Assembly (NCBI RefSeq): GCF_024168645.1
Contig: NZ_JALJWF010000001.1
Location: 4,281,501-4,345,500, forward strand
Direction of reading: 5' to 3'
Length of the DNA: 64,000 bases
DNA from: Pseudomonas sp. GGS8
GTDB taxonomy: Bacteria; Pseudomonadota; Gammaproteobacteria; Pseudomonadales; Pseudomonadaceae
Part shown: positions 1-64,000 of the stretch, piece after piece
Layout: each line of letters begins with the position of its first letter
Numbering within the stretch: position 1 is the first letter of the stretch
Program-made: the position numbers and the translations under genes
The notes under the pieces: generated by a model
What the model was told of the DNA's origin: nothing
Seen by the model: the letters and a program-made list of their open reading frames with translations, nothing else
The model's database searches: none

Positions 1-28
1 TAAAAACGCCCGGCGCTGCCGGGCGTCT
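1..28 (-). terminator. Intrinsic terminator of purB
   Basis: Read on the minus strand this is a GC-rich hairpin (ACGCCCGGC, loop AGC, GCCGGGCGT) followed by TTTTTA. It begins about 20 bases after the purB stop, so it probably ends the purB transcript. Confidence 0.85.
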
Positions 29-48
29 CAAACGGGTAGAGCGGTCGA

Positions 49-1521
<1,473 letters not shown>

Positions 1522-1547
1522 CTACAAAACGGTATTGCAGGCGCGGT

Positions 1548-2171
1548 TCAGCTGCTGCGCATCAGCGGGTAAAGCTCTTTAAGCAACTTGCGTCGGCTGA
1601 TCACCAACTGCCAGCGATGACCGCCCAACTGCCGCCACAGGCGTGCCGAACGAATCCCGGCCAGCAACAGCGCGCGGATTTTCGAGGCATTGCTCGGTTG
1701 CTGCAGGTTACGCATGTCACCATGCACCTGAATCCGTTGGCGCAAGGTGCTCAGGGTGTCCTGGTACAGCGCACCGCAAGCGGCGATCACGTTTTCGTGA
1801 GCCGGGCCGAAGTGTTCGACCTGGGACTGAATCTGCGGCAGGCGCTTGCCGATTACGTCCAGCATGTCATTACGCTTGGCCAGTTGGCGCTCCAGCCCCA
1901 GCATCGCCAGGGCGTAGCGTAGCGGTTCGCGCTGAAGGGTGCTGGGGTCGCGTTCCAGGGCGCCGATCAAGGCGCGATAGCCTTCGCGCAAATTGATGTC
2001 GTCGCCGCCGTACACTTCCAGAGTGTCCTTAGGGTCGCGAATCAACAGGCTGCCAAGCATGCAAGTCAGGCCGGCTTCGTTGGTCTGGCCGGTTTTAGCG
2101 ATCTTGTCGACCAGTACGGCGGCGAGAAACACGCCGCCCAGGGCCGTCAGTTGCTCCTGAGTCGGGCTCAT
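1548..2171 (-). CDS. hflD: High-frequency lysogenization protein HflD homolog
   Basis: This 207-residue, mostly helical protein belongs to the HflD family. In E. coli it is a peripheral inner-membrane protein that binds phage lambda CII; its normal cellular role is unclear. The family is recognised from the N-terminus ([20 protein letters not shown]), the [14 protein letters not shown] segment and the location between mnmA and purB. Its ATG overlaps the mnmA stop by 4 bases (ATGA), so translation is probably coupled. No phage gene lies nearby, so a lysogeny role cannot be inferred here. Confidence 0.93.
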
Positions 2172-3301
2172 GAACGCTGACCCTTGCTGGTCCAGGGCTC
2201 GGCGACTTCGATCACGCCGCCGCCGAGGCAGATTTCACCGTCGTAGAACACCACGGATTGACCTGGGGTGACCGCGCGTTGCGGGTCATCAAAGGTGGCG
2301 CGGTAGCCGGTGGCGGTCTTTTCCAGCGTGCAAGGCTGGTCGCTTTGGCGATAGCGCACTTTGGCGGTCAGCTTGCGCGGCTCGGTCAAATCGATCGGGT
2401 TGACCCAATAGATATCCGAGGCGAGCAGGGCGCGGGAGAACAGCCACGGGTGGTCATTGCCCTGGCCAACGATCAACTCGTTGTGTTCCAGGTCCTTGAT
2501 CAGCACGTACCACGGCTCTTCACCGGCGTCTTTCAGGCCGCCGATGCCCAGGCCCTGGCGCTGGCCGATTGTGTGGTACATCAAGCCATGGTGGCGGCCG
2601 ATGACTTCACCTTCGGTGGTTTTGATCTCGCCGGGCTGGGCTGGCAGGTATTGTTTGAGGAAATCGCTGAAGCGGCGCTCGCCGATAAAGCAAATCCCGG
2701 TGGAATCCTTTTTCTTCGCGGTGGCCAGGTCGTGTTTCTCGGCGATCGCGCGCACTTGCGGTTTTTCCAGCTCGCCGACCGGGAACAGCGTCTTGGCGAT
2801 CTGTTCGCCGCCGACGGCGTGCAGGAAATAGCTCTGGTCCTTGTTCGGATCCAGGCCTTTGAGCAGTTCGGTGCGACCATCGATGTCGCGGCGACGCACG
2901 TAGTGGCCGGTGGCGATCAGGTCGGCGCCGAGCATCATGGCGTAGTCGAGGAACGCCTTGAACTTGATCTCTCGGTTGCACAGGATGTCCGGGTTCGGCG
3001 TGCGGCCGGCCTTGTATTCGGCCAGGAAGTGCTCGAACACGTTGTCCCAGTACTCGGCGGCGAAGTTGGCGGTGTGCAGCTTGATGCCAATCTTGTCGCA
3101 AACGGCCTGCGCGTCCGCCAGGTCATCCATGGCGGTGCAGTATTCCGTTCCATCGTCTTCTTCCCAGTTCTTCATGAACAGACCTTCCACCTCATAACCC
3201 TGCTCGATCAGCAGGAGAGCGGAAACGGAAGAGTCCACGCCGCCGGACATACCGACAATGACGCGCTTCTTTTGTGTGGCAGAAGGGGCTGGATCACGCA
3301 T
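2168..3301 (-). CDS. mnmA: tRNA-specific 2-thiouridylase MnmA
   Basis: MnmA activates C2 of uridine 34 in tRNA-Lys, -Glu and -Gln with ATP and inserts sulfur relayed from IscS through the Tus proteins. The 377-residue protein has the PP-loop GMSGGVDSS at 17-25, the catalytic Asp105 and Cys108 (PNPDILC) and the second catalytic Cys204 in [10 protein letters not shown]. All key residues are present. It overlaps hflD by 4 bases and is preceded by a Nudix gene 59 bases upstream. Its sulfur donors tusE, tusB, tusC and tusD lie at 24.5-25.9 kb in the same window. Confidence 0.97.
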
Positions 3302-3360
3302 AGGGATTTAATGAGTGTCTTGAAAAAGGACGCGATTCTAGCAGGCTCAAGCCTGCAAGG

Positions 3361-3807
3361 CTAAAGAGAAGGGCGGATCAGCTCGAGGCTGAAGTGTTTA
3401 CCGTCCAGATAATCATCAATGCAGCGGATGATCAGCTCACTGCGCCAGTTTGCGCGCTGTTGCAGCAGTTCGTCACGCGTTAGCCATTTCGCGCCGACAA
3501 TACCGTCGTCCAATTGATAATCCGGGTGGTGCTGGACAGGTTTCGCGCTGAAGCAGACCCGCTGATAGGTCACGCCATTGCTCGGCGCAGTGTAGAGGTA
3601 AATACCTATGACACCGGTCGGCTCGACGTCCCAGCCAGTTTCTTCGAGGGTTTCGCGTACGGCGGCCTCGATCAGGGTTTCGTCCGGGTCCAGATGGCCG
3701 GCCGGCTGGTTGAGTACCGTTCGTCCGTGCTTGGATTCTTCGACCATCAGGAAGCGGCCGTTTTCTTCGACGATGGTGGCGACGGTGATGTGGGGTAACC
3801 AATCCAT
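3361..3807 (-). CDS. nudJ: Nudix hydrolase, NudJ-like
   Basis: The 148-residue protein contains a perfect Nudix box from Gly37 to Trp59 (G-x5-E-x7-R-E-x2-E-E-x-G), which binds the metal that cleaves a nucleoside diphosphate linked to another group. The E. coli homolog next to mnmA, NudJ, dephosphorylates HMP-PP and nucleoside di- and triphosphates. The same gene order supports this assignment, but the true substrate cannot be read from the sequence. The gene is probably the first of the nudJ-mnmA-hflD-purB run. Confidence 0.88.
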   Translation of the reverse strand: MDWLPHITVATIVEENGRFLMVEESKHGRTVLNQPAGHLDPDETLIEAAVRETLEETGWDVEPTGVIGIYLYTAPSNGVTYQRVCFSAKPVQHHPDYQLDDGIVGAKWLTRDELLQQRANWRSELIIRCIDDYLDGKHFSLELIRPSL

Positions 3808-3843
3808 GAAGCTTCCTCGAGTTTTGAATATTGAAATAAGGTT

Positions 3844-3952
3844 CCTGTGGGAGCTGGCTTGTCGGATCGCCGCACCGCTGCGATTGCGGTGGGTCAGTCG
3901 AAATCAATGGTGAATGATAAACCGCTATCGCAGGCAAGCCAGCTCCCACAGG
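3844..3952. repeat. REP palindrome pair (REPIN)
   Basis: The arms CCTGTGGGAGCTGGCTT (3844-3860) and its exact complement (3936-3952) face each other about 75 bases apart, with shorter internal palindromes (ACCGC...GCGGT). This is the standard pseudomonad REP doublet placed between the divergently oriented ends of nudJ and idh transcription units. Confidence 0.9.
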
Positions 3953-3993
3953 GTCGGGTTCTGACCGATAAGTATGTGTGAGCGCCAGAAACA

Positions 3994-4020
3994 CAAACCC
4001 CGGCACATGGCCGGGGTTTG
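3994..4020 (-). terminator. Hairpin downstream of idh
   Basis: An 11-bp perfect stem (CAAACCCCGGC / GCCGGGGTTTG) with a 5-base loop lies 19 bases past the idh stop. The T-tract is short and interrupted, so it is a probable terminator rather than a certain one. Confidence 0.7.
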
Positions 4021-4038
4021 TGACGTTCCTTTACAACC

Positions 4039-6769
<2,731 letters not shown>

Positions 6770-8026
6770 ATGGGATACAAGAAGATTCAGGTTCCAGCCG
6801 TCGGCGAAAAAATTACCGTCAACGCGGACCATTCTCTCAATGTTCCTAACAACCCGATCATTCCCTTCATCGAAGGCGATGGTATTGGCGTTGATATCAG
6901 CCCGGTCATGATCAAGGTTGTCGATGCTGCTGTTAAGAAGGCTTACGGCGGCGAGCGCAAAATTTCCTGGATGGAAGTCTACGCCGGGGAGAAAGCGACT
7001 CAGGTTTACGATCAGGACACCTGGCTGCCTCAGGAAACCCTGGACGCGGTCAAGGATTATGTGGTTTCCATCAAGGGGCCTCTGACTACCCCGGTTGGCG
7101 GTGGCATCCGCTCCCTGAACGTGGCGCTGCGCCAGCAACTCGACCTGTATGTGTGCCTGCGCCCGGTGCGCTGGTTCGAAGGCGTGCCGAGCCCGGTCAA
7201 GAAGCCAGGCGACGTCGACATGACCATCTTCCGCGAAAACTCGGAAGACATTTATGCCGGTATCGAATGGAAGGCCGGTTCGCCGGAAGCGACCAAGGTC
7301 ATCAAGTTCCTTAAAGAAGAAATGGGCGTCACCAAGATCCGTTTCGACGAAAACTGCGGTATCGGCGTCAAGCCGGTCTCCCTGGAAGGCACCAAGCGTC
7401 TGGCGCGCAAGGCCCTGCAGTATGTGGTCGACAATGATCGCGATTCGCTGACCATCGTGCACAAAGGCAACATCATGAAGTTCACCGAAGGTGCCTTCAA
7501 GGAATGGGCCTACGAAGTGGCCGCCGAAGAGTTCGGCGCGACCCTGCTCGATGGCGGTCCGTGGATGCAGTTCAAGAACCCGAAAACCGGCAAGAATGTC
7601 ATCGTCAAGGACGCCATCGCCGACGCCATGCTCCAGCAGGTCCTGCTGCGCCCGGCCGAGTACGATGTGATCGCGACCCTGAACCTCAACGGTGACTACC
7701 TCTCTGACGCCCTGGCGGCGGAAGTGGGCGGTATCGGTATCGCGCCGGGTGCGAACCTGTCCGACACCGTGGCCATGTTCGAAGCCACCCACGGCACCGC
7801 GCCAAAGTACGCCGGCAAGGATCAGGTCAACCCGGGCTCGTTGATCCTGTCCGCTGAAATGATGTTGCGTCACATGGGCTGGACCGAAGCGGCCGACTTG
7901 ATCATCAAAGGCACCAATGGTGCGATTTCCGCTAAAACCGTGACTTATGACTTCGAACGCCTGATGGAGGGCGCGAAACTGCTGTCGTCTTCCGCGTTTG
8001 GTGATGCGCTCATCTCGCATATGTAA
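6770..8026 (+). CDS. icd: NADP-dependent isocitrate dehydrogenase, dimeric type (IDH-I)
   Basis: This 418-residue TCA-cycle enzyme belongs to the isocitrate/isopropylmalate dehydrogenase family. The family signature [19 protein letters not shown] lies near residues 305-323, and the substrate-binding serine loop is in [15 protein letters not shown] near 150-165 (the Ser phosphorylated by AceK in enterobacteria). The frame is open upstream, but the ATG at 6770 with GGAG 7 bases before it gives the usual N-terminus [16 protein letters not shown] bidirectional terminator follows. It is divergent from the unrelated monomeric idh. Confidence 0.97.
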
Positions 8027-8038
8027 ACCGATCGGCAC

Positions 8039-8066
8039 AAAAAAACCGCCTTTTGGCGGTTTTTTA
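8039..8066. terminator. Bidirectional terminator between icd and cspD
   Basis: The stem AAAAAACCGCC / GGCGGTTTTTT has a 4-base loop and A and T tracts on both sides. It therefore can terminate both icd (+) and cspD (-), whose ends converge here. Confidence 0.93.
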
Positions 8067-8086
8067 TGACTGGATGACGGGTTGCG

Positions 8087-8368
8087 TCAGCTCGACACTG
8101 TTTCTTGCTGGATGGCAGCTGCGGTCTGTCCGATTGGGGAGGTGGCAGGCGCGATCTTTATCGCATGCAGCCCTTTGGGGCCCTGAATGATCTCGAATCT
8201 AACGATTTGCCCGGCCTTGAGGGTCTTGTAGCCATCCATCTCGATGGCCGAATAGTGGGCAAAGAAATCGATTTCTTTTCCGGTCTCGTCATGACCTTCT
8301 CTGGCGTCGGTATTAATGAAGCCGAACCCCTTGGCATTGTTGAACCATTTCACCTTACCAACTGACAT
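8087..8368 (-). CDS. cspD: Cold-shock domain protein, CspD-like
   Basis: This 93-residue protein is a single OB-fold cold-shock domain that binds single-stranded nucleic acid. RNP1 (KGFGFI) is near residues 10-15 and RNP2 reads DFFAHYSAI where most family members have VFVHFS or VFAHYS. A C-terminal tail of about 25 residues after the fold is typical of CspD, which inhibits replication in E. coli. Three in-frame ATGs lie close together; the one at 8368 has the best spacing to AGAGGG. The position beside clpS/clpA is the conserved cspD-clpS-clpA arrangement. Confidence 0.9.
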   Translation of the reverse strand: MSVGKVKWFNNAKGFGFINTDAREGHDETGKEIDFFAHYSAIEMDGYKTLKAGQIVRFEIIQGPKGLHAIKIAPATSPIGQTAAAIQQETVSS

Positions 8369-8593
8369 ACCCATATCCCTCTGCAACAGACTCCATCACT
8401 GGAGTATCATCCAGTTCATCCGCAGTCTAATCTTGCAAATAGGATTGACTCCGCGGACCTTTTTTACCCACTGTGGGCTCTATTGGTTGTAACACCGTTT
8501 TCCCGATAGTCAAGGTGACCGGGTAGTCGGAGTTGAAATCGTCGATGGGCGCCCCCACCACTGTATTTGCACAACTGACGAACCTTTCTTTCC

Positions 8594-8956
8594 ATGCATG
8601 CAATCAGCCAGATTCGACTAACATTCAATCAGGATCGCCCTGATTTACACGACGACGATTCCGCAGGCATTGCTGTTCAGGAGGCTAAGCCTGCTTTACA
8701 GGCGCCGCCTATGTACAAGGTGGTTTTGTTCAACGATGACTACACACCGATGGATTTCGTCGTCGAAGTGCTCGAGGTGTTTTTTAACCTGAATCGCGAG
8801 CTGGCGACCAAGGTCATGCTGGCCGTTCATACAGAAGGACGGGCAGTATGTGGAGTGTTTACCCGCGACATTGCGGAGACCAAGGCCATGCAGGTCAACC
8901 AGTACGCCAGGGAAAGCCAGCATCCGCTACTCTGTGAAATCGAGAAGGACGGTTAA
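8594..8956 (+). CDS. clpS: ATP-dependent Clp protease adaptor ClpS
   Basis: ClpS is the bacterial N-recognin: it binds proteins with N-terminal Leu, Phe, Tyr or Trp and hands them to ClpA. The 120-residue protein has the [19 protein letters not shown] segment (residues about 50-68), whose Asn-Asp-Asp and Met line the N-degron pocket, and the [20 protein letters not shown] segment with the pocket histidine. A disordered N-terminal extension of about 35 residues precedes the fold, as in homologs. The gene lies 30 bases before clpA and is probably co-transcribed with it. Confidence 0.97.
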
Positions 8957-8986
8957 TCGCCGACCACTTGGGTATGAGGTGAAGCT

Positions 8987-11257
8987 ATGTTAAACCGCGA
9001 GCTCGAAGTCACCCTCAATCTAGCCTTCAAGGAGGCTCGTTCGAAGCGTCATGAATTCATGACCGTCGAACACCTGCTGCTGGCCCTATTGGATAATGAG
9101 GCTGCCGCCACCGTTTTGCGTGCCTGCGGCGCAAACCTCGACAAACTCAAGCATGATCTGCAGGAGTTCATCGACTCCACCACGCCATTGATCCCCTTGC
9201 ATGACGAGGATCGTGAAACCCAGCCAACCCTGGGCTTCCAGCGTGTACTGCAACGTGCTGTCTTTCACGTACAGAGCTCGGGCAAACGCGAAGTGACTGG
9301 CGCCAACGTGCTGGTCGCGATCTTCAGTGAGCAAGAGAGTCAGGCCGTGTTTCTGCTGAAACAGCAGAGCGTTGCGCGTATCGATGTCGTCAACTACATC
9401 GCCCACGGCATCTCCAAGGTGCCAGGGCATGGCGATCACTCTGAAGGTGAACAAGATATGCAGGACGACGAGGGCGGTGAGTCTTCTTCTTCAGGCAATC
9501 CTCTGGATGCTTATGCCAGCAACCTCAACGAACTCGCGCGCCAGGGCCGTATCGATCCATTGGTCGGTCGTGAGCTCGAAGTCGAGCGCGTCGCGCAGAT
9601 CCTGGCGCGTCGTCGCAAAAACAACCCATTGCTGGTGGGCGAGGCAGGCGTGGGTAAAACCGCGATTGCCGAAGGCCTGGCCAAGCGCATTGTCGACAAC
9701 CAAGTCCCGGACCTGCTGGCCAACAGCGTGGTGTACTCCCTCGATCTGGGGGCCTTGCTGGCCGGAACCAAATACCGCGGCGATTTCGAGAAGCGCTTCA
9801 AGGCGTTGCTCAATGAGCTGAAAAAACGTCCGCAGGCGATCCTGTTCATCGACGAGATCCACACCATTATCGGGGCGGGTGCTGCGTCCGGTGGCGTCAT
9901 GGATGCTTCGAACCTGCTCAAGCCACTGCTGTCGTCGGGCGATATCCGTTGCATCGGTTCGACCACGTTCCAGGAATTCCGCGGGATCTTCGAGAAGGAC
10001 CGTGCTTTGGCCCGGCGCTTCCAGAAGGTCGATGTGTCGGAACCTTCGGTGGAAGACACCATCGGTATCCTGCGCGGTCTGAAAGGGCGTTTCGAGCTCC
10101 ATCACAATATCGAATACAGTGATGAAGCCCTGCGCGCCGCTGCCGAACTGGCCTCGCGTTACATCAATGACCGGCACATGCCGGACAAGGCCATCGACGT
10201 CATCGACGAGGCGGGTGCCTACCAGCGTCTGCAGCCGATCGAGAAACGCGTGAAGCGCATCGAAGTGCCTCAGGTCGAGGATATCGTTGCGAAAATCGCG
10301 CGGATTCCGCCAAAACACGTCACCAGTTCCGACAAAGAGCTGCTGCGTAACCTTGAGCGTGACCTGAAGCTCACGGTGTTCGGCCAGGATGCGGCGATCG
10401 ACTCACTGTCGACCGCGATCAAACTGTCCCGTGCCGGCCTCAAATCGCCTGACAAGCCCGTCGGTTCGTTCCTGTTCGCAGGCCCGACCGGCGTCGGTAA
10501 AACCGAAGCTGCACGGCAACTGGCCAAGGCGTTGGGGGTCGAGCTGGTTCGCTTCGACATGTCCGAGTACATGGAGCGCCACACCGTATCGCGTCTGATC
10601 GGTGCGCCTCCAGGCTATGTCGGGTTCGACCAGGGCGGTCTGCTGACCGAAGCCATCACTAAGCAACCTCACTGCGTGCTGTTGCTCGATGAGATCGAGA
10701 AGGCGCATCCGGAAGTCTTCAACCTGCTGTTGCAGGTCATGGATCACGGTACGCTGACCGATAACAACGGGCGCAAGGCGGACTTCCGTAACGTGATCGT
10801 CATCATGACGACCAACGCCGGTGCCGAAACCGCAGCGCGTGCTTCGATCGGTTTCACCTATCAGGACCACTCGTCCGATGCGATGGAAGTGATCAAGAAG
10901 AGCTTCACGCCAGAGTTCCGCAACCGTCTGGACACCATTATCCAGTTTGGTCGCCTCAGTCATGAGGTCATCAAAAGCGTGGTGGACAAGTTCCTTACCG
11001 AGCTTCAGGCGCAACTGGAAGACAAGCGAGTGCAGTTGGAAGTCACCGATGCTGCGCGTAGTTGGCTGGCAGAGAGTGGCTACGATACAGCGATGGGGGC
11101 TCGACCAATGGCGCGTTTGATTCAGGACAAGATCAAGCGTCCGCTGGCGGAAGAGATTCTCTTTGGCGAACTGGCCGACCATGGCGGTGTGGTTCACATC
11201 GATCTCAAGGATGGTGAACTGACCTTCGAGTTCGAGACCACGGCTGAAATGGCCTGA
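8987..11257 (+). CDS. clpA: ATP-dependent Clp protease ATP-binding subunit ClpA
   Basis: ClpA is the hexameric AAA+ unfoldase that feeds substrates to ClpP. The 756-residue protein has the N-domain (1-145) that docks ClpS, an acidic/serine linker (150-172), AAA-1 with Walker A GEAGVGKT at 218-225, and AAA-2 with Walker A GPTGVGKT near 499-506 followed by LLLDEIEKAHPEV. A GAGGTG ribosome site precedes the ATG. clpP is not in the window. The terminator at 11276 ends the clpS-clpA unit. Confidence 0.98.
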   Translation: MLNRELEVTLNLAFKEARSKRHEFMTVEHLLLALLDNEAAATVLRACGANLDKLKHDLQEFIDSTTPLIPLHDEDRETQPTLGFQRVLQRAVFHVQSSGKREVTGANVLVAIFSEQESQAVFLLKQQSVARIDVVNYIAHGISKVPGHGDHSEGEQDMQDDEGGESSSSGNPLDAYASNLNELARQGRIDPLVGRELEVERVAQILARRRKNNPLLVGEAGVGKTAIAEGLAKRIVDNQVPDLLANSVVYSLDLGALLAGTKYRGDFEKRFKALLNELKKRPQAILFIDEIHTIIGAGAASGGVMDASNLLKPLLSSGDIRCIGSTTFQEFRGIFEKDRALARRFQKVDVSEPSVEDTIGILRGLKGRFELHHNIEYSDEALRAAAELASRYINDRHMPDKAIDVIDEAGAYQRLQPIEKRVKRIEVPQVEDIVAKIARIPPKHVTSSDKELLRNLERDLKLTVFGQDAAIDSLSTAIKLSRAGLKSPDKPVGSFLFAGPTGVGKTEAARQLAKALGVELVRFDMSEYMERHTVSRLIGAPPGYVGFDQGGLLTEAITKQPHCVLLLDEIEKAHPEVFNLLLQVMDHGTLTDNNGRKADFRNVIVIMTTNAGAETAARASIGFTYQDHSSDAMEVIKKSFTPEFRNRLDTIIQFGRLSHEVIKSVVDKFLTELQAQLEDKRVQLEVTDAARSWLAESGYDTAMGARPMARLIQDKIKRPLAEEILFGELADHGGVVHIDLKDGELTFEFETTAEMA

Positions 11258-11275
11258 CGTTAACCGCAACAAAGC

Positions 11276-11301
11276 AAAAGGCGCCGAAAGGCGCCTTTTT
11301 G
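11276..11301 (+). terminator. Intrinsic terminator of clpSA
   Basis: The stem AAAGGCGCC / GGCGCCTTT carries a GAAA tetraloop and is followed by a run of T. It sits 20 bases after the clpA stop. Confidence 0.93.
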
Positions 11302-11335
11302 CTGTCTGATCGATTTCAAGCGATAAACACCAAGC

Positions 11336-11405
11336 CCTGTGGGAGCTGGCTTGCCCGCGAAGGCGGCGGCACCATCGCTATCGCGGGCAAGCCTGCTCCC
11401 ACAGG
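11336..11405. repeat. REP palindrome pair
   Basis: The inverted arms CCTGTGGGAGCTGGCTTGCC and the matching GGCAAGCCTGCTCCCACAGG are 20-25 bases long with a 20-base spacer. One base differs between the arms (GCTGGC versus GCAGGC). It lies between the clpA and infA terminators. Confidence 0.9.
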
Positions 11406-11451
11406 ATCTGTGCAACGGCTCGAAATGTGGCAACTAATTCACGCGCAAACA

Positions 11452-11478
11452 AAAACGCCCGGCATAGCCGGGCGTTTT
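11452..11478 (-). terminator. Terminator of infA
   Basis: The stem AAAACGCCCGGC / GCCGGGCGTTTT has a 3-base loop (ATA) and T/A tracts on both sides. It lies 13 bases beyond the infA stop and could act in both directions. Confidence 0.92.
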
Positions 11479-11490
11479 GTATTGACTTGA

Positions 11491-11709
11491 TTAGCGAGCG
11501 CGGTAGGTGATGCGCCCTTTGCTCAAGTCATAGGGCGTCAGCTCGACGCGCACTTTGTCGCCGGTAAGAATACGAATGTAGTTCTTGCGCATCTTGCCGG
11601 AGATATGCGCGGTTACGACGTGCCCATTTTCCAACTCCACACGAAACATGGTGTTGGGCAGGGTGTCGACGACAGTGCCTTCCATTTCGAAGCTGTCTTC
11701 TTTCGACAT
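11491..11709 (-). CDS. infA: Translation initiation factor IF-1
   Basis: This 72-residue OB-fold protein binds the ribosomal A site during initiation. The sequence [20 protein letters not shown] through KGRITYRAR is the canonical gamma-proteobacterial IF-1, full length. The ORF is open upstream, but homology and length put the ATG at 11709. It lies downstream of bpt by 100 bases on the same strand and has its own terminator. Confidence 0.98.
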
Positions 11710-11809
11710 GCAGTAAAGCCCTCGGTGTCCAATGAATGGCCCGGTGCAACTGCGCCAGGCAAAAGCGGCGTGCATTGTGCCCGAAAAGAGGGGTTTAAGC
11801 CAAGGGGTT

Positions 11810-12517
11810 CTAGTTCAGGATGACCCAACGTTGATTAATCAGCAGTTCGATGGGGCGATATTGGGTCTTGTAGCTCATTTTTTTGCAGTTCTTGATCCAG
11901 TAGCCGAGATAGACCGCTTCCAGCTCCAGGCGCCGGGCTTCGGCAATCTGCCAGAGAATCGCGTAACGACCCAGGCTGCGACGCTCCTCGTTGGGCTCGT
12001 AGAAGGTGTAGACCGCTGACAGACCGTTGGGCAGCAAGTCGGTGACGGCCACCGCCACCAGTCGGCCTTCGAGACGAAATTCGTAGAAGCGGGAGAACGG
12101 CAGGTCACGGACCAGGAAGGTCGAGAACTGGTCACGACTCGGCGGATACATATCGCCGTCGGCATGGCGTTGTTCGATGTAGCGCTGATAGAGGTCGAAA
12201 TACTCTTCGCTGAACTTTGGCCGGGCCGGGCGTACCTGCAAGTCGGCATTGCGTTTGAGAATGCGTTTCTGCTGACGGTTGGGGGTAAATTGCGCCACAG
12301 GAATGCGCGCCGGTACGCAGGCATTGCAGTTCTGGCAATGCGGCCGGTAGAGATGATCGCCACTGCGACGAAAGCCCATTTCCGACAGATCTGCGTAGAC
12401 ATGCACATCCATGGGCTGACTAGGATCGAGGAACAGCGTAGTGGCCTGCTCCTCGGGCAGATAACTGCAAGAGTGGGGCTGAGTGGCATAGAACTTCAAA
12501 CGCGCCAACTCGGTCAT
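11810..12517 (-). CDS. bpt: Aspartate/glutamate leucyltransferase (arginyltransferase family)
   Basis: Bpt transfers leucine from Leu-tRNA onto proteins with N-terminal Asp or Glu, creating a degron for ClpS-ClpAP. The 235-residue protein starts with [20 protein letters not shown], which has the conserved Cys near the N-terminus, and has the CxxC-type segment [15 protein letters not shown] around residues 70-85 that is typical of ATE1/Bpt N-domains. GAGGG lies 6 bases before the ATG; a TTG two codons upstream is less likely. It is followed by infA and preceded by aat. Confidence 0.95.
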
Positions 12518-12604
12518 GATCAACCCTCGGGATAAACTTTTGATAAGGGGGCGTTCTCAATCAGTCTCCCCGCATTAAGTGTAAGCCACACGCGCCAATG
12601 TCGC

Positions 12605-13285
12605 TCAGCAAACCCAGGTGGCACGACTGGGTTGATCCAGGTGCCGCGCAAGGTAGCCGGCAAACTCGCTGCGGGGAATCGCTCGGGCGCCCAGGCTGTG
12701 CAGATGATCGGTAGGCATCTGGCAGTCAATCAGCGCAAAACCTGAGTCTTTCAGATGTCGCACCAGTGTGGAAAAGCCATATTTAGAGGCGTTGTCGGCG
12801 CGACTGAACATCGACTCGCCGAAAAACAGCTGCCCCATCGCCAGGCCGTAGAGCCCGCCGACCAGCACGCCATCGTCCCAGACTTCCACCGAATGGGCGT
12901 AGCCGCGTCGGTGCAGTTCGACGTAGGCGTCCTGCATCGCTTGGGTGATCCAGGTGCCGTCGGCGTACTCACGCGGCGCGGCACAGGCGCGGATGACCGA
13001 GACAAAATCCCGATCGAAGGTCACTTGATAGCGTTGTTGGCGCAGCAGTTTGTTCAGGCTGCGGGAGACATGCAGTTCGTCGGGAAACAGTACCGTGCGC
13101 GGATCCGGCGACCACCAGAGAATCGGTTGGCCTTCCGAGAACCACGGAAAACAGCCATGGCGATACGCCTGAATCAGGCGGTCGGCAGACAGATCGCCGC
13201 CCGCGGCCAGCAACCCGTTGGGGTCGCGCATGGCTTTTTCCAGTGGTGGAAAGGTCAGGGTGTTGCGTTGTAACCAAGTCAGCAT
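12605..13285 (-). CDS. aat: Leucyl/phenylalanyl-tRNA--protein transferase
   Basis: Aat conjugates Leu or Phe from aminoacyl-tRNA to N-terminal Arg or Lys of proteins, marking them for ClpS-ClpAP. The 226-residue protein shows the family motifs [37 protein letters not shown] and [19 protein letters not shown]. The ATG at 13285 gives the usual length but has a weak ribosome site. A TTG at 13357 overlaps the trxB stop (TTGA) and would add 24 proline/serine-rich residues; I consider it less likely. Neighbour bpt acts on the complementary residue class. Confidence 0.94.
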
Positions 13286-13353
13286 GGCATCCGGGCTTGC
13301 AGAAGGGGAGGGCGGTGGCGGGTCGGTGAGCCCGCCTGATAGAAGGTTAACCG

Positions 13354-14619
<1,266 letters not shown>

Positions 14620-17025
14620 TTGAAGAAATCCACCGCAGCACCTAAAACAGTCGTTCCGCTCTGGCGCCAGCAATTGCACTACCGGCTCAAGGAAGGTGCA
14701 TTGATCGCCATCGGCGCCTTGTGCCTGTTCCTGATGATGGCCTTGTTGACCTATGGCAAGGACGATCCGGGCTGGAGCCATAACAGCAAGATCGACGATG
14801 TACAGAACTTCGGCGGGCCTGCCGGCTCTTACAGCGCTGACATCCTGTTCATGGTCCTGGGTTACTTCGCCTACATTTTCCCGCTATTGCTGGCGATCAA
14901 GGCCTATCAGATCTTCCGTCAACGCCATGAGCCATGGCAGTGGAGCGGCTGGCTGTTCTCCTGGCGCCTGATCGGCCTGGTGTTTCTGGTGCTGTCGGGC
15001 GCGGCGCTGGCCCATATCCATTTTCATGCGGCGACCGGTCTGCCGGCCGGCGCGGGCGGCGCTTTGGGTGAAAGCCTCGGCGATCTGGCGAAGAATGCAC
15101 TGAACATTCAGGGCAGCACGCTGCTGTTCATTGCGCTGTTCCTGTTCGGCCTGACGGTATTCACCGACCTGTCGTGGTTCAAAGTGATGGACGTCACCGG
15201 CAAGATCACCCTCGATTTGTTCGAATTGTTTCAGGGCGCGGCCAATCGCTGGTGGGCGGCCCGTACCGAACGCAAGCAACTGGTCGCCCAGTTGCGTGAA
15301 GTCGACGATCGTGTACATGACGTAGTAGCGCCCACCGTTACCGACAAACGCGAGCAGGCCAAGGTCAAGGAGCGCCTGATCGAGCGCGAGCAGGCCCTGA
15401 GCAAGCACATGTCTGAACGCGAGAAACAGGTGCCGCCGGTGATTGCCCCGGCTCCGCCCAAACCCGCAGCGCCCAGCAAGCGCGTGGAAAAAGAGAAGCA
15501 GGCGCCGTTGTTCGTCGACAGCGCCGTGGAAGGCACTTTGCCGCCGATCTCGATTCTCGACCCTGCGGAAAAGAAACAACTCAATTATTCGCCTGAATCC
15601 CTGGCGGCCGTCGGCCACTTGCTGGAAATCAAGCTCAAGGAATTCGGCGTCGAAGTCTCGGTGGATTCGATTCACCCAGGCCCGGTCATTACCCGTTACG
15701 AAATCCAGCCAGCGGCCGGCGTCAAAGTCAGCCGTATCTCCAACCTGGCGAAAGACCTGGCCCGTTCCCTGGCCGTGACCAGCGTGCGCGTGGTGGAAGT
15801 GATTCCGGGCAAGACCACGGTCGGTATCGAGATCCCTAATGAAGACCGGCAGATCGTGCGGTTCTCCGAGGTGCTCTCGACCCCTGAGTACGACAACTTC
15901 AAGTCCCCGGTGACCCTGGCCCTGGGTCATGACATCGGCGGCAAACCGGTCATCACTGACCTTGCGAAAATGCCCCACTTGCTGGTGGCCGGTACGACCG
16001 GTTCCGGTAAGTCGGTGGGTGTGAACGCGATGATCCTGTCGATTCTGTTCAAGTCTGGCCCGGAAGACGCCAAGCTGATCATGATCGACCCGAAAATGCT
16101 CGAGCTGTCGATCTACGAAGGCATTCCGCACCTGCTGTGCCCGGTGGTCACCGACATGAAGGACGCCGCCAACGCCTTGCGCTGGAGCGTCGCCGAGATG
16201 GAACGGCGCTACAAACTGATGGCGAAGATGGGCGTGCGTAACCTGTCGGGCTTCAACGCCAAGGTCAAGGAAGCCCAGGACGCGGGCGAGCCGTTGAGCG
16301 ATCCGCTGTACAAGCGCGAAAGCATCCATGACGAAGCGCCTCTGCTGCAAAAACTGCCGACCATCGTCGTGGTCGTGGACGAATTCGCCGACATGATGAT
16401 GATCGTCGGCAAGAAGGTTGAAGAGCTGATCGCCCGTATCGCCCAGAAGGCACGTGCGGCGGGCATCCACTTGATTCTCGCGACCCAGCGTCCGTCGGTG
16501 GACGTGATCACCGGTCTGATCAAGGCGAACATCCCGACCCGTATGGCGTTCCAGGTGTCGAGCAAGATCGATTCGCGCACCATCATCGACCAGGGCGGCG
16601 CCGAGCAACTGCTTGGTCACGGTGATATGTTGTACATGCCGCCGGGCACCAGCCTGCCGATTCGTGTTCACGGCGCGTTCGTGTCCGATGACGAGGTGCA
16701 CCGGGTGGTTGAAGCCTGGAAACTGCGCGGCGCGCCGGAATACAACGATGACATCCTCGCCGGTGTCGAAGAGGCCGGTAGCGGCTTTGAAAACGGCGGC
16801 GGTGGCGGTGAAGATGATGCCGAAACCGATGCGCTCTACGACGAAGCGGTGCAGTTCGTCCTGGAAAGCCGTCGTGCATCCATCTCTGCAGTTCAGCGCA
16901 AGCTGAAAATCGGCTACAACCGCGCGGCGCGCATGATCGAAGCCATGGAAATGGCCGGGGTCGTAACGTCCATGAACACCAACGGTTCGCGTGAAGTCCT
17001 GGCCCCTGGGCCGGTGCGCGACTGA
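14620..17025 (+). CDS. ftsK: DNA translocase FtsK
   Basis: FtsK anchors at the division septum, pumps DNA and activates XerCD at dif. The 801-residue protein has about four N-terminal membrane segments (residues 25-190), a short linker rich in Arg, Glu and Pro (about 210-300), an alpha/beta motor with Walker A GTTGSGKS near 458-465 and [12 protein letters not shown] (Walker B) near 585, and a C-terminal winged gamma domain (about 740-801) that reads KOPS. The start is a TTG (MKKSTAAP) preceded by AGGAAA; no ATG fits. Confidence 0.96.
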
Positions 17026-17039
17026 TCCGGCTTTGAAAG

Positions 17040-17063
17040 GGGCGGCGTCTTGAGGCGCCGCCC
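17040..17063 (+). other. Hairpin between ftsK and lolA
   Basis: The stem GGGCGGCG / CGCCGCCC with an 8-base loop lies 14 bases after the ftsK stop and 30 before lolA. It lacks a T-tract, so it may be a processing or mRNA-stabilising hairpin rather than a full terminator. Confidence 0.5.
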
Positions 17064-17093
17064 GCACTCCCACGAATGTTTATGAGGACTCCC

Positions 17094-17717
17094 ATGCGTC
17101 TTATCCGCATGCTGTTGCTGCCGGTACTGGCTCTGACCACGCTCTCGGCCCACGCCGACGACAAGGACGTGGCGCGTCTGACTCAACTGCTGGAAAAATC
17201 CCAGACCCTGAGCGCGCGTTTTTCCCAGCTGACCCTCGATGGCAGCGGCACTCAGTTACAAGAGACAGCGGGGGAAATGTCCTTGCAGCGCCCGGGCCTG
17301 TTCTACTGGCACACCAACGCGCCGGCCGAGCTAACCATGGTATCGGACGGTAAGAAAGTGACCCTGTGGGACCCGGATCTGGAACAGGCCACCATCAAGA
17401 ATCTCGATCAGCGTCTGACCCAGACCCCGGCGTTGTTGCTGTCCGGTGATGTATCGAAGATCAGCCAGAGCTTTGACATCAGCGCCAAGGAAGCTGGTGG
17501 CGTGATCGACTTCACCCTGAAGCCGAAAACCAAGGACACCCTGTTCGACAGCCTGCGCCTGTCGTTCCGCAATGGTCTGGTCAATGATATGCAGATGATC
17601 GACAGCGTCGGCCAGCGCACCAATATCCTGTTCACCGGTGTGAAGGCCAATGAGCCGATCCCGGCGTCCAAGTTCAAGTTCGACATCCCCAAGGGTGCCG
17701 ACGTGATCCAGGAATAA
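17094..17717 (+). CDS. lolA: Outer-membrane lipoprotein carrier protein LolA
   Basis: LolA is the periplasmic chaperone that carries lipoproteins from LolCDE to LolB. The 207-residue precursor has a signal peptide [21 protein letters not shown] cleaved before DDKDV. The mature part shows the family core [30 protein letters not shown] and [22 protein letters not shown] site 7 bases upstream chooses the ATG at 17094 over a start at 17076. It lies 69 bases after ftsK and may be partly co-transcribed. Confidence 0.95.
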
Positions 17718-17733
17718 AGAGCAGAACATAGAA

Positions 17734-17827
17734 CCTGTGGGAGCGGGCTTGCCCGCGATGGGGGCATTGCATTCAATATCAATGTTGACTGACCCGACGC
17801 CATCGCGGGCAAGCCCGCTCCCACAGG
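17734..17827. repeat. REP palindrome pair
   Basis: The arms CCTGTGGGAGCGGGCTTGCC and GGCAAGCCCGCTCCCACAGG are exact inverses extended by CGCGATG/CATCGCG, with about 40 bases between. It separates lolA from rarA. Confidence 0.93.
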
Positions 17828-17889
17828 AACCGCGCTGTTCAATCCTTAACTGATCGGCATCAGGACCCAGTGAGGTTTCATAAGTAGTG

Positions 17890-19212
17890 ATGGACCTGTT
17901 TCGAAGTGCCCCGATCGCTCAACCTTTGGCAGCACGCCTGCGTGCGGCCAATCTGGACGAGTACGTCGGTCAGGAACACCTGCTCGCTCGCGGCAAGCCT
18001 TTGCGCGAAGCCCTGGAGCAGGGTGCCCTGCACTCGATGATCTTCTGGGGGCCGCCGGGCGTGGGTAAAACCACCCTGGCGCGGCTGCTGGCGGAAGTCT
18101 CGGATGCGCACTTCGAAACGGTTTCGGCGGTGCTGGCCGGGGTCAAAGAGATTCGTCAAGCGGTGGAAATCGCCAAGCAGCAGGCCGGGCAGTACGGTAA
18201 ACGCACCATCCTGTTCGTCGACGAAGTGCATCGCTTCAACAAGTCCCAGCAGGATGCGTTCCTGCCGTACGTTGAAGACGGCACGCTGATTTTCATCGGT
18301 GCGACCACGGAAAACCCCTCGTTCGAACTCAATAACGCGCTGCTGTCCCGGGCACGCGTCTATGTGCTCAAAAGCCTCGACGAAGCCGCCCTGCGCAAAC
18401 TGGTGCATCGCGCGCTGACCGAAGAGCGCGGGTTGGGCAAGCGGCAACTGACCCTCAGCGATGAAGGCTTTCAGATGCTGCTGTCGGCCGCCGATGGCGA
18501 TGGCCGGCGTCTGCTCAATCTGCTGGAAAACGCCTCGGACCTGGCCGAAGACAACAGCGAAATCGGCGTCGACCTGCTGCAGAGCCTGCTCGGTGACACC
18601 CGTCGGCGTTTCGACAAAGGCGGCGAAGCCTTCTACGACCAGATCTCCGCGCTGCATAAATCGGTGCGCGGTTCCAACCCCGATGGCGCGCTGTACTGGT
18701 TCGCGCGAATGATTGACGGCGGCTGCGACCCGCTGTACCTGGCCCGGCGCGTGGTGCGCATGGCCAGCGAAGACATCGGTAACGCCGACCCTCGCGCCCT
18801 GAGCTTGTGCCTGGCCGCGTGGGAAGTGCAGGAGCGCCTCGGCAGCCCCGAAGGCGAATTGGCAGTGGCCCAGGCCATTACGTATCTGGCTTGCGCACCG
18901 AAAAGCAACGCGGTGTACATGGGCTTCAAGGCCGCGATGCGCAGCGCCACCGAACACGGTTCGCTGGAAGTGCCGCTGCACCTGCGCAACGCGCCGACCA
19001 AGTTGATGAAGCAATTGGGCTATGGCGACGAATACCGCTATGCCCACGATGAACCGGATGCCTACGCCGCGGGCGAAGATTACTTCCCGCAGGAGCTGGA
19101 GCCACAACGTTTCTATCAACCGGTGCCCCGTGGCCTGGAGTTGAAGATCGGCGAAAAGCTCAACCACCTCGCGCAGCTTGATCGTCTAAGCCCCCGACAG
19201 CGGAGAAAATAG
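17890..19212 (+). CDS. rarA: Replication-associated recombination protein A (RarA/MgsA AAA+ ATPase)
   Basis: RarA acts at stalled replication forks with SSB. The 440-residue protein has Walker A GPPGVGKT at 54-61, Walker [11 protein letters not shown] near 108-117, sensor 1 GATTENPSF near 138-146 and the C-terminal MgsA tetramerisation domain (about 260-430). An overlapping GTG/ATG pair gives two possible starts, 17887 and 17890; the ATG is preferred. It overlaps crcB by one base, and rarA-crcB-serS-cysG appear to form one transcription unit. Confidence 0.95.
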
Positions 19213-19586
19213 TGATTCCCTTGATTGTTGCGGTTTCCGTCGGCGGTGTCGCCGGTACGCTGTTGCGCTTCGCCACCGGTAACTGGATCAACGCGAATTG
19301 GCCGCGGCACTTCTATACCGCGACGCTGGCCGTTAATATCGTGGGCTGTTTGCTGATCGGCGTTCTATACGGCCTGTTTTTGATTCGCCCGGAGGTATCG
19401 TTTGCGGTACGCGCGGGGCTGATCGTCGGCTTCCTCGGGGGGCTGACGACTTTTTCATCCTTTTCACTGGATACGGTGCGCCTGCTGGAAACCGGGCAAG
19501 TGCCGCTGGCCCTGGGCTATGCGGCCATCAGCGTATTCGGCGGGCTGCTCGCCACCTGGGCTGGCCTGTCCTTGACCAAACTTTGA
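19212..19586 (+). CDS. crcB: Fluoride ion channel CrcB (Fluc)
   Basis: This 124-residue four-helix membrane protein forms dimeric fluoride-exporting channels. The family motifs [10 protein letters not shown] (residues 8-17), [13 protein letters not shown] (about 43-55) and [17 protein letters not shown] (about 75-91) are present. It begins with GTG at the last base of the rarA TAG, so it depends on read-through translation from rarA. No fluoride riboswitch is present because there is no leader. Confidence 0.95.
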
Positions 19587-19589
19587 TAA

Positions 19590-20882
<1,293 letters not shown>

Positions 20883-22277
20883 ATGGACTATCTGCCGCTG
20901 TTTCATAACCTTCGCGGCAGTCGTGTGTTGGTCGTCGGCGGGGGGGAGATTGCCTTGCGCAAATCCCGCCTGCTGGCCGAAGCCGGTGCGCTGCTGCGGG
21001 TGGTCGCACCTGAAATCGAACCGCAGTTGCGTGAGCTGGTGGCCAGCAGCGGTGGCGAGTGCCTAGTGCGGGGCTACGTCGAAGCGGATCTGGACGGTTG
21101 CGGGCTGATTATCGCCGCCACCGACGACGAACCGCTGAATGCGCAAGTTTCCGCCGATGCCCATCGGCGTTGCGTGCCGGTCAATGTGGTGGACGCGCCG
21201 GCGCTGTGCAGCGTGATCTTCCCGGCGATCGTCGACCGTTCGCCGCTGATCATCGCGGTGTCCAGTGGCGGTGATGCACCGGTGCTGGCGCGGTTGATTC
21301 GCGCCAAGCTGGAAACCTGGATTCCTTCCACTTACGGTCAACTGGCCGGTCTGGCGGCGCGGTTCCGCAACCAGGTCAAAGGCCTGTTTCCGGATGTGCA
21401 GCAGCGTCGGGCGTTCTGGGAGGATGTATTCCAGGGACCGATTGCCGACCGGCAACTGGCCGGGCAGGGCGCCGAAGCCGAGCGCTTGATGCTGGCGAAA
21501 ATCAATGGCGAAGCACCTGTAGCCACCGGCGAGGTTTATCTGGTGGGCGCGGGGCCGGGTGATCCCGACCTGTTGACCTTCCGCGCCTTGCGCTTGATGC
21601 AGCAAGCCGACGTGGTGCTGTACGACCGTCTGGTGGCGCCGGCGATTCTGGATTTGTGCCGTCGCGATGCCGAGCGGGTCTACGTCGGCAAGCGCCGCGC
21701 CGATCACGCCGTGCCTCAGGAACAGATCAACCAGCATCTGGTGGATCTGGCCAAGGCCGGCAAGCGCGTGGTGCGCTTGAAGGGGGGCGATCCGTTCATA
21801 TTCGGACGGGGTGGTGAAGAGATCGAAGAACTGGCGGCCCATGGCATCCCGTTCCAGGTCGTGCCGGGCATTACTGCCGCCAGCGGCTGCGCGGCGTATG
21901 CCGGGATTCCGCTGACTCACCGCGATTACGCGCAGTCAGTGCGGTTTGTCACCGGGCACCTCAAGGACGGTTCCACCGATTTGCCGTGGGCCGACCTGGT
22001 CGCGCCGGCGCAAACCCTGGTGTTTTACATGGGGCTGGTGGGCTTGCCGATCATTTGCGAGCAGTTGATCAAACACGGTCGCGCGGCCGATACGCCGGCG
22101 GCGTTGATTCAGCAGGGCACCACGGTCAACCAGCGGGTATTTACCGGCACCTTGGCCGACCTTCCACGGCTGGTGGCGGAGCATGAAGTGCATGCGCCGA
22201 CGCTGGTGATCGTCGGGGAAGTGGTGCAACTGCGCGAGAAACTGGCGTGGTTTGAAGGGGCTCAGGCGCAGGTCTAG
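20883..22277 (+). CDS. cysG: Siroheme synthase (uroporphyrinogen-III methyltransferase/dehydrogenase/ferrochelatase)
   Basis: This 464-residue bifunctional protein makes siroheme for sulfite and nitrite reductases. The N-terminal half (1-205) is the NAD-dependent precorrin-2 dehydrogenase/ferrochelatase, with the Rossmann segment [19 protein letters not shown]. The C-terminal half (about 215-464) is the SAM-dependent methyltransferase, with [20 protein letters not shown] and [13 protein letters not shown]. Its ATG follows the serS stop without a spacer, so translation is likely by re-initiation. Confidence 0.97.
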
Positions 22278-22292
22278 AGACCGAGTCGCTCC

Positions 22293-22385
22293 CATCGCGG
22301 GCAAGCCCGCTCCCACAGGTTATTTGGTGAAGCTGCAATCTTTGGCATCACACAAACCCCTGTGGGAGCGGGCTTGCCCGCGATG
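22293..22385. repeat. REP palindrome pair
   Basis: Two REP units (CATCGCGGGCAAGCCCGCTC... at 22293 and the inverse at 22359) face each other across about 40 bases between the convergent ends of cysG and the glutathionyl-hydroquinone reductase gene. Confidence 0.93.
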
Positions 22386-22409
22386 AGGCCCTCAAATCCT
22401 GCATGAACC

Positions 22410-23411
22410 TCAGGCCTTGCGCCAAACCCCTTTCCCGCTCAACCGCCCACGATCATGTGCCACAGTGAAATCCTGCGCCGGCCCTTTAGGCACAATCCCG
22501 GTCGGATTGATGGTCTTGTGGCTGCCATAGTAGTGATTCTTGATGTGTTCGAAATTCACCGTTTCGGCAATCCCCGGCCACTGATAGATCTCCCGTAGCC
22601 AGTTCGACAGGTTTGGATAATCAGCAATCCGCCGCAGATTGCATTTGAAGTGGCCGTAATACACCGCGTCAAAACGAATCAACGTGGTGAACAGGCGGAT
22701 ATCCGCTTCGGTCAGGTATTCGCCCGTCAGGTAACGATTGGCGCCCAGCAGCTGCTCCAGCCGATCCAGCTCAGCAAACAACTCATCGAACGCCTCTTCA
22801 TAAGCCTGCTGCGAGGTGGCAAACCCGGCGCGATAGACGCCGTTGTTCACCGCGGGATAAATCCGCTCGTTCAGAGCGTCGATTTCGCTGCGTAGTGGTG
22901 CCGGGTAGAAATCCAGGTCATTGCCGGTCAAGGCATCGAACGCGCTGTTGAACATGCGGATGATCTCCGCCGATTCATTGTTGACGATACGTCCCAGCTG
23001 TTTGTCCCACAGCACCGGTACGGTGACGCGGCCGGTGTAGTCGGCGGTATCGGCGGTGTAGCGCTGATGCATGAAATTAAAGTGATCGAGCTTGTCGCCG
23101 GTCGATCCGAGGTTTTTATCGAAGGTCCAGCCGTTTTCCAGCATCAACCAGCTGACCACCGACACATCGATCAGGCTTTCCAGGCCTTTGAGCTTACGCA
23201 GGATCAGCGTGCGGTGGGCCCACGGGCAGGCAAGGGACACATAGAGATGATAGCGACCGGCCTCGGCGGCAAAACCACCGACGCCGCTCGGGCCTGGCTT
23301 GCCATCGGCAGTCAGCCAGTTGCGACGCTGCGCCTGTTCACGCTGGAATGCGCCGTCCTTGCTGCTTTGGTACCACTGATCCTGCCAGCGACCTTCGACT
23401 AACAAACCCAT
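22410..23411 (-). CDS. Glutathionyl-hydroquinone reductase (Xi-class glutathione transferase)
   Basis: This 333-residue enzyme reduces glutathionyl-hydroquinones to hydroquinones with glutathione. The catalytic Cys62 is in SLACPWAHRTLI, the Xi-class signature, and the C-terminal all-helical GST domain (about 165-310) contains YLTGEYLTEADIRLFTTLIRFD. Its length is typical of the YqjG/ECM4/PcpF family. It is a single gene, convergent with cysG. The protein is cytosolic. Confidence 0.93.
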   Translation of the reverse strand: MGLLVEGRWQDQWYQSSKDGAFQREQAQRRNWLTADGKPGPSGVGGFAAEAGRYHLYVSLACPWAHRTLILRKLKGLESLIDVSVVSWLMLENGWTFDKNLGSTGDKLDHFNFMHQRYTADTADYTGRVTVPVLWDKQLGRIVNNESAEIIRMFNSAFDALTGNDLDFYPAPLRSEIDALNERIYPAVNNGVYRAGFATSQQAYEEAFDELFAELDRLEQLLGANRYLTGEYLTEADIRLFTTLIRFDAVYYGHFKCNLRRIADYPNLSNWLREIYQWPGIAETVNFEHIKNHYYGSHKTINPTGIVPKGPAQDFTVAHDRGRLSGKGVWRKA

Positions 23412-23501
23412 GTGCCTGACTCCTCAACCTGTAAGCGTTGGAGAGGAGTCTATGCGCATAGGTTCGAACAAAAAGCGCAAAGGTTGGGCAGTTATGATCG
23501 A

Positions 23502-24503
23502 TTAAATCGATCGGTCCCGGGCGTCCCAATATTGCTGGGCGGTTTCGAAGGCTTGTTCGCGGGGCTGGCCGAGGCCGCGCAAGGCCAGGGCCATGGTCGA
23601 GATCAGCGCCATTTGCGGGTAGCTGTCGACCACCTCGCCACGCCACACGGCTTTCAAGTGCTCCGGGTCGAGGGTGGCCGGTTTGACATGGCGCTGGCTC
23701 GACAGCTGCGGCCATTCTTCATCCCAGCTTTCGCCGCCAGTGGTGCCGTACAGGTGACTGTCGGCGTCCGGATTGACCTCAATCTCGCCACCATCGCCCT
23801 TGATGACGATGGCGGTATCACCCAACAGACCGCTGGCATCGCGATGCACTGCCTGATAGCCGGGATGGAAAATGCTTTGCAGGCCACAGCGGGCACCCAG
23901 CGGGTTGAGAACCCGTGCCAGGGAGTGGATCGGCGAGCGCAGGCCGAGGGTGTTGCGCAGGTCGATCATCCGCTGAAGCTGGGGGGCCCAGTCCACCAGG
24001 GGCATGAACGCCAGACCGCCCTGATCAAGCGCCGCCCCGACCTGCTGCCAATTGCGGCACAGCGGTATGTTCAGCGTCTGGAGCAGTTGTTCACTGTAGA
24101 GCCGACCCGCCGTGTGTGCGCCGCCGCCATGCATGAAAATGCGCACGCCGTTCTGCCCCAGGCACTTGGCCGCCAGCAGATACCACGGCAAGTGACGCTT
24201 CTTGCCGGCGTACGTCGGCCAGTCCAGATCGACCGCCAGCGCCGGTGGATTCAGGCGTTCACGCAAGGCTTCGGTGAACCCGGCCATTTCCTCGGCGCTC
24301 TCTTCCTTGTGCCGCAATAGCATCAGGAACGCACCGAGCTGGGTGTCCTCGACCTTGTCGTCGAGCACCATGCCCATGGCTTCGCGGGCTTCGGCCCGGG
24401 TCAGATCGCGGGCGCCGCGTTTGCCTTTGCCCAGGATTCGCACGAACTGGGCGAACGGGTGCTCGGCGGGCGTTTCGAGGGTCAGCGCTGGATAGTCGGT
24501 CAT
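23502..24503 (-). CDS. YbiB-like glycosyltransferase family 3 protein
   Basis: This 333-residue protein resembles anthranilate phosphoribosyltransferase (TrpD): N-terminal helical bundle with RDLTRAEAREAMGMVLDD and a phosphoribosyl-transferase core with FMHGGGAHTAGR near 130-141. The YbiB/TrpD2 relatives bind DNA or RNA and lack TrpD activity, and the usual TrpD anthranilate and PRPP motifs (GTGGD) are replaced here, so TrpD activity is unlikely. The ATG at 24503 overlaps the tusE stop by 4 bases. Always placed downstream of tusE in Pseudomonas as far as I recall; a link to tRNA thiolation is inference. Confidence 0.8.
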   Translation of the reverse strand: MTDYPALTLETPAEHPFAQFVRILGKGKRGARDLTRAEAREAMGMVLDDKVEDTQLGAFLMLLRHKEESAEEMAGFTEALRERLNPPALAVDLDWPTYAGKKRHLPWYLLAAKCLGQNGVRIFMHGGGAHTAGRLYSEQLLQTLNIPLCRNWQQVGAALDQGGLAFMPLVDWAPQLQRMIDLRNTLGLRSPIHSLARVLNPLGARCGLQSIFHPGYQAVHRDASGLLGDTAIVIKGDGGEIEVNPDADSHLYGTTGGESWDEEWPQLSSQRHVKPATLDPEHLKAVWRGEVVDSYPQMALISTMALALRGLGQPREQAFETAQQYWDARDRSI

Positions 24504-24835
24504 AAGCAATTCGTCGGTTTGGGCAGGCCCGCCAGTTTCGCGGCGAGTTTGGCAGGGGTGCCTTTGAACAGTCGGTTCAGGTGCAGGCTGTTGCCCTTGT
24601 CGGGGCCGAGTTTCAACGCGGTGTATTTGATCAGCGGGCGGGTCGCCGGGGACAGCTGGAATTCGTCGTAGAAACTGCGCAGCAGTTCGAGGATCTCCCA
24701 ATGTTCCGGGCTCAACTCGATGCCTTCGGCGGCGGCGAGGGCGGTGGCCACCTCAGCCGACCAGTCACTCAGTTCCACCAGGAAACCGTCCTTGTCCAGT
24801 TCAATGGCGCGGGCGCCAACGGTCAGGGATTTCAT
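24500..24835 (-). CDS. tusE: Sulfurtransferase TusE (DsrC family)
   Basis: TusE accepts persulfide sulfur from TusD in the TusBCD complex and passes it to MnmA for 2-thiouridine synthesis. The 111-residue protein ends in PKPTNCL, with the invariant penultimate Cys110 that carries the sulfur. It has the SPEHWEILELLRSFYDEFQLSPATRPL core. It lacks the second C-terminal Cys of dissimilatory DsrC, which supports the Tus assignment. Both ends overlap neighbouring genes by 4 bases. Confidence 0.95.
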   Translation of the reverse strand: MKSLTVGARAIELDKDGFLVELSDWSAEVATALAAAEGIELSPEHWEILELLRSFYDEFQLSPATRPLIKYTALKLGPDKGNSLHLNRLFKGTPAKLAAKLAGLPKPTNCL

Positions 24836-25125
24836 AGCCAACTGTTGACCTTGTCGTAGTGAATCGACAGCTCGACGAAGGCCGGGTAATCGATAGCCTT
24901 GGCCCAGTCCGGGACTTGCAGAGCCCGGGCCTGTACGTCTTCGGCCAGTACGAACAGTTTCAGTTGGCGGGCGTGCAGCGCGCTGAACGGCGTGGTGCCT
25001 GGCTGTAAGGCATAGGCCGCGTCGCCACTCAGCAACAGCGCATCGTTGGCGCCGATCACGCGCAGGCAACTGCTCAGGCGCTCGTCGCCGAAAGGGGAAT
25101 GAGACAACACATGCAAAGTCGACAT
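24832..25125 (-). CDS. tusB: Sulfur relay protein TusB (DsrH family)
   Basis: This 97-residue protein is the DsrH-like subunit of the TusBCD hexamer. The N-terminus MSTLHVLSHSPFGDERLSSCLRV is typical of the family. It has no essential catalytic cysteine and probably serves a structural role. It overlaps tusE by 4 bases and tusC by one. Confidence 0.92.
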   Translation of the reverse strand: MSTLHVLSHSPFGDERLSSCLRVIGANDALLLSGDAAYALQPGTTPFSALHARQLKLFVLAEDVQARALQVPDWAKAIDYPAFVELSIHYDKVNSWL

Positions 25126-25487
25126 CAGAGGGTGATCACCTGGTCGTAACGGTCAATAAGGGCGGTGATGTCCTGGGCGCTCAGCACCCGGGCTTCTGCA
25201 AGTGACAGGCCTTCAGTGGCCAGGCCACGGGCCGCGGCGCTTTCAGCGCAGACGAACAGGTCGTCGACACCAAACATCGGCAAGGCTTGCAGGTTGGCGC
25301 TCAGGTCTTTTTGTTGCAGGGCTTTGGCGTCCTGTTTCGCGGCGAGCTGGAACACGCCGTCATCCAGAAACAGCAAGCCGATCGGCAAATCGAAGGCACC
25401 GCCGGCTAATACAATGTCCAGCGCTTCCCGCGCATTCGGCCCGGACCACGGCGCCTGACGGCTGATAATCAGCAAGGATTTAGCCAT
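25125..25487 (-). CDS. tusC: Sulfur relay protein TusC (DsrF family)
   Basis: This 120-residue DsrF-like protein starts with MAKSLLIISRQAPWSGPNAREALD and is a subunit of TusBCD. The VDDLFVCAESAAARG segment carries a cysteine at the position of the family active-site loop. It is separated from tusD by one base, so the four tus genes are translated as a block. Confidence 0.92.
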   Translation of the reverse strand: MAKSLLIISRQAPWSGPNAREALDIVLAGGAFDLPIGLLFLDDGVFQLAAKQDAKALQQKDLSANLQALPMFGVDDLFVCAESAAARGLATEGLSLAEARVLSAQDITALIDRYDQVITL

Positions 25488-25488
25488 C

Positions 25489-25881
25489 TCACGCGCCTCC
25501 GAAACAGATCAGGCGGTCAGCGTCCTGCACGGCGTCATGCAACTGGCCAAGGCCGGACAATTCCCACGGCGCACCCACTGCGACCGCTTCACGCTGATAG
25601 CGCCGGGCTTCTTCCTCGTTCAGCACGCCGCGACGCAGGGCGGCGGCGATGCAGACCACGCCATCGAGTTGATGCTCGCTGACAAAGTTGCGCCATTGCT
25701 TAGGCAAATCCTGCTCATCCTGAGGCGTGACCACGCTGCCGGACGCGTTGTAGACGCCATCCTGATAGAAAAACAGTCGGACAATCTCATGCCCGCCGGC
25801 CAACGCGGCCTGGGCGAACAGCAAGGCGCGGCGCGAGGAGGGCGCATGGGCGGCGGAAAACAGCGCTATGGCGAACTTCAT
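25489..25881 (-). CDS. tusD: Sulfurtransferase TusD (DsrE family)
   Basis: TusD receives sulfur from TusA and gives it to TusE. The 130-residue protein has the catalytic Cys77 in DGVVCIAAALRRGV, the equivalent of Cys78 of E. coli TusD. The ORF is open for 10 more codons, but the family N-terminus MKFAIALFSAAHAPSSRRA fixes the start at 25881. It is the first gene of the tusDCBE-ybiB operon. Confidence 0.93.
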   Translation of the reverse strand: MKFAIALFSAAHAPSSRRALLFAQAALAGGHEIVRLFFYQDGVYNASGSVVTPQDEQDLPKQWRNFVSEHQLDGVVCIAAALRRGVLNEEEARRYQREAVAVGAPWELSGLGQLHDAVQDADRLICFGGA

Positions 25882-25968
25882 GACGGACTCGATCAGCAAA
25901 ACTGCGGCCATGATAAAGCTTTATCAGCAGGGCGGCGAAGGGCGTTTACTCGTAGACCGAGTCGCGGC

Positions 25969-26057
25969 CATCGCGAGCAGGCTCGCTCCCACATTGAATT
26001 GTGTTAACCACAAGCTCATGGACAACACATCCCTGTGGGAGCGAGCCTGCTCGCGAT
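25969..26057. repeat. REP palindrome pair (GAGCAGGCTCGC type)
   Basis: The units CATCGCGAGCAGGCTCGCTC (25969) and the inverse ending CTGCTCGCGAT (26057) face each other across about 40 bases. The core differs from the GCGGGCTTGCCCGC type found elsewhere in the window. It lies upstream of tusD. Confidence 0.92.
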
Positions 26058-26071
26058 ATCAGTGGCGACGA

Positions 26072-26401
26072 TTATTTGGTCAGCCCATACAACTCGCAAT
26101 ACTCTAGCCAGTCCATGCCGGCCATCTCTGCAACTTCCTTGTGCACTTCCATGCGTTGGGCCTGATATTCCTCGGGCGTGGCGGTGGTCAGTTGCAACGT
26201 CAGCTCCCAGGCAAATAAACCCAGACGCTCGGCCTCGGCTTCGAACGCTTCATGCAAGCGTTCGTCGCGGTACTGCGCCACCGTCTGGCCCTTGGCTTGG
26301 GCCAACAGTGGATTCAAGTTATCCAGTTCGACGCGCAGTTCGGGGCGCTGATCGAGAAACTTCCTCAGCGCCTGCTCGTGTTGCTGTTCGGTTGCCGCCA
26401 T
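26072..26401 (-). CDS. Small conserved protein, DUF6388-like
   Basis: This 109-residue acidic, helical protein has no signal peptide or membrane segment. I recognise it as a Pseudomonas conserved protein that I think is classed DUF6388; the function is unknown. The start at 26401 has a good AAGGAG site 7 bases upstream. Glu, Leu and Ala heptads suggest coiled-coil or helical packing. It lies 19 bases downstream of a small HTH-like gene and is probably co-transcribed with it. Confidence 0.75.
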   Translation of the reverse strand: MAATEQQHEQALRKFLDQRPELRVELDNLNPLLAQAKGQTVAQYRDERLHEAFEAEAERLGLFAWELTLQLTTATPEEYQAQRMEVHKEVAEMAGMDWLEYCELYGLTK

Positions 26402-26420
26402 GGTCACTCCTTGAGGGGGA

Positions 26421-26669
26421 TTACGAAGACTGCTTTTTGCTCGCCTTGGCAGCCGCGGCCAGACACTCGAGGGCAAACTGCTCGGTGTAGGTCATCTGGA
26501 TCGGCGTGGTTTCGCCTTTGACGGTTCTTTCGCCGTCGAGAATGTAACGAATCCGCTTGTCGGTGACGCCAATTCGCTTGGCGATCCAGGCTGGCGTCTG
26601 ACCGATCTGGCTGATCAGCTTGTCGGCATAGTCGGTGGAGGGTTTGTAGAACTCGGCGTTGGGTGTCAT
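26421..26669 (-). CDS. Small HTH-like protein of unknown function
   Basis: The 82-residue protein contains a segment (residues about 10-45: YADKLISQIGQTPAWIAKRI and GVTDKRIRYILDGERT) that reads like a Cro/XRE-type helix-turn-helix with recognition helix DKRIRYIL. The C-terminus (YTEQFALECLAAAAKASKK) is helical. A strong AGGAAAGG ribosome site precedes the ATG. Function and target are unknown. It forms a two-gene unit with the DUF6388-like gene. Confidence 0.72.
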   Translation of the reverse strand: MTPNAEFYKPSTDYADKLISQIGQTPAWIAKRIGVTDKRIRYILDGERTVKGETTPIQMTYTEQFALECLAAAAKASKKQSS

Positions 26670-26816
26670 GACCTTTCCTGAAAATGGGCGATGCGACGAT
26701 ATCGGCGCGACAGGGTGCGCGAATCGTCGCGCGGTGTCGCGGTATAAATGAAGTAAAGCAGAACGATACGCCGCGCCGCGGTGGTACAGTCCGCTTTTTC
26801 CTGATGAGCGAACGCA

Positions 26817-27167
26817 ATGCGAATTCTGATGGTGGCGCTGGCCGCAACTTTGCTGGTGGGCTGCGCCGGATCGGCGATGAACGACGCCCGCAGCAAAACC
26901 CCGTACAAAACCCTGACCTCGGACAAACCGGAAAAAGTCGTCGCCCAGTGCGTGCAGTTTGCCTGGCAGGACGAGGCGGTGTTTGGCGTCGACGCCGGCG
27001 CGTATTTGCAGCCGGGCAAGAAGGGCGGCTCGACGGTCTACACCCGTTCGGCCGAGTCTTTCGTGGACGTGACCAGCGATGCTTCAGGCACGGCCTTGAG
27101 CTACTACGCCCAGCATGATGATTTTGTCGCCAAGCGCCGTTTGGCGGCGTTGGCGACTTGTCTGTAA
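26817..27167 (+). CDS. Small putative lipoprotein
   Basis: This 116-residue protein has a lipoprotein signal: MRILMVALAATLLVGCAGSA, with lipobox LVGC and Cys16. Residue +2 is Ala, which in the Lol rule favours outer-membrane sorting. The mature part has no family I can name. It is monocistronic, divergent from the small HTH gene and followed by a REP pair. The ribosome site is weak. Confidence 0.75.
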   Translation: MRILMVALAATLLVGCAGSAMNDARSKTPYKTLTSDKPEKVVAQCVQFAWQDEAVFGVDAGAYLQPGKKGGSTVYTRSAESFVDVTSDASGTALSYYAQHDDFVAKRRLAALATCL

Positions 27168-27187
27168 GAGGTTTATGAGGCCGTCGC

Positions 27188-27282
27188 CCTGTGGGAGCGA
27201 GCCTGCTCGCCATAGCGGTGGGGCAGTCGACAACATTGTTGAATGACAAACCGCTATGGCGAGCAGGCTCGCTCCCACAAGG
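27188..27282. repeat. REP palindrome pair (GAGCAGGCTCGC type)
   Basis: CCTGTGGGAGCGAGCCTGCTCGCCATAGCGG is mirrored by CCGCTATGGCGAGCAGGCTCGCTCCCACA with about 35 bases between. The same family occurs at 25969. Confidence 0.92.
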
Positions 27283-27291
27283 TTCTGCGTT

Positions 27292-27717
27292 TTAATCAAT
27301 CAAACGCTTCTGGAAAAAGAAGCGCTTGTGGCCTGGCGGATAATCGGCAATCTGCCCCAGTTCGCTATAGCCGTGTTTTTTGTAGAACGCCGGCGCCTGG
27401 AAGTCGAAGGTGTCCAGCCAGATCCCGATGCACTCTTTCTCCCGCGCCAGGTCTTCGGCCATCTGCATCAGCTTCGAGCCCAGCCCTTGTCCCCGTGCCT
27501 GGTCCGGTACCGACAACAATTCAATGAAAAACCACCGGTAAAACACTCGACCATAAAGCCCGCCGAGAATCTCGTCGTTGTCATCGCGTACCAGCAAGGC
27601 AATCTGCTCTGACACCGTGGGCCCGGCCTTTGAGGCGTTGTAGGCACGCAAGGGGGTAAGGATCGCCTCGCGTTCTTCCTGGGTGGCGTTTTCCGAACGT
27701 TCAATTCGCAGGGTCAT
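27292..27717 (-). CDS. GNAT family N-acetyltransferase
   Basis: This 141-residue protein has the acetyl-CoA binding motif A, VPDQARGQGLGSKLMQMAED (Q/RxxGxG/A), near residues 77-96 and motif B IWLDTFDFQAPAFYKKHGYSELG. The family acetylates amino groups of small molecules or proteins; the substrate cannot be predicted. It is a single gene between a REP pair and the hemerythrin gene, to which it is divergent. Confidence 0.88.
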   Translation of the reverse strand: MTLRIERSENATQEEREAILTPLRAYNASKAGPTVSEQIALLVRDDNDEILGGLYGRVFYRWFFIELLSVPDQARGQGLGSKLMQMAEDLAREKECIGIWLDTFDFQAPAFYKKHGYSELGQIADYPPGHKRFFFQKRLID

Positions 27718-27840
27718 GGGCTACATCCATATGGCAAAGAGGGAGCCTATCGCGATCGTAGTTTGTTTGGAACTCCCGGGCGCGCCGGAAGGTCTAGCCC
27801 TCAATAGCGTCATTACAGATTGCGCCCATGAGGACACGCC

Positions 27841-28278
27841 GTGGATATTTTTGAAGCCTTGCGAGAAAGCCATGATCGCCAGCGTAGTTATGCCGCCGCC
27901 CTGATCAAGACCCATGGCGACACCCCGGAACGGGTGGAGGCTTACAAACAGCTCAAAGCCGAACTGCAGGCCCACGCAACGGCCGAAGAACGCCATTTCT
28001 ACGTCCCGCTGATGGCGTTCGACAATGGTGTCGACCTGAGTCGCCACGCCATTTCCGAACACCATGAAATGGACGAGATGATGGAGGAACTGGACGAGAC
28101 TGAGATGTCCAGCTCCGCTTGGCTGATCACTGCAAAAAAACTCTCGGAAAAGGTCCATCACCACCTGAAAGAGGAAGAGCAGAAGTTCTTTCAAATGGCC
28201 GGCAAGCTGCTCGATGACAAGCAAAAGGAATCACTCGCCGGGCAATACCAGAAAGAATATAAGGCGCAGTTGCCCTGA
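27841..28278 (+). CDS. Hemerythrin HHE-domain protein
   Basis: This 145-residue all-helical protein carries the hemerythrin cation-binding pattern: His15 in RESHDRQ, His in THGDT/HATAEERHFYVPLM, HEMDEMMEELDE and HHHLKEEEQKFF. These His/Glu ligands build a di-iron site that senses or stores O2, NO or metal. The GTG at 27841 has GAGGA 7 bases before it and the conserved N-terminus MDIFEALRESHDRQRS. It is monocistronic and followed by a terminator. Confidence 0.92.
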   Translation: MDIFEALRESHDRQRSYAAALIKTHGDTPERVEAYKQLKAELQAHATAEERHFYVPLMAFDNGVDLSRHAISEHHEMDEMMEELDETEMSSSAWLITAKKLSEKVHHHLKEEEQKFFQMAGKLLDDKQKESLAGQYQKEYKAQLP

Positions 28279-28390
28279 TCTGAGGCACGCAATCATTTAT
28301 TGCTTTGGCGTTTAGGTCCATTGGATTTCAAGTAACGCCAACCCTCTGAATCCGTTCTGAAGGATTGGACAGAGCGTTAGAAAAAAAGAT

Positions 28391-28414
28391 GCCCGGCAAC
28401 CATGCCGGGCTTTT
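28391..28414 (+). terminator. Intrinsic terminator after the hemerythrin gene
   Basis: The hairpin GCCCGGCA / TGCCGGGC with loop ACCA is followed by TTTTCT and preceded by a run of A. It can act in both directions and separates the hemerythrin and nudK units. Confidence 0.88.
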
Positions 28415-28465
28415 CTGTTTTCGCCTAACATGGGCACCTTCTGACGAAAATAGGGATGGATTGTC

Positions 28466-29059
28466 ATGTCGAACACAGCCGAGCGGGTCAACATCATCGA
28501 GTCCCAGGTGCTGTCCCACGACTGGTACCTGCTGAAGAAAATCACGTTCGATTACTTGCGCAACAACGGCGTCTGGCAGCGCCAGACCCGCGAGGTTTAT
28601 GACCGTGGCAACGGCGCGGCGATTCTGTTGTTCAACCGCGAGAAGAAAACCGTCGTGCTGACCCGCCAGTTCCGGTTGCCGGTGTTCGTCAACGGCCATG
28701 ATGGCTTGTTGATTGAAGTCGCGGCGGGGCTGCTGGAAGGTGCCGCGCCTGAAGAGCGCATTCGCGCTGAAGCCGAAGAAGAAACCGGCTATCGCGTCCA
28801 CCATGTGCAGAAGGTGTTCGAGTCCTACATGAGCCCCGGTTCGGTCACGGAGAAACTGCATTTCTTTATTGCCGAGTACGACGCGTCTTCGAAAGTCAGC
28901 GAGGGCGGTGGGCTGGAAGACGAAACCGAAGAACTGGAAGTGTTGGAGTGGAAATTCGACGACGCCCTTGAGGCGTTTTATCGCGGGGAAATCTGCGATG
29001 CCAAGACCATCATGCTGCTGCAGTATGCGGCGATGAAGAATATCTTCGCACCGGTTTGA
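28466..29059 (+). CDS. nudK: GDP-mannose pyrophosphatase NudK
   Basis: NudK hydrolyses GDP-mannose to GMP and mannose-1-phosphate. The 197-residue protein closely matches the family across the Nudix box (GLLEGAAPEERIRAEAEEET, residues about 92-111) and the flanking FESYMSPGSVTEKLHFFIAEY segment that contacts the sugar. The length equals that of E. coli NudK. It is a lone gene. It could salvage GDP-mannose consumed by polysaccharide synthesis, but no mannose-specific link is seen here. Confidence 0.9.
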   Translation: MSNTAERVNIIESQVLSHDWYLLKKITFDYLRNNGVWQRQTREVYDRGNGAAILLFNREKKTVVLTRQFRLPVFVNGHDGLLIEVAAGLLEGAAPEERIRAEAEEETGYRVHHVQKVFESYMSPGSVTEKLHFFIAEYDASSKVSEGGGLEDETEELEVLEWKFDDALEAFYRGEICDAKTIMLLQYAAMKNIFAPV

Positions 29060-29184
29060 GATCGCCTATGGCAGTGCCTGGATCGAGAGAGCGTTCAGGC
29101 ACAATGGTCGAGCATTTCGGCACAGTAATCAGCCTTTGCTCTCTCTAGACTCGTGCTTCATGCCAAGACACCGATGAGGTCACG

Positions 29185-29724
29185 ATGAACATCCGAATTA
29201 TCCTATCCGCATTGTCCATGGGGGTTGTCCTCACTGGGCACGCTGCCGACTTCTCGCTGAGCAGCCAGGATATTGCTGAAAATCGCCCGCTGACCAGTCG
29301 AGAGGTGTTCAAGGGCTTCGGTTGCGAAGGGGGTAATACGTCTCCAGAATTGTCCTGGTCCAACGCCCCGGCCGGCACTAAAAGTTACGCGATCACGGTC
29401 TACGATCCTGATGCGCCGACCGGCAGCGGCTGGTGGCATTGGACCGTGGTCAACTTACCGGCTTCCACCCGCAGTTTGCCAAGAGGGGTCGGTTCGAACC
29501 TGCCTGCCGGTGCAATACAAGGGCGAACCGATTATGGCCAACCGGGATTTGGCGGCGCTTGCCCTCCTGTAGGGGATAAGCCCCATCGCTATCAATTCAC
29601 TGTATGGGCGTTGAAAGTCGATAAGCTGCCACTCGACAACCAGGCCAGCGGAGCCTTGGTGGGCTATATGCTCAATGCCAACGCCTTGGCCAAAGCGACC
29701 ATCACTTCAACTTACGGACGTTAA
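29185..29724 (+). CDS. YbhB/YbcL family Raf kinase inhibitor-like protein (PEBP)
   Basis: This 179-residue PEBP-fold protein has a cleavable signal peptide ending LTGHA before ADFSLS, so it is probably periplasmic. The ligand-binding motif YDPDAPTGSGWWHWTVVNLPA near residues 73-93 and TDYGQPGFGGACPPVGDKPHRY are diagnostic. Its ligand in bacteria is unknown. It lies 5 bases before an AraC-type regulator gene on the same strand, so co-transcription is likely. Confidence 0.92.
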   Translation: MNIRIILSALSMGVVLTGHAADFSLSSQDIAENRPLTSREVFKGFGCEGGNTSPELSWSNAPAGTKSYAITVYDPDAPTGSGWWHWTVVNLPASTRSLPRGVGSNLPAGAIQGRTDYGQPGFGGACPPVGDKPHRYQFTVWALKVDKLPLDNQASGALVGYMLNANALAKATITSTYGR

Positions 29725-29729
29725 GAGCA

Positions 29730-30548
29730 ATGCGCCCTTGTGACGGCATCCAGCACCGGGAAAACATTATCGATGCGTGTGTCATACGGGCGCGGCAGCC
29801 TCACACCTTGCAACGGGTGCCGATCTTCGCAACCACCCTGTGTCGAGTGCGACAGGGGGAAAAGCTGCTGCAATGGGATGACCGGGAGATGCGCGCAGGG
29901 CCGCAACATCTGATTCTGATGCCGGCCGGGCGCGAGCTTGGCATCTCGAACTTCCCTGGCCTTCATGGTCACTACATCGCTGATGTCGTGACCTTTCCCG
30001 GTTCGACACTGCGCAACTTCAGCAGCCGATATGGCCGGCAGATCATGAGTGGTCGCGGTGCCCCGAAGACAGATCTGTGTGTTCCTCTGGACAAGCACAC
30101 GACGCAGGCATGGGATCAGCTATTGGCCGCCATCCATGCGAACGCGCCGGATGCATTACGCACCCACTATGGGGAAGCGGTTCTGCTCAGCCTGGGCCTC
30201 AACGGCCAGGCCGGACCGCTGCTGATGGATCGCAATGATCCACTGTGCGAACGTGTGGAGCAATTGCTGATGGGCAGCCCTGAGAGCGACTGGACCGTTG
30301 CGAGCGTCGCACAACACCTGCACTTGGGCGAGTCGACGTTGCGTCGCCAATTGGCCAATGAGGGCAGCAGTTTCAGGAGTATTCTGGAAAGTGTTCGACT
30401 GGCGACGGCGCTGCAATGGTTGCAAACCACTTCCCGGCCCATCGGTGAAATTGCCGGTGCCAGCGGCTACGCCTCGGCCTCACGTTTTGCCGTGCGCTTT
30501 CGCTCACACTATGGCCTGTCGCCACGGGAATTGCGGGCGGCGATTTAG
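29730..30548 (+). CDS. AraC-family transcriptional regulator
   Basis: The 272-residue protein has an N-terminal cupin-like sensor region (about 10-130, LILMPAGRELGISNFPG) and a C-terminal AraC/XylS double helix-turn-helix (about 170-270): WTVASVAQHLHLGESTLRRQL and PIGEIAGASGYASASRFAVRF with the YGLSPRELR finish. The 5-base gap from the ybhB-like gene suggests autoregulation or control of that gene. The inducer is unknown. Confidence 0.9.
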   Translation: MRPCDGIQHRENIIDACVIRARQPHTLQRVPIFATTLCRVRQGEKLLQWDDREMRAGPQHLILMPAGRELGISNFPGLHGHYIADVVTFPGSTLRNFSSRYGRQIMSGRGAPKTDLCVPLDKHTTQAWDQLLAAIHANAPDALRTHYGEAVLLSLGLNGQAGPLLMDRNDPLCERVEQLLMGSPESDWTVASVAQHLHLGESTLRRQLANEGSSFRSILESVRLATALQWLQTTSRPIGEIAGASGYASASRFAVRFRSHYGLSPRELRAAI

Positions 30549-30594
30549 GTATTCCTGTGCGCGGTGAAACTGTGCGTTCTTTGGCGAGCGTGCT

Positions 30595-30744
30595 CTGTGG
30601 CGAGGGGGCTTGTCGGAACGCCGCATCGCCCCGTTGGGTCGCGAAGCGGCCCCAAACCCCGCAATTGCTTGTTTTCAGGCACATCGCATGCACCGGTTTT
30701 ACGACTGCTTCGCAGCCGAACGGGGGCAAGCCCCCTCGCCACAG
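30595..30744. repeat. 150-bp REP-flanked element, copy 1
   Basis: The ends CTGTGGCGAGGGGGCTT and AAGCCCCCTCGCCACAG are exact inverses; between them are about 110 bases including GCTTCGCAGCCGAACGGGG. A second copy in opposite orientation lies at 42527-42675 and matches over the first 43 bases exactly. It is a larger REP-type element than the doublets nearby. Neither copy encodes a protein. Confidence 0.9.
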
Positions 30745-30766
30745 GGTGGGCGCGCGCGATCAGATC

Positions 30767-30805
30767 CCCAAAAAAAACGGCCTTGATCAGGCCGTTTTTT
30801 TTGGG
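30767..30805. terminator. Bidirectional terminator between AraC and pirin genes
   Basis: A 16-bp stem (CCCAAAAAAAACGGCC / GGCCGTTTTTTTTGGG) with loop TTGATCA gives long A and T tracts on both sides. It ends the AraC (+) and pirin (-) genes. Confidence 0.95.
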
Positions 30806-30820
30806 CGTTGAACAATGGGC

Positions 30821-31543
30821 TCACGGCATTTCCGGCAACTCCTGCGGCCGCAAATCAAACACCAGCACCTCGGCGTCCACGCCATTGCTCAAGGTCAGCA
30901 CCTGTTCTTCGCGAACCCGTACGCCATCGCCTTCCTGCAACTGCATGCCGTTCAGCTCGACACTGCCCCGCGCCACATGCACATAAGCGTAGCGATCGGC
31001 AGCCAGTTCCAGCGTGGCGCTTTCCTTGCCGTCGATCAGTCCGGCATACACTCGCGCATCCTGCCGGACGTTCAGCGAACCGTTGGCCCCGTCAGGGGAA
31101 ATGATCAGCTGCAAGCGGCCGCGTTTTTTCTGGGTGCTGTAATGCTCTTGCTGATAACGCGGTTTGGCGCCGCTGACGTCAGGCACGATCCAGATTTGCA
31201 GGAAGTGCACCGGGCGTGTCGATGAGTGATTGTATTCACTGTGTGCCACGCCACTGCCGGCGCTCATCAGTTGCACGTCACCGGGGCGGATCACCGAACC
31301 GGTGCCTAAAGTGTCCTTGTGTTCCAGCGCGCCTTCGAGCACGTAGGAGAAGATCTCCATGTCGCGGTGAGGGTGCTGGCCAAAGCCTTTGCCGGCGGCC
31401 ACGCGGTCGTCGTTGATCACCAACAGGTCGGAAAAACCCTGTTCCCGTGGGTTGCGATAGTTGGCAAAAGAAAAGGTATGGAACGACTTCAACCAACCGT
31501 GATTGGCCGCGCCGCGATCCGAAGCTTTGCGAAGGGTCAGCAT
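30821..31543 (-). CDS. Pirin family protein (YhhW-like quercetin dioxygenase)
   Basis: This 240-residue bicupin contains the pirin metal site: His in HTFSFANY, GQHPHRDMEIFSYVLEGALEH (His, His, Glu ligands, residues about 56-76) and GSGVAHSEYNH. E. coli YhhW with the same length cleaves quercetin in vitro; the physiological substrate is unclear. A good AGGAGA site precedes the ATG. The gene is divergent from the GlxA regulator. Confidence 0.9.
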   Translation of the reverse strand: MLTLRKASDRGAANHGWLKSFHTFSFANYRNPREQGFSDLLVINDDRVAAGKGFGQHPHRDMEIFSYVLEGALEHKDTLGTGSVIRPGDVQLMSAGSGVAHSEYNHSSTRPVHFLQIWIVPDVSGAKPRYQQEHYSTQKKRGRLQLIISPDGANGSLNVRQDARVYAGLIDGKESATLELAADRYAYVHVARGSVELNGMQLQEGDGVRVREEQVLTLSNGVDAEVLVFDLRPQELPEMP

Positions 31544-31757
31544 GATGAAATCTCCTGTCAGGACGTGAATTCGTCCGAGTGAGGAGAAGGTTAATGTTTA
31601 CCTTGAGGCGCAATAAGTAGATGAAAATTGAAATACTGTCTCGTGCAGGTTGACAGTTGTGTGAGCGGGTTCATATATCCTTGTTGTTACACTCGGCCAT
31701 AATGTCGAGAGTTGGCGCAGTGATATTAATCCGTACTCTTTTAGTGACCTTGAACCG

Positions 31758-32708
31758 ATGAAAACCGTGGCAATGGTGTTGTTCCCAGACTTTCTCCTGC
31801 TCGACATGGCCGGGCCCATGGAAGTGTTTTCCATCGCCAATCGTTATCTGCAACCGGCAGACCGATACGAGCTGTTGACCATCGGCACCGAGCAGGGCGC
31901 ATTGCGGGCCTCCAACGGCGTCAGTGTCCAGACCGATCTGCACATCGATCAGGCGAACGCGCACTACGACGTGTTGCTGGTGCCGGGCGGGCCGGGGGCC
32001 TACAACGAAAAGCATCCGCCGCTGCTCAACTGGCTTCAGGCTGCCGTCAGCCGTGCGAACCGATACGGGTCGATCTGCACCGGCGCGTTCGTGCTCGGGC
32101 ATGCCGGATTGCTGGACGGCTTTCGCGTGACCACTCACTGGCATTACACCGAACGACTGATCAAAGGCTTCCCCAAGGCAACCGTCGAGACCGATCAGAT
32201 TTTCGTGCAGGACCGCAACCTCATCACTTCCGGCGGTGTCACCGCCGGAATCGACCTGGCGCTGGCGGTGGTTGCCCAGGACCACGGCAAGAAAGTCGCC
32301 CAGGACGTCGCCAAAGTGCTGCTGGTGGTGATGAAACGCCAGGGCGGGCAGGCGCAGTTCAGTCCGTTGATGGCGGCGGTGGCGCCCCAGGAAACGCCGA
32401 TTACCCGGGTGCAGAACCATGTGCTCGAACACCTCGACGAAGCGTTCAGCATCGAACGCATGGCCAGTCTGGTGAACATGAGTGCGCGGCACTTCGCCAG
32501 GGTTTTCGCCCGGGAAGTGAATATGACGCCGATGGAGTTTCTGCAAAGCGCGCGCATCGATCACGCCAGGAATCTGTTGGAAACCAGCGAGCTGCCGCTC
32601 AAGACCGTGGCCTATAAAAGTGGCTTCGGCAGCGTGCGCCATATGCGCTTTCTGTTTAGTGAAAAGCTCGGCCTGACCCCCACCCAGTACCGCGAGCAGT
32701 TCAGTTAG
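31758..32708 (+). CDS. GlxA-family transcriptional regulator (DJ-1/PfpI plus AraC)
   Basis: The 316-residue regulator joins an N-terminal DJ-1/PfpI-like domain (1-185), with the nucleophile elbow SICTGAF near 114-120 and HWHYTERLIK, to a C-terminal AraC HTH (about 215-316, MSARHFARVFAREVNMTP and LKTVAYKSGFGSVRHMRFLF). Such regulators sense small metabolites. It is divergent from the pirin gene and may regulate it; that is inferred from position only. Confidence 0.93.
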   Translation: MKTVAMVLFPDFLLLDMAGPMEVFSIANRYLQPADRYELLTIGTEQGALRASNGVSVQTDLHIDQANAHYDVLLVPGGPGAYNEKHPPLLNWLQAAVSRANRYGSICTGAFVLGHAGLLDGFRVTTHWHYTERLIKGFPKATVETDQIFVQDRNLITSGGVTAGIDLALAVVAQDHGKKVAQDVAKVLLVVMKRQGGQAQFSPLMAAVAPQETPITRVQNHVLEHLDEAFSIERMASLVNMSARHFARVFAREVNMTPMEFLQSARIDHARNLLETSELPLKTVAYKSGFGSVRHMRFLFSEKLGLTPTQYREQFS

Positions 32709-32894
32709 CGCGTTGTTGTCCGTCGTGCGCACCGCGATGGCGGTGATGCTCCTCCCGTGGCCGTTGTACGGTCATCCATGCCTGCCAAGATACCCGTGAA
32801 CTCTTTTTCAAGGAGGTGCGGGAGCCTGGATAGGCGGTTGCGAGGGGCCTTGCAGTTCCTTAAACCGGGCCAGGTTTTCAGCGCATGAACGTGC

Positions 32895-34373
32895 ATGAAC
32901 AGCCTCAGAGATATAAACAGCGACACGGTGCTGCGGTTCGGGCCTTACGCGTTCCATCTGCATCAGCGGCTGATCCTGGACGGTGATCGGCCGCTACGCA
33001 TGGGGGGGCGAGCCCTGGAAATTTTGCAGGTGCTGGTCGAGCACGCCGGTGCGGTGGTCAGCAAAGAGGCGCTGATTGCCCACGTCTGGCCGACCTCGGT
33101 GGTCGAGGAAATCAACCTGCGCGTACACATTGCCGCCCTGCGTCGAGCGCTCGGCGATGGGCCGAACGGGCAGCCCTACATCGTTAATATTCCCCAACGC
33201 GGTTATAGCTTCATCGCCCCGGTGCAGCACGACCGGACGGGCACTCCTGTGCTGGTCGAGACCTTGCACAAGCCTCAACACAACTTGCCTGCGCGGCTGA
33301 CACCGGTGACCGGTCGCGACTCGATCGTCGGCAGCGTGGTCAGGCAGTTACCGGTTCGACGCTTCATGACCCTGGTCGGCCCTGCTGGCATTGGCAAGAC
33401 CACCGTGGCGTTACGCGTGGCCGAATTGCTGTTGCAGCACTATCGGGAGGGTGTCTGGATGGTTGACCTGGCGGCCATCGATGACCCGTCACAGTTTGTC
33501 GATCATCTGTCGCGCACTCTGGAACTGGACGTCGGCGCAAAGGCGTTGGCGCAACGGCATGCCTTGGTGGTGCTCGACAACTGCGAACACCTGCTCGAAC
33601 GTTGCAGGACAGTGGTGGACGATCTGTTGGCCTCGGCGCCTCGACTGTCGATCCTCGCCACCAGCCGCGAACCGCTGCGAGCAGCGGGGGAAACGCTGCT
33701 GCGGTTACCCGCCCTGACGGTGCCGCCAGCCTCGGCGATTTATAGCGTGGACGAGGCCATGGGGTATTCAGCGGTGCAGCTGTTGGTCAGCCGCGCCCGA
33801 GCCCGTCAGCAAGGGTTTGCCCTGCGCCAACAGGATCTCAATGCTGTGCGCGACATCTGTCGGCGGCTGGATGGCTTGCCCCTGGCCATTGAGCTGGCGG
33901 CGGCGCAAATCGATGCACTGGCACTGGTGGGGTTGCAAGCGCAACTGGGCAACTGTTTTCAGCTGTTGAGCCAAGGTCGACGCACCGCCGTGCCACGGCA
34001 TCAGAATCTCAAAGCCGCCCTGGACTGGAGCTATGAACGGCTGAGCCCGTTGGAACAGATCGTGTTGCAGCGGCTGGCGGTGTTCAAGTTGGCGTTCACC
34101 CTGGACGCGGCGATTGGCGTGATCAGTGGCGCGATGTTGCTGCCCGCAAGCCTGGTCAACGTGGTGGAGAGTCTGGCGAATAAATCGCTGCTGTCGGTGG
34201 AGCAGGGCAACGGCGTGACGCGCTACCGTTTCCTCAATACCACGCGCACCTACGCCCTGGAGAAACTCGAACACAGCGGTTACTTGCACGCCTTCGAACT
34301 GCGTTATGAGCGCTACATCAGCCGGGCCCACTGGACATCAGGCGGGCAGGTCGCGCTGCAGCTCGTCGAGTAG
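32895..34373 (+). CDS. Winged-helix STAND ATPase regulator, short form
   Basis: The 492-residue protein has an OmpR/PhoB-type winged helix (about 14-108: VVSKEALIAHVWPTSVVEEIN and VHIAALRRALGDG) and a STAND/NB-ARC ATPase (about 140-490) with Walker A GPAGIGKT at 162-169, Walker B VVLDNCEHLLE, sensor ATSREPLR and the GLPLAIELAAAQ motif. The paralog at 34338-37142 continues for another 400 residues; here the protein stops after TRTYALEKLEHSG and 25 unrelated residues. The last 36 bases overlap that gene tail to tail. It may be truncated; whether it still signals is unclear. Confidence 0.88.
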   Translation: MNSLRDINSDTVLRFGPYAFHLHQRLILDGDRPLRMGGRALEILQVLVEHAGAVVSKEALIAHVWPTSVVEEINLRVHIAALRRALGDGPNGQPYIVNIPQRGYSFIAPVQHDRTGTPVLVETLHKPQHNLPARLTPVTGRDSIVGSVVRQLPVRRFMTLVGPAGIGKTTVALRVAELLLQHYREGVWMVDLAAIDDPSQFVDHLSRTLELDVGAKALAQRHALVVLDNCEHLLERCRTVVDDLLASAPRLSILATSREPLRAAGETLLRLPALTVPPASAIYSVDEAMGYSAVQLLVSRARARQQGFALRQQDLNAVRDICRRLDGLPLAIELAAAQIDALALVGLQAQLGNCFQLLSQGRRTAVPRHQNLKAALDWSYERLSPLEQIVLQRLAVFKLAFTLDAAIGVISGAMLLPASLVNVVESLANKSLLSVEQGNGVTRYRFLNTTRTYALEKLEHSGYLHAFELRYERYISRAHWTSGGQVALQLVE

Positions 34374-37142
34374 CCGCCGGACTTTTATCAGGTCCGGTGT
34401 GGCGAAGCCTTCGGTGAAACGCTGGTAAATCGGCGCCAGCAGTTCATGGGCTTGTCGGAAGTGGCCTTGACGTTGCCACAGCTGAGCCAGTGATGTGGCG
34501 CTGCGCAGTTCCCAGGCCAGCGCTCCCTGGGTTTTCGCCACGGCTAAAGCCTTGAGCAGCACCGCCTCGGCCGCGTCGACGCTGTTCGGGCAATTCTCTG
34601 CCAGCAACGCGTCGGCCCTGGCCCGCAGAATCTCCGCCGTGCTCCAGCCCGCCGCGCCGTTTTCGGCCCGCTCCAGCAACGCATCATCGATGAAACGGCT
34701 GCCCAGAGTGACCATGATTTCCTTGACCAACCCGGTGTCCGGTCGCGGGGATGAAGGCGCATCAGTTCCGTCGATCACCTGCGCGTAATGTTTGGCCCAG
34801 GTGTAGAACAGCAACACCGAGTGTTTCTTCGCCTGCTCAAGCAGCAAGGCCAGGAGCTCGCGGGCGACCGGCGTGTTGCCGTTGTAGTGGGCGATCAGGC
34901 AACCGGACAGCGCCAAGGTGTAGCAGATGGACGTGCCATGATTGATTTGCATCGCGATGTCGAGCGCCTGTCGCGCGGTGCGCCAGGCTTTTTCCGGGAG
35001 CCCTTGTAACCAGAGAATGCGCGCCAGAATCGTCAGGGCCGCCACGCTCTGGTCGTATTGCACGCCAAAACCATGGGTGAAACGGTTGAGTTGGCCGCTC
35101 TGGGCCAGGCGTTGAATGACCTGTTCGGCATTCTCCCGCGCCAGTGCCTGATCTCCGGCAAAATGCAGGGCCAGGACCCGCAAGCGGTGAGTGCTCAGGG
35201 ATAACACCGCGTCGCCGTGCAGCCCTAAACGGTCAAATTCCAGGCTCTGCTCCAGGGCCATTTGGTATTGGCCACAACTGAGGTTGACCGCCATGTGCCC
35301 CGAGATTGCCCTGAGCTGACCGGCCATATCGTTACAGTCTTCGGCCAGTCGTTTGGCGCTGACGAACGCTTCGATGGTTTCGGCGGTACCGCCCTGGGTG
35401 TGGTAGCAGGAGCTGCCGAGGGCGAGCTTCAAGGTCATTTTCAAACGCGGGCAGGGATGATCTGTCGCCTTGAGCAACGCCAAGGCCTTGCGCACATACA
35501 CACCGTGCTCCTTGAGCAGCGACAGTTCCTGCCAGAGCGGTGTTGAGGTCGCGGCAAGGCGGATGGCCAACGTTTGCGACCCTTGAGTATTCAAGGCCCA
35601 ATCGAGCGCCGCACGAATGTCTTCCAGGTTGCGGGCGTAACGCTCGGTCCAGCGCTCGCTCTGGGTGTGTTCCCATTCACTCTGCGCCTTCTGCATCAAG
35701 GCCAGGCAGCATTCGGCGTGGCGCTCTCGGGTGTCCGCCAGCTCTTGGGCTTGGTCGAGTTTTTCCAGCGCATAGCCACGCGTGGTGTCGAGCAGACGGT
35801 AGAACACTTCTTCGTCGCCGACTTCCACGTTCAGCAATGACTTGGCCACCAATTGGGTAATCGAGGCAAACACTACGTCGGGCTCGATGTACTGGCCGAC
35901 AATCACGGCAGCCGCCGATTCCAGGGTAAAAGCGCCCCGGAATATCCCCAGTCGGCGCAGGCACGTCTGCTCGCAGGGATTGAGCAGTTCGAAGCTCCAG
36001 TCCAGCGTGGCGCGCAGGGTCTGATGGCGGCCCATGGTGGTCGGGCAGCCTTGGGCGAGCAGGCGAAAGCTGTCTTTCAGTTGCGACAGCAAGCCGCTCA
36101 AACCCAGGTTGCCGACCTGCGCCGCTGCCAGTTCGATCGCCAACGGGATGCCGTCCAGACGTCGGCAGATTTCAATCGCCAGCGGCAGGTCGGCTTCGCT
36201 CAGTTCGAAGCTGTCGTGGCTGGCCATCGCCCGCTCGACAAACAATTGCAGCGCCGAAAACGTCAGGGCCTGAGCACGGTCGAGCACGGCGATGGGCGGC
36301 GGGCAGTCCAGTGATTCCAGGCGCTGCACGTATTCGCCTTCGGCCCGCAGGCTTTCGCGACTGGTGGCCAGAATGTGCACTTGGGGCGCCGCGCGCAGGA
36401 TGCTTTCGCTAAGCAACGCAATGGCATCGATCAGGTGTTCGCAGTTGTCGATGACCAGCAGCATCTGCCGTTCGCGCAAGCATGTGGCGAGCCCGTTCAT
36501 GGGGTCGGCGTCATGCAACGACAAGCCCAGCGCTGTCGCCAAGTGCGCGCCGATCATCAAAGGGCAGTTGATCGGTGCCAGGTCCACCAGGCGAATGCCG
36601 TCTCGATAGCGACCGATCAGTTGCTCGGCGACGCGTAGCGCCACGGTCGTCTTGCCGATCCCGCCGGGGCCCACGAGGGTGATGAAACGTTGCTGTGAGA
36701 GTTGCGCCAACAGGCTGTCGACCAGGGCCTGACGGCCGATCATGCGGGTCCGGCGGATCGGCAGGTTATGGCCGCCTGGTTCATTGGCGTCGTTTTGCGG
36801 GCGTTGTTCAATGGGCTCCAGGGAAAACGGTGCGACAAAACTGTAGCCGCGCTGGGCGACGGTGACGATGTAACGCTGGCCGGCCTGACCGTCACCGAGG
36901 GCTTTGCGCAGTGCCGCCATGTGTACGCGCAGGTTGATGTCTTCCACCACGCTTTTCGGCCAGACCTGCGCGATCAGGTGCTGCTTGCTCACCACCTGGC
37001 CTGCGTGCTCCAGCAGGATCAACAGAATGTCCATGGCTCGCCTGCCCAGGCGCAGAGGCTGGTCGGCCTCCATCACCAGGCGTTGTCCGGGGTAGATCCG
37101 GTAGGGGCCGAAATGGATGGCCTGTTCGGGGGAAAGGGTCAA
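34338..37142 (-). CDS. Winged-helix STAND ATPase regulator, full length
   Basis: This 934-residue regulator has an OmpR-type winged helix (about 8-105), a STAND ATPase with Walker A GPGGIGKT at 158-165, LVIDNCEHL, ATSRESLR and GIPLAIELAAAQ (about 130-490), and a C-terminal region of about 430 residues made of helical TPR-like repeats. Such proteins are signal-responsive transcription activators related to MalT and AfsR. It faces its shorter paralog tail to tail and starts 344 bases from the flavodoxin-like gene, which it could regulate. Confidence 0.88.
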   Translation of the reverse strand: MTLSPEQAIHFGPYRIYPGQRLVMEADQPLRLGRRAMDILLILLEHAGQVVSKQHLIAQVWPKSVVEDINLRVHMAALRKALGDGQAGQRYIVTVAQRGYSFVAPFSLEPIEQRPQNDANEPGGHNLPIRRTRMIGRQALVDSLLAQLSQQRFITLVGPGGIGKTTVALRVAEQLIGRYRDGIRLVDLAPINCPLMIGAHLATALGLSLHDADPMNGLATCLRERQMLLVIDNCEHLIDAIALLSESILRAAPQVHILATSRESLRAEGEYVQRLESLDCPPPIAVLDRAQALTFSALQLFVERAMASHDSFELSEADLPLAIEICRRLDGIPLAIELAAAQVGNLGLSGLLSQLKDSFRLLAQGCPTTMGRHQTLRATLDWSFELLNPCEQTCLRRLGIFRGAFTLESAAAVIVGQYIEPDVVFASITQLVAKSLLNVEVGDEEVFYRLLDTTRGYALEKLDQAQELADTRERHAECCLALMQKAQSEWEHTQSERWTERYARNLEDIRAALDWALNTQGSQTLAIRLAATSTPLWQELSLLKEHGVYVRKALALLKATDHPCPRLKMTLKLALGSSCYHTQGGTAETIEAFVSAKRLAEDCNDMAGQLRAISGHMAVNLSCGQYQMALEQSLEFDRLGLHGDAVLSLSTHRLRVLALHFAGDQALARENAEQVIQRLAQSGQLNRFTHGFGVQYDQSVAALTILARILWLQGLPEKAWRTARQALDIAMQINHGTSICYTLALSGCLIAHYNGNTPVARELLALLLEQAKKHSVLLFYTWAKHYAQVIDGTDAPSSPRPDTGLVKEIMVTLGSRFIDDALLERAENGAAGWSTAEILRARADALLAENCPNSVDAAEAVLLKALAVAKTQGALAWELRSATSLAQLWQRQGHFRQAHELLAPIYQRFTEGFATPDLIKVRRLLDELQRDLPA

Positions 37143-37486
37143 CGGGTCACTCCTGCTTACATCCGTCTATCACGCGCTATCCAGGCATATTCCTCAGGTT
37201 TTTTCGGCAACGCAACGCAGCGTCAGGCGCGTTGTCGGCGTGTGCATCGGTTGTTGCCTTGCCGTCAGTACCCAGTGGTCCCGTATTTATTGGGCACAGT
37301 GCGGGTAGAGGGCGCGCCGGGGTCATGGGTGTACGGTGGAAAATTAACAACGTTTAACTCGTACCAAGTCCGGTCTACGCTCAAAAATCCATTTCTTCAA
37401 GTAGCCGAAGGTCTCGGCCTTCTTTGCAACAGAAAGTGCAACAAAAAGCGTGCCGCAAAAGGACGAACACTTCTGGAGGAGCCGGA
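37143..37486. other. Divergent promoter region of the STAND regulator and flavodoxin gene
   Basis: The 344-base gap contains the promoters of both genes. It holds one copy of an exact 20-base sequence (37342-37361) also found at 39523-39542, described separately. AT-rich stretches (CGGTGGAAAATTAAC) and a GGAGG-containing ribosome site at 37474-37480 are visible. No ORF is supported. Confidence 0.6.
37342..37361. promoter_or_regulatory. Candidate operator, copy 1 of a shared 20-mer
   Basis: AATTAACAACGTTTAACTCG occurs here, 125 bases before the flavodoxin gene ATG. Its exact reverse complement is at 39523-39542 between the AraC and metallo-beta-lactamase-fold genes. It contains two TTAAC half-sites 10 bases apart, the spacing of a direct-repeat operator bound by an AraC-type dimer. 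Confidence 0.6.
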
Positions 37487-38062
37487 ATGAGCAACGTGGT
37501 GGTGGTCTATCACAGTGGCTACGGGCACACCCGGGTCATGGCCGAAGCCGTGGGCCAGGGTGTGGAACGGCACCTGGGCAGCACCTGCCGGCTGATTCCG
37601 GTGGAGGAAGTGGACGAGCACTGGGAACGCTTGCACCGTGCCGATGCAATCATCTTCGGTGCTCCCACCTATATGGGCAGCGCCTCGGCGGCGTTCAAGG
37701 GCTTCATGGAGGCCACCGCGTCGTTCTACCTGGCGCAACCCTGGCGCGACAAACTCGCTGCCGGGTTTACCAACTCCGGTTGCCTGTGCGGCGACAAGCT
37801 CAACACCTTGCTGCAGATGGCGGTGTTCGCGGCCCAGCACTCGATGATCTGGGTCGGCCTCGACCTGCTGCCGGCGCGCAGCAGCATCGGCGTGTTCGAC
37901 GGGCAGTTGAATCGACTCGGCAGTTCGCTCGGAGCGATGGCCCAATCGAACGTCGAGCAATCCCCCGAATTTGCACCCCCCCTGGAAGACCGCCGTACCG
38001 CCGCACATTTGGGCGAGCGGGTGGCGCGCCTGGCCGAGCGAATGGCCCACACCTCTGATTAA
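37487..38062 (+). CDS. Flavodoxin-fold NAD(P)H-dependent oxidoreductase
   Basis: This 191-residue protein has a flavodoxin-like fold: VVVVYHSGYGHTRVMAEAVGQG (FMN phosphate loop, residues 4-25), FGAPTYMGSAS and GSLCGDKL. It most resembles WrbA-type and NADPH-dependent FMN reductases that reduce quinones. The ATG at 37487 follows GGAGGAGCCGG. It is first in an operon with the haloperoxidase-like hydrolase 33 bases on. The reductase might supply reduced flavin or detoxify quinone. Confidence 0.85.
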   Translation: MSNVVVVYHSGYGHTRVMAEAVGQGVERHLGSTCRLIPVEEVDEHWERLHRADAIIFGAPTYMGSASAAFKGFMEATASFYLAQPWRDKLAAGFTNSGCLCGDKLNTLLQMAVFAAQHSMIWVGLDLLPARSSIGVFDGQLNRLGSSLGAMAQSNVEQSPEFAPPLEDRRTAAHLGERVARLAERMAHTSD

Positions 38063-38095
38063 CCGTCGTAAACCCCATGCATCAGGAGAATCATA

Positions 38096-38920
38096 ATGAG
38101 CACCTTTACCACCCGAGACGGCACCGAGATTTACTACAAGGACTGGGGCACCGGTCAGCCGATCGTCTTCAGCCACGGTTGGCCGTTGAATGCCGACAGT
38201 TGGGAGTCGCAGATGATCTTCCTGGCCTCCAAAGGCTACCGGGTCATCGCCCATGACCGTCGTGGTCACGGTCGTTCGAGTCAGCCATGGTTCGGCAACG
38301 ACATGGACACCTACGCCGATGACCTGGCGCAGCTGATCGAGCATCTGGATTTGCAAAACGCCGTGCTGTTCGGCTTCTCCACCGGCGGTGGTGAAGTGGC
38401 GCGCTACATCGGTCGCTACGGCACTGGTCGCGTGGCCAAGGCCGGGCTGATTTCATCGGTGCCGCCGCAGATGCTCAAGACCGACACCAACCCCGGCGGC
38501 CTGCCAATGGAAGTGTTCGACGGTATTCGTCAGGCATCCTTGGTCGACCGTTCGCAGCTGTACAAGGATCTGGCCAGCGGTCCGTTCTTCGGTTTCAACC
38601 GGCCGGGCGCCAAACCGTCTCAGGGCATGATCGACTGGTTCTGGCTGCAGGGCATGGCGTCCGGCCACAAGAACGCGTACGACTGCATCAAGGCGTTCTC
38701 TGAAACCGACTTCACCGAAGACCTGAAGAAGTTCGACGTGCCGACCCTCGTGGTGCATGGCGACGACGACCAGGTGGTGCCGATCGAAGCGGCGGGCATC
38801 GCCTCGGCGAAACTGGTCAAGGGCTCCACGTTGAAGGTCTACCCGGGAGCCCCGCACGGCCTGACCGATACCCACAAGGATCAACTCAACGAAGATCTGC
38901 TGGCGTTCATCAAGGGCTGA
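38096..38920 (+). CDS. Alpha/beta hydrolase, non-heme haloperoxidase family
   Basis: The 274-residue cytosolic hydrolase has the family start [15 protein letters not shown], nucleophile elbow FGFSTGGG with Ser95, the catalytic Asp in [11 protein letters not shown] and the His in PGAPHGLTD. These enzymes act as arylesterases and can peroxidise halides or form peracids with acetate. AGGAG is 8 bases upstream. It is probably co-transcribed with the flavodoxin-like gene and may be controlled by the AraC gene divergent to the metallo-beta-lactamase-fold gene. Confidence 0.92.
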
Positions 38921-38936
38921 TCAAAATCAAAGGCGT

Positions 38937-39401
38937 CTACAGGGACATGTGAGCACCTGTAGGCGCTGGCGAAGGCTGCGATCTTTTGCTGTTGTGAGAG
39001 GGAAGAGTACGCATGGCACGGCAGCGCCAGGCAAACGGTGTGATGCCTTCGCTGCGGGTGAAGATATGGGAGAAATGCGCCTGGTCGCAGAAGCCACATT
39101 CCAGGCTGATTTGCGTCAGGGTCAGGTCGGTGTTCCGGATCAACTGTTTGGCCCGGGCAATGCGTTGCTGTCGGATCCAGTCCTGCGGTGAAACACCGGT
39201 GCTGCATTTGAACGCACGGGAAAAATGACTGCGCGACAGGGCACAGACCCGTGCCAGTTCGGTCACTTCCAGGGTTTCGTCGAGGTGATCGAGGATCAGC
39301 TGTTTAACCAGGTTTTCACGCCAGGGGCTAAGGCCTCCCGTGGTCTTTTTTTGCGTTTCAGTGGCGCACGCCCTGATCGCGTTTTGCTGAAAGTAAGCCA
39401 T
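38937..39401 (-). CDS. Short AraC-family regulator (HTH domain only)
   Basis: The 154-residue protein consists mostly of an AraC double HTH (residues about 30-130): LEVTELARVCALSRSHFSRAF and LTLTQISLECGFCDQAHFSHIF with GITPFAWR. No sensor domain is present. The final 17 codons run through a REP-type sequence at 38955-38991, so its C-terminus is probably extra. The start at 39401 (MAYFQQNAI) is preferred to 39443, though both have weak sites. A shared 20-mer lies upstream, between this gene and the metallo-beta-lactamase gene. Confidence 0.88.
   Translation of the reverse strand: MAYFQQNAIRACATETQKKTTGGLSPWRENLVKQLILDHLDETLEVTELARVCALSRSHFSRAFKCSTGVSPQDWIRQQRIARAKQLIRNTDLTLTQISLECGFCDQAHFSHIFTRSEGITPFAWRCRAMRTLPSHNSKRSQPSPAPTGAHMSL
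38955..38991. repeat. Single REP-type unit inside the AraC gene end
   Basis: The 31-base core TGTAGGCGCTGGCGAAGGCT and the following GCGATCTTTTG at 38958-38988 differs from the arm of the palindrome at 46457-46487 at 3 positions. It is a half element and lies within the coding end of the AraC gene. Confidence 0.8.
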
Positions 39402-39522
39402 GGCCAATGTCCGTGTCGGTGGGCGCGCGCGGGTGCACTGCACGGTGGGCCAGCACGTTCCCTTGTTTTAGAAACAAGTCTGCGCAGAAGGCTTCATTCT
39501 TGGCCGCGAGGACTTTGGCTTG

Positions 39523-39542
39523 CGAGTTAAACGTTGTTAATT
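39523..39542. promoter_or_regulatory. Candidate operator, copy 2 of a shared 20-mer
   Basis: CGAGTTAAACGTTGTTAATT is the exact reverse complement of 37342-37361. It sits in the 279-base gap between the AraC gene (-) and the metallo-beta-lactamase-fold gene (+), 122 bases upstream of the AraC start and 138 upstream of the other. Confidence 0.6.
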
Positions 39543-39632
39543 CCGCAGTCAGGCTTAAGGGTGAAAATGCGTCAACTGAGCACATCACTGCAATTCGCGC
39601 CGATGCACGGTCATGCAAGATGGGCGATGTGT

Positions 39633-39657
39633 AGCGGCCTGGGCAGGGCCGCTTTTT
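39633..39657 (+). terminator. Terminator-like hairpin in the leader of the metallo-beta-lactamase gene
   Basis: The stem AGCGGCC / GGCCGCT has a 7-base loop and is followed by TTTTCT. It lies just 24 bases before the ATG at 39681. Such a position suggests transcriptional attenuation, but it could also end an upstream leader transcript. Confidence 0.6.
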
Positions 39658-39680
39658 CTGGCTCGATCAAGGGTGATCTC

Positions 39681-40676
39681 ATGAAGCATTCCCGCGTTTG
39701 CACGCTTGGCGGACTCGGCCTGGCATTGGCGCTGATGTCCGGCATCAGCCTGGCCCAGGCACCGGCTCAGGTGAACACTCAGGTGCCCGGTTATTACCGG
39801 CTCGCGGTGGGTGACTACGAGGTGACGGCGTTGTTCGATGGCTACAACGACCTGTCGCCTAAACTGCTCGAGGGGCTGACCCAAGACCAGATCCGCGCGT
39901 TGCTGGCTCGTCGTTCGATTGAAACACCGGGGGTGCAAACCGCGTTCAATGCGTTTCTGGTGAACACCGGCAAACAGTTGATTCTGGTGGATACCGGAGC
40001 AGGGCAGTGCATCGGTGCCACGGCGGGCCAGTTGTCGGCGAACATGAAAGCCGCCGGTTATCAGCCAGAACAGGTCGATACCATCCTGCTCACCCACTTG
40101 CATCTGGACCATGTGTGCGGGTTGGTGGACGGGCAGCACAAGCCCGTGTTCGCTAACGCCACGGTCTACGCGGCCAAGGCCGAAGCCGATTACTGGCTTG
40201 ACCCGCAGGCGATGGCCAAGGCACCGGCCGGCGCCAGGGAATTCTTCAAGATCGCCCAGGACTCCACCGCGCCCTACATCGCGGCGGGTCGCTTCAAGAC
40301 CTTTGCTGCCGGGCAATCGCCAGTGCCGGGCGTTGTCGATGCCGAGCTGGAGGCCGGGCACACACCGGGCAGCACCACCTATCGGTTCAACTCCCAGGGC
40401 CAGAGTATTCTGTTCATGGGGGATCTGGTGCATAACCTGGCGGTGCAGTTTGAGCATCCCGAGGTATCGATCCGTTTCGATGTCGATAATCAGCAAGCGA
40501 TCAAGAGCCGCGCCAAGGTGTTCAGCGATGCGGCGGCCAGCAAGATCTGGGTCACGGCAGCGCATTTGCCGTTTCCGGGTGTCGGCCATATCACCGCAGT
40601 GGACAAGCATTTCCAGTGGGTGCCGATCGAGTACGGGCCTTACAAACGAGCGGCGAACGTGCCGATGATCGAGTAA
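39681..40676 (+). CDS. Secreted metallo-beta-lactamase-fold hydrolase
   Basis: The 331-residue protein has a signal peptide (MKHSRVCTLGGLGLALALMS then GISLAQA) and the metal motif THLHLDHVCG (H-x-H-x-D-H near residues 139-144), followed by further conserved His residues (VDAELEAGHTPGSTTYRF and TAAHLPFPGVGHI). It resembles lactonase/phosphodiesterase-like members; the substrate is unknown. The ORF extends 49 codons upstream, but the signal peptide fixes the start. A LysR gene follows by 47 bases. Confidence 0.88.
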   Translation: MKHSRVCTLGGLGLALALMSGISLAQAPAQVNTQVPGYYRLAVGDYEVTALFDGYNDLSPKLLEGLTQDQIRALLARRSIETPGVQTAFNAFLVNTGKQLILVDTGAGQCIGATAGQLSANMKAAGYQPEQVDTILLTHLHLDHVCGLVDGQHKPVFANATVYAAKAEADYWLDPQAMAKAPAGAREFFKIAQDSTAPYIAAGRFKTFAAGQSPVPGVVDAELEAGHTPGSTTYRFNSQGQSILFMGDLVHNLAVQFEHPEVSIRFDVDNQQAIKSRAKVFSDAAASKIWVTAAHLPFPGVGHITAVDKHFQWVPIEYGPYKRAANVPMIE

Positions 40677-40723
40677 AGTCCGACACATCTGCGCCTGGCT
40701 GAACACAAAAGGGAATCGTGCCC

Positions 40724-41647
40724 ATGAACCGTAATGATCTGCGTCGCGTCGACATGAACCTGCTGGTGATTTTCGAAGCCCTGATGTTCGAAAAGAACCT
40801 GACCCGCGTCGCCGAAAAACTGTTCATGGGCCAACCGGCGGTGAGCGCGGCATTGGGCCGGTTGCGTGATTTGTTCGACGATCCGTTGTTGCTGCGCAAC
40901 GGTCGTGGCATGGAGCCGACGGCGCGGGCGCTGGCGATTCTCAAGGAGCTGCAACCGGCGATGGACACCATCTCGGGGGCGGTCAGCCGCGCCAAGGAGT
41001 TTGACCCGACCAGCAGCTGCGATGTGTTCCGCATCGGGCTATCGGACGATGCCGAGTTCGGGCTGTTTCCGCCATTGCTGCGGCAATTGCAGGAAGAGGC
41101 ACCGGGAATCGTGGTCGTGGTGCGCCGCGCCAACTATCTGTTGATGCCGGCCTTGCTGGCGTCGGGGGAAATCTCGGTGGGGGTGAGCTACACCACCGAT
41201 CTGCCGGCCAATGCCAAGCGCAAGAAGCTGCGGGACATCCCCTGCAAAGTCCTGCGCGGCGATGACCGCCCGGGGCCGCTGACCCTCGACGAATACTGCG
41301 CCCGTCCGCATGCAATGGTGTCGTTCTCCGGCGACCTGAGCGGCAACATCGACCTCGACCTGGCCAAGGTCGGCCGCACCCGTCGCGTGGTGCTCGGCGT
41401 GCCGCAATTCAGTGGTTTGCGCGCGTTGCTCGCAGGCACGGAAATGATTGCCACTGTGCCGGATTACGCCGCGTGTGCGTTGGTGGAAGGTTGTGCGTTG
41501 CGGGCCGAAGATCCACCGTTTCCGATTGATGCCGCGCAACTGTCGATGGCCTGGAGCGGGGTGCATGACAACGATCCGGCAGAGCGCTGGTTGAGGTCGC
41601 GGATCAGTCAGTTCATGTCGGTGACGCTGGATATTCCGGCAGTTTAA
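40724..41647 (+). CDS. LysR-family transcriptional regulator
   Basis: The 307-residue protein has a typical winged HTH (MNLLVIFEALMFEKNLTRVA and GQPAVSAALGRLRDLFDDPL, residues about 10-65) and a substrate-binding effector domain. The N-terminus NRNDLRRVDMNLLVIF resembles the NodD/SyrM branch. A GTG (40718) precedes the ATG by two codons. It follows the metallo-beta-lactamase gene on the same strand, perhaps regulating it. Confidence 0.9.
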   Translation: MNRNDLRRVDMNLLVIFEALMFEKNLTRVAEKLFMGQPAVSAALGRLRDLFDDPLLLRNGRGMEPTARALAILKELQPAMDTISGAVSRAKEFDPTSSCDVFRIGLSDDAEFGLFPPLLRQLQEEAPGIVVVVRRANYLLMPALLASGEISVGVSYTTDLPANAKRKKLRDIPCKVLRGDDRPGPLTLDEYCARPHAMVSFSGDLSGNIDLDLAKVGRTRRVVLGVPQFSGLRALLAGTEMIATVPDYAACALVEGCALRAEDPPFPIDAAQLSMAWSGVHDNDPAERWLRSRISQFMSVTLDIPAV

Positions 41648-41684
41648 GGGCTGTAGATACAGGTCTTCAAAACACCTCAAACCC

Positions 41685-41776
41685 AGTGGGAGCGGGCTTG
41701 CCCGCGATGAGGTCGGCACATCCTGCATTGATGTCGACTGGCAGACCGCTATCGCGGGCAAGCCCGCTCCCACAGG
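41685..41776. repeat. REP palindrome pair
   Basis: CAGTGGGAGCGGGCTTGCCC and the inverse ATCGCGGGCAAGCCCGCTCC followed by CACAGG are about 45 bases apart. It lies downstream of the LysR gene and upstream of the DUF6124 leader. Confidence 0.92.
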
Positions 41777-41939
41777 GGAATGTGTGTTGATTCGAGGGCT
41801 GTGTTTAGGGGTGTTTAACGTTACTTCCTGAAAGCTACAGATCCTTGCGCCGTTGCCTACGACTGCGCCAGAATCCGCCGGCTTGTGCGCTTTGGGCCTG
41901 GTCTTTATCGTTTCCGTGTCGCTGCCAATCAGTGATCGG

Positions 41940-41949
41940 GTTTAGCGAC
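41940..41949. repeat. Direct repeat GTTTAGCGAC, copy 1
   Basis: GTTTAGCGAC recurs at 42102-42111 in the same orientation, 162 bases downstream. The two copies flank the three-way-junction leader of the DUF6124 gene. Confidence 0.6.
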
Positions 41950-42018
41950 TCGGACTATTCAAAGTGCATCAGTGCCCCAGACTTAATTGCCGACTTTTGA
42001 CGCCTGCAATTACGTTAT

Positions 42019-42094
42019 GGTGGCTGTATGCGGGAGACCCTCGGGTCTACCGGGTGCCTTTGACCGGTTCGCTAACCTGCATACAGTCGCCACC
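42019..42094 (+). ncRNA. Structured leader element of the DUF6124 gene (three-way junction)
   Basis: An outer stem joins GGTGGC (42019-42024) to GCCACC (42089-42094) and TGTATGCGGG (42025-42034) to CCTGCATACA (42076-42085), leaving a GTC bulge. Inside are two hairpins, AGACC-CTCG-GGTCT (42035-42048) and ACCGG...CCGGT (42049-42068). A further option, GGTT-CGCT-AACC, competes with the second. The element ends 54 bases before the start codon of the gene at 42149. It resembles leaders I recall before other Pseudomonas DUF6124 genes. It could be a regulatory RNA or a DNA structure. Confidence 0.65.
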
Positions 42095-42101
42095 CTTACT
42101 T

Positions 42102-42111
42102 GTTTAGCGAC
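42102..42111. repeat. Direct repeat GTTTAGCGAC, copy 2
   Basis: This is the downstream copy of the 10-mer at 41940-41949. It lies between the structured element and the ribosome site AAAGGAG of the DUF6124 gene. Confidence 0.6.
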
Positions 42112-42148
42112 AGGTTCTGGTGGTGCTATTTTCCAAAGGAGATTCACC

Positions 42149-42517
42149 ATGTTCAAAGCCACACCTAACCCACCAGAAACCGACGACGTTTCCCCCTACG
42201 ATCCCCTCGATCCCAAAAAACTCCACGAAGCCGCCGAACGCGCCCTCGATCATTACCTCAAGCCCTCTGACCCCAAGACCCCACGCAAACCGAGCACGAT
42301 TTACACTGTCGCCCCGGGCATCGACATCGAAGAGCTACTGACCAATGCCTGCGAGTCCTTTGCCTCGGCCAAGGTGATCGCCAGTGACTGCGCCGGGTTT
42401 CTGCAGGGGCCGCAGCGCAATACGATACTGGGCGTCGCGCAACTCATCATGTTCGGCGAACTGGCGGTGAGTCGGGCGCTGGATAGTCTGGAGCTGAAGG
42501 CCAACCCGGCCCTGTAA
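42149..42517 (+). CDS. DUF6124 (formerly DUF3077) family protein
   Basis: The 122-residue protein is one of a Pseudomonas-specific family present in many copies per genome. The family pattern is clear: MFKATPNPPETD and KKLHEAAERALDHYLKP near the start, then IDIEELLTNACESFASAKVI and GPQRNTILGVAQLIMFGELA. The N-terminal 50 residues are polar and proline-rich and the rest is helical. The function is unknown. AAAGGAG is 6 bases upstream. A structured leader precedes it. Confidence 0.85.
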   Translation: MFKATPNPPETDDVSPYDPLDPKKLHEAAERALDHYLKPSDPKTPRKPSTIYTVAPGIDIEELLTNACESFASAKVIASDCAGFLQGPQRNTILGVAQLIMFGELAVSRALDSLELKANPAL

Positions 42518-42526
42518 CCTGATCCC

Positions 42527-42675
42527 CTGTGGCGAGGGGGCTTGCCCCCGTTCGGCTGCGCAGCAGTCGTAGAACCTGTGCATGCGGTTTGCCAGACAGA
42601 CGGTGACTGCAGGTTTTGGGTCTGCTTCGCAGCCAACGGGGCGATGCGGCGTTCCGACAAGCCCCCTCGCCACAG
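42527..42675. repeat. 150-bp REP-flanked element, copy 2 (inverted)
   Basis: This copy of the element at 30595-30744 lies in opposite orientation. Its reverse complement begins with the same 43 bases, including GGCTTGTCGGAACGCCGCAT, and ends with the same inverse arm; the central 65 bases have diverged. Confidence 0.9.
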
Positions 42676-42788
42676 AGGTTGCGTTGTCTGTGTATGGCGT
42701 TCCCGCCGTACAAAGAGAGCACGTACATCCAATTTTTCCCTACCCCTTGGCGGCACTATTCAATCCAATGATTGAACAGGGGAGAGCC

Positions 42789-43205
42789 ATGAACGCTTCG
42801 CAACGGGATGAACAGGCGCGGGATGTCGGGCTGCTGTTTCTGCGGGTCAGCGGTGGTCTGTTTCTGCTGTGGGTTCACGGCTTGCCCAAGCTGCTGGACT
42901 TCAGTGCGCAGCTGCAACTGATTGAAGACCCGTTCCACCTCGGTGCCCACCTCACCCTGAGCCTGGCGATTTTCGCCGAAGTGCTGTGCCCGTTGCTGAT
43001 CGTCGCCGGTGTGCTGGCGCGTCTGGCGTGCTTGCCTATTCTGTTTGTGTTGCTGGTGGCGCTGCTGGTCGTGCATCCGCAATGGAGCGTGGCCGAAGGG
43101 CAGTTCGGCTGGCTGCTGTTGATCCTCTTCACCTCTGTGTTCATCGCCGGGCCTGGACGGCTGGCGCTCAATGTCCGTTTGCCCGGAGTGCTCCGTTATG
43201 CCTGA
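42789..43205 (+). CDS. DoxX family membrane protein
   Basis: The 138-residue inner-membrane protein has about four membrane segments (from LLFLRVSGGLFLLWVHGLPK to LLLILFTSVFIAGPG), as usual for DoxX/DoxD-like proteins linked to quinone or thiosulfate metabolism. The ATG at 42789 follows GGGGAGAG. It overlaps the next gene by 8 bases and is probably the first gene of a four-gene operon. Confidence 0.85.
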   Translation: MNASQRDEQARDVGLLFLRVSGGLFLLWVHGLPKLLDFSAQLQLIEDPFHLGAHLTLSLAIFAEVLCPLLIVAGVLARLACLPILFVLLVALLVVHPQWSVAEGQFGWLLLILFTSVFIAGPGRLALNVRLPGVLRYA

Positions 43206-43824
43206 AGCCCAAACTCAAAAAGCGCCGGGGTCCGATGAGATCGTGACGCTGATCGTCAAGCACCGGGTCAAGGCCGGTTTCGAAGCAGCCTATGAAGCCT
43301 GGCTGCGCAACATCGTCAGCGTAGCGGGGCGCACGGAAGGGCATCTGGGCGTGGACGTGATCCGCGGCAAGAACGGTGGCCTGGACATGTTCACCTGCGT
43401 GTTGCGCTTTTGCTCCACCGAGTCCATGCAGCACTGGCTCGATTCGCCGCAACGTCAGTCGTTGATCGATGAAGCCGCGCCGATGCTGGCCGACGGCGAC
43501 CAGACCGAGGTCAACCCGGTCAACGAATTCTGGTTCGCGCCGCTGGCCGATGCCGCGTCGCCGCCACCGCGCTGGAAGCAGGCCGTGGTGTCGTTGCTGG
43601 TGATTCTGCCGCACACCTTGCTGGTGCCGCTGCTCTGGGGGCCGCTGCTCAAACTCAACGCTTTTCTCTCCAACTACTTGGTCGCCACGTTCCTGATCAC
43701 CCTGACCATCGTGGTGTCGGTGGTGTACGTGTGCATGCCGGCTGCGACTCGCTTGTTTGCGCCGTGGCTGACGGCCAGTCAGCCACGGGAGCACCTCGAA
43801 TCCAACGCAAATTCGCCACGCTGA
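43198..43824 (+). CDS. Antibiotic biosynthesis monooxygenase (ABM) domain protein with membrane tail
   Basis: The 208-residue protein has a dimeric alpha/beta-barrel ABM domain (residues about 15-105, IVTLIVKHRVKAGFEAAYEA, FTCVLRFCSTESMQHWLDS) followed by two membrane helices (about 132-185, VVSLLVILPHTLLVPLLWGP and YLVATFLITLTIVVSVVYVC). ABM enzymes oxidise quinols or polyketides. The ATG lies inside the end of doxX. Together with the other genes of the operon it suggests aromatic or quinone turnover, but this is inference. Confidence 0.85.
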   Translation: MPEAQTQKAPGSDEIVTLIVKHRVKAGFEAAYEAWLRNIVSVAGRTEGHLGVDVIRGKNGGLDMFTCVLRFCSTESMQHWLDSPQRQSLIDEAAPMLADGDQTEVNPVNEFWFAPLADAASPPPRWKQAVVSLLVILPHTLLVPLLWGPLLKLNAFLSNYLVATFLITLTIVVSVVYVCMPAATRLFAPWLTASQPREHLESNANSPR

Positions 43825-43868
43825 GCCGGCGCTTTTTGCTTCATTTCAATGATGACGAAGGAACTGCG

Positions 43869-45707
43869 ATGAACGCCGATCTGATTCTGTTCAATGGCCA
43901 ATTTCATACCGTAGACCGCGAAAAACCCCTCGCCAGCGCCGTGGCGATCAAGGGCGGCCGCTTCGTCGCGGTCGGCACCGACGCCGAAGCCATGGCCCTG
44001 CGCGGCTCGGGCACCCAGGTGATCGACCTCAAGGGTCGCTGTGTCATCCCTGGCCTCAACGATTCGCACCTGCACCTGATCCGTGGCGGTTTGAACTACA
44101 ACCTCGAACTGCGCTGGGAAGGCGTGCCGTCCCTGGCTGATGCGTTGCGCATGCTCAAGGAGCAAGCTGACCGCACACCGACGCCGCAATGGGTACGGGT
44201 GGTCGGTGGCTGGAACGAATTCCAGTTTGCCGAGAAGCGCATGCCGACCCTGGAAGAGCTCAACCAGGCGGCGCCAGACACCCCGGTGTTCGTGCTGCAT
44301 TTGTACGACCGCGCCTTGCTCAACCGCGCTGCATTGCGGGTTGCCGGTTACACCCGCGACACGCCGAACCCGCCGGGCGGTGAAATCGTGCGTGATGCCA
44401 ACGGCAACCCGACCGGCATGCTGGTCGCGCGGCCCAACGCGATGATCCTCTACTCGACCCTGGCCAAGGGGCCGAAGCTGCCGCTGGAATATCAGGTCAA
44501 CTCGACCCGCCAGTTCATGCGTGAGCTCAACCGCCTCGGCCTGACCAGCGCGATTGATGCCGGCGGTGGTTTCCAGAATTACCCGGACGATTATCAGGTG
44601 ATCGAGCAGTTGGCCAAGGACGAGCAACTGACCATCCGCATTGCCTACAACCTGTTCACCCAGAAGCCGAAAGAAGAGCTGACCGATTTCCAGAACTGGA
44701 CCGGCAGCGTCAAGTTGCACCAGGGCGACGACTTCCTGCGGCACAACGGCGCTGGGGAAATGCTGGTGTTCTCGGCGGCGGACTTCGAGGACTTCCTCGA
44801 ACCGCGTCCGGACCTGCCGCAGACCATGGAGCAGGAGCTGGAGCCGGTGGTCCGCCATCTGGTGGAACAGCGCTGGCCGTTCCGTTTGCACGCCACTTAC
44901 AACGAATCCATCAGCCGCATGCTCGACGTGTTCGAGAAGGTCAACCGTGACATTCCGTTCAACGGTTTGCCGTGGTTCTTCGACCACGCCGAAACCATCA
45001 CCCCACACAACATCGAGCGGGTGAGGGCGCTGGGCGGTGGCATTGCGATCCAGGACCGCATGGCGTTCCAGGGTGAATATTTTGTCGACCGCTATGGCAA
45101 GCAGGCCGCCGAATCTACCCCGCCGATCAAGCGCATGTTGGCCGAGGGCGTACCGGTCGGCGCCGGCACCGATGCCACGCGAGTGTCCAGCTACAATCCA
45201 TGGACTTCGCTGTACTGGATGGTCAGCGGCCGCACTGTCGGTGGCCTGGCGCTGTACGAGGAAGGCTTGCCACGGCAGACCGCGCTGGAACTGTTCACCC
45301 ATGGCAGTGCCTGGTTCTCGTCCGAGCAGGGCAAGAAGGGCCAGATCAAGGTCGGACAACTGGCGGACGTCGCGGCGCTGAGCGCGGACTTCTTCAGCGT
45401 CGAGGAAGAAGCGATCAAGTGGATCGAGTCGGTATTGACCGTGGTCGGCGGCAAGGTGGTGTACGCCGCCGGCGACTTCGAAAAACTCGGGCCTGTCAGC
45501 CTGCCGGTGCTGCCGGACTGGTCGCCGGTGGCGAAGGTTCCGGGACACTGGCGGCCGAACGCGCCGATGCAGGCGCAGGTACACCAGTGCAGCGGCCCGT
45601 GCGCCGTGCATACCCACAGCCATGAGAAGGCCCGTATGTCGAACGTGCCGGTGAGTGACTTCGCCGGTTTCTGGGGCGCCTTCGGCTGTTCCTGCTTCGC
45701 GTTCTGA
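43869..45707 (+). CDS. Amidohydrolase, YtcJ-like
   Basis: The 612-residue protein belongs to the amidohydrolase superfamily: DSHLHLIRGG (metal His-x-His, about residue 65-74), HATYNESISRML, DHAETITPHNIE and GTDATRVSSYNPW near the C-terminal barrel. It hydrolyses C-N bonds of unknown substrates and is cytosolic. The last 45 residues are Cys/His-rich (HQCSGPCAVHTHSH and GAFGCSCFAF), beyond the typical domain. The start at 43869 has GGAAC before it. It lies 44 bases after the ABM gene. Confidence 0.9.
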   Translation: MNADLILFNGQFHTVDREKPLASAVAIKGGRFVAVGTDAEAMALRGSGTQVIDLKGRCVIPGLNDSHLHLIRGGLNYNLELRWEGVPSLADALRMLKEQADRTPTPQWVRVVGGWNEFQFAEKRMPTLEELNQAAPDTPVFVLHLYDRALLNRAALRVAGYTRDTPNPPGGEIVRDANGNPTGMLVARPNAMILYSTLAKGPKLPLEYQVNSTRQFMRELNRLGLTSAIDAGGGFQNYPDDYQVIEQLAKDEQLTIRIAYNLFTQKPKEELTDFQNWTGSVKLHQGDDFLRHNGAGEMLVFSAADFEDFLEPRPDLPQTMEQELEPVVRHLVEQRWPFRLHATYNESISRMLDVFEKVNRDIPFNGLPWFFDHAETITPHNIERVRALGGGIAIQDRMAFQGEYFVDRYGKQAAESTPPIKRMLAEGVPVGAGTDATRVSSYNPWTSLYWMVSGRTVGGLALYEEGLPRQTALELFTHGSAWFSSEQGKKGQIKVGQLADVAALSADFFSVEEEAIKWIESVLTVVGGKVVYAAGDFEKLGPVSLPVLPDWSPVAKVPGHWRPNAPMQAQVHQCSGPCAVHTHSHEKARMSNVPVSDFAGFWGAFGCSCFAF

Positions 45708-45774
45708 GTCTTGCAACAAAAGCGTCGGCCATGTGTGGTCGACGCTTCACTCACCACCCTCCGAGGAGTTTCAC

Positions 45775-46401
45775 ATGAGCAACGTTCCTTACAAACGTCT
45801 GAACAAAGATGACGCCGTTGTGCTGCTGGTCGATCACCAGACCGGCCTGATCTCTCTGGTGCAGGATTTCTCGCCCAACGAATTCAAGAACAACGTGCTG
45901 GCCCTGGGCGACATCGCCAAGTTCTTCAACCTGCCGACCATCCTCACCACCAGTTTCGACGCAGGCCCGAACGGCCCGATCGTGCCTGAACTGCGCGAGC
46001 AATTCCCGGACGCGCCGTTCATTCAGCGTCCAGGCCAGATCAACGCCTGGGACAACGAAGACTTCGTCAAAGCCATCAAGGCTACCGGCCGCAAGCAACT
46101 GATCATCGCCGGCGTGGTGACTGACGTCTGCGTGGCGTTCCCGACCCTGTCGGCCATTGCCGAAGGCTTTGAAGTATTCGTGGTAACCGACTCTTCCGGC
46201 ACCTTCAACACCACCGTGCAACAAGCGGCGTGGGCACGCATGTCGGCGGCGGGTGCACACCTGCTGAACTGGTTCGCCGTGGCCTGCGAGCTGCAAGGCG
46301 ACTGGCGCAACGACATGGAAGGCCTGGCCAACCTGTTGTCCCAGCGTCTGCCGAACTACCGCAACCTGATCAACAGCTACACCAAGTTCACTGCCAAGTA
46401 A
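45775..46401 (+). CDS. ycaC: YcaC-like isochorismatase-family hydrolase
   Basis: The 208-residue protein closely matches E. coli YcaC: VVLLVDHQTGLISLVQDF with Asp20, GPNGPIVPELREQFPDAPF and VVTDVCVAFPTLSAI with Cys119. These Asp and Cys residues form the isochorismatase-like active site; YcaC itself has unknown substrate and forms octamers. AGGAG is 8 bases upstream of the ATG. It is the last gene of the doxX operon and is followed by a perfect palindrome. Confidence 0.93.
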   Translation: MSNVPYKRLNKDDAVVLLVDHQTGLISLVQDFSPNEFKNNVLALGDIAKFFNLPTILTTSFDAGPNGPIVPELREQFPDAPFIQRPGQINAWDNEDFVKAIKATGRKQLIIAGVVTDVCVAFPTLSAIAEGFEVFVVTDSSGTFNTTVQQAAWARMSAAGAHLLNWFAVACELQGDWRNDMEGLANLLSQRLPNYRNLINSYTKFTAK

Positions 46402-46407
46402 GAAGAT

Positions 46408-46487
46408 CAAAAGATCGCAGCCTGCGGCAGCTCCTACAATTGGAATGCGTTCCTCCTGTAGGAGCTGCCGCAGGCTGCGATCTTTTG
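46408..46487. repeat. Perfect inverted repeat with 31-base arms (REP type 2)
   Basis: The arm at 46408-46438, which begins CAAAAGATCGCAGCCTGCGG, is the exact reverse complement of 46457-46487. The spacer is 18 bases. The core (GGAGCTGCCGCAGGCTGCGA) is a second REP family of this genome. It sits between the convergent ycaC and channel genes and could end both transcripts. Confidence 0.93.
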
Positions 46488-46490
46488 CTT

Positions 46491-47918
46491 TTAGCGTTTT
46501 TGCAACCATCCCAAAAAACCACCTTTCCTGATCGGCAGCGGTTTGGCCATCAACGCCAGCCGACTGTTCTGCTGGCGCACCGCCTGCAGCTTGTTCAACG
46601 CCCGGCCCACTTCACCGCGCTGTTCCATGCACTGGCGGGTGAGGTTCTTGTCGAGACGGTAGATGATCGAAGATGTCAGCGCGGTGAACGTCGCCTGCGA
46701 CGGCGTATCGGCCAGGATGCTCTGTTCGCCCATGACTTCGCTCGGCCCCATGCGACCGGCCTCGGTGAAACCATTGCCGTCCGGCACGCTGGCGCTGACG
46801 ACGCCGGTGGCGATCACGAACAGGCTGTCCGGCACGTCATACAGATCCAGCACCACTTCGCCCGCGGCGTATTGTTGCGCGACCATCGATTCGGCGAGGC
46901 GGTCGCGTTCCTCATGGCTCAGTGAGCGGAAAATCTTCACTTCGTCGAGCAGTGCGCGGGCGCGAGTCGAGGGTTCGATCACGCCGTCGGGGTGTCGCGA
47001 GATGCCAGCCGCTTCCAGATGGCGATGGGCGAGGTCGAACAGTTGATTGCGCACGTCGCTCTTTTTGCCCAGCTCGGCGATGAACCCGCTGGCCACGTAT
47101 TCGGACATCTCTTCGCCGGCCTCTTTCAACACCGCTTTGGGTGCCGGGTTCAGCAACAGGTTGCTGCTGCCTTGCAGCGTGCGGTCGAGGGCGTCGAGCA
47201 CCCGGCGTGGGCGGATGTGGTTCGCCACCTTGATGCTGATCGACACCCCGTGCAGGTTGTTCGGGCGGCTGAGGTTGACGATCTTGGCCTTGGCCGCCAC
47301 CGAGTTCGGCACCACGGCCATCGTGCCGGCGCTGCTCAACAGGTGCGTGGCGCGCCAGTTAATGTCCAGCACTTTGCCTTCGACGCCATCGATCACCACA
47401 AAGTCGTCCACCTGATAGGGTTTGGTGGTGTTGAGCACAATGCCGGAGAACACGTCAGCCAACGTACTCTGCAACGCCAGACCGACCACGATGGCGAACA
47501 CGCCGGAAGTTGCGAGCAGACCTTTGACCGGCAGATCCAGCACATAGCCGGCGGCCGCGACGATGGAGGCCAGAAACACCAGCGCACCGATAACGTCCTG
47601 CAACAAACGGCCGCTGTGACCTATGCGGCGCATCAACACCAGACCGAACACTTCCGTGAGCACCCGTGCGGCGTACAACCACCAGAGAATCCCCAACGCC
47701 GTAGCACCGAGTTGCGCCACCGGGTCATCGGCAAACAACGGCGTCTGCAACGGGCTGACACCGGCGTTGATGACCAGCGCACTGAACGCCAGAAACAACA
47801 CCAGCCGCACACCGACCTTTGGCGCGCGATGCTTGAACGGGACGAGGTGCCAGAGCAGAGCGTCGAGCGCCAGCAGCAGGGCGCTCCAAGGCAACAGGTG
47901 GGCAGAGAAAAGGCTCAT
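46491..47918 (-). CDS. MscS-family channel with cyclic-nucleotide-binding domain
   Basis: The 475-residue protein has about four or five membrane segments in the first 180 residues, the MscS pore/beta-domain signature (GVFAIVVGLALQSTLADVFS, near 145-165; DDFVVIDGVEGKVLDINWRA) and a C-terminal cNMP-binding fold (residues about 340-460: VVLDLYDVPDSLFVIATGVV and GPSEVMGEQSILADTPSQA). It may be a cyclic-nucleotide-gated small-conductance channel (bCNG type) for osmotic or second-messenger control. It is convergent with ycaC. Confidence 0.9.
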   Translation of the reverse strand: MSLFSAHLLPWSALLLALDALLWHLVPFKHRAPKVGVRLVLFLAFSALVINAGVSPLQTPLFADDPVAQLGATALGILWWLYAARVLTEVFGLVLMRRIGHSGRLLQDVIGALVFLASIVAAAGYVLDLPVKGLLATSGVFAIVVGLALQSTLADVFSGIVLNTTKPYQVDDFVVIDGVEGKVLDINWRATHLLSSAGTMAVVPNSVAAKAKIVNLSRPNNLHGVSISIKVANHIRPRRVLDALDRTLQGSSNLLLNPAPKAVLKEAGEEMSEYVASGFIAELGKKSDVRNQLFDLAHRHLEAAGISRHPDGVIEPSTRARALLDEVKIFRSLSHEERDRLAESMVAQQYAAGEVVLDLYDVPDSLFVIATGVVSASVPDGNGFTEAGRMGPSEVMGEQSILADTPSQATFTALTSSIIYRLDKNLTRQCMEQRGEVGRALNKLQAVRQQNSRLALMAKPLPIRKGGFLGWLQKR

Positions 47919-47941
47919 GGATTGCACTCCAGCGGGCACAA

Positions 47942-47971
47942 AAAACTCGCCACACCCTGGGGTGTGGCGAG
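47942..47971 (-). terminator. Terminator of the esterase gene
   Basis: On the minus strand the stem CTCGCCACACC / GGTGTGGCGAG with loop CCAG is followed by TTTTT. It begins 10 bases past the esterase stop. Confidence 0.9.
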
Positions 47972-47980
47972 CGCTTGGAC

Positions 47981-48997
47981 TTAGTTCAGATGCGTCTTGA
48001 GCTCAGCCGCGGCCTGACGTACCGCCGCTTTGACTTCCGGAATCTGATTCAGCGGATTGAGCAGGCCAAAGTCATGAATCATCCCGTTGTAGCGCACCGA
48101 GGTCACCGGCACACCGGCCGCATCGAGGTGGCGGGCGTAGCCTTCGCCTTCGTCACGCAGCACGTCGAATTCGGCGGTCTGCACCAGTGCGGCAGGCAGG
48201 CCTTTGAGTTGTTCGGTGCTGGCGTTGAGCGGCGAGGCATGAATCTGCGCACGTTCGGCCGGGTTGGTGGTGTAGTTGTCCCAGAACCATTGCATCATCC
48301 CTTTGGTGAGGAAGTGCCCCTCGGCGAATTGCTGGTACGAGCCGTCGTCGAACTGCGCGTTGGTCACCGGCCACATCAACAGTTGGAAGCGCAGGGCAGG
48401 GGTTTTCTGTTCCTTGGCCATCAGCGCCACGACCGCCGCCATGTTGCCGCCGACGCTGTTGCCGGCCACCGCCAGTCGCTTGCCATCGACACCGATCTCT
48501 TTGCCATGCTCGGCCACCCATTTGGTCGCGGTGTAGGCCTGGTTGATAGCGGTCGGGTAGTGCGCTTCCGGCGACGGCGTGTAGTCGACGTATACCGCGA
48601 CTGCGCCGGAGCCCACCACCAGGTCACGGATCAGGCGCTGGTGAGTCGGGAAGTCGCCCAATACCCAGCCGCCACCGTGGAAGAACATGAACACGGGCAA
48701 CTCGCCCTTGACCTTGGCCGGACGCACCACTTTCAGGTTGATGGTCTGGCCATCGACCTTGATCGCCTTGTCGCTGATTTCAACACCCGACAGATCAACC
48801 TTCACCGAAGCCTGGGCGCCGGTCAGCACCGCGCGGGCGTCTTTCGGGCTCAGCTGTTCCAGCGGTTTGCCACCGCCGGCGGCGAGCGCATCGAGGAAGG
48901 CCTGGGTGTTGTGTTCGACACCGGGGCTGCCGGCGGCGAATGCGTTGCCGATGGACAGGGCGAGGACGGAAGCGGCGAGGGTGTTCTTGATGTTCAT
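47981..48997 (-). CDS. Secreted alpha/beta hydrolase, hormone-sensitive-lipase family esterase
   Basis: The 338-residue protein has a signal peptide MNIKNTLAASVLALSIGNAF then AAGSP, the oxyanion hole motif FFHGGGWVLGDF (about 123-134) and the nucleophile elbow AGNSVGGN (about 191-198), both typical of family IV esterases. The catalytic His is in NGMIHDFG. AAGGAT precedes the ATG at 48997. It is divergent from a LysR gene across 160 bases, which probably regulates it. Confidence 0.9.
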   Translation of the reverse strand: MNIKNTLAASVLALSIGNAFAAGSPGVEHNTQAFLDALAAGGGKPLEQLSPKDARAVLTGAQASVKVDLSGVEISDKAIKVDGQTINLKVVRPAKVKGELPVFMFFHGGGWVLGDFPTHQRLIRDLVVGSGAVAVYVDYTPSPEAHYPTAINQAYTATKWVAEHGKEIGVDGKRLAVAGNSVGGNMAAVVALMAKEQKTPALRFQLLMWPVTNAQFDDGSYQQFAEGHFLTKGMMQWFWDNYTTNPAERAQIHASPLNASTEQLKGLPAALVQTAEFDVLRDEGEGYARHLDAAGVPVTSVRYNGMIHDFGLLNPLNQIPEVKAAVRQAAAELKTHLN

Positions 48998-49157
48998 GTG
49001 CAAATCCTTTTTAAATCGTTTGAGTTTTTATGCCTTGGGATCGGGCTGCTGTGGCGCTGGGGTTCAGGCCTCAGCAACACCGTGAGCACAGATTAATGAG
49101 ATGCCGGAAAGTGAAAAAGCGGCTATAAAGCGTTTTACTGTCAACCAGAGCGCGACA

Positions 49158-50063
49158 ATGAACCCGTTCGAGGATATGCGTCTTTTTTGCCAGGTCATGG
49201 AATCTGGCAGCTTCACTGCGGCAGCCGATCAATTAGGGCTGTCCAAGCAATTCGTCAGCCGCCGCCTGATGCAACTGGAAGAGCGTCTCGGCGTGCGCTT
49301 GCTCAACCGTTCGACCCGGCGCTTGGACGTCACGCCGCTGGGGCAGAGTTATTACGAATCAGCCCTGCGCCTGCTCAGCGAAGTCGAGCAAGTGGAACAG
49401 GGCATCGCCGGCCAGACCACCGAACCTCGCGGCACTATTCGCCTGAGCGCGCCGTTGTCGTTTGCCGTGGCGCATCTGGGTAGCCTGTTACCGGAGTTTT
49501 TGCAGCGTTATCGCGATGTCACCGTGGAAGTCGACCTGAGTGATCGGCCAGTGGACTTGCTCGGTGAGGGTTACGATTTGGCCTTGCGCATCGGCGTGCT
49601 GGAAGACTCGACACTGATCGCCCGACGCCTCGCCTCCATCGAGCGAGTGTATTGCGCCAGCCCGGTGTATCTGGCCGATCGGGGCACGCCGCATAAACCC
49701 GAGGATTTGCATACTCACGATTGCCTGCCTTACGGCCACGGTCGTCAGGTGCAATGGCGTTTCGAGGGGCGGGGCAAACCGCTGAACGTCAACGTCACTG
49801 GGCGGATGCGGGTCAACAATGGTGAGTTGCTCAAGGACGCGGCCATCGCCGGCATGGGGATCACCTACCTGCCGACATTCATCGTCGGTTCGGCCCTGGA
49901 GGACGGCCGACTCGTGCCGGTGCTGGATGATTTTCGCCCCGAGCCGCTGACCTTGTCGGCTGTCTACCCGCAGCATCGCCAGAGTTCGCGACCGGTGCAG
50001 GCCCTGATTGAGTTTTTGCGTGAGCGGTTGAATCAACGCGAAGAGGGTTCGCACTGTCGGTGA
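49158..50063 (+). CDS. LysR-family transcriptional regulator
   Basis: The 301-residue protein has the winged HTH MRLFCQVMESGSFTAAADQL and SKQFVSRRLMQLEERLG (about 7-60) and the effector domain of the CrgA/DmlR-like branch (GTIRLSAPLSFAVAHLG). The ATG at 49158 is preferred over 49101. It is transcribed away from the esterase gene and is therefore its likely regulator. Confidence 0.92.
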   Translation: MNPFEDMRLFCQVMESGSFTAAADQLGLSKQFVSRRLMQLEERLGVRLLNRSTRRLDVTPLGQSYYESALRLLSEVEQVEQGIAGQTTEPRGTIRLSAPLSFAVAHLGSLLPEFLQRYRDVTVEVDLSDRPVDLLGEGYDLALRIGVLEDSTLIARRLASIERVYCASPVYLADRGTPHKPEDLHTHDCLPYGHGRQVQWRFEGRGKPLNVNVTGRMRVNNGELLKDAAIAGMGITYLPTFIVGSALEDGRLVPVLDDFRPEPLTLSAVYPQHRQSSRPVQALIEFLRERLNQREEGSHCR

Positions 50064-50156
50064 TTACAAGATCGCAACAAAGCTCGAATGGTGATTTTCC
50101 TGACGCTGATCCAGACTCATGCCGGCCAATCAAAGGCCCGAATTCTGGAGCGTGCA

Positions 50157-50963
50157 ATGGAAATGCCGACAAAAGAAAAAGCCATCGCCAGCAATCGCGA
50201 TGCCTGGAATGACTCTGCCCAACACCACAAAGACACCCCTGAGTGGCAGGCCTGTTCGAGTGCCGTGAGCCATGGCGATTTTTCCTGCCTGGATGACACT
50301 CTCACCGGGTTGCTTCAACAGGTCGGCGTCGACGGCAAGGATGTGGTGCAACTGGGCTGCAACAATGGCCGGGAAAGCCTTTCGCTGTTTGCGCTGGGTG
50401 CGCGCAGCGTAGTGGGCGTCGACCAGTCCGGGGCCTTTCTCGATCAGGCCCGGGAGCTGGCATCCCGTTCGCCTCATCAGCCCGAATTCATCGAGGCTGA
50501 CATCCATCACCTGCCGATGGAACTTCACCAGCGCTTCGACGTGGCGCTGATCACCATCGGCGTATTGAACTGGATGCCGGACATCGGCGAGTTCTTGCGC
50601 CATGTCGCGCAAACCCTCAAACCCGGCGGCAGCCTGGTGATCTACGAAACCCACCCGTTCCTGGAAATGTTCGACCCCGAGTCAGCCGATCCCTATCGCC
50701 CGGACAGCTCGTATTTTCGCCGTGAGCCTTTCGTCCAGGACCAACCGATCGTCTACGAAGGCAAAGTCGAACAGCAGGCCTCGGCGTCCTACTGGTTCGT
50801 CCACACCCTGAGTGCCATCTTCACCGGTGCCGTGGAGGCGGGGTTGCAGATCAGTCATTTCAAGGAACACCCACATTCCAATCGCGAAGAACTCTACGAC
50901 AAGTATCAGCAGCAAAAGGCGCAGTTGCCGTTGTGTTACACGTTGGTGGCGGTGAAGCGCTGA
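50157..50963 (+). CDS. SAM-dependent methyltransferase
   Basis: This 268-residue class I methyltransferase has motif I VVQLGCNNGRESLSLFALGA (about 62-81), the acidic SAM ribose residue in VVGVDQSGAFL and motif IV GVLNWMPDIGEFLRHVAQTL (about 142-161). The cofactor site is intact; the substrate is unknown. The ATG at 50157 sits after GGAGCG. It stands alone between the LysR gene and the exopolysaccharide operon. Confidence 0.88.
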   Translation: MEMPTKEKAIASNRDAWNDSAQHHKDTPEWQACSSAVSHGDFSCLDDTLTGLLQQVGVDGKDVVQLGCNNGRESLSLFALGARSVVGVDQSGAFLDQARELASRSPHQPEFIEADIHHLPMELHQRFDVALITIGVLNWMPDIGEFLRHVAQTLKPGGSLVIYETHPFLEMFDPESADPYRPDSSYFRREPFVQDQPIVYEGKVEQQASASYWFVHTLSAIFTGAVEAGLQISHFKEHPHSNREELYDKYQQQKAQLPLCYTLVAVKR

Positions 50964-50997
50964 GCGTCAGATCTGAGGAATGAGTTGCACTGACTAA

Positions 50998-51025
50998 CGC
51001 CATCGCGAGCCTGCTCGCGATGGCG
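50998..51025. repeat. REP-like hairpin
   Basis: CGCCATCGCGAGC and GCTCGCGATGGCG are exact inverses with a 2-base loop. It is a tight palindrome of the GAGCCTGCTC REP family between convergent genes and could stop both transcripts. Confidence 0.85.
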
Positions 51026-51074
51026 GCGACACAGCCCTCAGTCAAGCAACGGCAATCGCTCCCGCACCGGCCAC

Positions 51075-51764
51075 TCACGCCTGCGCCGCTGTCACTGGCT
51101 GCTGCTCCGGTTTACGCAGTGCGGTCAGCCGTGAGCCCGTGTAGTAGGTTTCGCGAAAGAAGCGCCAGCGGCCGAACAGGTCGTAGACATGGGTGATGCG
51201 CCCTTGCTCCTGGTAGTCCATGCGGATGTGCATTTTCATCGCCTGGATGTTGCGGGTATCGCAGACGTCAACGATCTTGTTGCACCCTTTGGCTCGCATC
51301 GCATCCCAGAGTTTGAACTGGGCGTCCATCGATAGGCTGGTGCCGAAGTATTGAGGGATCATTTCACCGCCGAACTCGAAAAACTCACCGGGATTGACCC
51401 GGAACCAGCAGCCGTAATAGTGCCGGTCGAAGTAGTCTCTGGCGCTGCCCCAGATGAATCCGATGGCATCACCTTCCTCGTTCACGTACATGTGCCCGGT
51501 GTGTCCCTCGGCGGCGATTTCGGCCATGGCCTTGACGCGGTTGCCGTAATACTTGGTGAATGCCGTGGCGTTTTCCGGGGTGATGATCACCAGGCGCAGG
51601 CCCGAATAGGGCCGCAGATTTTGCGGCGCCACCGGGGTCACCAGGTCGCGCCCCAGCCATAACAGCTCCCGATGGAAGTACACGTAGCGCTTCCAGAGCG
51701 ACTGGAGTGTGTGGAGCAGGCCTTTTTGTTTGATGCGTTCGCGAAGCTTGTCGATGGCGCTCAT
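51075..51764 (-). CDS. GNAT-like protein of the exopolysaccharide operon
   Basis: The 229-residue protein resembles the GNAT/FemX-type acyltransferases (segments GHMYVNEEGDAIGFIWGSARD and DVCDTRNIQAMKMHIRMDYQ, the latter similar to the acetyl-CoA helix with an N-terminal beta strand). The P-loop-like RxxGxG is not clear, so activity is uncertain. It is the last gene of the minus-strand operon. The final 15 residues are variable. A role in modifying the polysaccharide is inferred from position. Confidence 0.65.
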   Translation of the reverse strand: MSAIDKLRERIKQKGLLHTLQSLWKRYVYFHRELLWLGRDLVTPVAPQNLRPYSGLRLVIITPENATAFTKYYGNRVKAMAEIAAEGHTGHMYVNEEGDAIGFIWGSARDYFDRHYYGCWFRVNPGEFFEFGGEMIPQYFGTSLSMDAQFKLWDAMRAKGCNKIVDVCDTRNIQAMKMHIRMDYQEQGRITHVYDLFGRWRFFRETYYTGSRLTALRKPEQQPVTAAQA

Positions 51765-51821
51765 GAAGTCCTCCGAGGCCGAAGCCAGGGTGTGGTGGGT
51801 AACGTTTTCGATGGCGAAAAA

Positions 51822-52634
51822 TCAGGATTTCAACGGATGCAGTACGGTCGAGTATTGCAGCTCCTCTTTGGACGCCCTCGGCACAACGGCATAGGACACC
51901 CTCGGAACACCCCCAAGACGCTGATCCAGCACTTGGCTCAGCGACTCGCCGGGGTTCAGATAGGCATCGCCAAAATCGGTGCCGATATGGATCGGATGGA
52001 CGACGATTTCCAGCAGGCCGTCGATAGGCATCGCCACGGTTCGCAGGTCGACCGGGGTGCATACGTTCTGGGCGGTCGCTCCGGACAAGCTGTTCAATCG
52101 ATGGTTGAGCAACGTCTTGAACACTCGCTTGGGCACACTCAAGTTGCTGCCCAGATCGCGCGCCAGTCGCACGGGCACCCCTTGGCGGGCGGCAAACCGC
52201 GCGACGATTTCACCGATGGGCCAGATGTTGTGCACATGTTGATGGGAATCGAGGTGGCTGGGGTGCAGGCCGTTGTCCACGCAGCGTTGCCATTGGGCTT
52301 CGAGTTCCTCCAGCACCGCATCGCGATCCAGGCGATTGAGCCAGAGACTGTGGCGGGGCAGGCTGAGGTCGAACTCACCCTGGCTGTCGCAAAATGTCGA
52401 GCGCGCTAGAATCGACAGGCTCAACGGCCGGCCATACGTGAGGTTGAAGTGCAGCCCGATCCGCCCCTTGAGCAATGGCTGCCGGGCCAGGACGCAGGCC
52501 GCTTCGAAGGCCGGCATGTTGGCCATGGCGGTCGCGGAGCTGATGACCCCAGCGTGGAAGGCACCCAGGATCACCGCGTTTTCGCTCGGGCTGAGGCCGA
52601 AATCGTCAGCGTTGACTATGACTTGGCGAGGCAT
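51822..52634 (-). CDS. YdjC/ChbG/HpnK family carbohydrate deacetylase
   Basis: The 270-residue protein has the metal-binding motifs of the family: NADDFGLS with Asp10 and Asp11, GLHFNLT with His62, and SHLDSHQHVHN with His131 and His133. Members deacetylate N-acetyl sugars or hopanoid precursors. Its first 29 bases overlap the end of the upstream gene, indicating translational coupling. In this operon it may trim N-acetyl groups of the polymer or lipid-linked precursor. Confidence 0.88.
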   Translation of the reverse strand: MPRQVIVNADDFGLSPSENAVILGAFHAGVISSATAMANMPAFEAACVLARQPLLKGRIGLHFNLTYGRPLSLSILARSTFCDSQGEFDLSLPRHSLWLNRLDRDAVLEELEAQWQRCVDNGLHPSHLDSHQHVHNIWPIGEIVARFAARQGVPVRLARDLGSNLSVPKRVFKTLLNHRLNSLSGATAQNVCTPVDLRTVAMPIDGLLEIVVHPIHIGTDFGDAYLNPGESLSQVLDQRLGGVPRVSYAVVPRASKEELQYSTVLHPLKS

Positions 52635-53847
52635 GGCTGCCCTCTCTTTCTTGTTCGGTGGGTGCAGCGTCTATAACGACAATAGGAGCCTGTATAGGTG
52701 TAAGCGTAGGAGCAACCAGCGTCGCTGCACGCCTGGCCTGCCAATTTTTTAACCAGGGTTTGATTCGGTGCCAGAGTCGCAGCGCCAGCCCCAAGGCGAT
52801 GCCGCTGGGACGCCAGGAGTAGAAACTCCAACGCCAATGCTCCAGTTGGCCGGTCATGCGTTCCAGGAGTTGATGGCTGGAGTTTTCCAGGCTGATCCGC
52901 GAGGCATCGACCCAGTGCCAGTTGTCGTCCAGCCCCCAGCGGATCCACTCTTCGAGCAGCACGCGACCGCTGCCCAGGTCGGCGTATTGCGGCAAGAACG
53001 CCAGGTTGTAGTCGTACAACCGGCCCTGTTCCAGCAAGCCGATGCGGTAGCTGATGCAGCGCCCGTCCAGTTCCAGCACCACCACCCGCACCAGTCCCTG
53101 TTCGGCGAGGGCGGTGAAAGCGTGCTCGATCCATTGTCGGTAGCGGTCATTGGTGAAAATCCCCACGCCTTGAAGGCCTTTCCAGCTCAGCGCTTCGACT
53201 TTGCCGAGGGTTCGCAACAGCGGCCTGATGTTGGCGGCGTCGGGGGTTATCCGCCGGACCTCGGCACCGCAGGCGGCGATGCGTTTACGCGCCCGGCGCA
53301 GTTTGTAGCGCGGGTCGCCGGACACTTCCTGGCGGTCGGCGTCGCTGATCAGGTGCACCGGCACCCGACAACTGAGGCGGCGTTCTCCGGTCGAGCTGTG
53401 GGCCATCCAGGTGGTCAGTGCACTTTCCTCGCCGATGGGTTCGGACAATTCATTGAGTTGCAACAACGCATGGGGCACACGACGGCGGATGATCACCAGC
53501 GCCTTGCGCATGCTCTCGGCATGGAGGCAGCTGAGCAGGGCCAGGCGATCGGTGAGGGGGTAACCGAGGTGATGCAATACTCGAAACGGTAGCCCGCCAA
53601 AGCGCTTCACGGACATCACCAGCGGCAGGCACAAGGCCAATTCATCGCCGTGCCAGCCGAGCAGCACGTGCAAGCGTTCCCCAGCGGCCAGTGCCTGTTC
53701 CGATGCGCGCAGCCAGGCGAGGGTGTTGAACGGCGTATGGTCCGTCACGCGCCAGCGCAACCCCTCATAGGCGGCTGTCGGAAAGTCCGGCGCGCACAGC
53801 GACGTGCGCCATTCGAATCGAGCCATCATAGGTTCAGGCCGCCGCAT
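52606..53847 (-). CDS. CelD/BcsL-like GNAT acyltransferase
   Basis: The 413-residue protein fits the GNAT_5 (CelD-like) acyltransferase family by the central region LRTLGKVEALSWKGLQGVGI, DRYRQWIEHAFTALAEQG and VVLELDGRCISYRIGLL (about 215-280). Such proteins acylate exopolysaccharides or precursor sugars. The C-terminal 60 residues are rich in Pro, Thr and Ala. ATGs at 53847 and 53829 are both possible; neither has a strong ribosome site. Confidence 0.75.
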   Translation of the reverse strand: MRRPEPMMARFEWRTSLCAPDFPTAAYEGLRWRVTDHTPFNTLAWLRASEQALAAGERLHVLLGWHGDELALCLPLVMSVKRFGGLPFRVLHHLGYPLTDRLALLSCLHAESMRKALVIIRRRVPHALLQLNELSEPIGEESALTTWMAHSSTGERRLSCRVPVHLISDADRQEVSGDPRYKLRRARKRIAACGAEVRRITPDAANIRPLLRTLGKVEALSWKGLQGVGIFTNDRYRQWIEHAFTALAEQGLVRVVVLELDGRCISYRIGLLEQGRLYDYNLAFLPQYADLGSGRVLLEEWIRWGLDDNWHWVDASRISLENSSHQLLERMTGQLEHWRWSFYSWRPSGIALGLALRLWHRIKPWLKNWQARRAATLVAPTLTPIQAPIVVIDAAPTEQEREGSHASPSHSQR

Positions 53848-53860
53848 AACTCATGGACGT

Positions 53861-55780
53861 TCATGAGGCGCTCCAGCTAAGGGCGAACAGGGTTTGCCCA
53901 GGCAGATCGAAGCTGACGCGACCGTCCTGACAGTTGAATTTGCCTTCGCGACTGCGGCTGTCGGCACCGAAATACACCAGCACTCCCTTGGTCAGCGGGC
54001 ATCTCGCCCCGGCCAGATCGACACGCTGCAAGCGCGCCCCCTTATTGACGCCCAACAGGCTGCGTTGGCGCTCGGTGGCCATCGCCAGCACGTCGACTTC
54101 GAAGGCGTCGTTGTCCAGGCGCATGACGTTTTTCAGCCAGTGCTGCCGGATGAATTGTTGGGCCAGGCCCACCGGTTTGAGCTCGAAACGATCGCCACCC
54201 AGCACCCGCACCATGCCTTTGGGGTAGTTCGGTTCGTCGGCAGCCTGGAACCAGTTGAGCATGTCCAGCAACCCGTCCTGCGCCGAGTTGATGACCACCG
54301 AGGCCCACCACAGCGAAGTGAAATGGGTTTCCTGATCGTAGGGGCTCAGGCTTGAGCCACTGGACAGGTTGGTCTGGTCCAGCAGCAAGGCCTTGCGTGG
54401 CCGACCCTTGGCATCGAGGCCCACCAGTTCGGCGGCGCGGCGCACGCTGTCGCGGTAGACCCGGGTCGCCAGCAGGTCGCGAACCATCCATTCATGCCAG
54501 GCGAGGGCGTCGATCTGCTCGCCGGATTCGGCCAGCAGGCGCCGTGCCCAGTCGATACCGCGCTTGTCGGCAGCATCGTCGGTGAACGGGCCGTTGACTA
54601 AGCGCGAACTGGCGGGCATCGCAATACGTATGCCGGCCTTGGCGTTGGCCGGGTCATTACGCACTTGCTTGGCCATGCTGTTGAAGATCGCCTGGTAGTT
54701 GGCGTAGCTCGAATAGTTGAGATTCGGCTCGTCGGCGAACGCGATGTAGTGGGTGCCGGTGCCACCGAGTGCGCGAGTCGCGGCGAGCCAGGCGTCGAGG
54801 CCGGCATTGCTTATGGTGTCGACGCGCAGATCGGCCTGGCGCTGGCTGCCGGCCAACAGCGTGATGTCCTGCGTGATGCCGAAGCGGTTCTGATAGAGCT
54901 GGCGGAACGCATCTTCGTAGTGCGGATTTTGCGCGGTGACGTCGACGAAACTGTAATAGGAGCCCGCTTGGGGCTTGAGGGCGTCGAGCGCAGTGAAACT
55001 GGATTGAGGCGGCAGTACGTAGGGCAAGTAAATGCCCAGGCTCGGGGTCGGGCCGAGGGTCTCTTTATGTAGGGTCAGCCGGGTCTGGCCATCGTTCTCG
55101 CGCAGCGGTTTGAGTTGCTGCGGGTTCTGGGCGAACAGGTTCGCCGTGCCATCGAGCCAGAACGCGACTTTGCCACTGCCTTGCAGGCGCAGGCGCCAGA
55201 CTTGCTCATCCCGGGAAACGGGCAGTTCCAGCTGATCGAATTGCCAATAGGCGCGATAGGGCTTGAGCATCAGCGACACTTGTTTGTTATCACCCACACG
55301 CTGCGCCTGCAGGGCGCCGACTCCACCATGAAACTTGCCGGCCAGTACCGCGTGCTCCCCCGGTGCGATTTTGAAATACAGCTCATCGCCGCCACGGGCT
55401 TCGGCGCTGAAATGCACCTTGGCCGGGGCGAATAACGCCACGGTGTGTTCGTCATGTTCGACGGTGTAGCGGCGGAAGCTGTAGCCCGGAATTTCCAGTC
55501 GATAACTGGCGGCACCCGGCGCCAGCGGCCAGCTCTGCTTGCCGCGGGTTTCACTGGCGGCGATCAGCCGTTCGCCCTTCAGGTTGCCATTGCCGTCGAG
55601 CAGGTACAGGTGTTCTTCATTGGCATCGGCCTGCCACGCCGGGACCCACTGGATGGTCAGTGTGTCGGGGCGATCCGCTTGCAGGTACAGGCTGCCGTCG
55701 CGGATGTCGGTCCAGCGCATGGGCGCCGCCTGAGCGCTCAATCCGAGGCCCAGGCTCAACAGCAGCATCAGGCGCTTCAT
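53861..55780 (-). CDS. Secreted glycosidase-like protein of the exopolysaccharide operon
   Basis: The 639-residue protein has a signal peptide (MKRLMLLLSLGLGLSAQA, cleaved before APMRW), an N-terminal beta-rich region (20-270) and a (beta/alpha)8-like region (about 280-560) with FADEPNLNYSSY, whose Glu resembles the acid/base of clan-A glycosidases, then ALAWHEWMV, and a C-terminal beta domain. I cannot assign a GH family with certainty; a relative of PslG-type endoglycosidases is possible. Its start overlaps the wzx stop by 4 bases (ATGA). Confidence 0.65.
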   Translation of the reverse strand: MKRLMLLLSLGLGLSAQAAPMRWTDIRDGSLYLQADRPDTLTIQWVPAWQADANEEHLYLLDGNGNLKGERLIAASETRGKQSWPLAPGAASYRLEIPGYSFRRYTVEHDEHTVALFAPAKVHFSAEARGGDELYFKIAPGEHAVLAGKFHGGVGALQAQRVGDNKQVSLMLKPYRAYWQFDQLELPVSRDEQVWRLRLQGSGKVAFWLDGTANLFAQNPQQLKPLRENDGQTRLTLHKETLGPTPSLGIYLPYVLPPQSSFTALDALKPQAGSYYSFVDVTAQNPHYEDAFRQLYQNRFGITQDITLLAGSQRQADLRVDTISNAGLDAWLAATRALGGTGTHYIAFADEPNLNYSSYANYQAIFNSMAKQVRNDPANAKAGIRIAMPASSRLVNGPFTDDAADKRGIDWARRLLAESGEQIDALAWHEWMVRDLLATRVYRDSVRRAAELVGLDAKGRPRKALLLDQTNLSSGSSLSPYDQETHFTSLWWASVVINSAQDGLLDMLNWFQAADEPNYPKGMVRVLGGDRFELKPVGLAQQFIRQHWLKNVMRLDNDAFEVDVLAMATERQRSLLGVNKGARLQRVDLAGARCPLTKGVLVYFGADSRSREGKFNCQDGRVSFDLPGQTLFALSWSAS

Positions 55781-57081
55781 GCCGATTTCCGTTGCAGCAT
55801 CTGAAGCATCGGTGCCACATCGCTGGGCAGGATGATCAGGGTTTGCCAAACCGGCACGCCGCTCAACCGGCAGTACATCACCAGCAGCGCGACGGTCACC
55901 GCCAGGTAGGCGATGGACGATGCCGCCGCGGCGCCGACGATGCCATACATCGGGATCAGCAACAGGTTCAGCGCAAGATTCAGCAGCGCGCCGAGGCCCA
56001 CCAGCAACGAAACCGTGCCGGGGCGATTTTTGCCCAGCAGGTCCAGGCGCAGGATGCTCGCATAGCAAAGACCAAGCAGCCCCGGCAGCAGCGCCAGCAA
56101 GGCCGGGTAGGCCGGTTGGTAGGCAATGCCGAACAGGGTGACGATCAGCCATTGCCCGATCACGGCCATGGTCAGGCAGGCACCGAGCATCACCGTGGCG
56201 GTCAGGCGCAGGGCCAACGGTGTCAGGCGTTCCATGCCTTCGTCTTGTTGCAGCAGGCGTTTCATCAGGGGTGTGGTCACCGCTTCCGGGACGATCAGCA
56301 GCAACTCGGCGGCAGCACTGGCCATGGCGTAATGACCCAACGCCGTGCTGCCGAGCAGGGCACCGATGAACAGGTAATCGGAGCGCAGAATCACTTGCTG
56401 GAACAGCAGGTCCGGATGGCTGCGGGCGCTGTAGCGCAACAGTTCCTTCTGGCTGGTGCGGTCCCATTGCAACGTCAAGGGTTGCGCTCGTTTGAGCCAG
56501 ACCCAACCGGCCAGCACCACCAGGCTGATGCCGGCCAGCCAACTGATCAGCGCCGCTTCCAGCGCGGCGTCTTTCCACATCCAGAACAGGGCGATAAACA
56601 GCAGCAGTGGCGCCAGCGATTCCACCAGCCGCAAGGCATTGAACGCCACCACACCGCCCGACGCGTTGTGCAAGGTCAACAGGCCGCTCTTGAGCACGGT
56701 CAGTGGCACCGCCAGCAGCAACAGCCAGGCGAGCAATCCCAATTGTGTGGTGATGTCGAGTTCGCTGCCGAACTGCCGCACCAGCGCCACCACCAGCAAC
56801 GTCAGCAAACCCGCCAGCAGGCAACCGAACACCAGCACCTGGCTCAGCAGCAAACCCATCGGTCGTTGCTTGGCCGCCTGATAACCCACCGCCGAATTCA
56901 GCCCGCCGCTGGTGGCGGCGCTGATCAAATCGGGCAGGGTACTGAGCAGCGCGAACAGGCCGCGCTCGCTGGGCCCCAGAATCCGCGCCAGCAACACGTT
57001 GCGCAGCAGCCGCAAGCCGATCATTGCCAGTTTGGTGCCCATGCTCAGGGCCAGGTGTTTGAGGTAGTGGCTGCGACTCAT
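55777..57081 (-). CDS. Oligosaccharide flippase, Wzx-like
   Basis: The 434-residue integral membrane protein has 12-14 predicted segments and the MATE/MOP-type N-terminus (RNVLLARILGPSERGLFALL). Wzx flips undecaprenyl-linked repeat units across the inner membrane. The ATG at 57081 forms an ATGA overlap with the deacetylase stop. Confidence 0.85.
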   Translation of the reverse strand: MSRSHYLKHLALSMGTKLAMIGLRLLRNVLLARILGPSERGLFALLSTLPDLISAATSGGLNSAVGYQAAKQRPMGLLLSQVLVFGCLLAGLLTLLVVALVRQFGSELDITTQLGLLAWLLLLAVPLTVLKSGLLTLHNASGGVVAFNALRLVESLAPLLLFIALFWMWKDAALEAALISWLAGISLVVLAGWVWLKRAQPLTLQWDRTSQKELLRYSARSHPDLLFQQVILRSDYLFIGALLGSTALGHYAMASAAAELLLIVPEAVTTPLMKRLLQQDEGMERLTPLALRLTATVMLGACLTMAVIGQWLIVTLFGIAYQPAYPALLALLPGLLGLCYASILRLDLLGKNRPGTVSLLVGLGALLNLALNLLLIPMYGIVGAAAASSIAYLAVTVALLVMYCRLSGVPVWQTLIILPSDVAPMLQMLQRKSA

Positions 57082-58091
57082 GGCCGGGCTCCGCGGTAGA
57101 TGCGCCACGACAGCAACTCCGGATTGCGTGCCGTGCGCTGGCTGATGCCGATCCGCGGCAAGGCCAATGGATCGTCGACGCCACGGTAAATCCCGCTGGC
57201 GGTGCCCAGGGCAAACGCAAAGTCGTGGTCGGCCACGTGTTCGCGCACGCGCGCATCATGGTCGCCATTGGGGTAGCAGTAGACCGGCAGCGGCCGGTTG
57301 CAGCCGTTCAACAGTGCATTGCGGCTGCGGCTCAATTCTTCATCCAGGTGTTGATCGTCAAGGCTGGTGAGGATTGTGTGACTGGCGCCGTGAGGGCCGA
57401 AGCGGATCAACCCGCTGGCTTCCAGCGCGCGCACTTGATGCCAGTCCAGGGCCTGGGGCAACGACTCTTCAGGGCATTGGCCGGTGAGCCGGTTCAGTTC
57501 GCCCGGCGGCAGGTTTTTCAGGCTTTGCAGAAAATGCAAAAGCGCCAGGCTACGGCGCTGCACATCCAGATCATCGAGCAGCACCGGTAACGGTCGCCCG
57601 ATCTGTTGCAGGCATTCAATCAAATGCATCCGGGCTTTTTCACCGTGGCTGTGCCACAGGGTTTCCCCCAGGCTTTCCCACCAGAAGCGTTGCCGGCTGC
57701 CGATGTAATCGGTGGAGAGAAAAATGCTCGCCGGCATCTGATACCTTTTCAGCAACGGGAAGGCATTCAGCGCGTTGTCACGCCAGCCATCGTCGAAGGT
57801 CAGCGCGACTTTGGGACGCTCCGACCTGGGCTCCGATCTCAGTGCGCCGGGTTGCAAGATCTCCATCAGCGGCACGCAATCGAAGTGTTTTTTCAACCAG
57901 AGCAGCAGATGGGCAAAGGCCTTCGGCCCGACGCACAGTTCATTGCGATGGGGCAGGTCGGCGGCGCGGTCATTGGGCAACACCCGGTGCAGCATCAGGA
58001 TCACCCCGGCACCGTGCAGTTGGTGACGGCCTACCGGCGAGTTGAGATAGAGCCAGCCACTGGTGCGTTTTAATAGTTGTTTGATCGCCAT
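57078..58091 (-). CDS. Polysaccharide deacetylase (NodB-type)
   Basis: The 337-residue protein has the NodB motif 1 TFDDGWRDNALNAFPLL (residues 98-114, metal and catalytic Asp), and motif 2 region HGASHTILTSL. It removes N- or O-acetyl groups. The N-terminus MAIKQLLKRTSGWLYLNSPV lacks a clear signal peptide, so it probably acts on the cytosolic side. It lies 12 bases before the GT2 gene in transcription order. Confidence 0.88.
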   Translation of the reverse strand: MAIKQLLKRTSGWLYLNSPVGRHQLHGAGVILMLHRVLPNDRAADLPHRNELCVGPKAFAHLLLWLKKHFDCVPLMEILQPGALRSEPRSERPKVALTFDDGWRDNALNAFPLLKRYQMPASIFLSTDYIGSRQRFWWESLGETLWHSHGEKARMHLIECLQQIGRPLPVLLDDLDVQRRSLALLHFLQSLKNLPPGELNRLTGQCPEESLPQALDWHQVRALEASGLIRFGPHGASHTILTSLDDQHLDEELSRSRNALLNGCNRPLPVYCYPNGDHDARVREHVADHDFAFALGTASGIYRGVDDPLALPRIGISQRTARNPELLSWRIYRGARP

Positions 58092-58103
58092 GGAGCGGTC
58101 CTT

Positions 58104-59240
58104 TCAACGATTTTGCTCGGGGTTCCACTGCGCGTACCGCTGTCCACGCAGGAACTGCCATAGGCCGATACTCATCCCGGCAAGGGTCACCAGAAAGAAT
58201 GCGGCGAGGCGAAAGGGTTTGGGCAAACGGTGTTGCACATCCAGCAGGCCGGCGACGGCCACCGCATAACCGAGCAGTTGCGCGATCAGGCTCAGGCGAT
58301 AGAAGCCATGTACGTTCCACAGCCAGAAGTTGCTCAGCAACAACGGCAGCAACAGGATCGGTACCAGGCGTCGAATCAGTTTGTGGCTGATCAGCGCAAT
58401 CGCATACAAGCCATGGCGCCAGGGGTTCAACAGTTCCCGACGCTGGGCCAGGCTCTGCAGACCGCCGACGGTGATGCGCAGACGACGGCGCCATTGTTTG
58501 TCGATCTCATCGACGCCCTGGTCGATCACTCGGGCTGTGGGCACATAGACAATGCGTTTGAGCGCCACTGGCGCGCAGGTACTGATAAAGAAATCATCGT
58601 TGACCTCCGCCGGCACGTTCTGGAACAACTCGCGGCGCAGGGCGAGCAGGGCGCCGTCGGCGGAGACCATGCAGCCGGTGCGATTTTCCACCCGGCGCAG
58701 CCAGCCTTCGTAGTGCCGATAAAGGCTGTCGCCCAGGCTCAGGCCCTTGCCCGTCACCGGGATCAACATGTGCCCGGCGCAGGCGCCGACCTGTGGGTCG
58801 GCCAGGGGCGCGAGCAACTGGCGGAGGGTGTCGGTCGACCATTGGTTGTCGGCATCGGTAAACACCAGAATCTCGCCCGTGCTCAAGGCGACGGCGGCAT
58901 TCAAGGTAGCCGTCTTGCCCTGACGGGGCAGGTCGAGCACGCTGATGCGCGGGTCGATGACCTTGTGGGCGCAGGCCACGGTGTCGTCGGTGGAGCCGTC
59001 GCTGGCCAGAATGATCTGTAGCGAACGCGCCTGATAATCCTGGGCGAGCAACATGCGCAGCTTTTCTTCGATGTACTGGGCTTCGTTGTGCGCGGCGATG
59101 ACGATGCTCACGTTCATCGGTTGCGCTGGCTCATAACGGCGCGCCGCAAACAACGGCGAGAGCAGTGTCAGCAGCAGCGGGTAGCCGAGCCAGGCATATA
59201 CCGGCAATAACAGGCACCACCAGAACACGAATTCAGCCAC
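58104..59240 (-). CDS. Family 2 glycosyltransferase with membrane segments
   Basis: The 378-residue protein has an N-terminal membrane helix (FVFWWCLLLPVYAWLGYPL), a GT-A domain with VSIVIAAHNEAQYIEEKL, ASDGSTDDT and FTDADNQWS (DXD-type Asp pair), then QWRRRLR (QxxRW-like) and two or more C-terminal helices. It polymerises or adds sugars at the membrane. The GTG at 59240, with AGGAG 8 bases upstream, is preferred to the ATG at 59258. It overlaps the previous gene by 8 bases. Confidence 0.87.
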   Translation of the reverse strand: MAEFVFWWCLLLPVYAWLGYPLLLTLLSPLFAARRYEPAQPMNVSIVIAAHNEAQYIEEKLRMLLAQDYQARSLQIILASDGSTDDTVACAHKVIDPRISVLDLPRQGKTATLNAAVALSTGEILVFTDADNQWSTDTLRQLLAPLADPQVGACAGHMLIPVTGKGLSLGDSLYRHYEGWLRRVENRTGCMVSADGALLALRRELFQNVPAEVNDDFFISTCAPVALKRIVYVPTARVIDQGVDEIDKQWRRRLRITVGGLQSLAQRRELLNPWRHGLYAIALISHKLIRRLVPILLLPLLLSNFWLWNVHGFYRLSLIAQLLGYAVAVAGLLDVQHRLPKPFRLAAFFLVTLAGMSIGLWQFLRGQRYAQWNPEQNR

Positions 59241-60201
59241 GGGCGGGTCTCCTGGCATTCCAACGACAAAGGCTCAGGATGAGCGCGGCACCCGCCAGGT
59301 GCAGACGCACCCAATGCAGGCCCCAGAGTTGCAGCATCAGGCGCAGGTCACGGTGTTTCAGGCTTTGCCGCAGGCTCTGGGCGAGCGCTGGCAGGCTGGT
59401 GACGAACAGCATGAATAGCGCCAGTCGGGGGAAACCGTTGAGCAGGGCGGATAGCGCCGTGAAATCCAACACCCAGGCAATGATCGACAGCATCGGGAAA
59501 CGCAGTAAGCGCAGATTCATGCCGTGGCTGCGCAGTAATTGCAGGTGACTGCCCTGACGCCAGAACTCCTTGCCCATCCATTCGCGCCAACTGCTCTCGT
59601 AACCCCAATGCAGGGCAACGCTCTGGTTGACGGACAACAGGCGTGCGCCGGAGTGGGAAAGACGCATGGTGAAATCTTTGTCTTCGCCGGTGCTCAGGTT
59701 TTCGTTGAAGCCGCCGACCTTGTCGAACCATGGACGACGCATCAACAGGTTGGAGCTGGGCAGCCATCGCACGGTTTTCACCGTTTCATCGTTCGGGCGC
59801 AACGTGCGGCGTTGCCAGGCATTGGCATACCACGGGGCTTCGGCCGGGGTGTGCAGGTCCAGTCCCAGGACGTCGACCTGAACCGCGGGTTGGATGCTCA
59901 ACAACAGCGTGAGCCAGTCTTCGGGCATCTCGATATCGGCATCGATGAAGCCCAGCCATTCGCCTGTCGCCATCGCCGCCCCGCGATTGCGCAAGGCGCC
60001 GATCCGCAGTCCGGGCAGCACCAGCACCTGCGCCCCGAGCTGGCGAGCGATGTGCGGACCCTGATCGTTGGAGCCGTTATCGACCACGATCAACTCGCAT
60101 TCCATCCCGGCAGCCTGCGCGGCTTTTTTCGCGGCAAGCAAGGTACGGCCGATGTGTCGGGCCTCGTTGTACATCGGGATGGCGATGCTGATGCGGTTCA
60201 T
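59233..60201 (-). CDS. Family 2 glycosyltransferase
   Basis: The 322-residue protein has a GT-A fold: ISIAIPMYNEARHIGRTLLA, ELIVVDNGSNDQG and LGFIDADIEMPEDWLTLLLS (DXD pair). Two C-terminal membrane helices (about 225-305) anchor it. The acceptor is probably the lipid-linked repeat unit. It overlaps the O-antigen ligase-like gene by 4 bases. Confidence 0.87.
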   Translation of the reverse strand: MNRISIAIPMYNEARHIGRTLLAAKKAAQAAGMECELIVVDNGSNDQGPHIARQLGAQVLVLPGLRIGALRNRGAAMATGEWLGFIDADIEMPEDWLTLLLSIQPAVQVDVLGLDLHTPAEAPWYANAWQRRTLRPNDETVKTVRWLPSSNLLMRRPWFDKVGGFNENLSTGEDKDFTMRLSHSGARLLSVNQSVALHWGYESSWREWMGKEFWRQGSHLQLLRSHGMNLRLLRFPMLSIIAWVLDFTALSALLNGFPRLALFMLFVTSLPALAQSLRQSLKHRDLRLMLQLWGLHWVRLHLAGAALILSLCRWNARRPARG

Positions 60202-61565
60202 GCCCTGGCCTCCGTCGGCGGACGTTCTTCAGCCTTGAGGCGCAGTACCCAGGTCAGGGCGAGCATGATCCACAGGTACTTGTGATTCGGTGCGCTGAGG
60301 AACATCAAAAACAGGGTCAACGATAGATAACTGATGCCCAGGTGCGTGATCAGGTCGGCCTGCTCCCAATCCCGTCGCAGCATCCAGGCGTGACGGGCAC
60401 GGACCAGGTTGTACATCCCGAGGCCCAGCATGCCGACGAACAACAACCCGGCGGGAATCCCCAGTTCACTGAAGATTTCCATGTAGGTGTTGTGAGCGCG
60501 ACGGTACAAGTCGCCGGGCTTGCGGTTGGCGGAAAACACCTTGGCGTAACCGGAGGTGGCGTAGTGCAGCGGGAAGGTGCCGGGGCCGCTACCGAGTAAC
60601 GGATGCTCACGAATCATCTGGCCGCCGACCACAAGGTATGACGTGCGGCGGCCGAGGGATTCGTCCTGGCTTTTGGCGCCTTCTTTCAAGACGCTCAAGG
60701 ACTGGATGCGCTTGAGGTAACCGGCCGGCATCGAATAGATCCCCACCGGGATCACGAGTGCAAGGCCGAGCATGGCAAAACCCAAGTGGCGCGGCCGGAT
60801 GCGTGGCAGCTGCGCGCGGTAGTGCCAGGCGCCGATCATCAAGCTCAGGAACAGCACCACCAGCCCGGAACGGGAATCGGTTTTGGTCATGCCGCCCAGC
60901 AGCAAAATGCAGCAGCCGCCCCAGAACAATCGGTGCAACAGATTCGGGCCGCGGATCACCAGCAGCAGGCCCAACGGCACGGCGAAGGCAATCAGCAGGG
61001 CAAACGAGTTCGCGTCTTCCAGCAGCCCGGCGGCACGGCCCTGGTCCTGATACTTGGTGGAGAACATGGCCAGCACAGAGGTCGCGGCGACGCTGAGAGT
61101 CACCAGCCGGGCGAACAGATCGAGGTTCAACTCACGGCCGATCAGCAAGGTGATCACAAACAGAACCATGCCGACGCTCATATCCCGCAGATGACTCTGG
61201 GACATGTCCATGCTGTCGGTATTGATCATGCTCAACCCGTACAACACGATGAAGCCGATCAGGTAGCGCCAGATGTTGCTGCGCAAGCGCTCGGACGGAA
61301 TCTGGTGAATGGCCAGTTGCAACATCAGGATCAGGGCCAGTGACGCACCGATGAATTTGGTGCCCGACAACGCGTTGCCCTTGAAGAAACCTTCGAACGG
61401 CACCAGCGCCGCGATGCCCAACAACCCCCAGGCGGGTTTTCGGTAGAGCACACCAACAGCGACCATGCCCAGCACCGCGCCTGGCGCCAGATAGGGGTAA
61501 GGGCTGGCCAGCAAACCGAGGCAGACCAGGGCGAGCAGACTGACGATCGAGAGCGGAAAGATCAT
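60198..61565 (-). CDS. O-antigen polymerase/ligase family protein (Wzy/WaaL-like)
   Basis: The 455-residue polytopic membrane protein (about 10-12 segments) has the large periplasmic loop with RAHNTYMEIFSELGIPAGLL, the H-N-x-Y motif shared by Wzy and WaaL proteins. In an operon with Wzx and a Wzz-like protein it is most likely the Wzy polymerase. It overlaps both neighbours by 4 bases. Confidence 0.82.
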   Translation of the reverse strand: MIFPLSIVSLLALVCLGLLASPYPYLAPGAVLGMVAVGVLYRKPAWGLLGIAALVPFEGFFKGNALSGTKFIGASLALILMLQLAIHQIPSERLRSNIWRYLIGFIVLYGLSMINTDSMDMSQSHLRDMSVGMVLFVITLLIGRELNLDLFARLVTLSVAATSVLAMFSTKYQDQGRAAGLLEDANSFALLIAFAVPLGLLLVIRGPNLLHRLFWGGCCILLLGGMTKTDSRSGLVVLFLSLMIGAWHYRAQLPRIRPRHLGFAMLGLALVIPVGIYSMPAGYLKRIQSLSVLKEGAKSQDESLGRRTSYLVVGGQMIREHPLLGSGPGTFPLHYATSGYAKVFSANRKPGDLYRRAHNTYMEIFSELGIPAGLLFVGMLGLGMYNLVRARHAWMLRRDWEQADLITHLGISYLSLTLFLMFLSAPNHKYLWIMLALTWVLRLKAEERPPTEARA

Positions 61566-62617
61566 GCGCGTGCCTCCCGTGCAGTACGGATATAAAGCTG
61601 CGACCAGCGTTCGGCCAAGGCCTTCAGGTCGTAACGGTCCTGTTGCGTACGTCTTGCGTTGTCGATCAGTTCGCGAGCCAGTGCCGGCTCACTCAGTAGC
61701 GTGTCGAGCTGTCGGGCGAGGGCGGCACTGTCGGTGGGGGGCGCCAGCAGGCCGTTGTGCCGATCCTCCAGCACATCGGGCACCCCGCCGACGCTGAACG
61801 CCACCACCGGCACTCCGGTCTGCATCGCTTCGAGCAAAATCATCGGCGTGCCCTCGGTGCGCGAGCTGATCACCAGCGCATCGAGTTGCGGCCACCAGCG
61901 GTTCATGTCGGTCTGATAGCCCGGCAGGGTGATGCGGTTGTGCAAGCCGGCAGCGGCAATTCGCGCCAGCAGGGTTTCCCGTTCCGGGCCGTCGCCGAGC
62001 ATCACCGCGTCCAGTTGCGGGTGTTGCTGACACAGCGGAATCAGCGAATCGAGAAACAGGTCCGGGCCTTTTTCATGGGTCAGCCGACCGACGTAGCCCG
62101 CAAGCCAGCGCGGGTGTCTGGCGTTGTGGGGCAGCAGGCCGTTGGCCGTTGGCAGACCATTGGGAATCACTTGCAGCTTCTCCGTTCGAACACTGGCCTT
62201 GCGGTGCAGCACCGCGATGCTTTCGGCCACGCAAACCACTCTATTCACCGACGCCGTGCGGCACAGTTGCAGGCTCAGCCAGCCGTAGAAGCGTTGCTTG
62301 CGACTGCGCGGGGTGAAACCGTGTTGGGTAATCACCAACGGCAAGTCCAACAATGTCGCGCCGACCCAGCCAAACAACAGGCCTTTGAAATTGTGCGTAT
62401 TGATCAGCGGCTGTTCAGCCCGCCGATAACGTAAATGCCCCAGCAATTGCCCCAGCCCCGTGAAAGCGCGGCAATCGACCCCGGCCTCGCGGAACCGGTC
62501 GATCAGGGCCGGCGGCGCATCCAGAAACAGCACCTGATGGTGTCCCGGCGTCGCCAGGCAATGGTCCAGCAACATCCGCTCAGCGCCATAAAAGCCGCCG
62601 CTGCTGATCAAATGCAT
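61562..62617 (-). CDS. Family 4 glycosyltransferase
   Basis: The GT-B enzyme (about 351 residues from the ATG) has the family 4 pattern VIPNGLPTANGLLP, GYVGRLTHEKGPDLFLDSL and EGTPMILLEAMQTGVPVVAF, with Glu residues near 268-276 for nucleotide-sugar binding. TTG codons at 62653 (overlapping the upstream stop, TTGA) and 62665 are alternative starts; the 4-base overlap is typical of this operon. It probably adds a sugar to the lipid-linked repeat unit. Confidence 0.85.
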   Translation of the reverse strand: MHLISSGGFYGAERMLLDHCLATPGHHQVLFLDAPPALIDRFREAGVDCRAFTGLGQLLGHLRYRRAEQPLINTHNFKGLLFGWVGATLLDLPLVITQHGFTPRSRKQRFYGWLSLQLCRTASVNRVVCVAESIAVLHRKASVRTEKLQVIPNGLPTANGLLPHNARHPRWLAGYVGRLTHEKGPDLFLDSLIPLCQQHPQLDAVMLGDGPERETLLARIAAAGLHNRITLPGYQTDMNRWWPQLDALVISSRTEGTPMILLEAMQTGVPVVAFSVGGVPDVLEDRHNGLLAPPTDSAALARQLDTLLSEPALARELIDNARRTQQDRYDLKALAERWSQLYIRTAREARA

Positions 62618-62649
62618 GATCGGCAGCGCGTTGGCGCTGAGCGGCCCGT

Positions 62650-64000
62650 TCAATGGCGCACCCAATACATGAAGCTAGGCACGGTCCAGTTCTTGTGCGG
62701 GTTGTTCGGCAGAACGTCCTGATCGTTGATCACCAACAGCACCGGCAATCCCAGTTCATGGGTGATTTGCGCTGGATGTTTGAAGCTGTGATCGAAGAAC
62801 TCACGCACGTAGACGAAGGCAATCGCCAGCAGCAGACCGGTCAGCATCCCGAACGGAATGATCAGCAGCGGTTTGGGAAACGCCACCTCGGACGGTTCGA
62901 ACGGCGGGCTGAGCACCCGGGCGTTGGACAAATCGCTGTCCAGCGCGCGGGCGGTGCTGCTTTCGGCAAAGCGCTGGGCGTAGGTGGAGAACGCCGCGTG
63001 CAAGGCATTGATCTCGGTATCCATCTGCTGCAACTTGCTCTGCGCCACTTGCAATTGGTGGATACGGTTCTTGAACTCGGCGATGCGCGCGGTTTTCTGG
63101 TTGATCACCGAGGTGACAATGGCCAGGTCGCTGGTGCGCTCCTGAATCCGGTTGCTGACGATTTTCAGGAACTGCTGACGGGTGCGGGTAATTTGTTCGC
63201 GGGCCAGCAGCATCGGTTCGCTGCCCGGCTGGAACACCGCCAGGTCGTTCATGTAGCGACTGACTTGAGTCGTCAGTTGCTCACCGATCTGCCGGATCTC
63301 CCGGTCTTCGAAGGCAATGTTGTCCACCGTGGTGGTGAAGGTGAAGGGGAAGGTGTAGTCGTTGAGCCGAGAGGTATTGTTGGCCGCCGCCAGCGCGGTT
63401 TTCAGGTAGTCGAGCCAGCGCTGGCTTTGCAGCAAGCGATCCTGATACTGGTTGAGGTTCTCTTCCTCGGTGTTGATGGCGTTGAGGCGGAAGGTGATTT
63501 CTTCCTTCGGATCGGACGCGCCGATCTTTTCGAGTAACGCCAGTCGAGTGCCTTCCAGGCCATCGAGCCGCACCTGATACTGCTTCTTCTTGGTTTCGTA
63601 GAAGCTCTGTGGCAGGTCGATCGATTGCAGTTCCTGACGGCTGGCCAGGTAGTTTTGCAACATCGTCGCGACAAACCGGGTGCCTTGGGCCGGGTCGCTT
63701 GAGCTGTAGATAATGGAGATCACGTTGGAGCCGGGCAGGGTGTCGATCTTCAGGTTATCGATGGCTTCCTGGGTGAAGGTATCCAGGGTGGTGTCCCGCA
63801 CCGGATCGATTGCAAGCCCGAGCGCGCCACGCACCGGATTGATCACGTATTCACGCAAGGGGTTGGTCACGAAGCGCTGGATCGGTACGGTCACCAGTTT
63901 GTTGAAGGCCCCGGGGTTGGGCGTGTATTCGCCTTTGGCCTGCAGGTCACTGATGGTCTGACGGATCAGGGCCGGCGAGCGCAGGATGTTGCTCTCGGTT
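62650..64000 (-). CDS. Wzz/GumC-like polysaccharide copolymerase, partial at window edge
   Basis: The 450 residues visible are the C-terminal part of a polysaccharide copolymerase: ESNILRSPALIRQTISDLQ near the cut, then a coiled-coil periplasmic region (about 80-340 of the visible part), the SDLSNARVLSPPFEPSEVAF segment and a C-terminal membrane helix (LLIIPFGMLTGLLLAIAFVY). There is no cytosolic tyrosine-kinase domain at the C-terminus. It determines chain length. The frame stays open to the end of the window, so start and N-terminal helix lie beyond. Confidence 0.85.
   Translation of the reverse strand, partial: TESNILRSPALIRQTISDLQAKGEYTPNPGAFNKLVTVPIQRFVTNPLREYVINPVRGALGLAIDPVRDTTLDTFTQEAIDNLKIDTLPGSNVISIIYSSSDPAQGTRFVATMLQNYLASRQELQSIDLPQSFYETKKKQYQVRLDGLEGTRLALLEKIGASDPKEEITFRLNAINTEEENLNQYQDRLLQSQRWLDYLKTALAAANNTSRLNDYTFPFTFTTTVDNIAFEDREIRQIGEQLTTQVSRYMNDLAVFQPGSEPMLLAREQITRTRQQFLKIVSNRIQERTSDLAIVTSVINQKTARIAEFKNRIHQLQVAQSKLQQMDTEINALHAAFSTYAQRFAESSTARALDSDLSNARVLSPPFEPSEVAFPKPLLIIPFGMLTGLLLAIAFVYVREFFDHSFKHPAQITHELGLPVLLVINDQDVLPNNPHKNWTVPSFMYWVRH

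Follow-up and report, generated by a model that had tools for sequence, protein, structure and literature searches.

Primary work on the C4 antisense RNA of phage P1 is reportedly that of Citron and Schuster, of Heinrich and of Hartmann. As described in three papers, RNase P releases phage C4 from a longer transcript and C4 acts in trans, with its b' loop partly covering the ribosome-binding site and its a' segment providing specificity (PMC5320573, PMC8198154, PMC8546580). P1 C4 is about 77 nt long and its cleavage site is a GG; the same source reports 21 C4-like sRNAs in Acinetobacter baumannii AB5075, whose targets it leaves open, and attributes a previous prediction of C4 in Pseudomonadales to Weinberg et al. 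2010 (PMC5320573).

Our analysis of a window of 64,000 nucleotides from Pseudomonas sp. GGS8 (the whole stretch of DNA analysed, which belongs to a 6.72 Mb assembly in one contig) places a C4 element in the leader of a DUF6124 gene. A first-pass annotation had described this leader as a compact fold flanked by direct repeats and without an assigned function, and had offered a riboregulator, an RNA thermometer or a DNA recognition structure as readings. The riboregulator reading was right, and the kind already has a name, Rfam C4: the family match has an E-value of 3.1e-13 for the window, far beyond chance, and the repeats fall on the antisense contact sites. We consider it probable, at roughly 0.83, that the element is a C4-family antisense RNA that would silence DUF6124 through pairing of a' and b' with a2 and b2, the latter at the ribosome-binding site.

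The C4 element and its surroundings

The contacts lie on one strand in a nested order, a1-b1-b'-a'-a2-b2 (Table 1). The direct repeats noticed in the first pass, GTTTAGCGAC at 41940-41949 and 42102-42111, are the sites of a1 and a2; what that annotation did not include is that they are complementary to the internal a', and that the loop of hairpin 2 has complementary sites of its own, b1 and b2. The predicted fold of 42019-42095 (-43.8 kcal/mol) recovers the outer stem and the two internal hairpins that had been proposed, with both a' and b' unpaired. The GG at 42019 and the 77 nt from there to 42095 fit RNase P processing to about 77 nt. The competing hairpin that had been put forward as the basis of a switch, GGTTCGCTAACC, is present by sequence, but the switch can do without it. 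The upstream target copies of C4 are represented in Rfam by c4-a1b1 (RF03163).

Table 1. Features of the C4-DUF6124 cassette, in window coordinates
Feature	Position	Strand	Basis
Promoter-like TTGTGC-17-TATCGT	41883..41911	+	just 5' of the a1 hairpin; predicted start near 41918
c4-a1b1 element (RF03163)	41905..41956	+	46.1 bits, cut-off 46.7 (0.6 under); E 4.3e-10
a1 (TTTAGCGA), upstream a contact	41941..41948	+	7 contiguous Watson-Crick pairs with a'
b1 (TCAAAG), upstream b contact	41959..41964	+	6 contiguous Watson-Crick pairs with b'
C4 antisense RNA (RF01695)	42013..42097	+	Rfam covariance model, 76.7 bits, cut-off 45
Predicted mature C4 (77 nt, starting at the outer-stem foot GG)	42019..42095	+	analogy with P1 C4
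b' (CCTTTGA), hairpin 2 loop	42057..42063	+	unpaired in predicted fold; complementary to b1 and b2
a' (TCGCTAA), junction	42069..42075	+	unpaired in predicted fold; complementary to a1 and a2
a2 (TTTAGCGA), downstream a contact	42103..42110	+	7 contiguous Watson-Crick pairs with a'
b2 (CAAAGG), downstream b contact	42134..42139	+	6 contiguous pairs with b'; overlaps Shine-Dalgarno AAAGGAG
DUF6124 gene, 122 aa, predicted target	42149..42517	+	PF19619, 72.2 bits, cut-off 27

The stem structure of C4 is under selection. Across the 35 C4s of the window assembly, standard pairs fill 94.8% of cells compared with 87.4% in shuffles, and sliding the partner columns by 1-3 lowers pairing to 30-41%. Changes on both sides occur in 13 of the 27 stem pairs, a number reached by 4 of 500 shuffles, and the cells changed on both sides number 74 versus 19.5 in shuffles (0/500). 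These are the compensatory substitutions whose presence or absence the first-pass annotation had set as a test of the fold. An unguided consensus fold recovered the outer stem and hairpin 1 and missed hairpins 2 and 3, the third being the weakest in covariation (1 of 5 pairs).

A conserved promoter-like sequence precedes a1, which places the predicted promoter upstream of the element and not downstream of it, the other possibility that had been raised against the fold. Anchoring on the a1 hairpin was possible for 90 of 116 C4 loci (35 from the window assembly and 81 from relatives); the -10 bases T, A and T occur in 81 of these 90, and a TTG at -35 in 56. Two candidate additions to the model were left out. 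An intrinsic terminator between b1 and C4 was one of these, a run of at least 6 T being found in just 3 of the 35 window-assembly copies. The other was an extra contact of the C4 3' strand with the a2-b2 spacer (42112-42133), which in many copies looks like the 5' strand of the outer stem of C4; the observed value was reached by 172 of 20000 permutations with Watson-Crick pairs and by 2052 of 20000 with G-U allowed.

The gene behind the leader is DUF6124, as had been annotated, and the cassette sits between a LysR-type gene and a DoxX gene (Pfam assignments). The DUF6124 frame is open through C4 back to a TTG at 41987 (41987-42517, 176 aa); the ATG at 42149 has a good Shine-Dalgarno sequence and is a start common to many paralogues. 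Palindromes of the GTGGGAGCGGGCTTGCCCGC and GTGGCGAGGGGGCTTGCCCCC types, which we take to be REP-like, flank the cassette at 41685-41774 and about 42528-42680.

Cognate specificity and the proposed mechanism

Our comparison of the 35 copies in the assembly indicates that most C4s match contacts at their own locus and very rarely those at other loci. Cognate duplex energies beat non-cognate ones for a'-a2 (z -9.7), b'-b2 (z -12.1), a'-a1 (z -11.2) and b'-b1 (z -9.3), with 0/20000 permutations in each case, and the crossed controls were null (a'-b2, z 0.1; b'-a2, z -0.3). These energies were computed with T in place of U as input and with special-loop bonuses skipped. The contact windows were chosen after sequence inspection, and the control is a permutation among loci with the same windows, ignoring relatedness.

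A two-contact rule, defined as at least 6 contiguous Watson-Crick pairs at both a2 and b2, gives a similar picture. It is satisfied by 27 of 35 cognate combinations versus 4 of 1190 non-cognate ones, so 8 of the 35 copies fail it at their own locus. Requiring 7 + 7 pairs leaves 18 cognate and 0 non-cognate combinations, and relaxing to 5 + 5 gives 32 versus 77. When the two contiguous runs are summed, 25 of 35 copies score highest, without ties, at their own target, and 30 of 35 do so with the upstream sites added. The window C4 satisfies the rule with its own target alone, through a b contact that is short (6 pairs), and no other C4 of the assembly satisfies it there. A cruder measure, the energy of the duplex formed by the entire b'a' segment (also computed with T as input), is less favourable: it puts the own downstream target first in just 9 of 35 copies, and 14th for the window copy. 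The own upstream region comes first in 22 of 35, and the window copy is among these.

In 24 of the 28 copies having at least 6 pairs at b2, the match overlaps a Shine-Dalgarno-like tetramer. The b' loops of all 35 copies differ within the assembly, and therefore each C4 would silence mainly its own gene. Read from these pairings, the copies would each be a private off-switch of the neighbouring gene, nearly non-overlapping with the others. Among relatives, with one locus taken per distinct b' (49 of 81), the rule is satisfied by 40 of 49 cognate and 44 of 2352 non-cognate combinations. Both downstream contacts are also cognate in a genome of the same family and another genus (G261; 13 C4s; 0/5000 each), and the cognate signal is weak in G211 (7 of its 10 C4 matches; 338 and 198 of 5000).

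Because the window element has the same parts in the same order as phage C4, we infer the same mechanism for it. By analogy with P1 and P7, a single transcript would start ahead of a1, RNase P cleavage at the GG (42019) would release a 77-nt RNA, and the released C4 would bind a2 and b2 of DUF6124 transcripts and block their translation. In the uncut transcript a1b1 is predicted to be able to occupy b'a', by which silencing would be relieved or delayed.

Predicted folds of the leader suggest that the upstream copies a1b1 may mask C4. For the long leader (41919-42165), the fold of lowest energy (-87.6 kcal/mol) has a1b1 paired with b'a' over almost the full length; constraining C4 to its own fold gives -84.2 kcal/mol, and thus the masked and C4-fold states are close in energy. 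When the upstream part is limited to 100 bases, the window copy stays in its C4 fold, while C4 is predicted to open in 17 of 35 precursors. A C4 fused to the upstream piece of its own locus gains a mean of -3.96 kcal/mol, versus -2.01 with a foreign piece (0/20000). In a joint predicted fold of C4 and its target, there are no intermolecular a' or b' pairs and each RNA folds on itself. The antisense duplex is thus not predicted by the folding program, by which, in our judgement, loop contacts of this kind are poorly modelled.

The same results bear on a purely cis-acting attenuator, in which a1b1, C4 and a2b2 would be competing folds within a single transcript, from which no separate RNA would be released. 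Such a device would account for the nested order on the same strand, for the extra energy gained with the own upstream 100 bases and for the precursors predicted to open C4. However, the conserved outer stem of C4 would be superfluous for an attenuator alone, and P1 C4 acts in trans (PMC8546580). We regard a purely cis-acting device as unlikely, and retain the trans-acting antisense RNA as our preferred reading.

Joint turnover, distribution and cargo

At the LysR-DoxX chromosomal site, b1, b' and b2 change jointly among relatives. Four loci (L039, L041, L092 and L094) have the same LysR-DoxX surroundings and b core as the window, and in two more at this site (L037 and L038) all three elements are changed to another code, with b' TTATACC. 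A third b code is found at the same site in G016 (L117), together with a different a code, matching on both sides. For the three b codes, b' forms 6-9 pairs with its own b1/b2 and 4-5 with those of the others. In G029 (L118) the site is empty, the LysR-DoxX gap being about 0.19 kb compared with about 1.14 kb where the cassette is present. One palindrome of the flanking type is retained in this empty site. The TTATACC code recurs in L036, which has an upstream LysR gene, but there LysR is about 2 kb off and no DoxX match was found.

Further same-site sets defined by matching flanks (L068/L070 and L089/L115) have different b' loops that fit their own b2 and not the other's; the largest flank-matched set (17 loci) contains adjacent copies and may pool more than one site. 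Mismatched codes occur as exceptions in L048b, L059b, L060-L062 and L088, and the b2 of L060-L062 fits the b' of L050 and L053 instead. L042 has b1 and b2 of the L037 type and a b' unfit for both. We offer only tentatively, as possible rather than probable, the broader idea that a phage immunity RNA was domesticated into dozens of self-silenced cassettes whose two-part code is rewritten in step at a site, each copy controlling its own small anti-regulator gene and avoiding cross-talk with siblings and incoming phages.

The main role of the C4s might instead be to confer immunity to phages or cassettes that arrive with the same code, the neighbour gene being a passenger. C4 derives from a phage immunity system, a similar role is suggested for the Acinetobacter copies in PMC5320573, and b' codes that differ between relatives at the same site would suit this role. 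Against it, the codes match the leader of the neighbour gene, and a DUF6124 match turned up in 1 of 50,697 phage records, close to the end of that record; the count for plasmid records was 0 of 72,556. By its dN/dS values, moreover, the DUF6124 gene is under purifying selection (0.09-0.15 for the window versus L036-L039 and L041, and 0.22 versus the paralogue L016). An immunity role is, in our estimate, about as improbable as the attenuator, and silencing of the neighbouring DUF6124 gene remains the reading that we follow below.

The coupling of C4 to DUF6124 is seen well beyond the window. In the assembly, 34 of the 35 C4 matches exceed the family cut-off, as do 13 of the 31 c4-a1b1 matches. 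C4 lies directly ahead of 20 of the 26 DUF6124 matches by coordinates, which bears out the statement in the first-pass annotation that similar leaders precede other DUF6124 genes; near the six remaining genes, the best C4 match with filters off was 13.6 bits (E 0.17). In named Pseudomonas, 76 of 80 DUF6124 loci (the best 80 of 175) have a C4, and in 12 of these over 500 bases separate the C4 end from the matched gene; one of the four C4-less loci, L112, includes just 48 bases ahead of the gene. In IMG/VR contigs the count is 73 of 80 (the best 80 of 122).

A genus sample gave a C4 match in 92 of 99 genomes, with at least 20 matches in 39 of the 99 and at least 39 in eight; these counts are lower bounds, as 39 candidates were scored per genome. 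In a phylum-wide sample, C4 was found in 42 of 299 genomes (14 candidates scored per genome), and DUF6124 over the cut-off in 4 of 299 (20 candidates scored per genome), all of the window's genus and including the window's own assembly. Some cassettes appear to have decayed: L025, L029, L030 and L031 have no ORF of 45 codons starting 30-65 bases after C4, with both downstream contacts lost in L025 and L030, one in L029 and none in L031. L013 has its start codon in another frame than its DUF6124 match.

An AlphaFold2 model of DUF6124 has three helices (mean pLDDT 79.6, pTM 0.47) and gave no match to PDB folds at E 0.001 or better. Its sequence had no meaningful match in the PDB, and the window protein has no matches in NCBIfam, PHROGs or PADLOC. 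The first-pass annotation had also placed such leaders ahead of DUF3077 genes, and one DUF3077 gene of the window assembly is indeed directly behind a C4 (L009). A profile comparison of DUF6124 with one DUF3077 protein returned a probability of 8%, so we claim no homology between the two.

Other cargo and one neighbour provide hints, by analogy, that DUF6124 may act on a regulator, as an anti-regulator. Two C4s of the window assembly (L006 and L035) lie ahead of Bro-N (antirepressor-like) proteins, and the L006 cargo also matches phage anti-repressor families. Among nine cargo proteins tested in G261 (loci L226-L235 of its 13 C4s), Bro-N scores over the cut-off in six and under it in two more, and no DUF6124 was found in that genome with 20 candidates scored per genome. 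The ninth, at L231 (C44:9730-11618), is a QslA-like protein behind a C4 (Pfam QslA, 31.5 bits, cut-off 25; E 1.6e-4 versus PDB 4ng2). QslA is a LasR anti-activator in its Pfam description, and a C4 ahead of a relative of a quorum-sensing anti-activator would be of interest by itself. In the window assembly, a C4-less DUF6124 gene (L250/L252) adjoins, in the opposite strand sense, the gene of an HTH_3 plus Peptidase_S24 protein that is CI/LexA-like (L252:11640-12776; G000:C1, about 4203139-4204275).

A type I toxin-antitoxin system, in which DUF6124 would be toxic and C4 its RNA antitoxin, would share with this locus the RNA pairing at a ribosome-binding site beside a small gene, the many copies and the empty site in a relative. 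Yet 6 of the assembly's 26 DUF6124 genes are kept with no C4 ahead of them, and the leader of one C4-less gene (L247, G000:C1:923900-925100) keeps the promoter-like sequence and the a1 hairpin, with no C4 body found. By sequence, moreover, the DUF6124 protein is no short membrane peptide, and PADLOC had no match for it. We think this less likely than either the attenuator or the immunity role. An RNA thermometer or DNA recognition structure is highly improbable: the Shine-Dalgarno region does fall in a hairpin in the predicted fold of the target alone, but neither device explains the locus-private complementarity of a' and b' on both sides or their joint change.

Relation to known systems

The C4 family and the presence of many C4-like copies in one Acinetobacter genome are already known. 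New here are the likely C4 target, a private code of two contacts seen across 35 copies, and the in-place turnover of that code. We found no report of a DUF6124 target, private codes or turnover in a literature search that left subscription journals and supplements (including the PMC2864571 additional file) outside its range, and none linking C4 to DUF6124 by title or abstract. C4 has long been known from phage, and its likely target can now be read from the genome for dozens of chromosomal copies at once. The private code lends itself to tests in which only a few bases are exchanged. Some 35 antisense regulators with almost no overlap, all within one cell, would amount to a ready set of parts for gene control, and this natural array would be a case study in the evolution of RNA specificity. 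The link to C4 also gives a handle on the DUF6124 family.

Among described elements, c4-a1b1 resembles the upstream part of the leader in having a hairpin followed by the a1 repeat, although the window copy scores just under the curated cut-off and 13 of the 31 assembly matches lie over it. The a1b1 region (41918-41988) also has a weak match to isrK (RF01394), at 23.5 bits far below the cut-off of 50, and we do not assign it there.

The closest relative is the C4 of the c4-icd-ant operon of P1 and P7 (RF01695). The window element resembles it in covariance score, three-helix fold, GG at the outer-stem foot and predicted 77-nt product, and, by the published descriptions, in its a' and b' contacts, with a1b1 upstream and a2b2 at the downstream ribosome-binding site (PMC5320573, PMC8198154, PMC8546580). 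Unlike the phage element, the window copy lies at a chromosomal LysR/DoxX site, its predicted target is DUF6124 rather than icd/ant, and its assembly has 35 copies with different b' loops. In contrast to the P1-type immI operon (c4-icd-ant), in which antirepressor genes follow C4, the next gene in the window is DUF6124, which has no PHROG match. The Group 1 C4-like sRNAs of A. baumannii AB5075, which we liken by description, also form many chromosomal copies with variable a' and b' (PMC5320573); the difference is that in the window assembly the gene that follows C4 points to the likely target, and this match was compared with those to every other copy.
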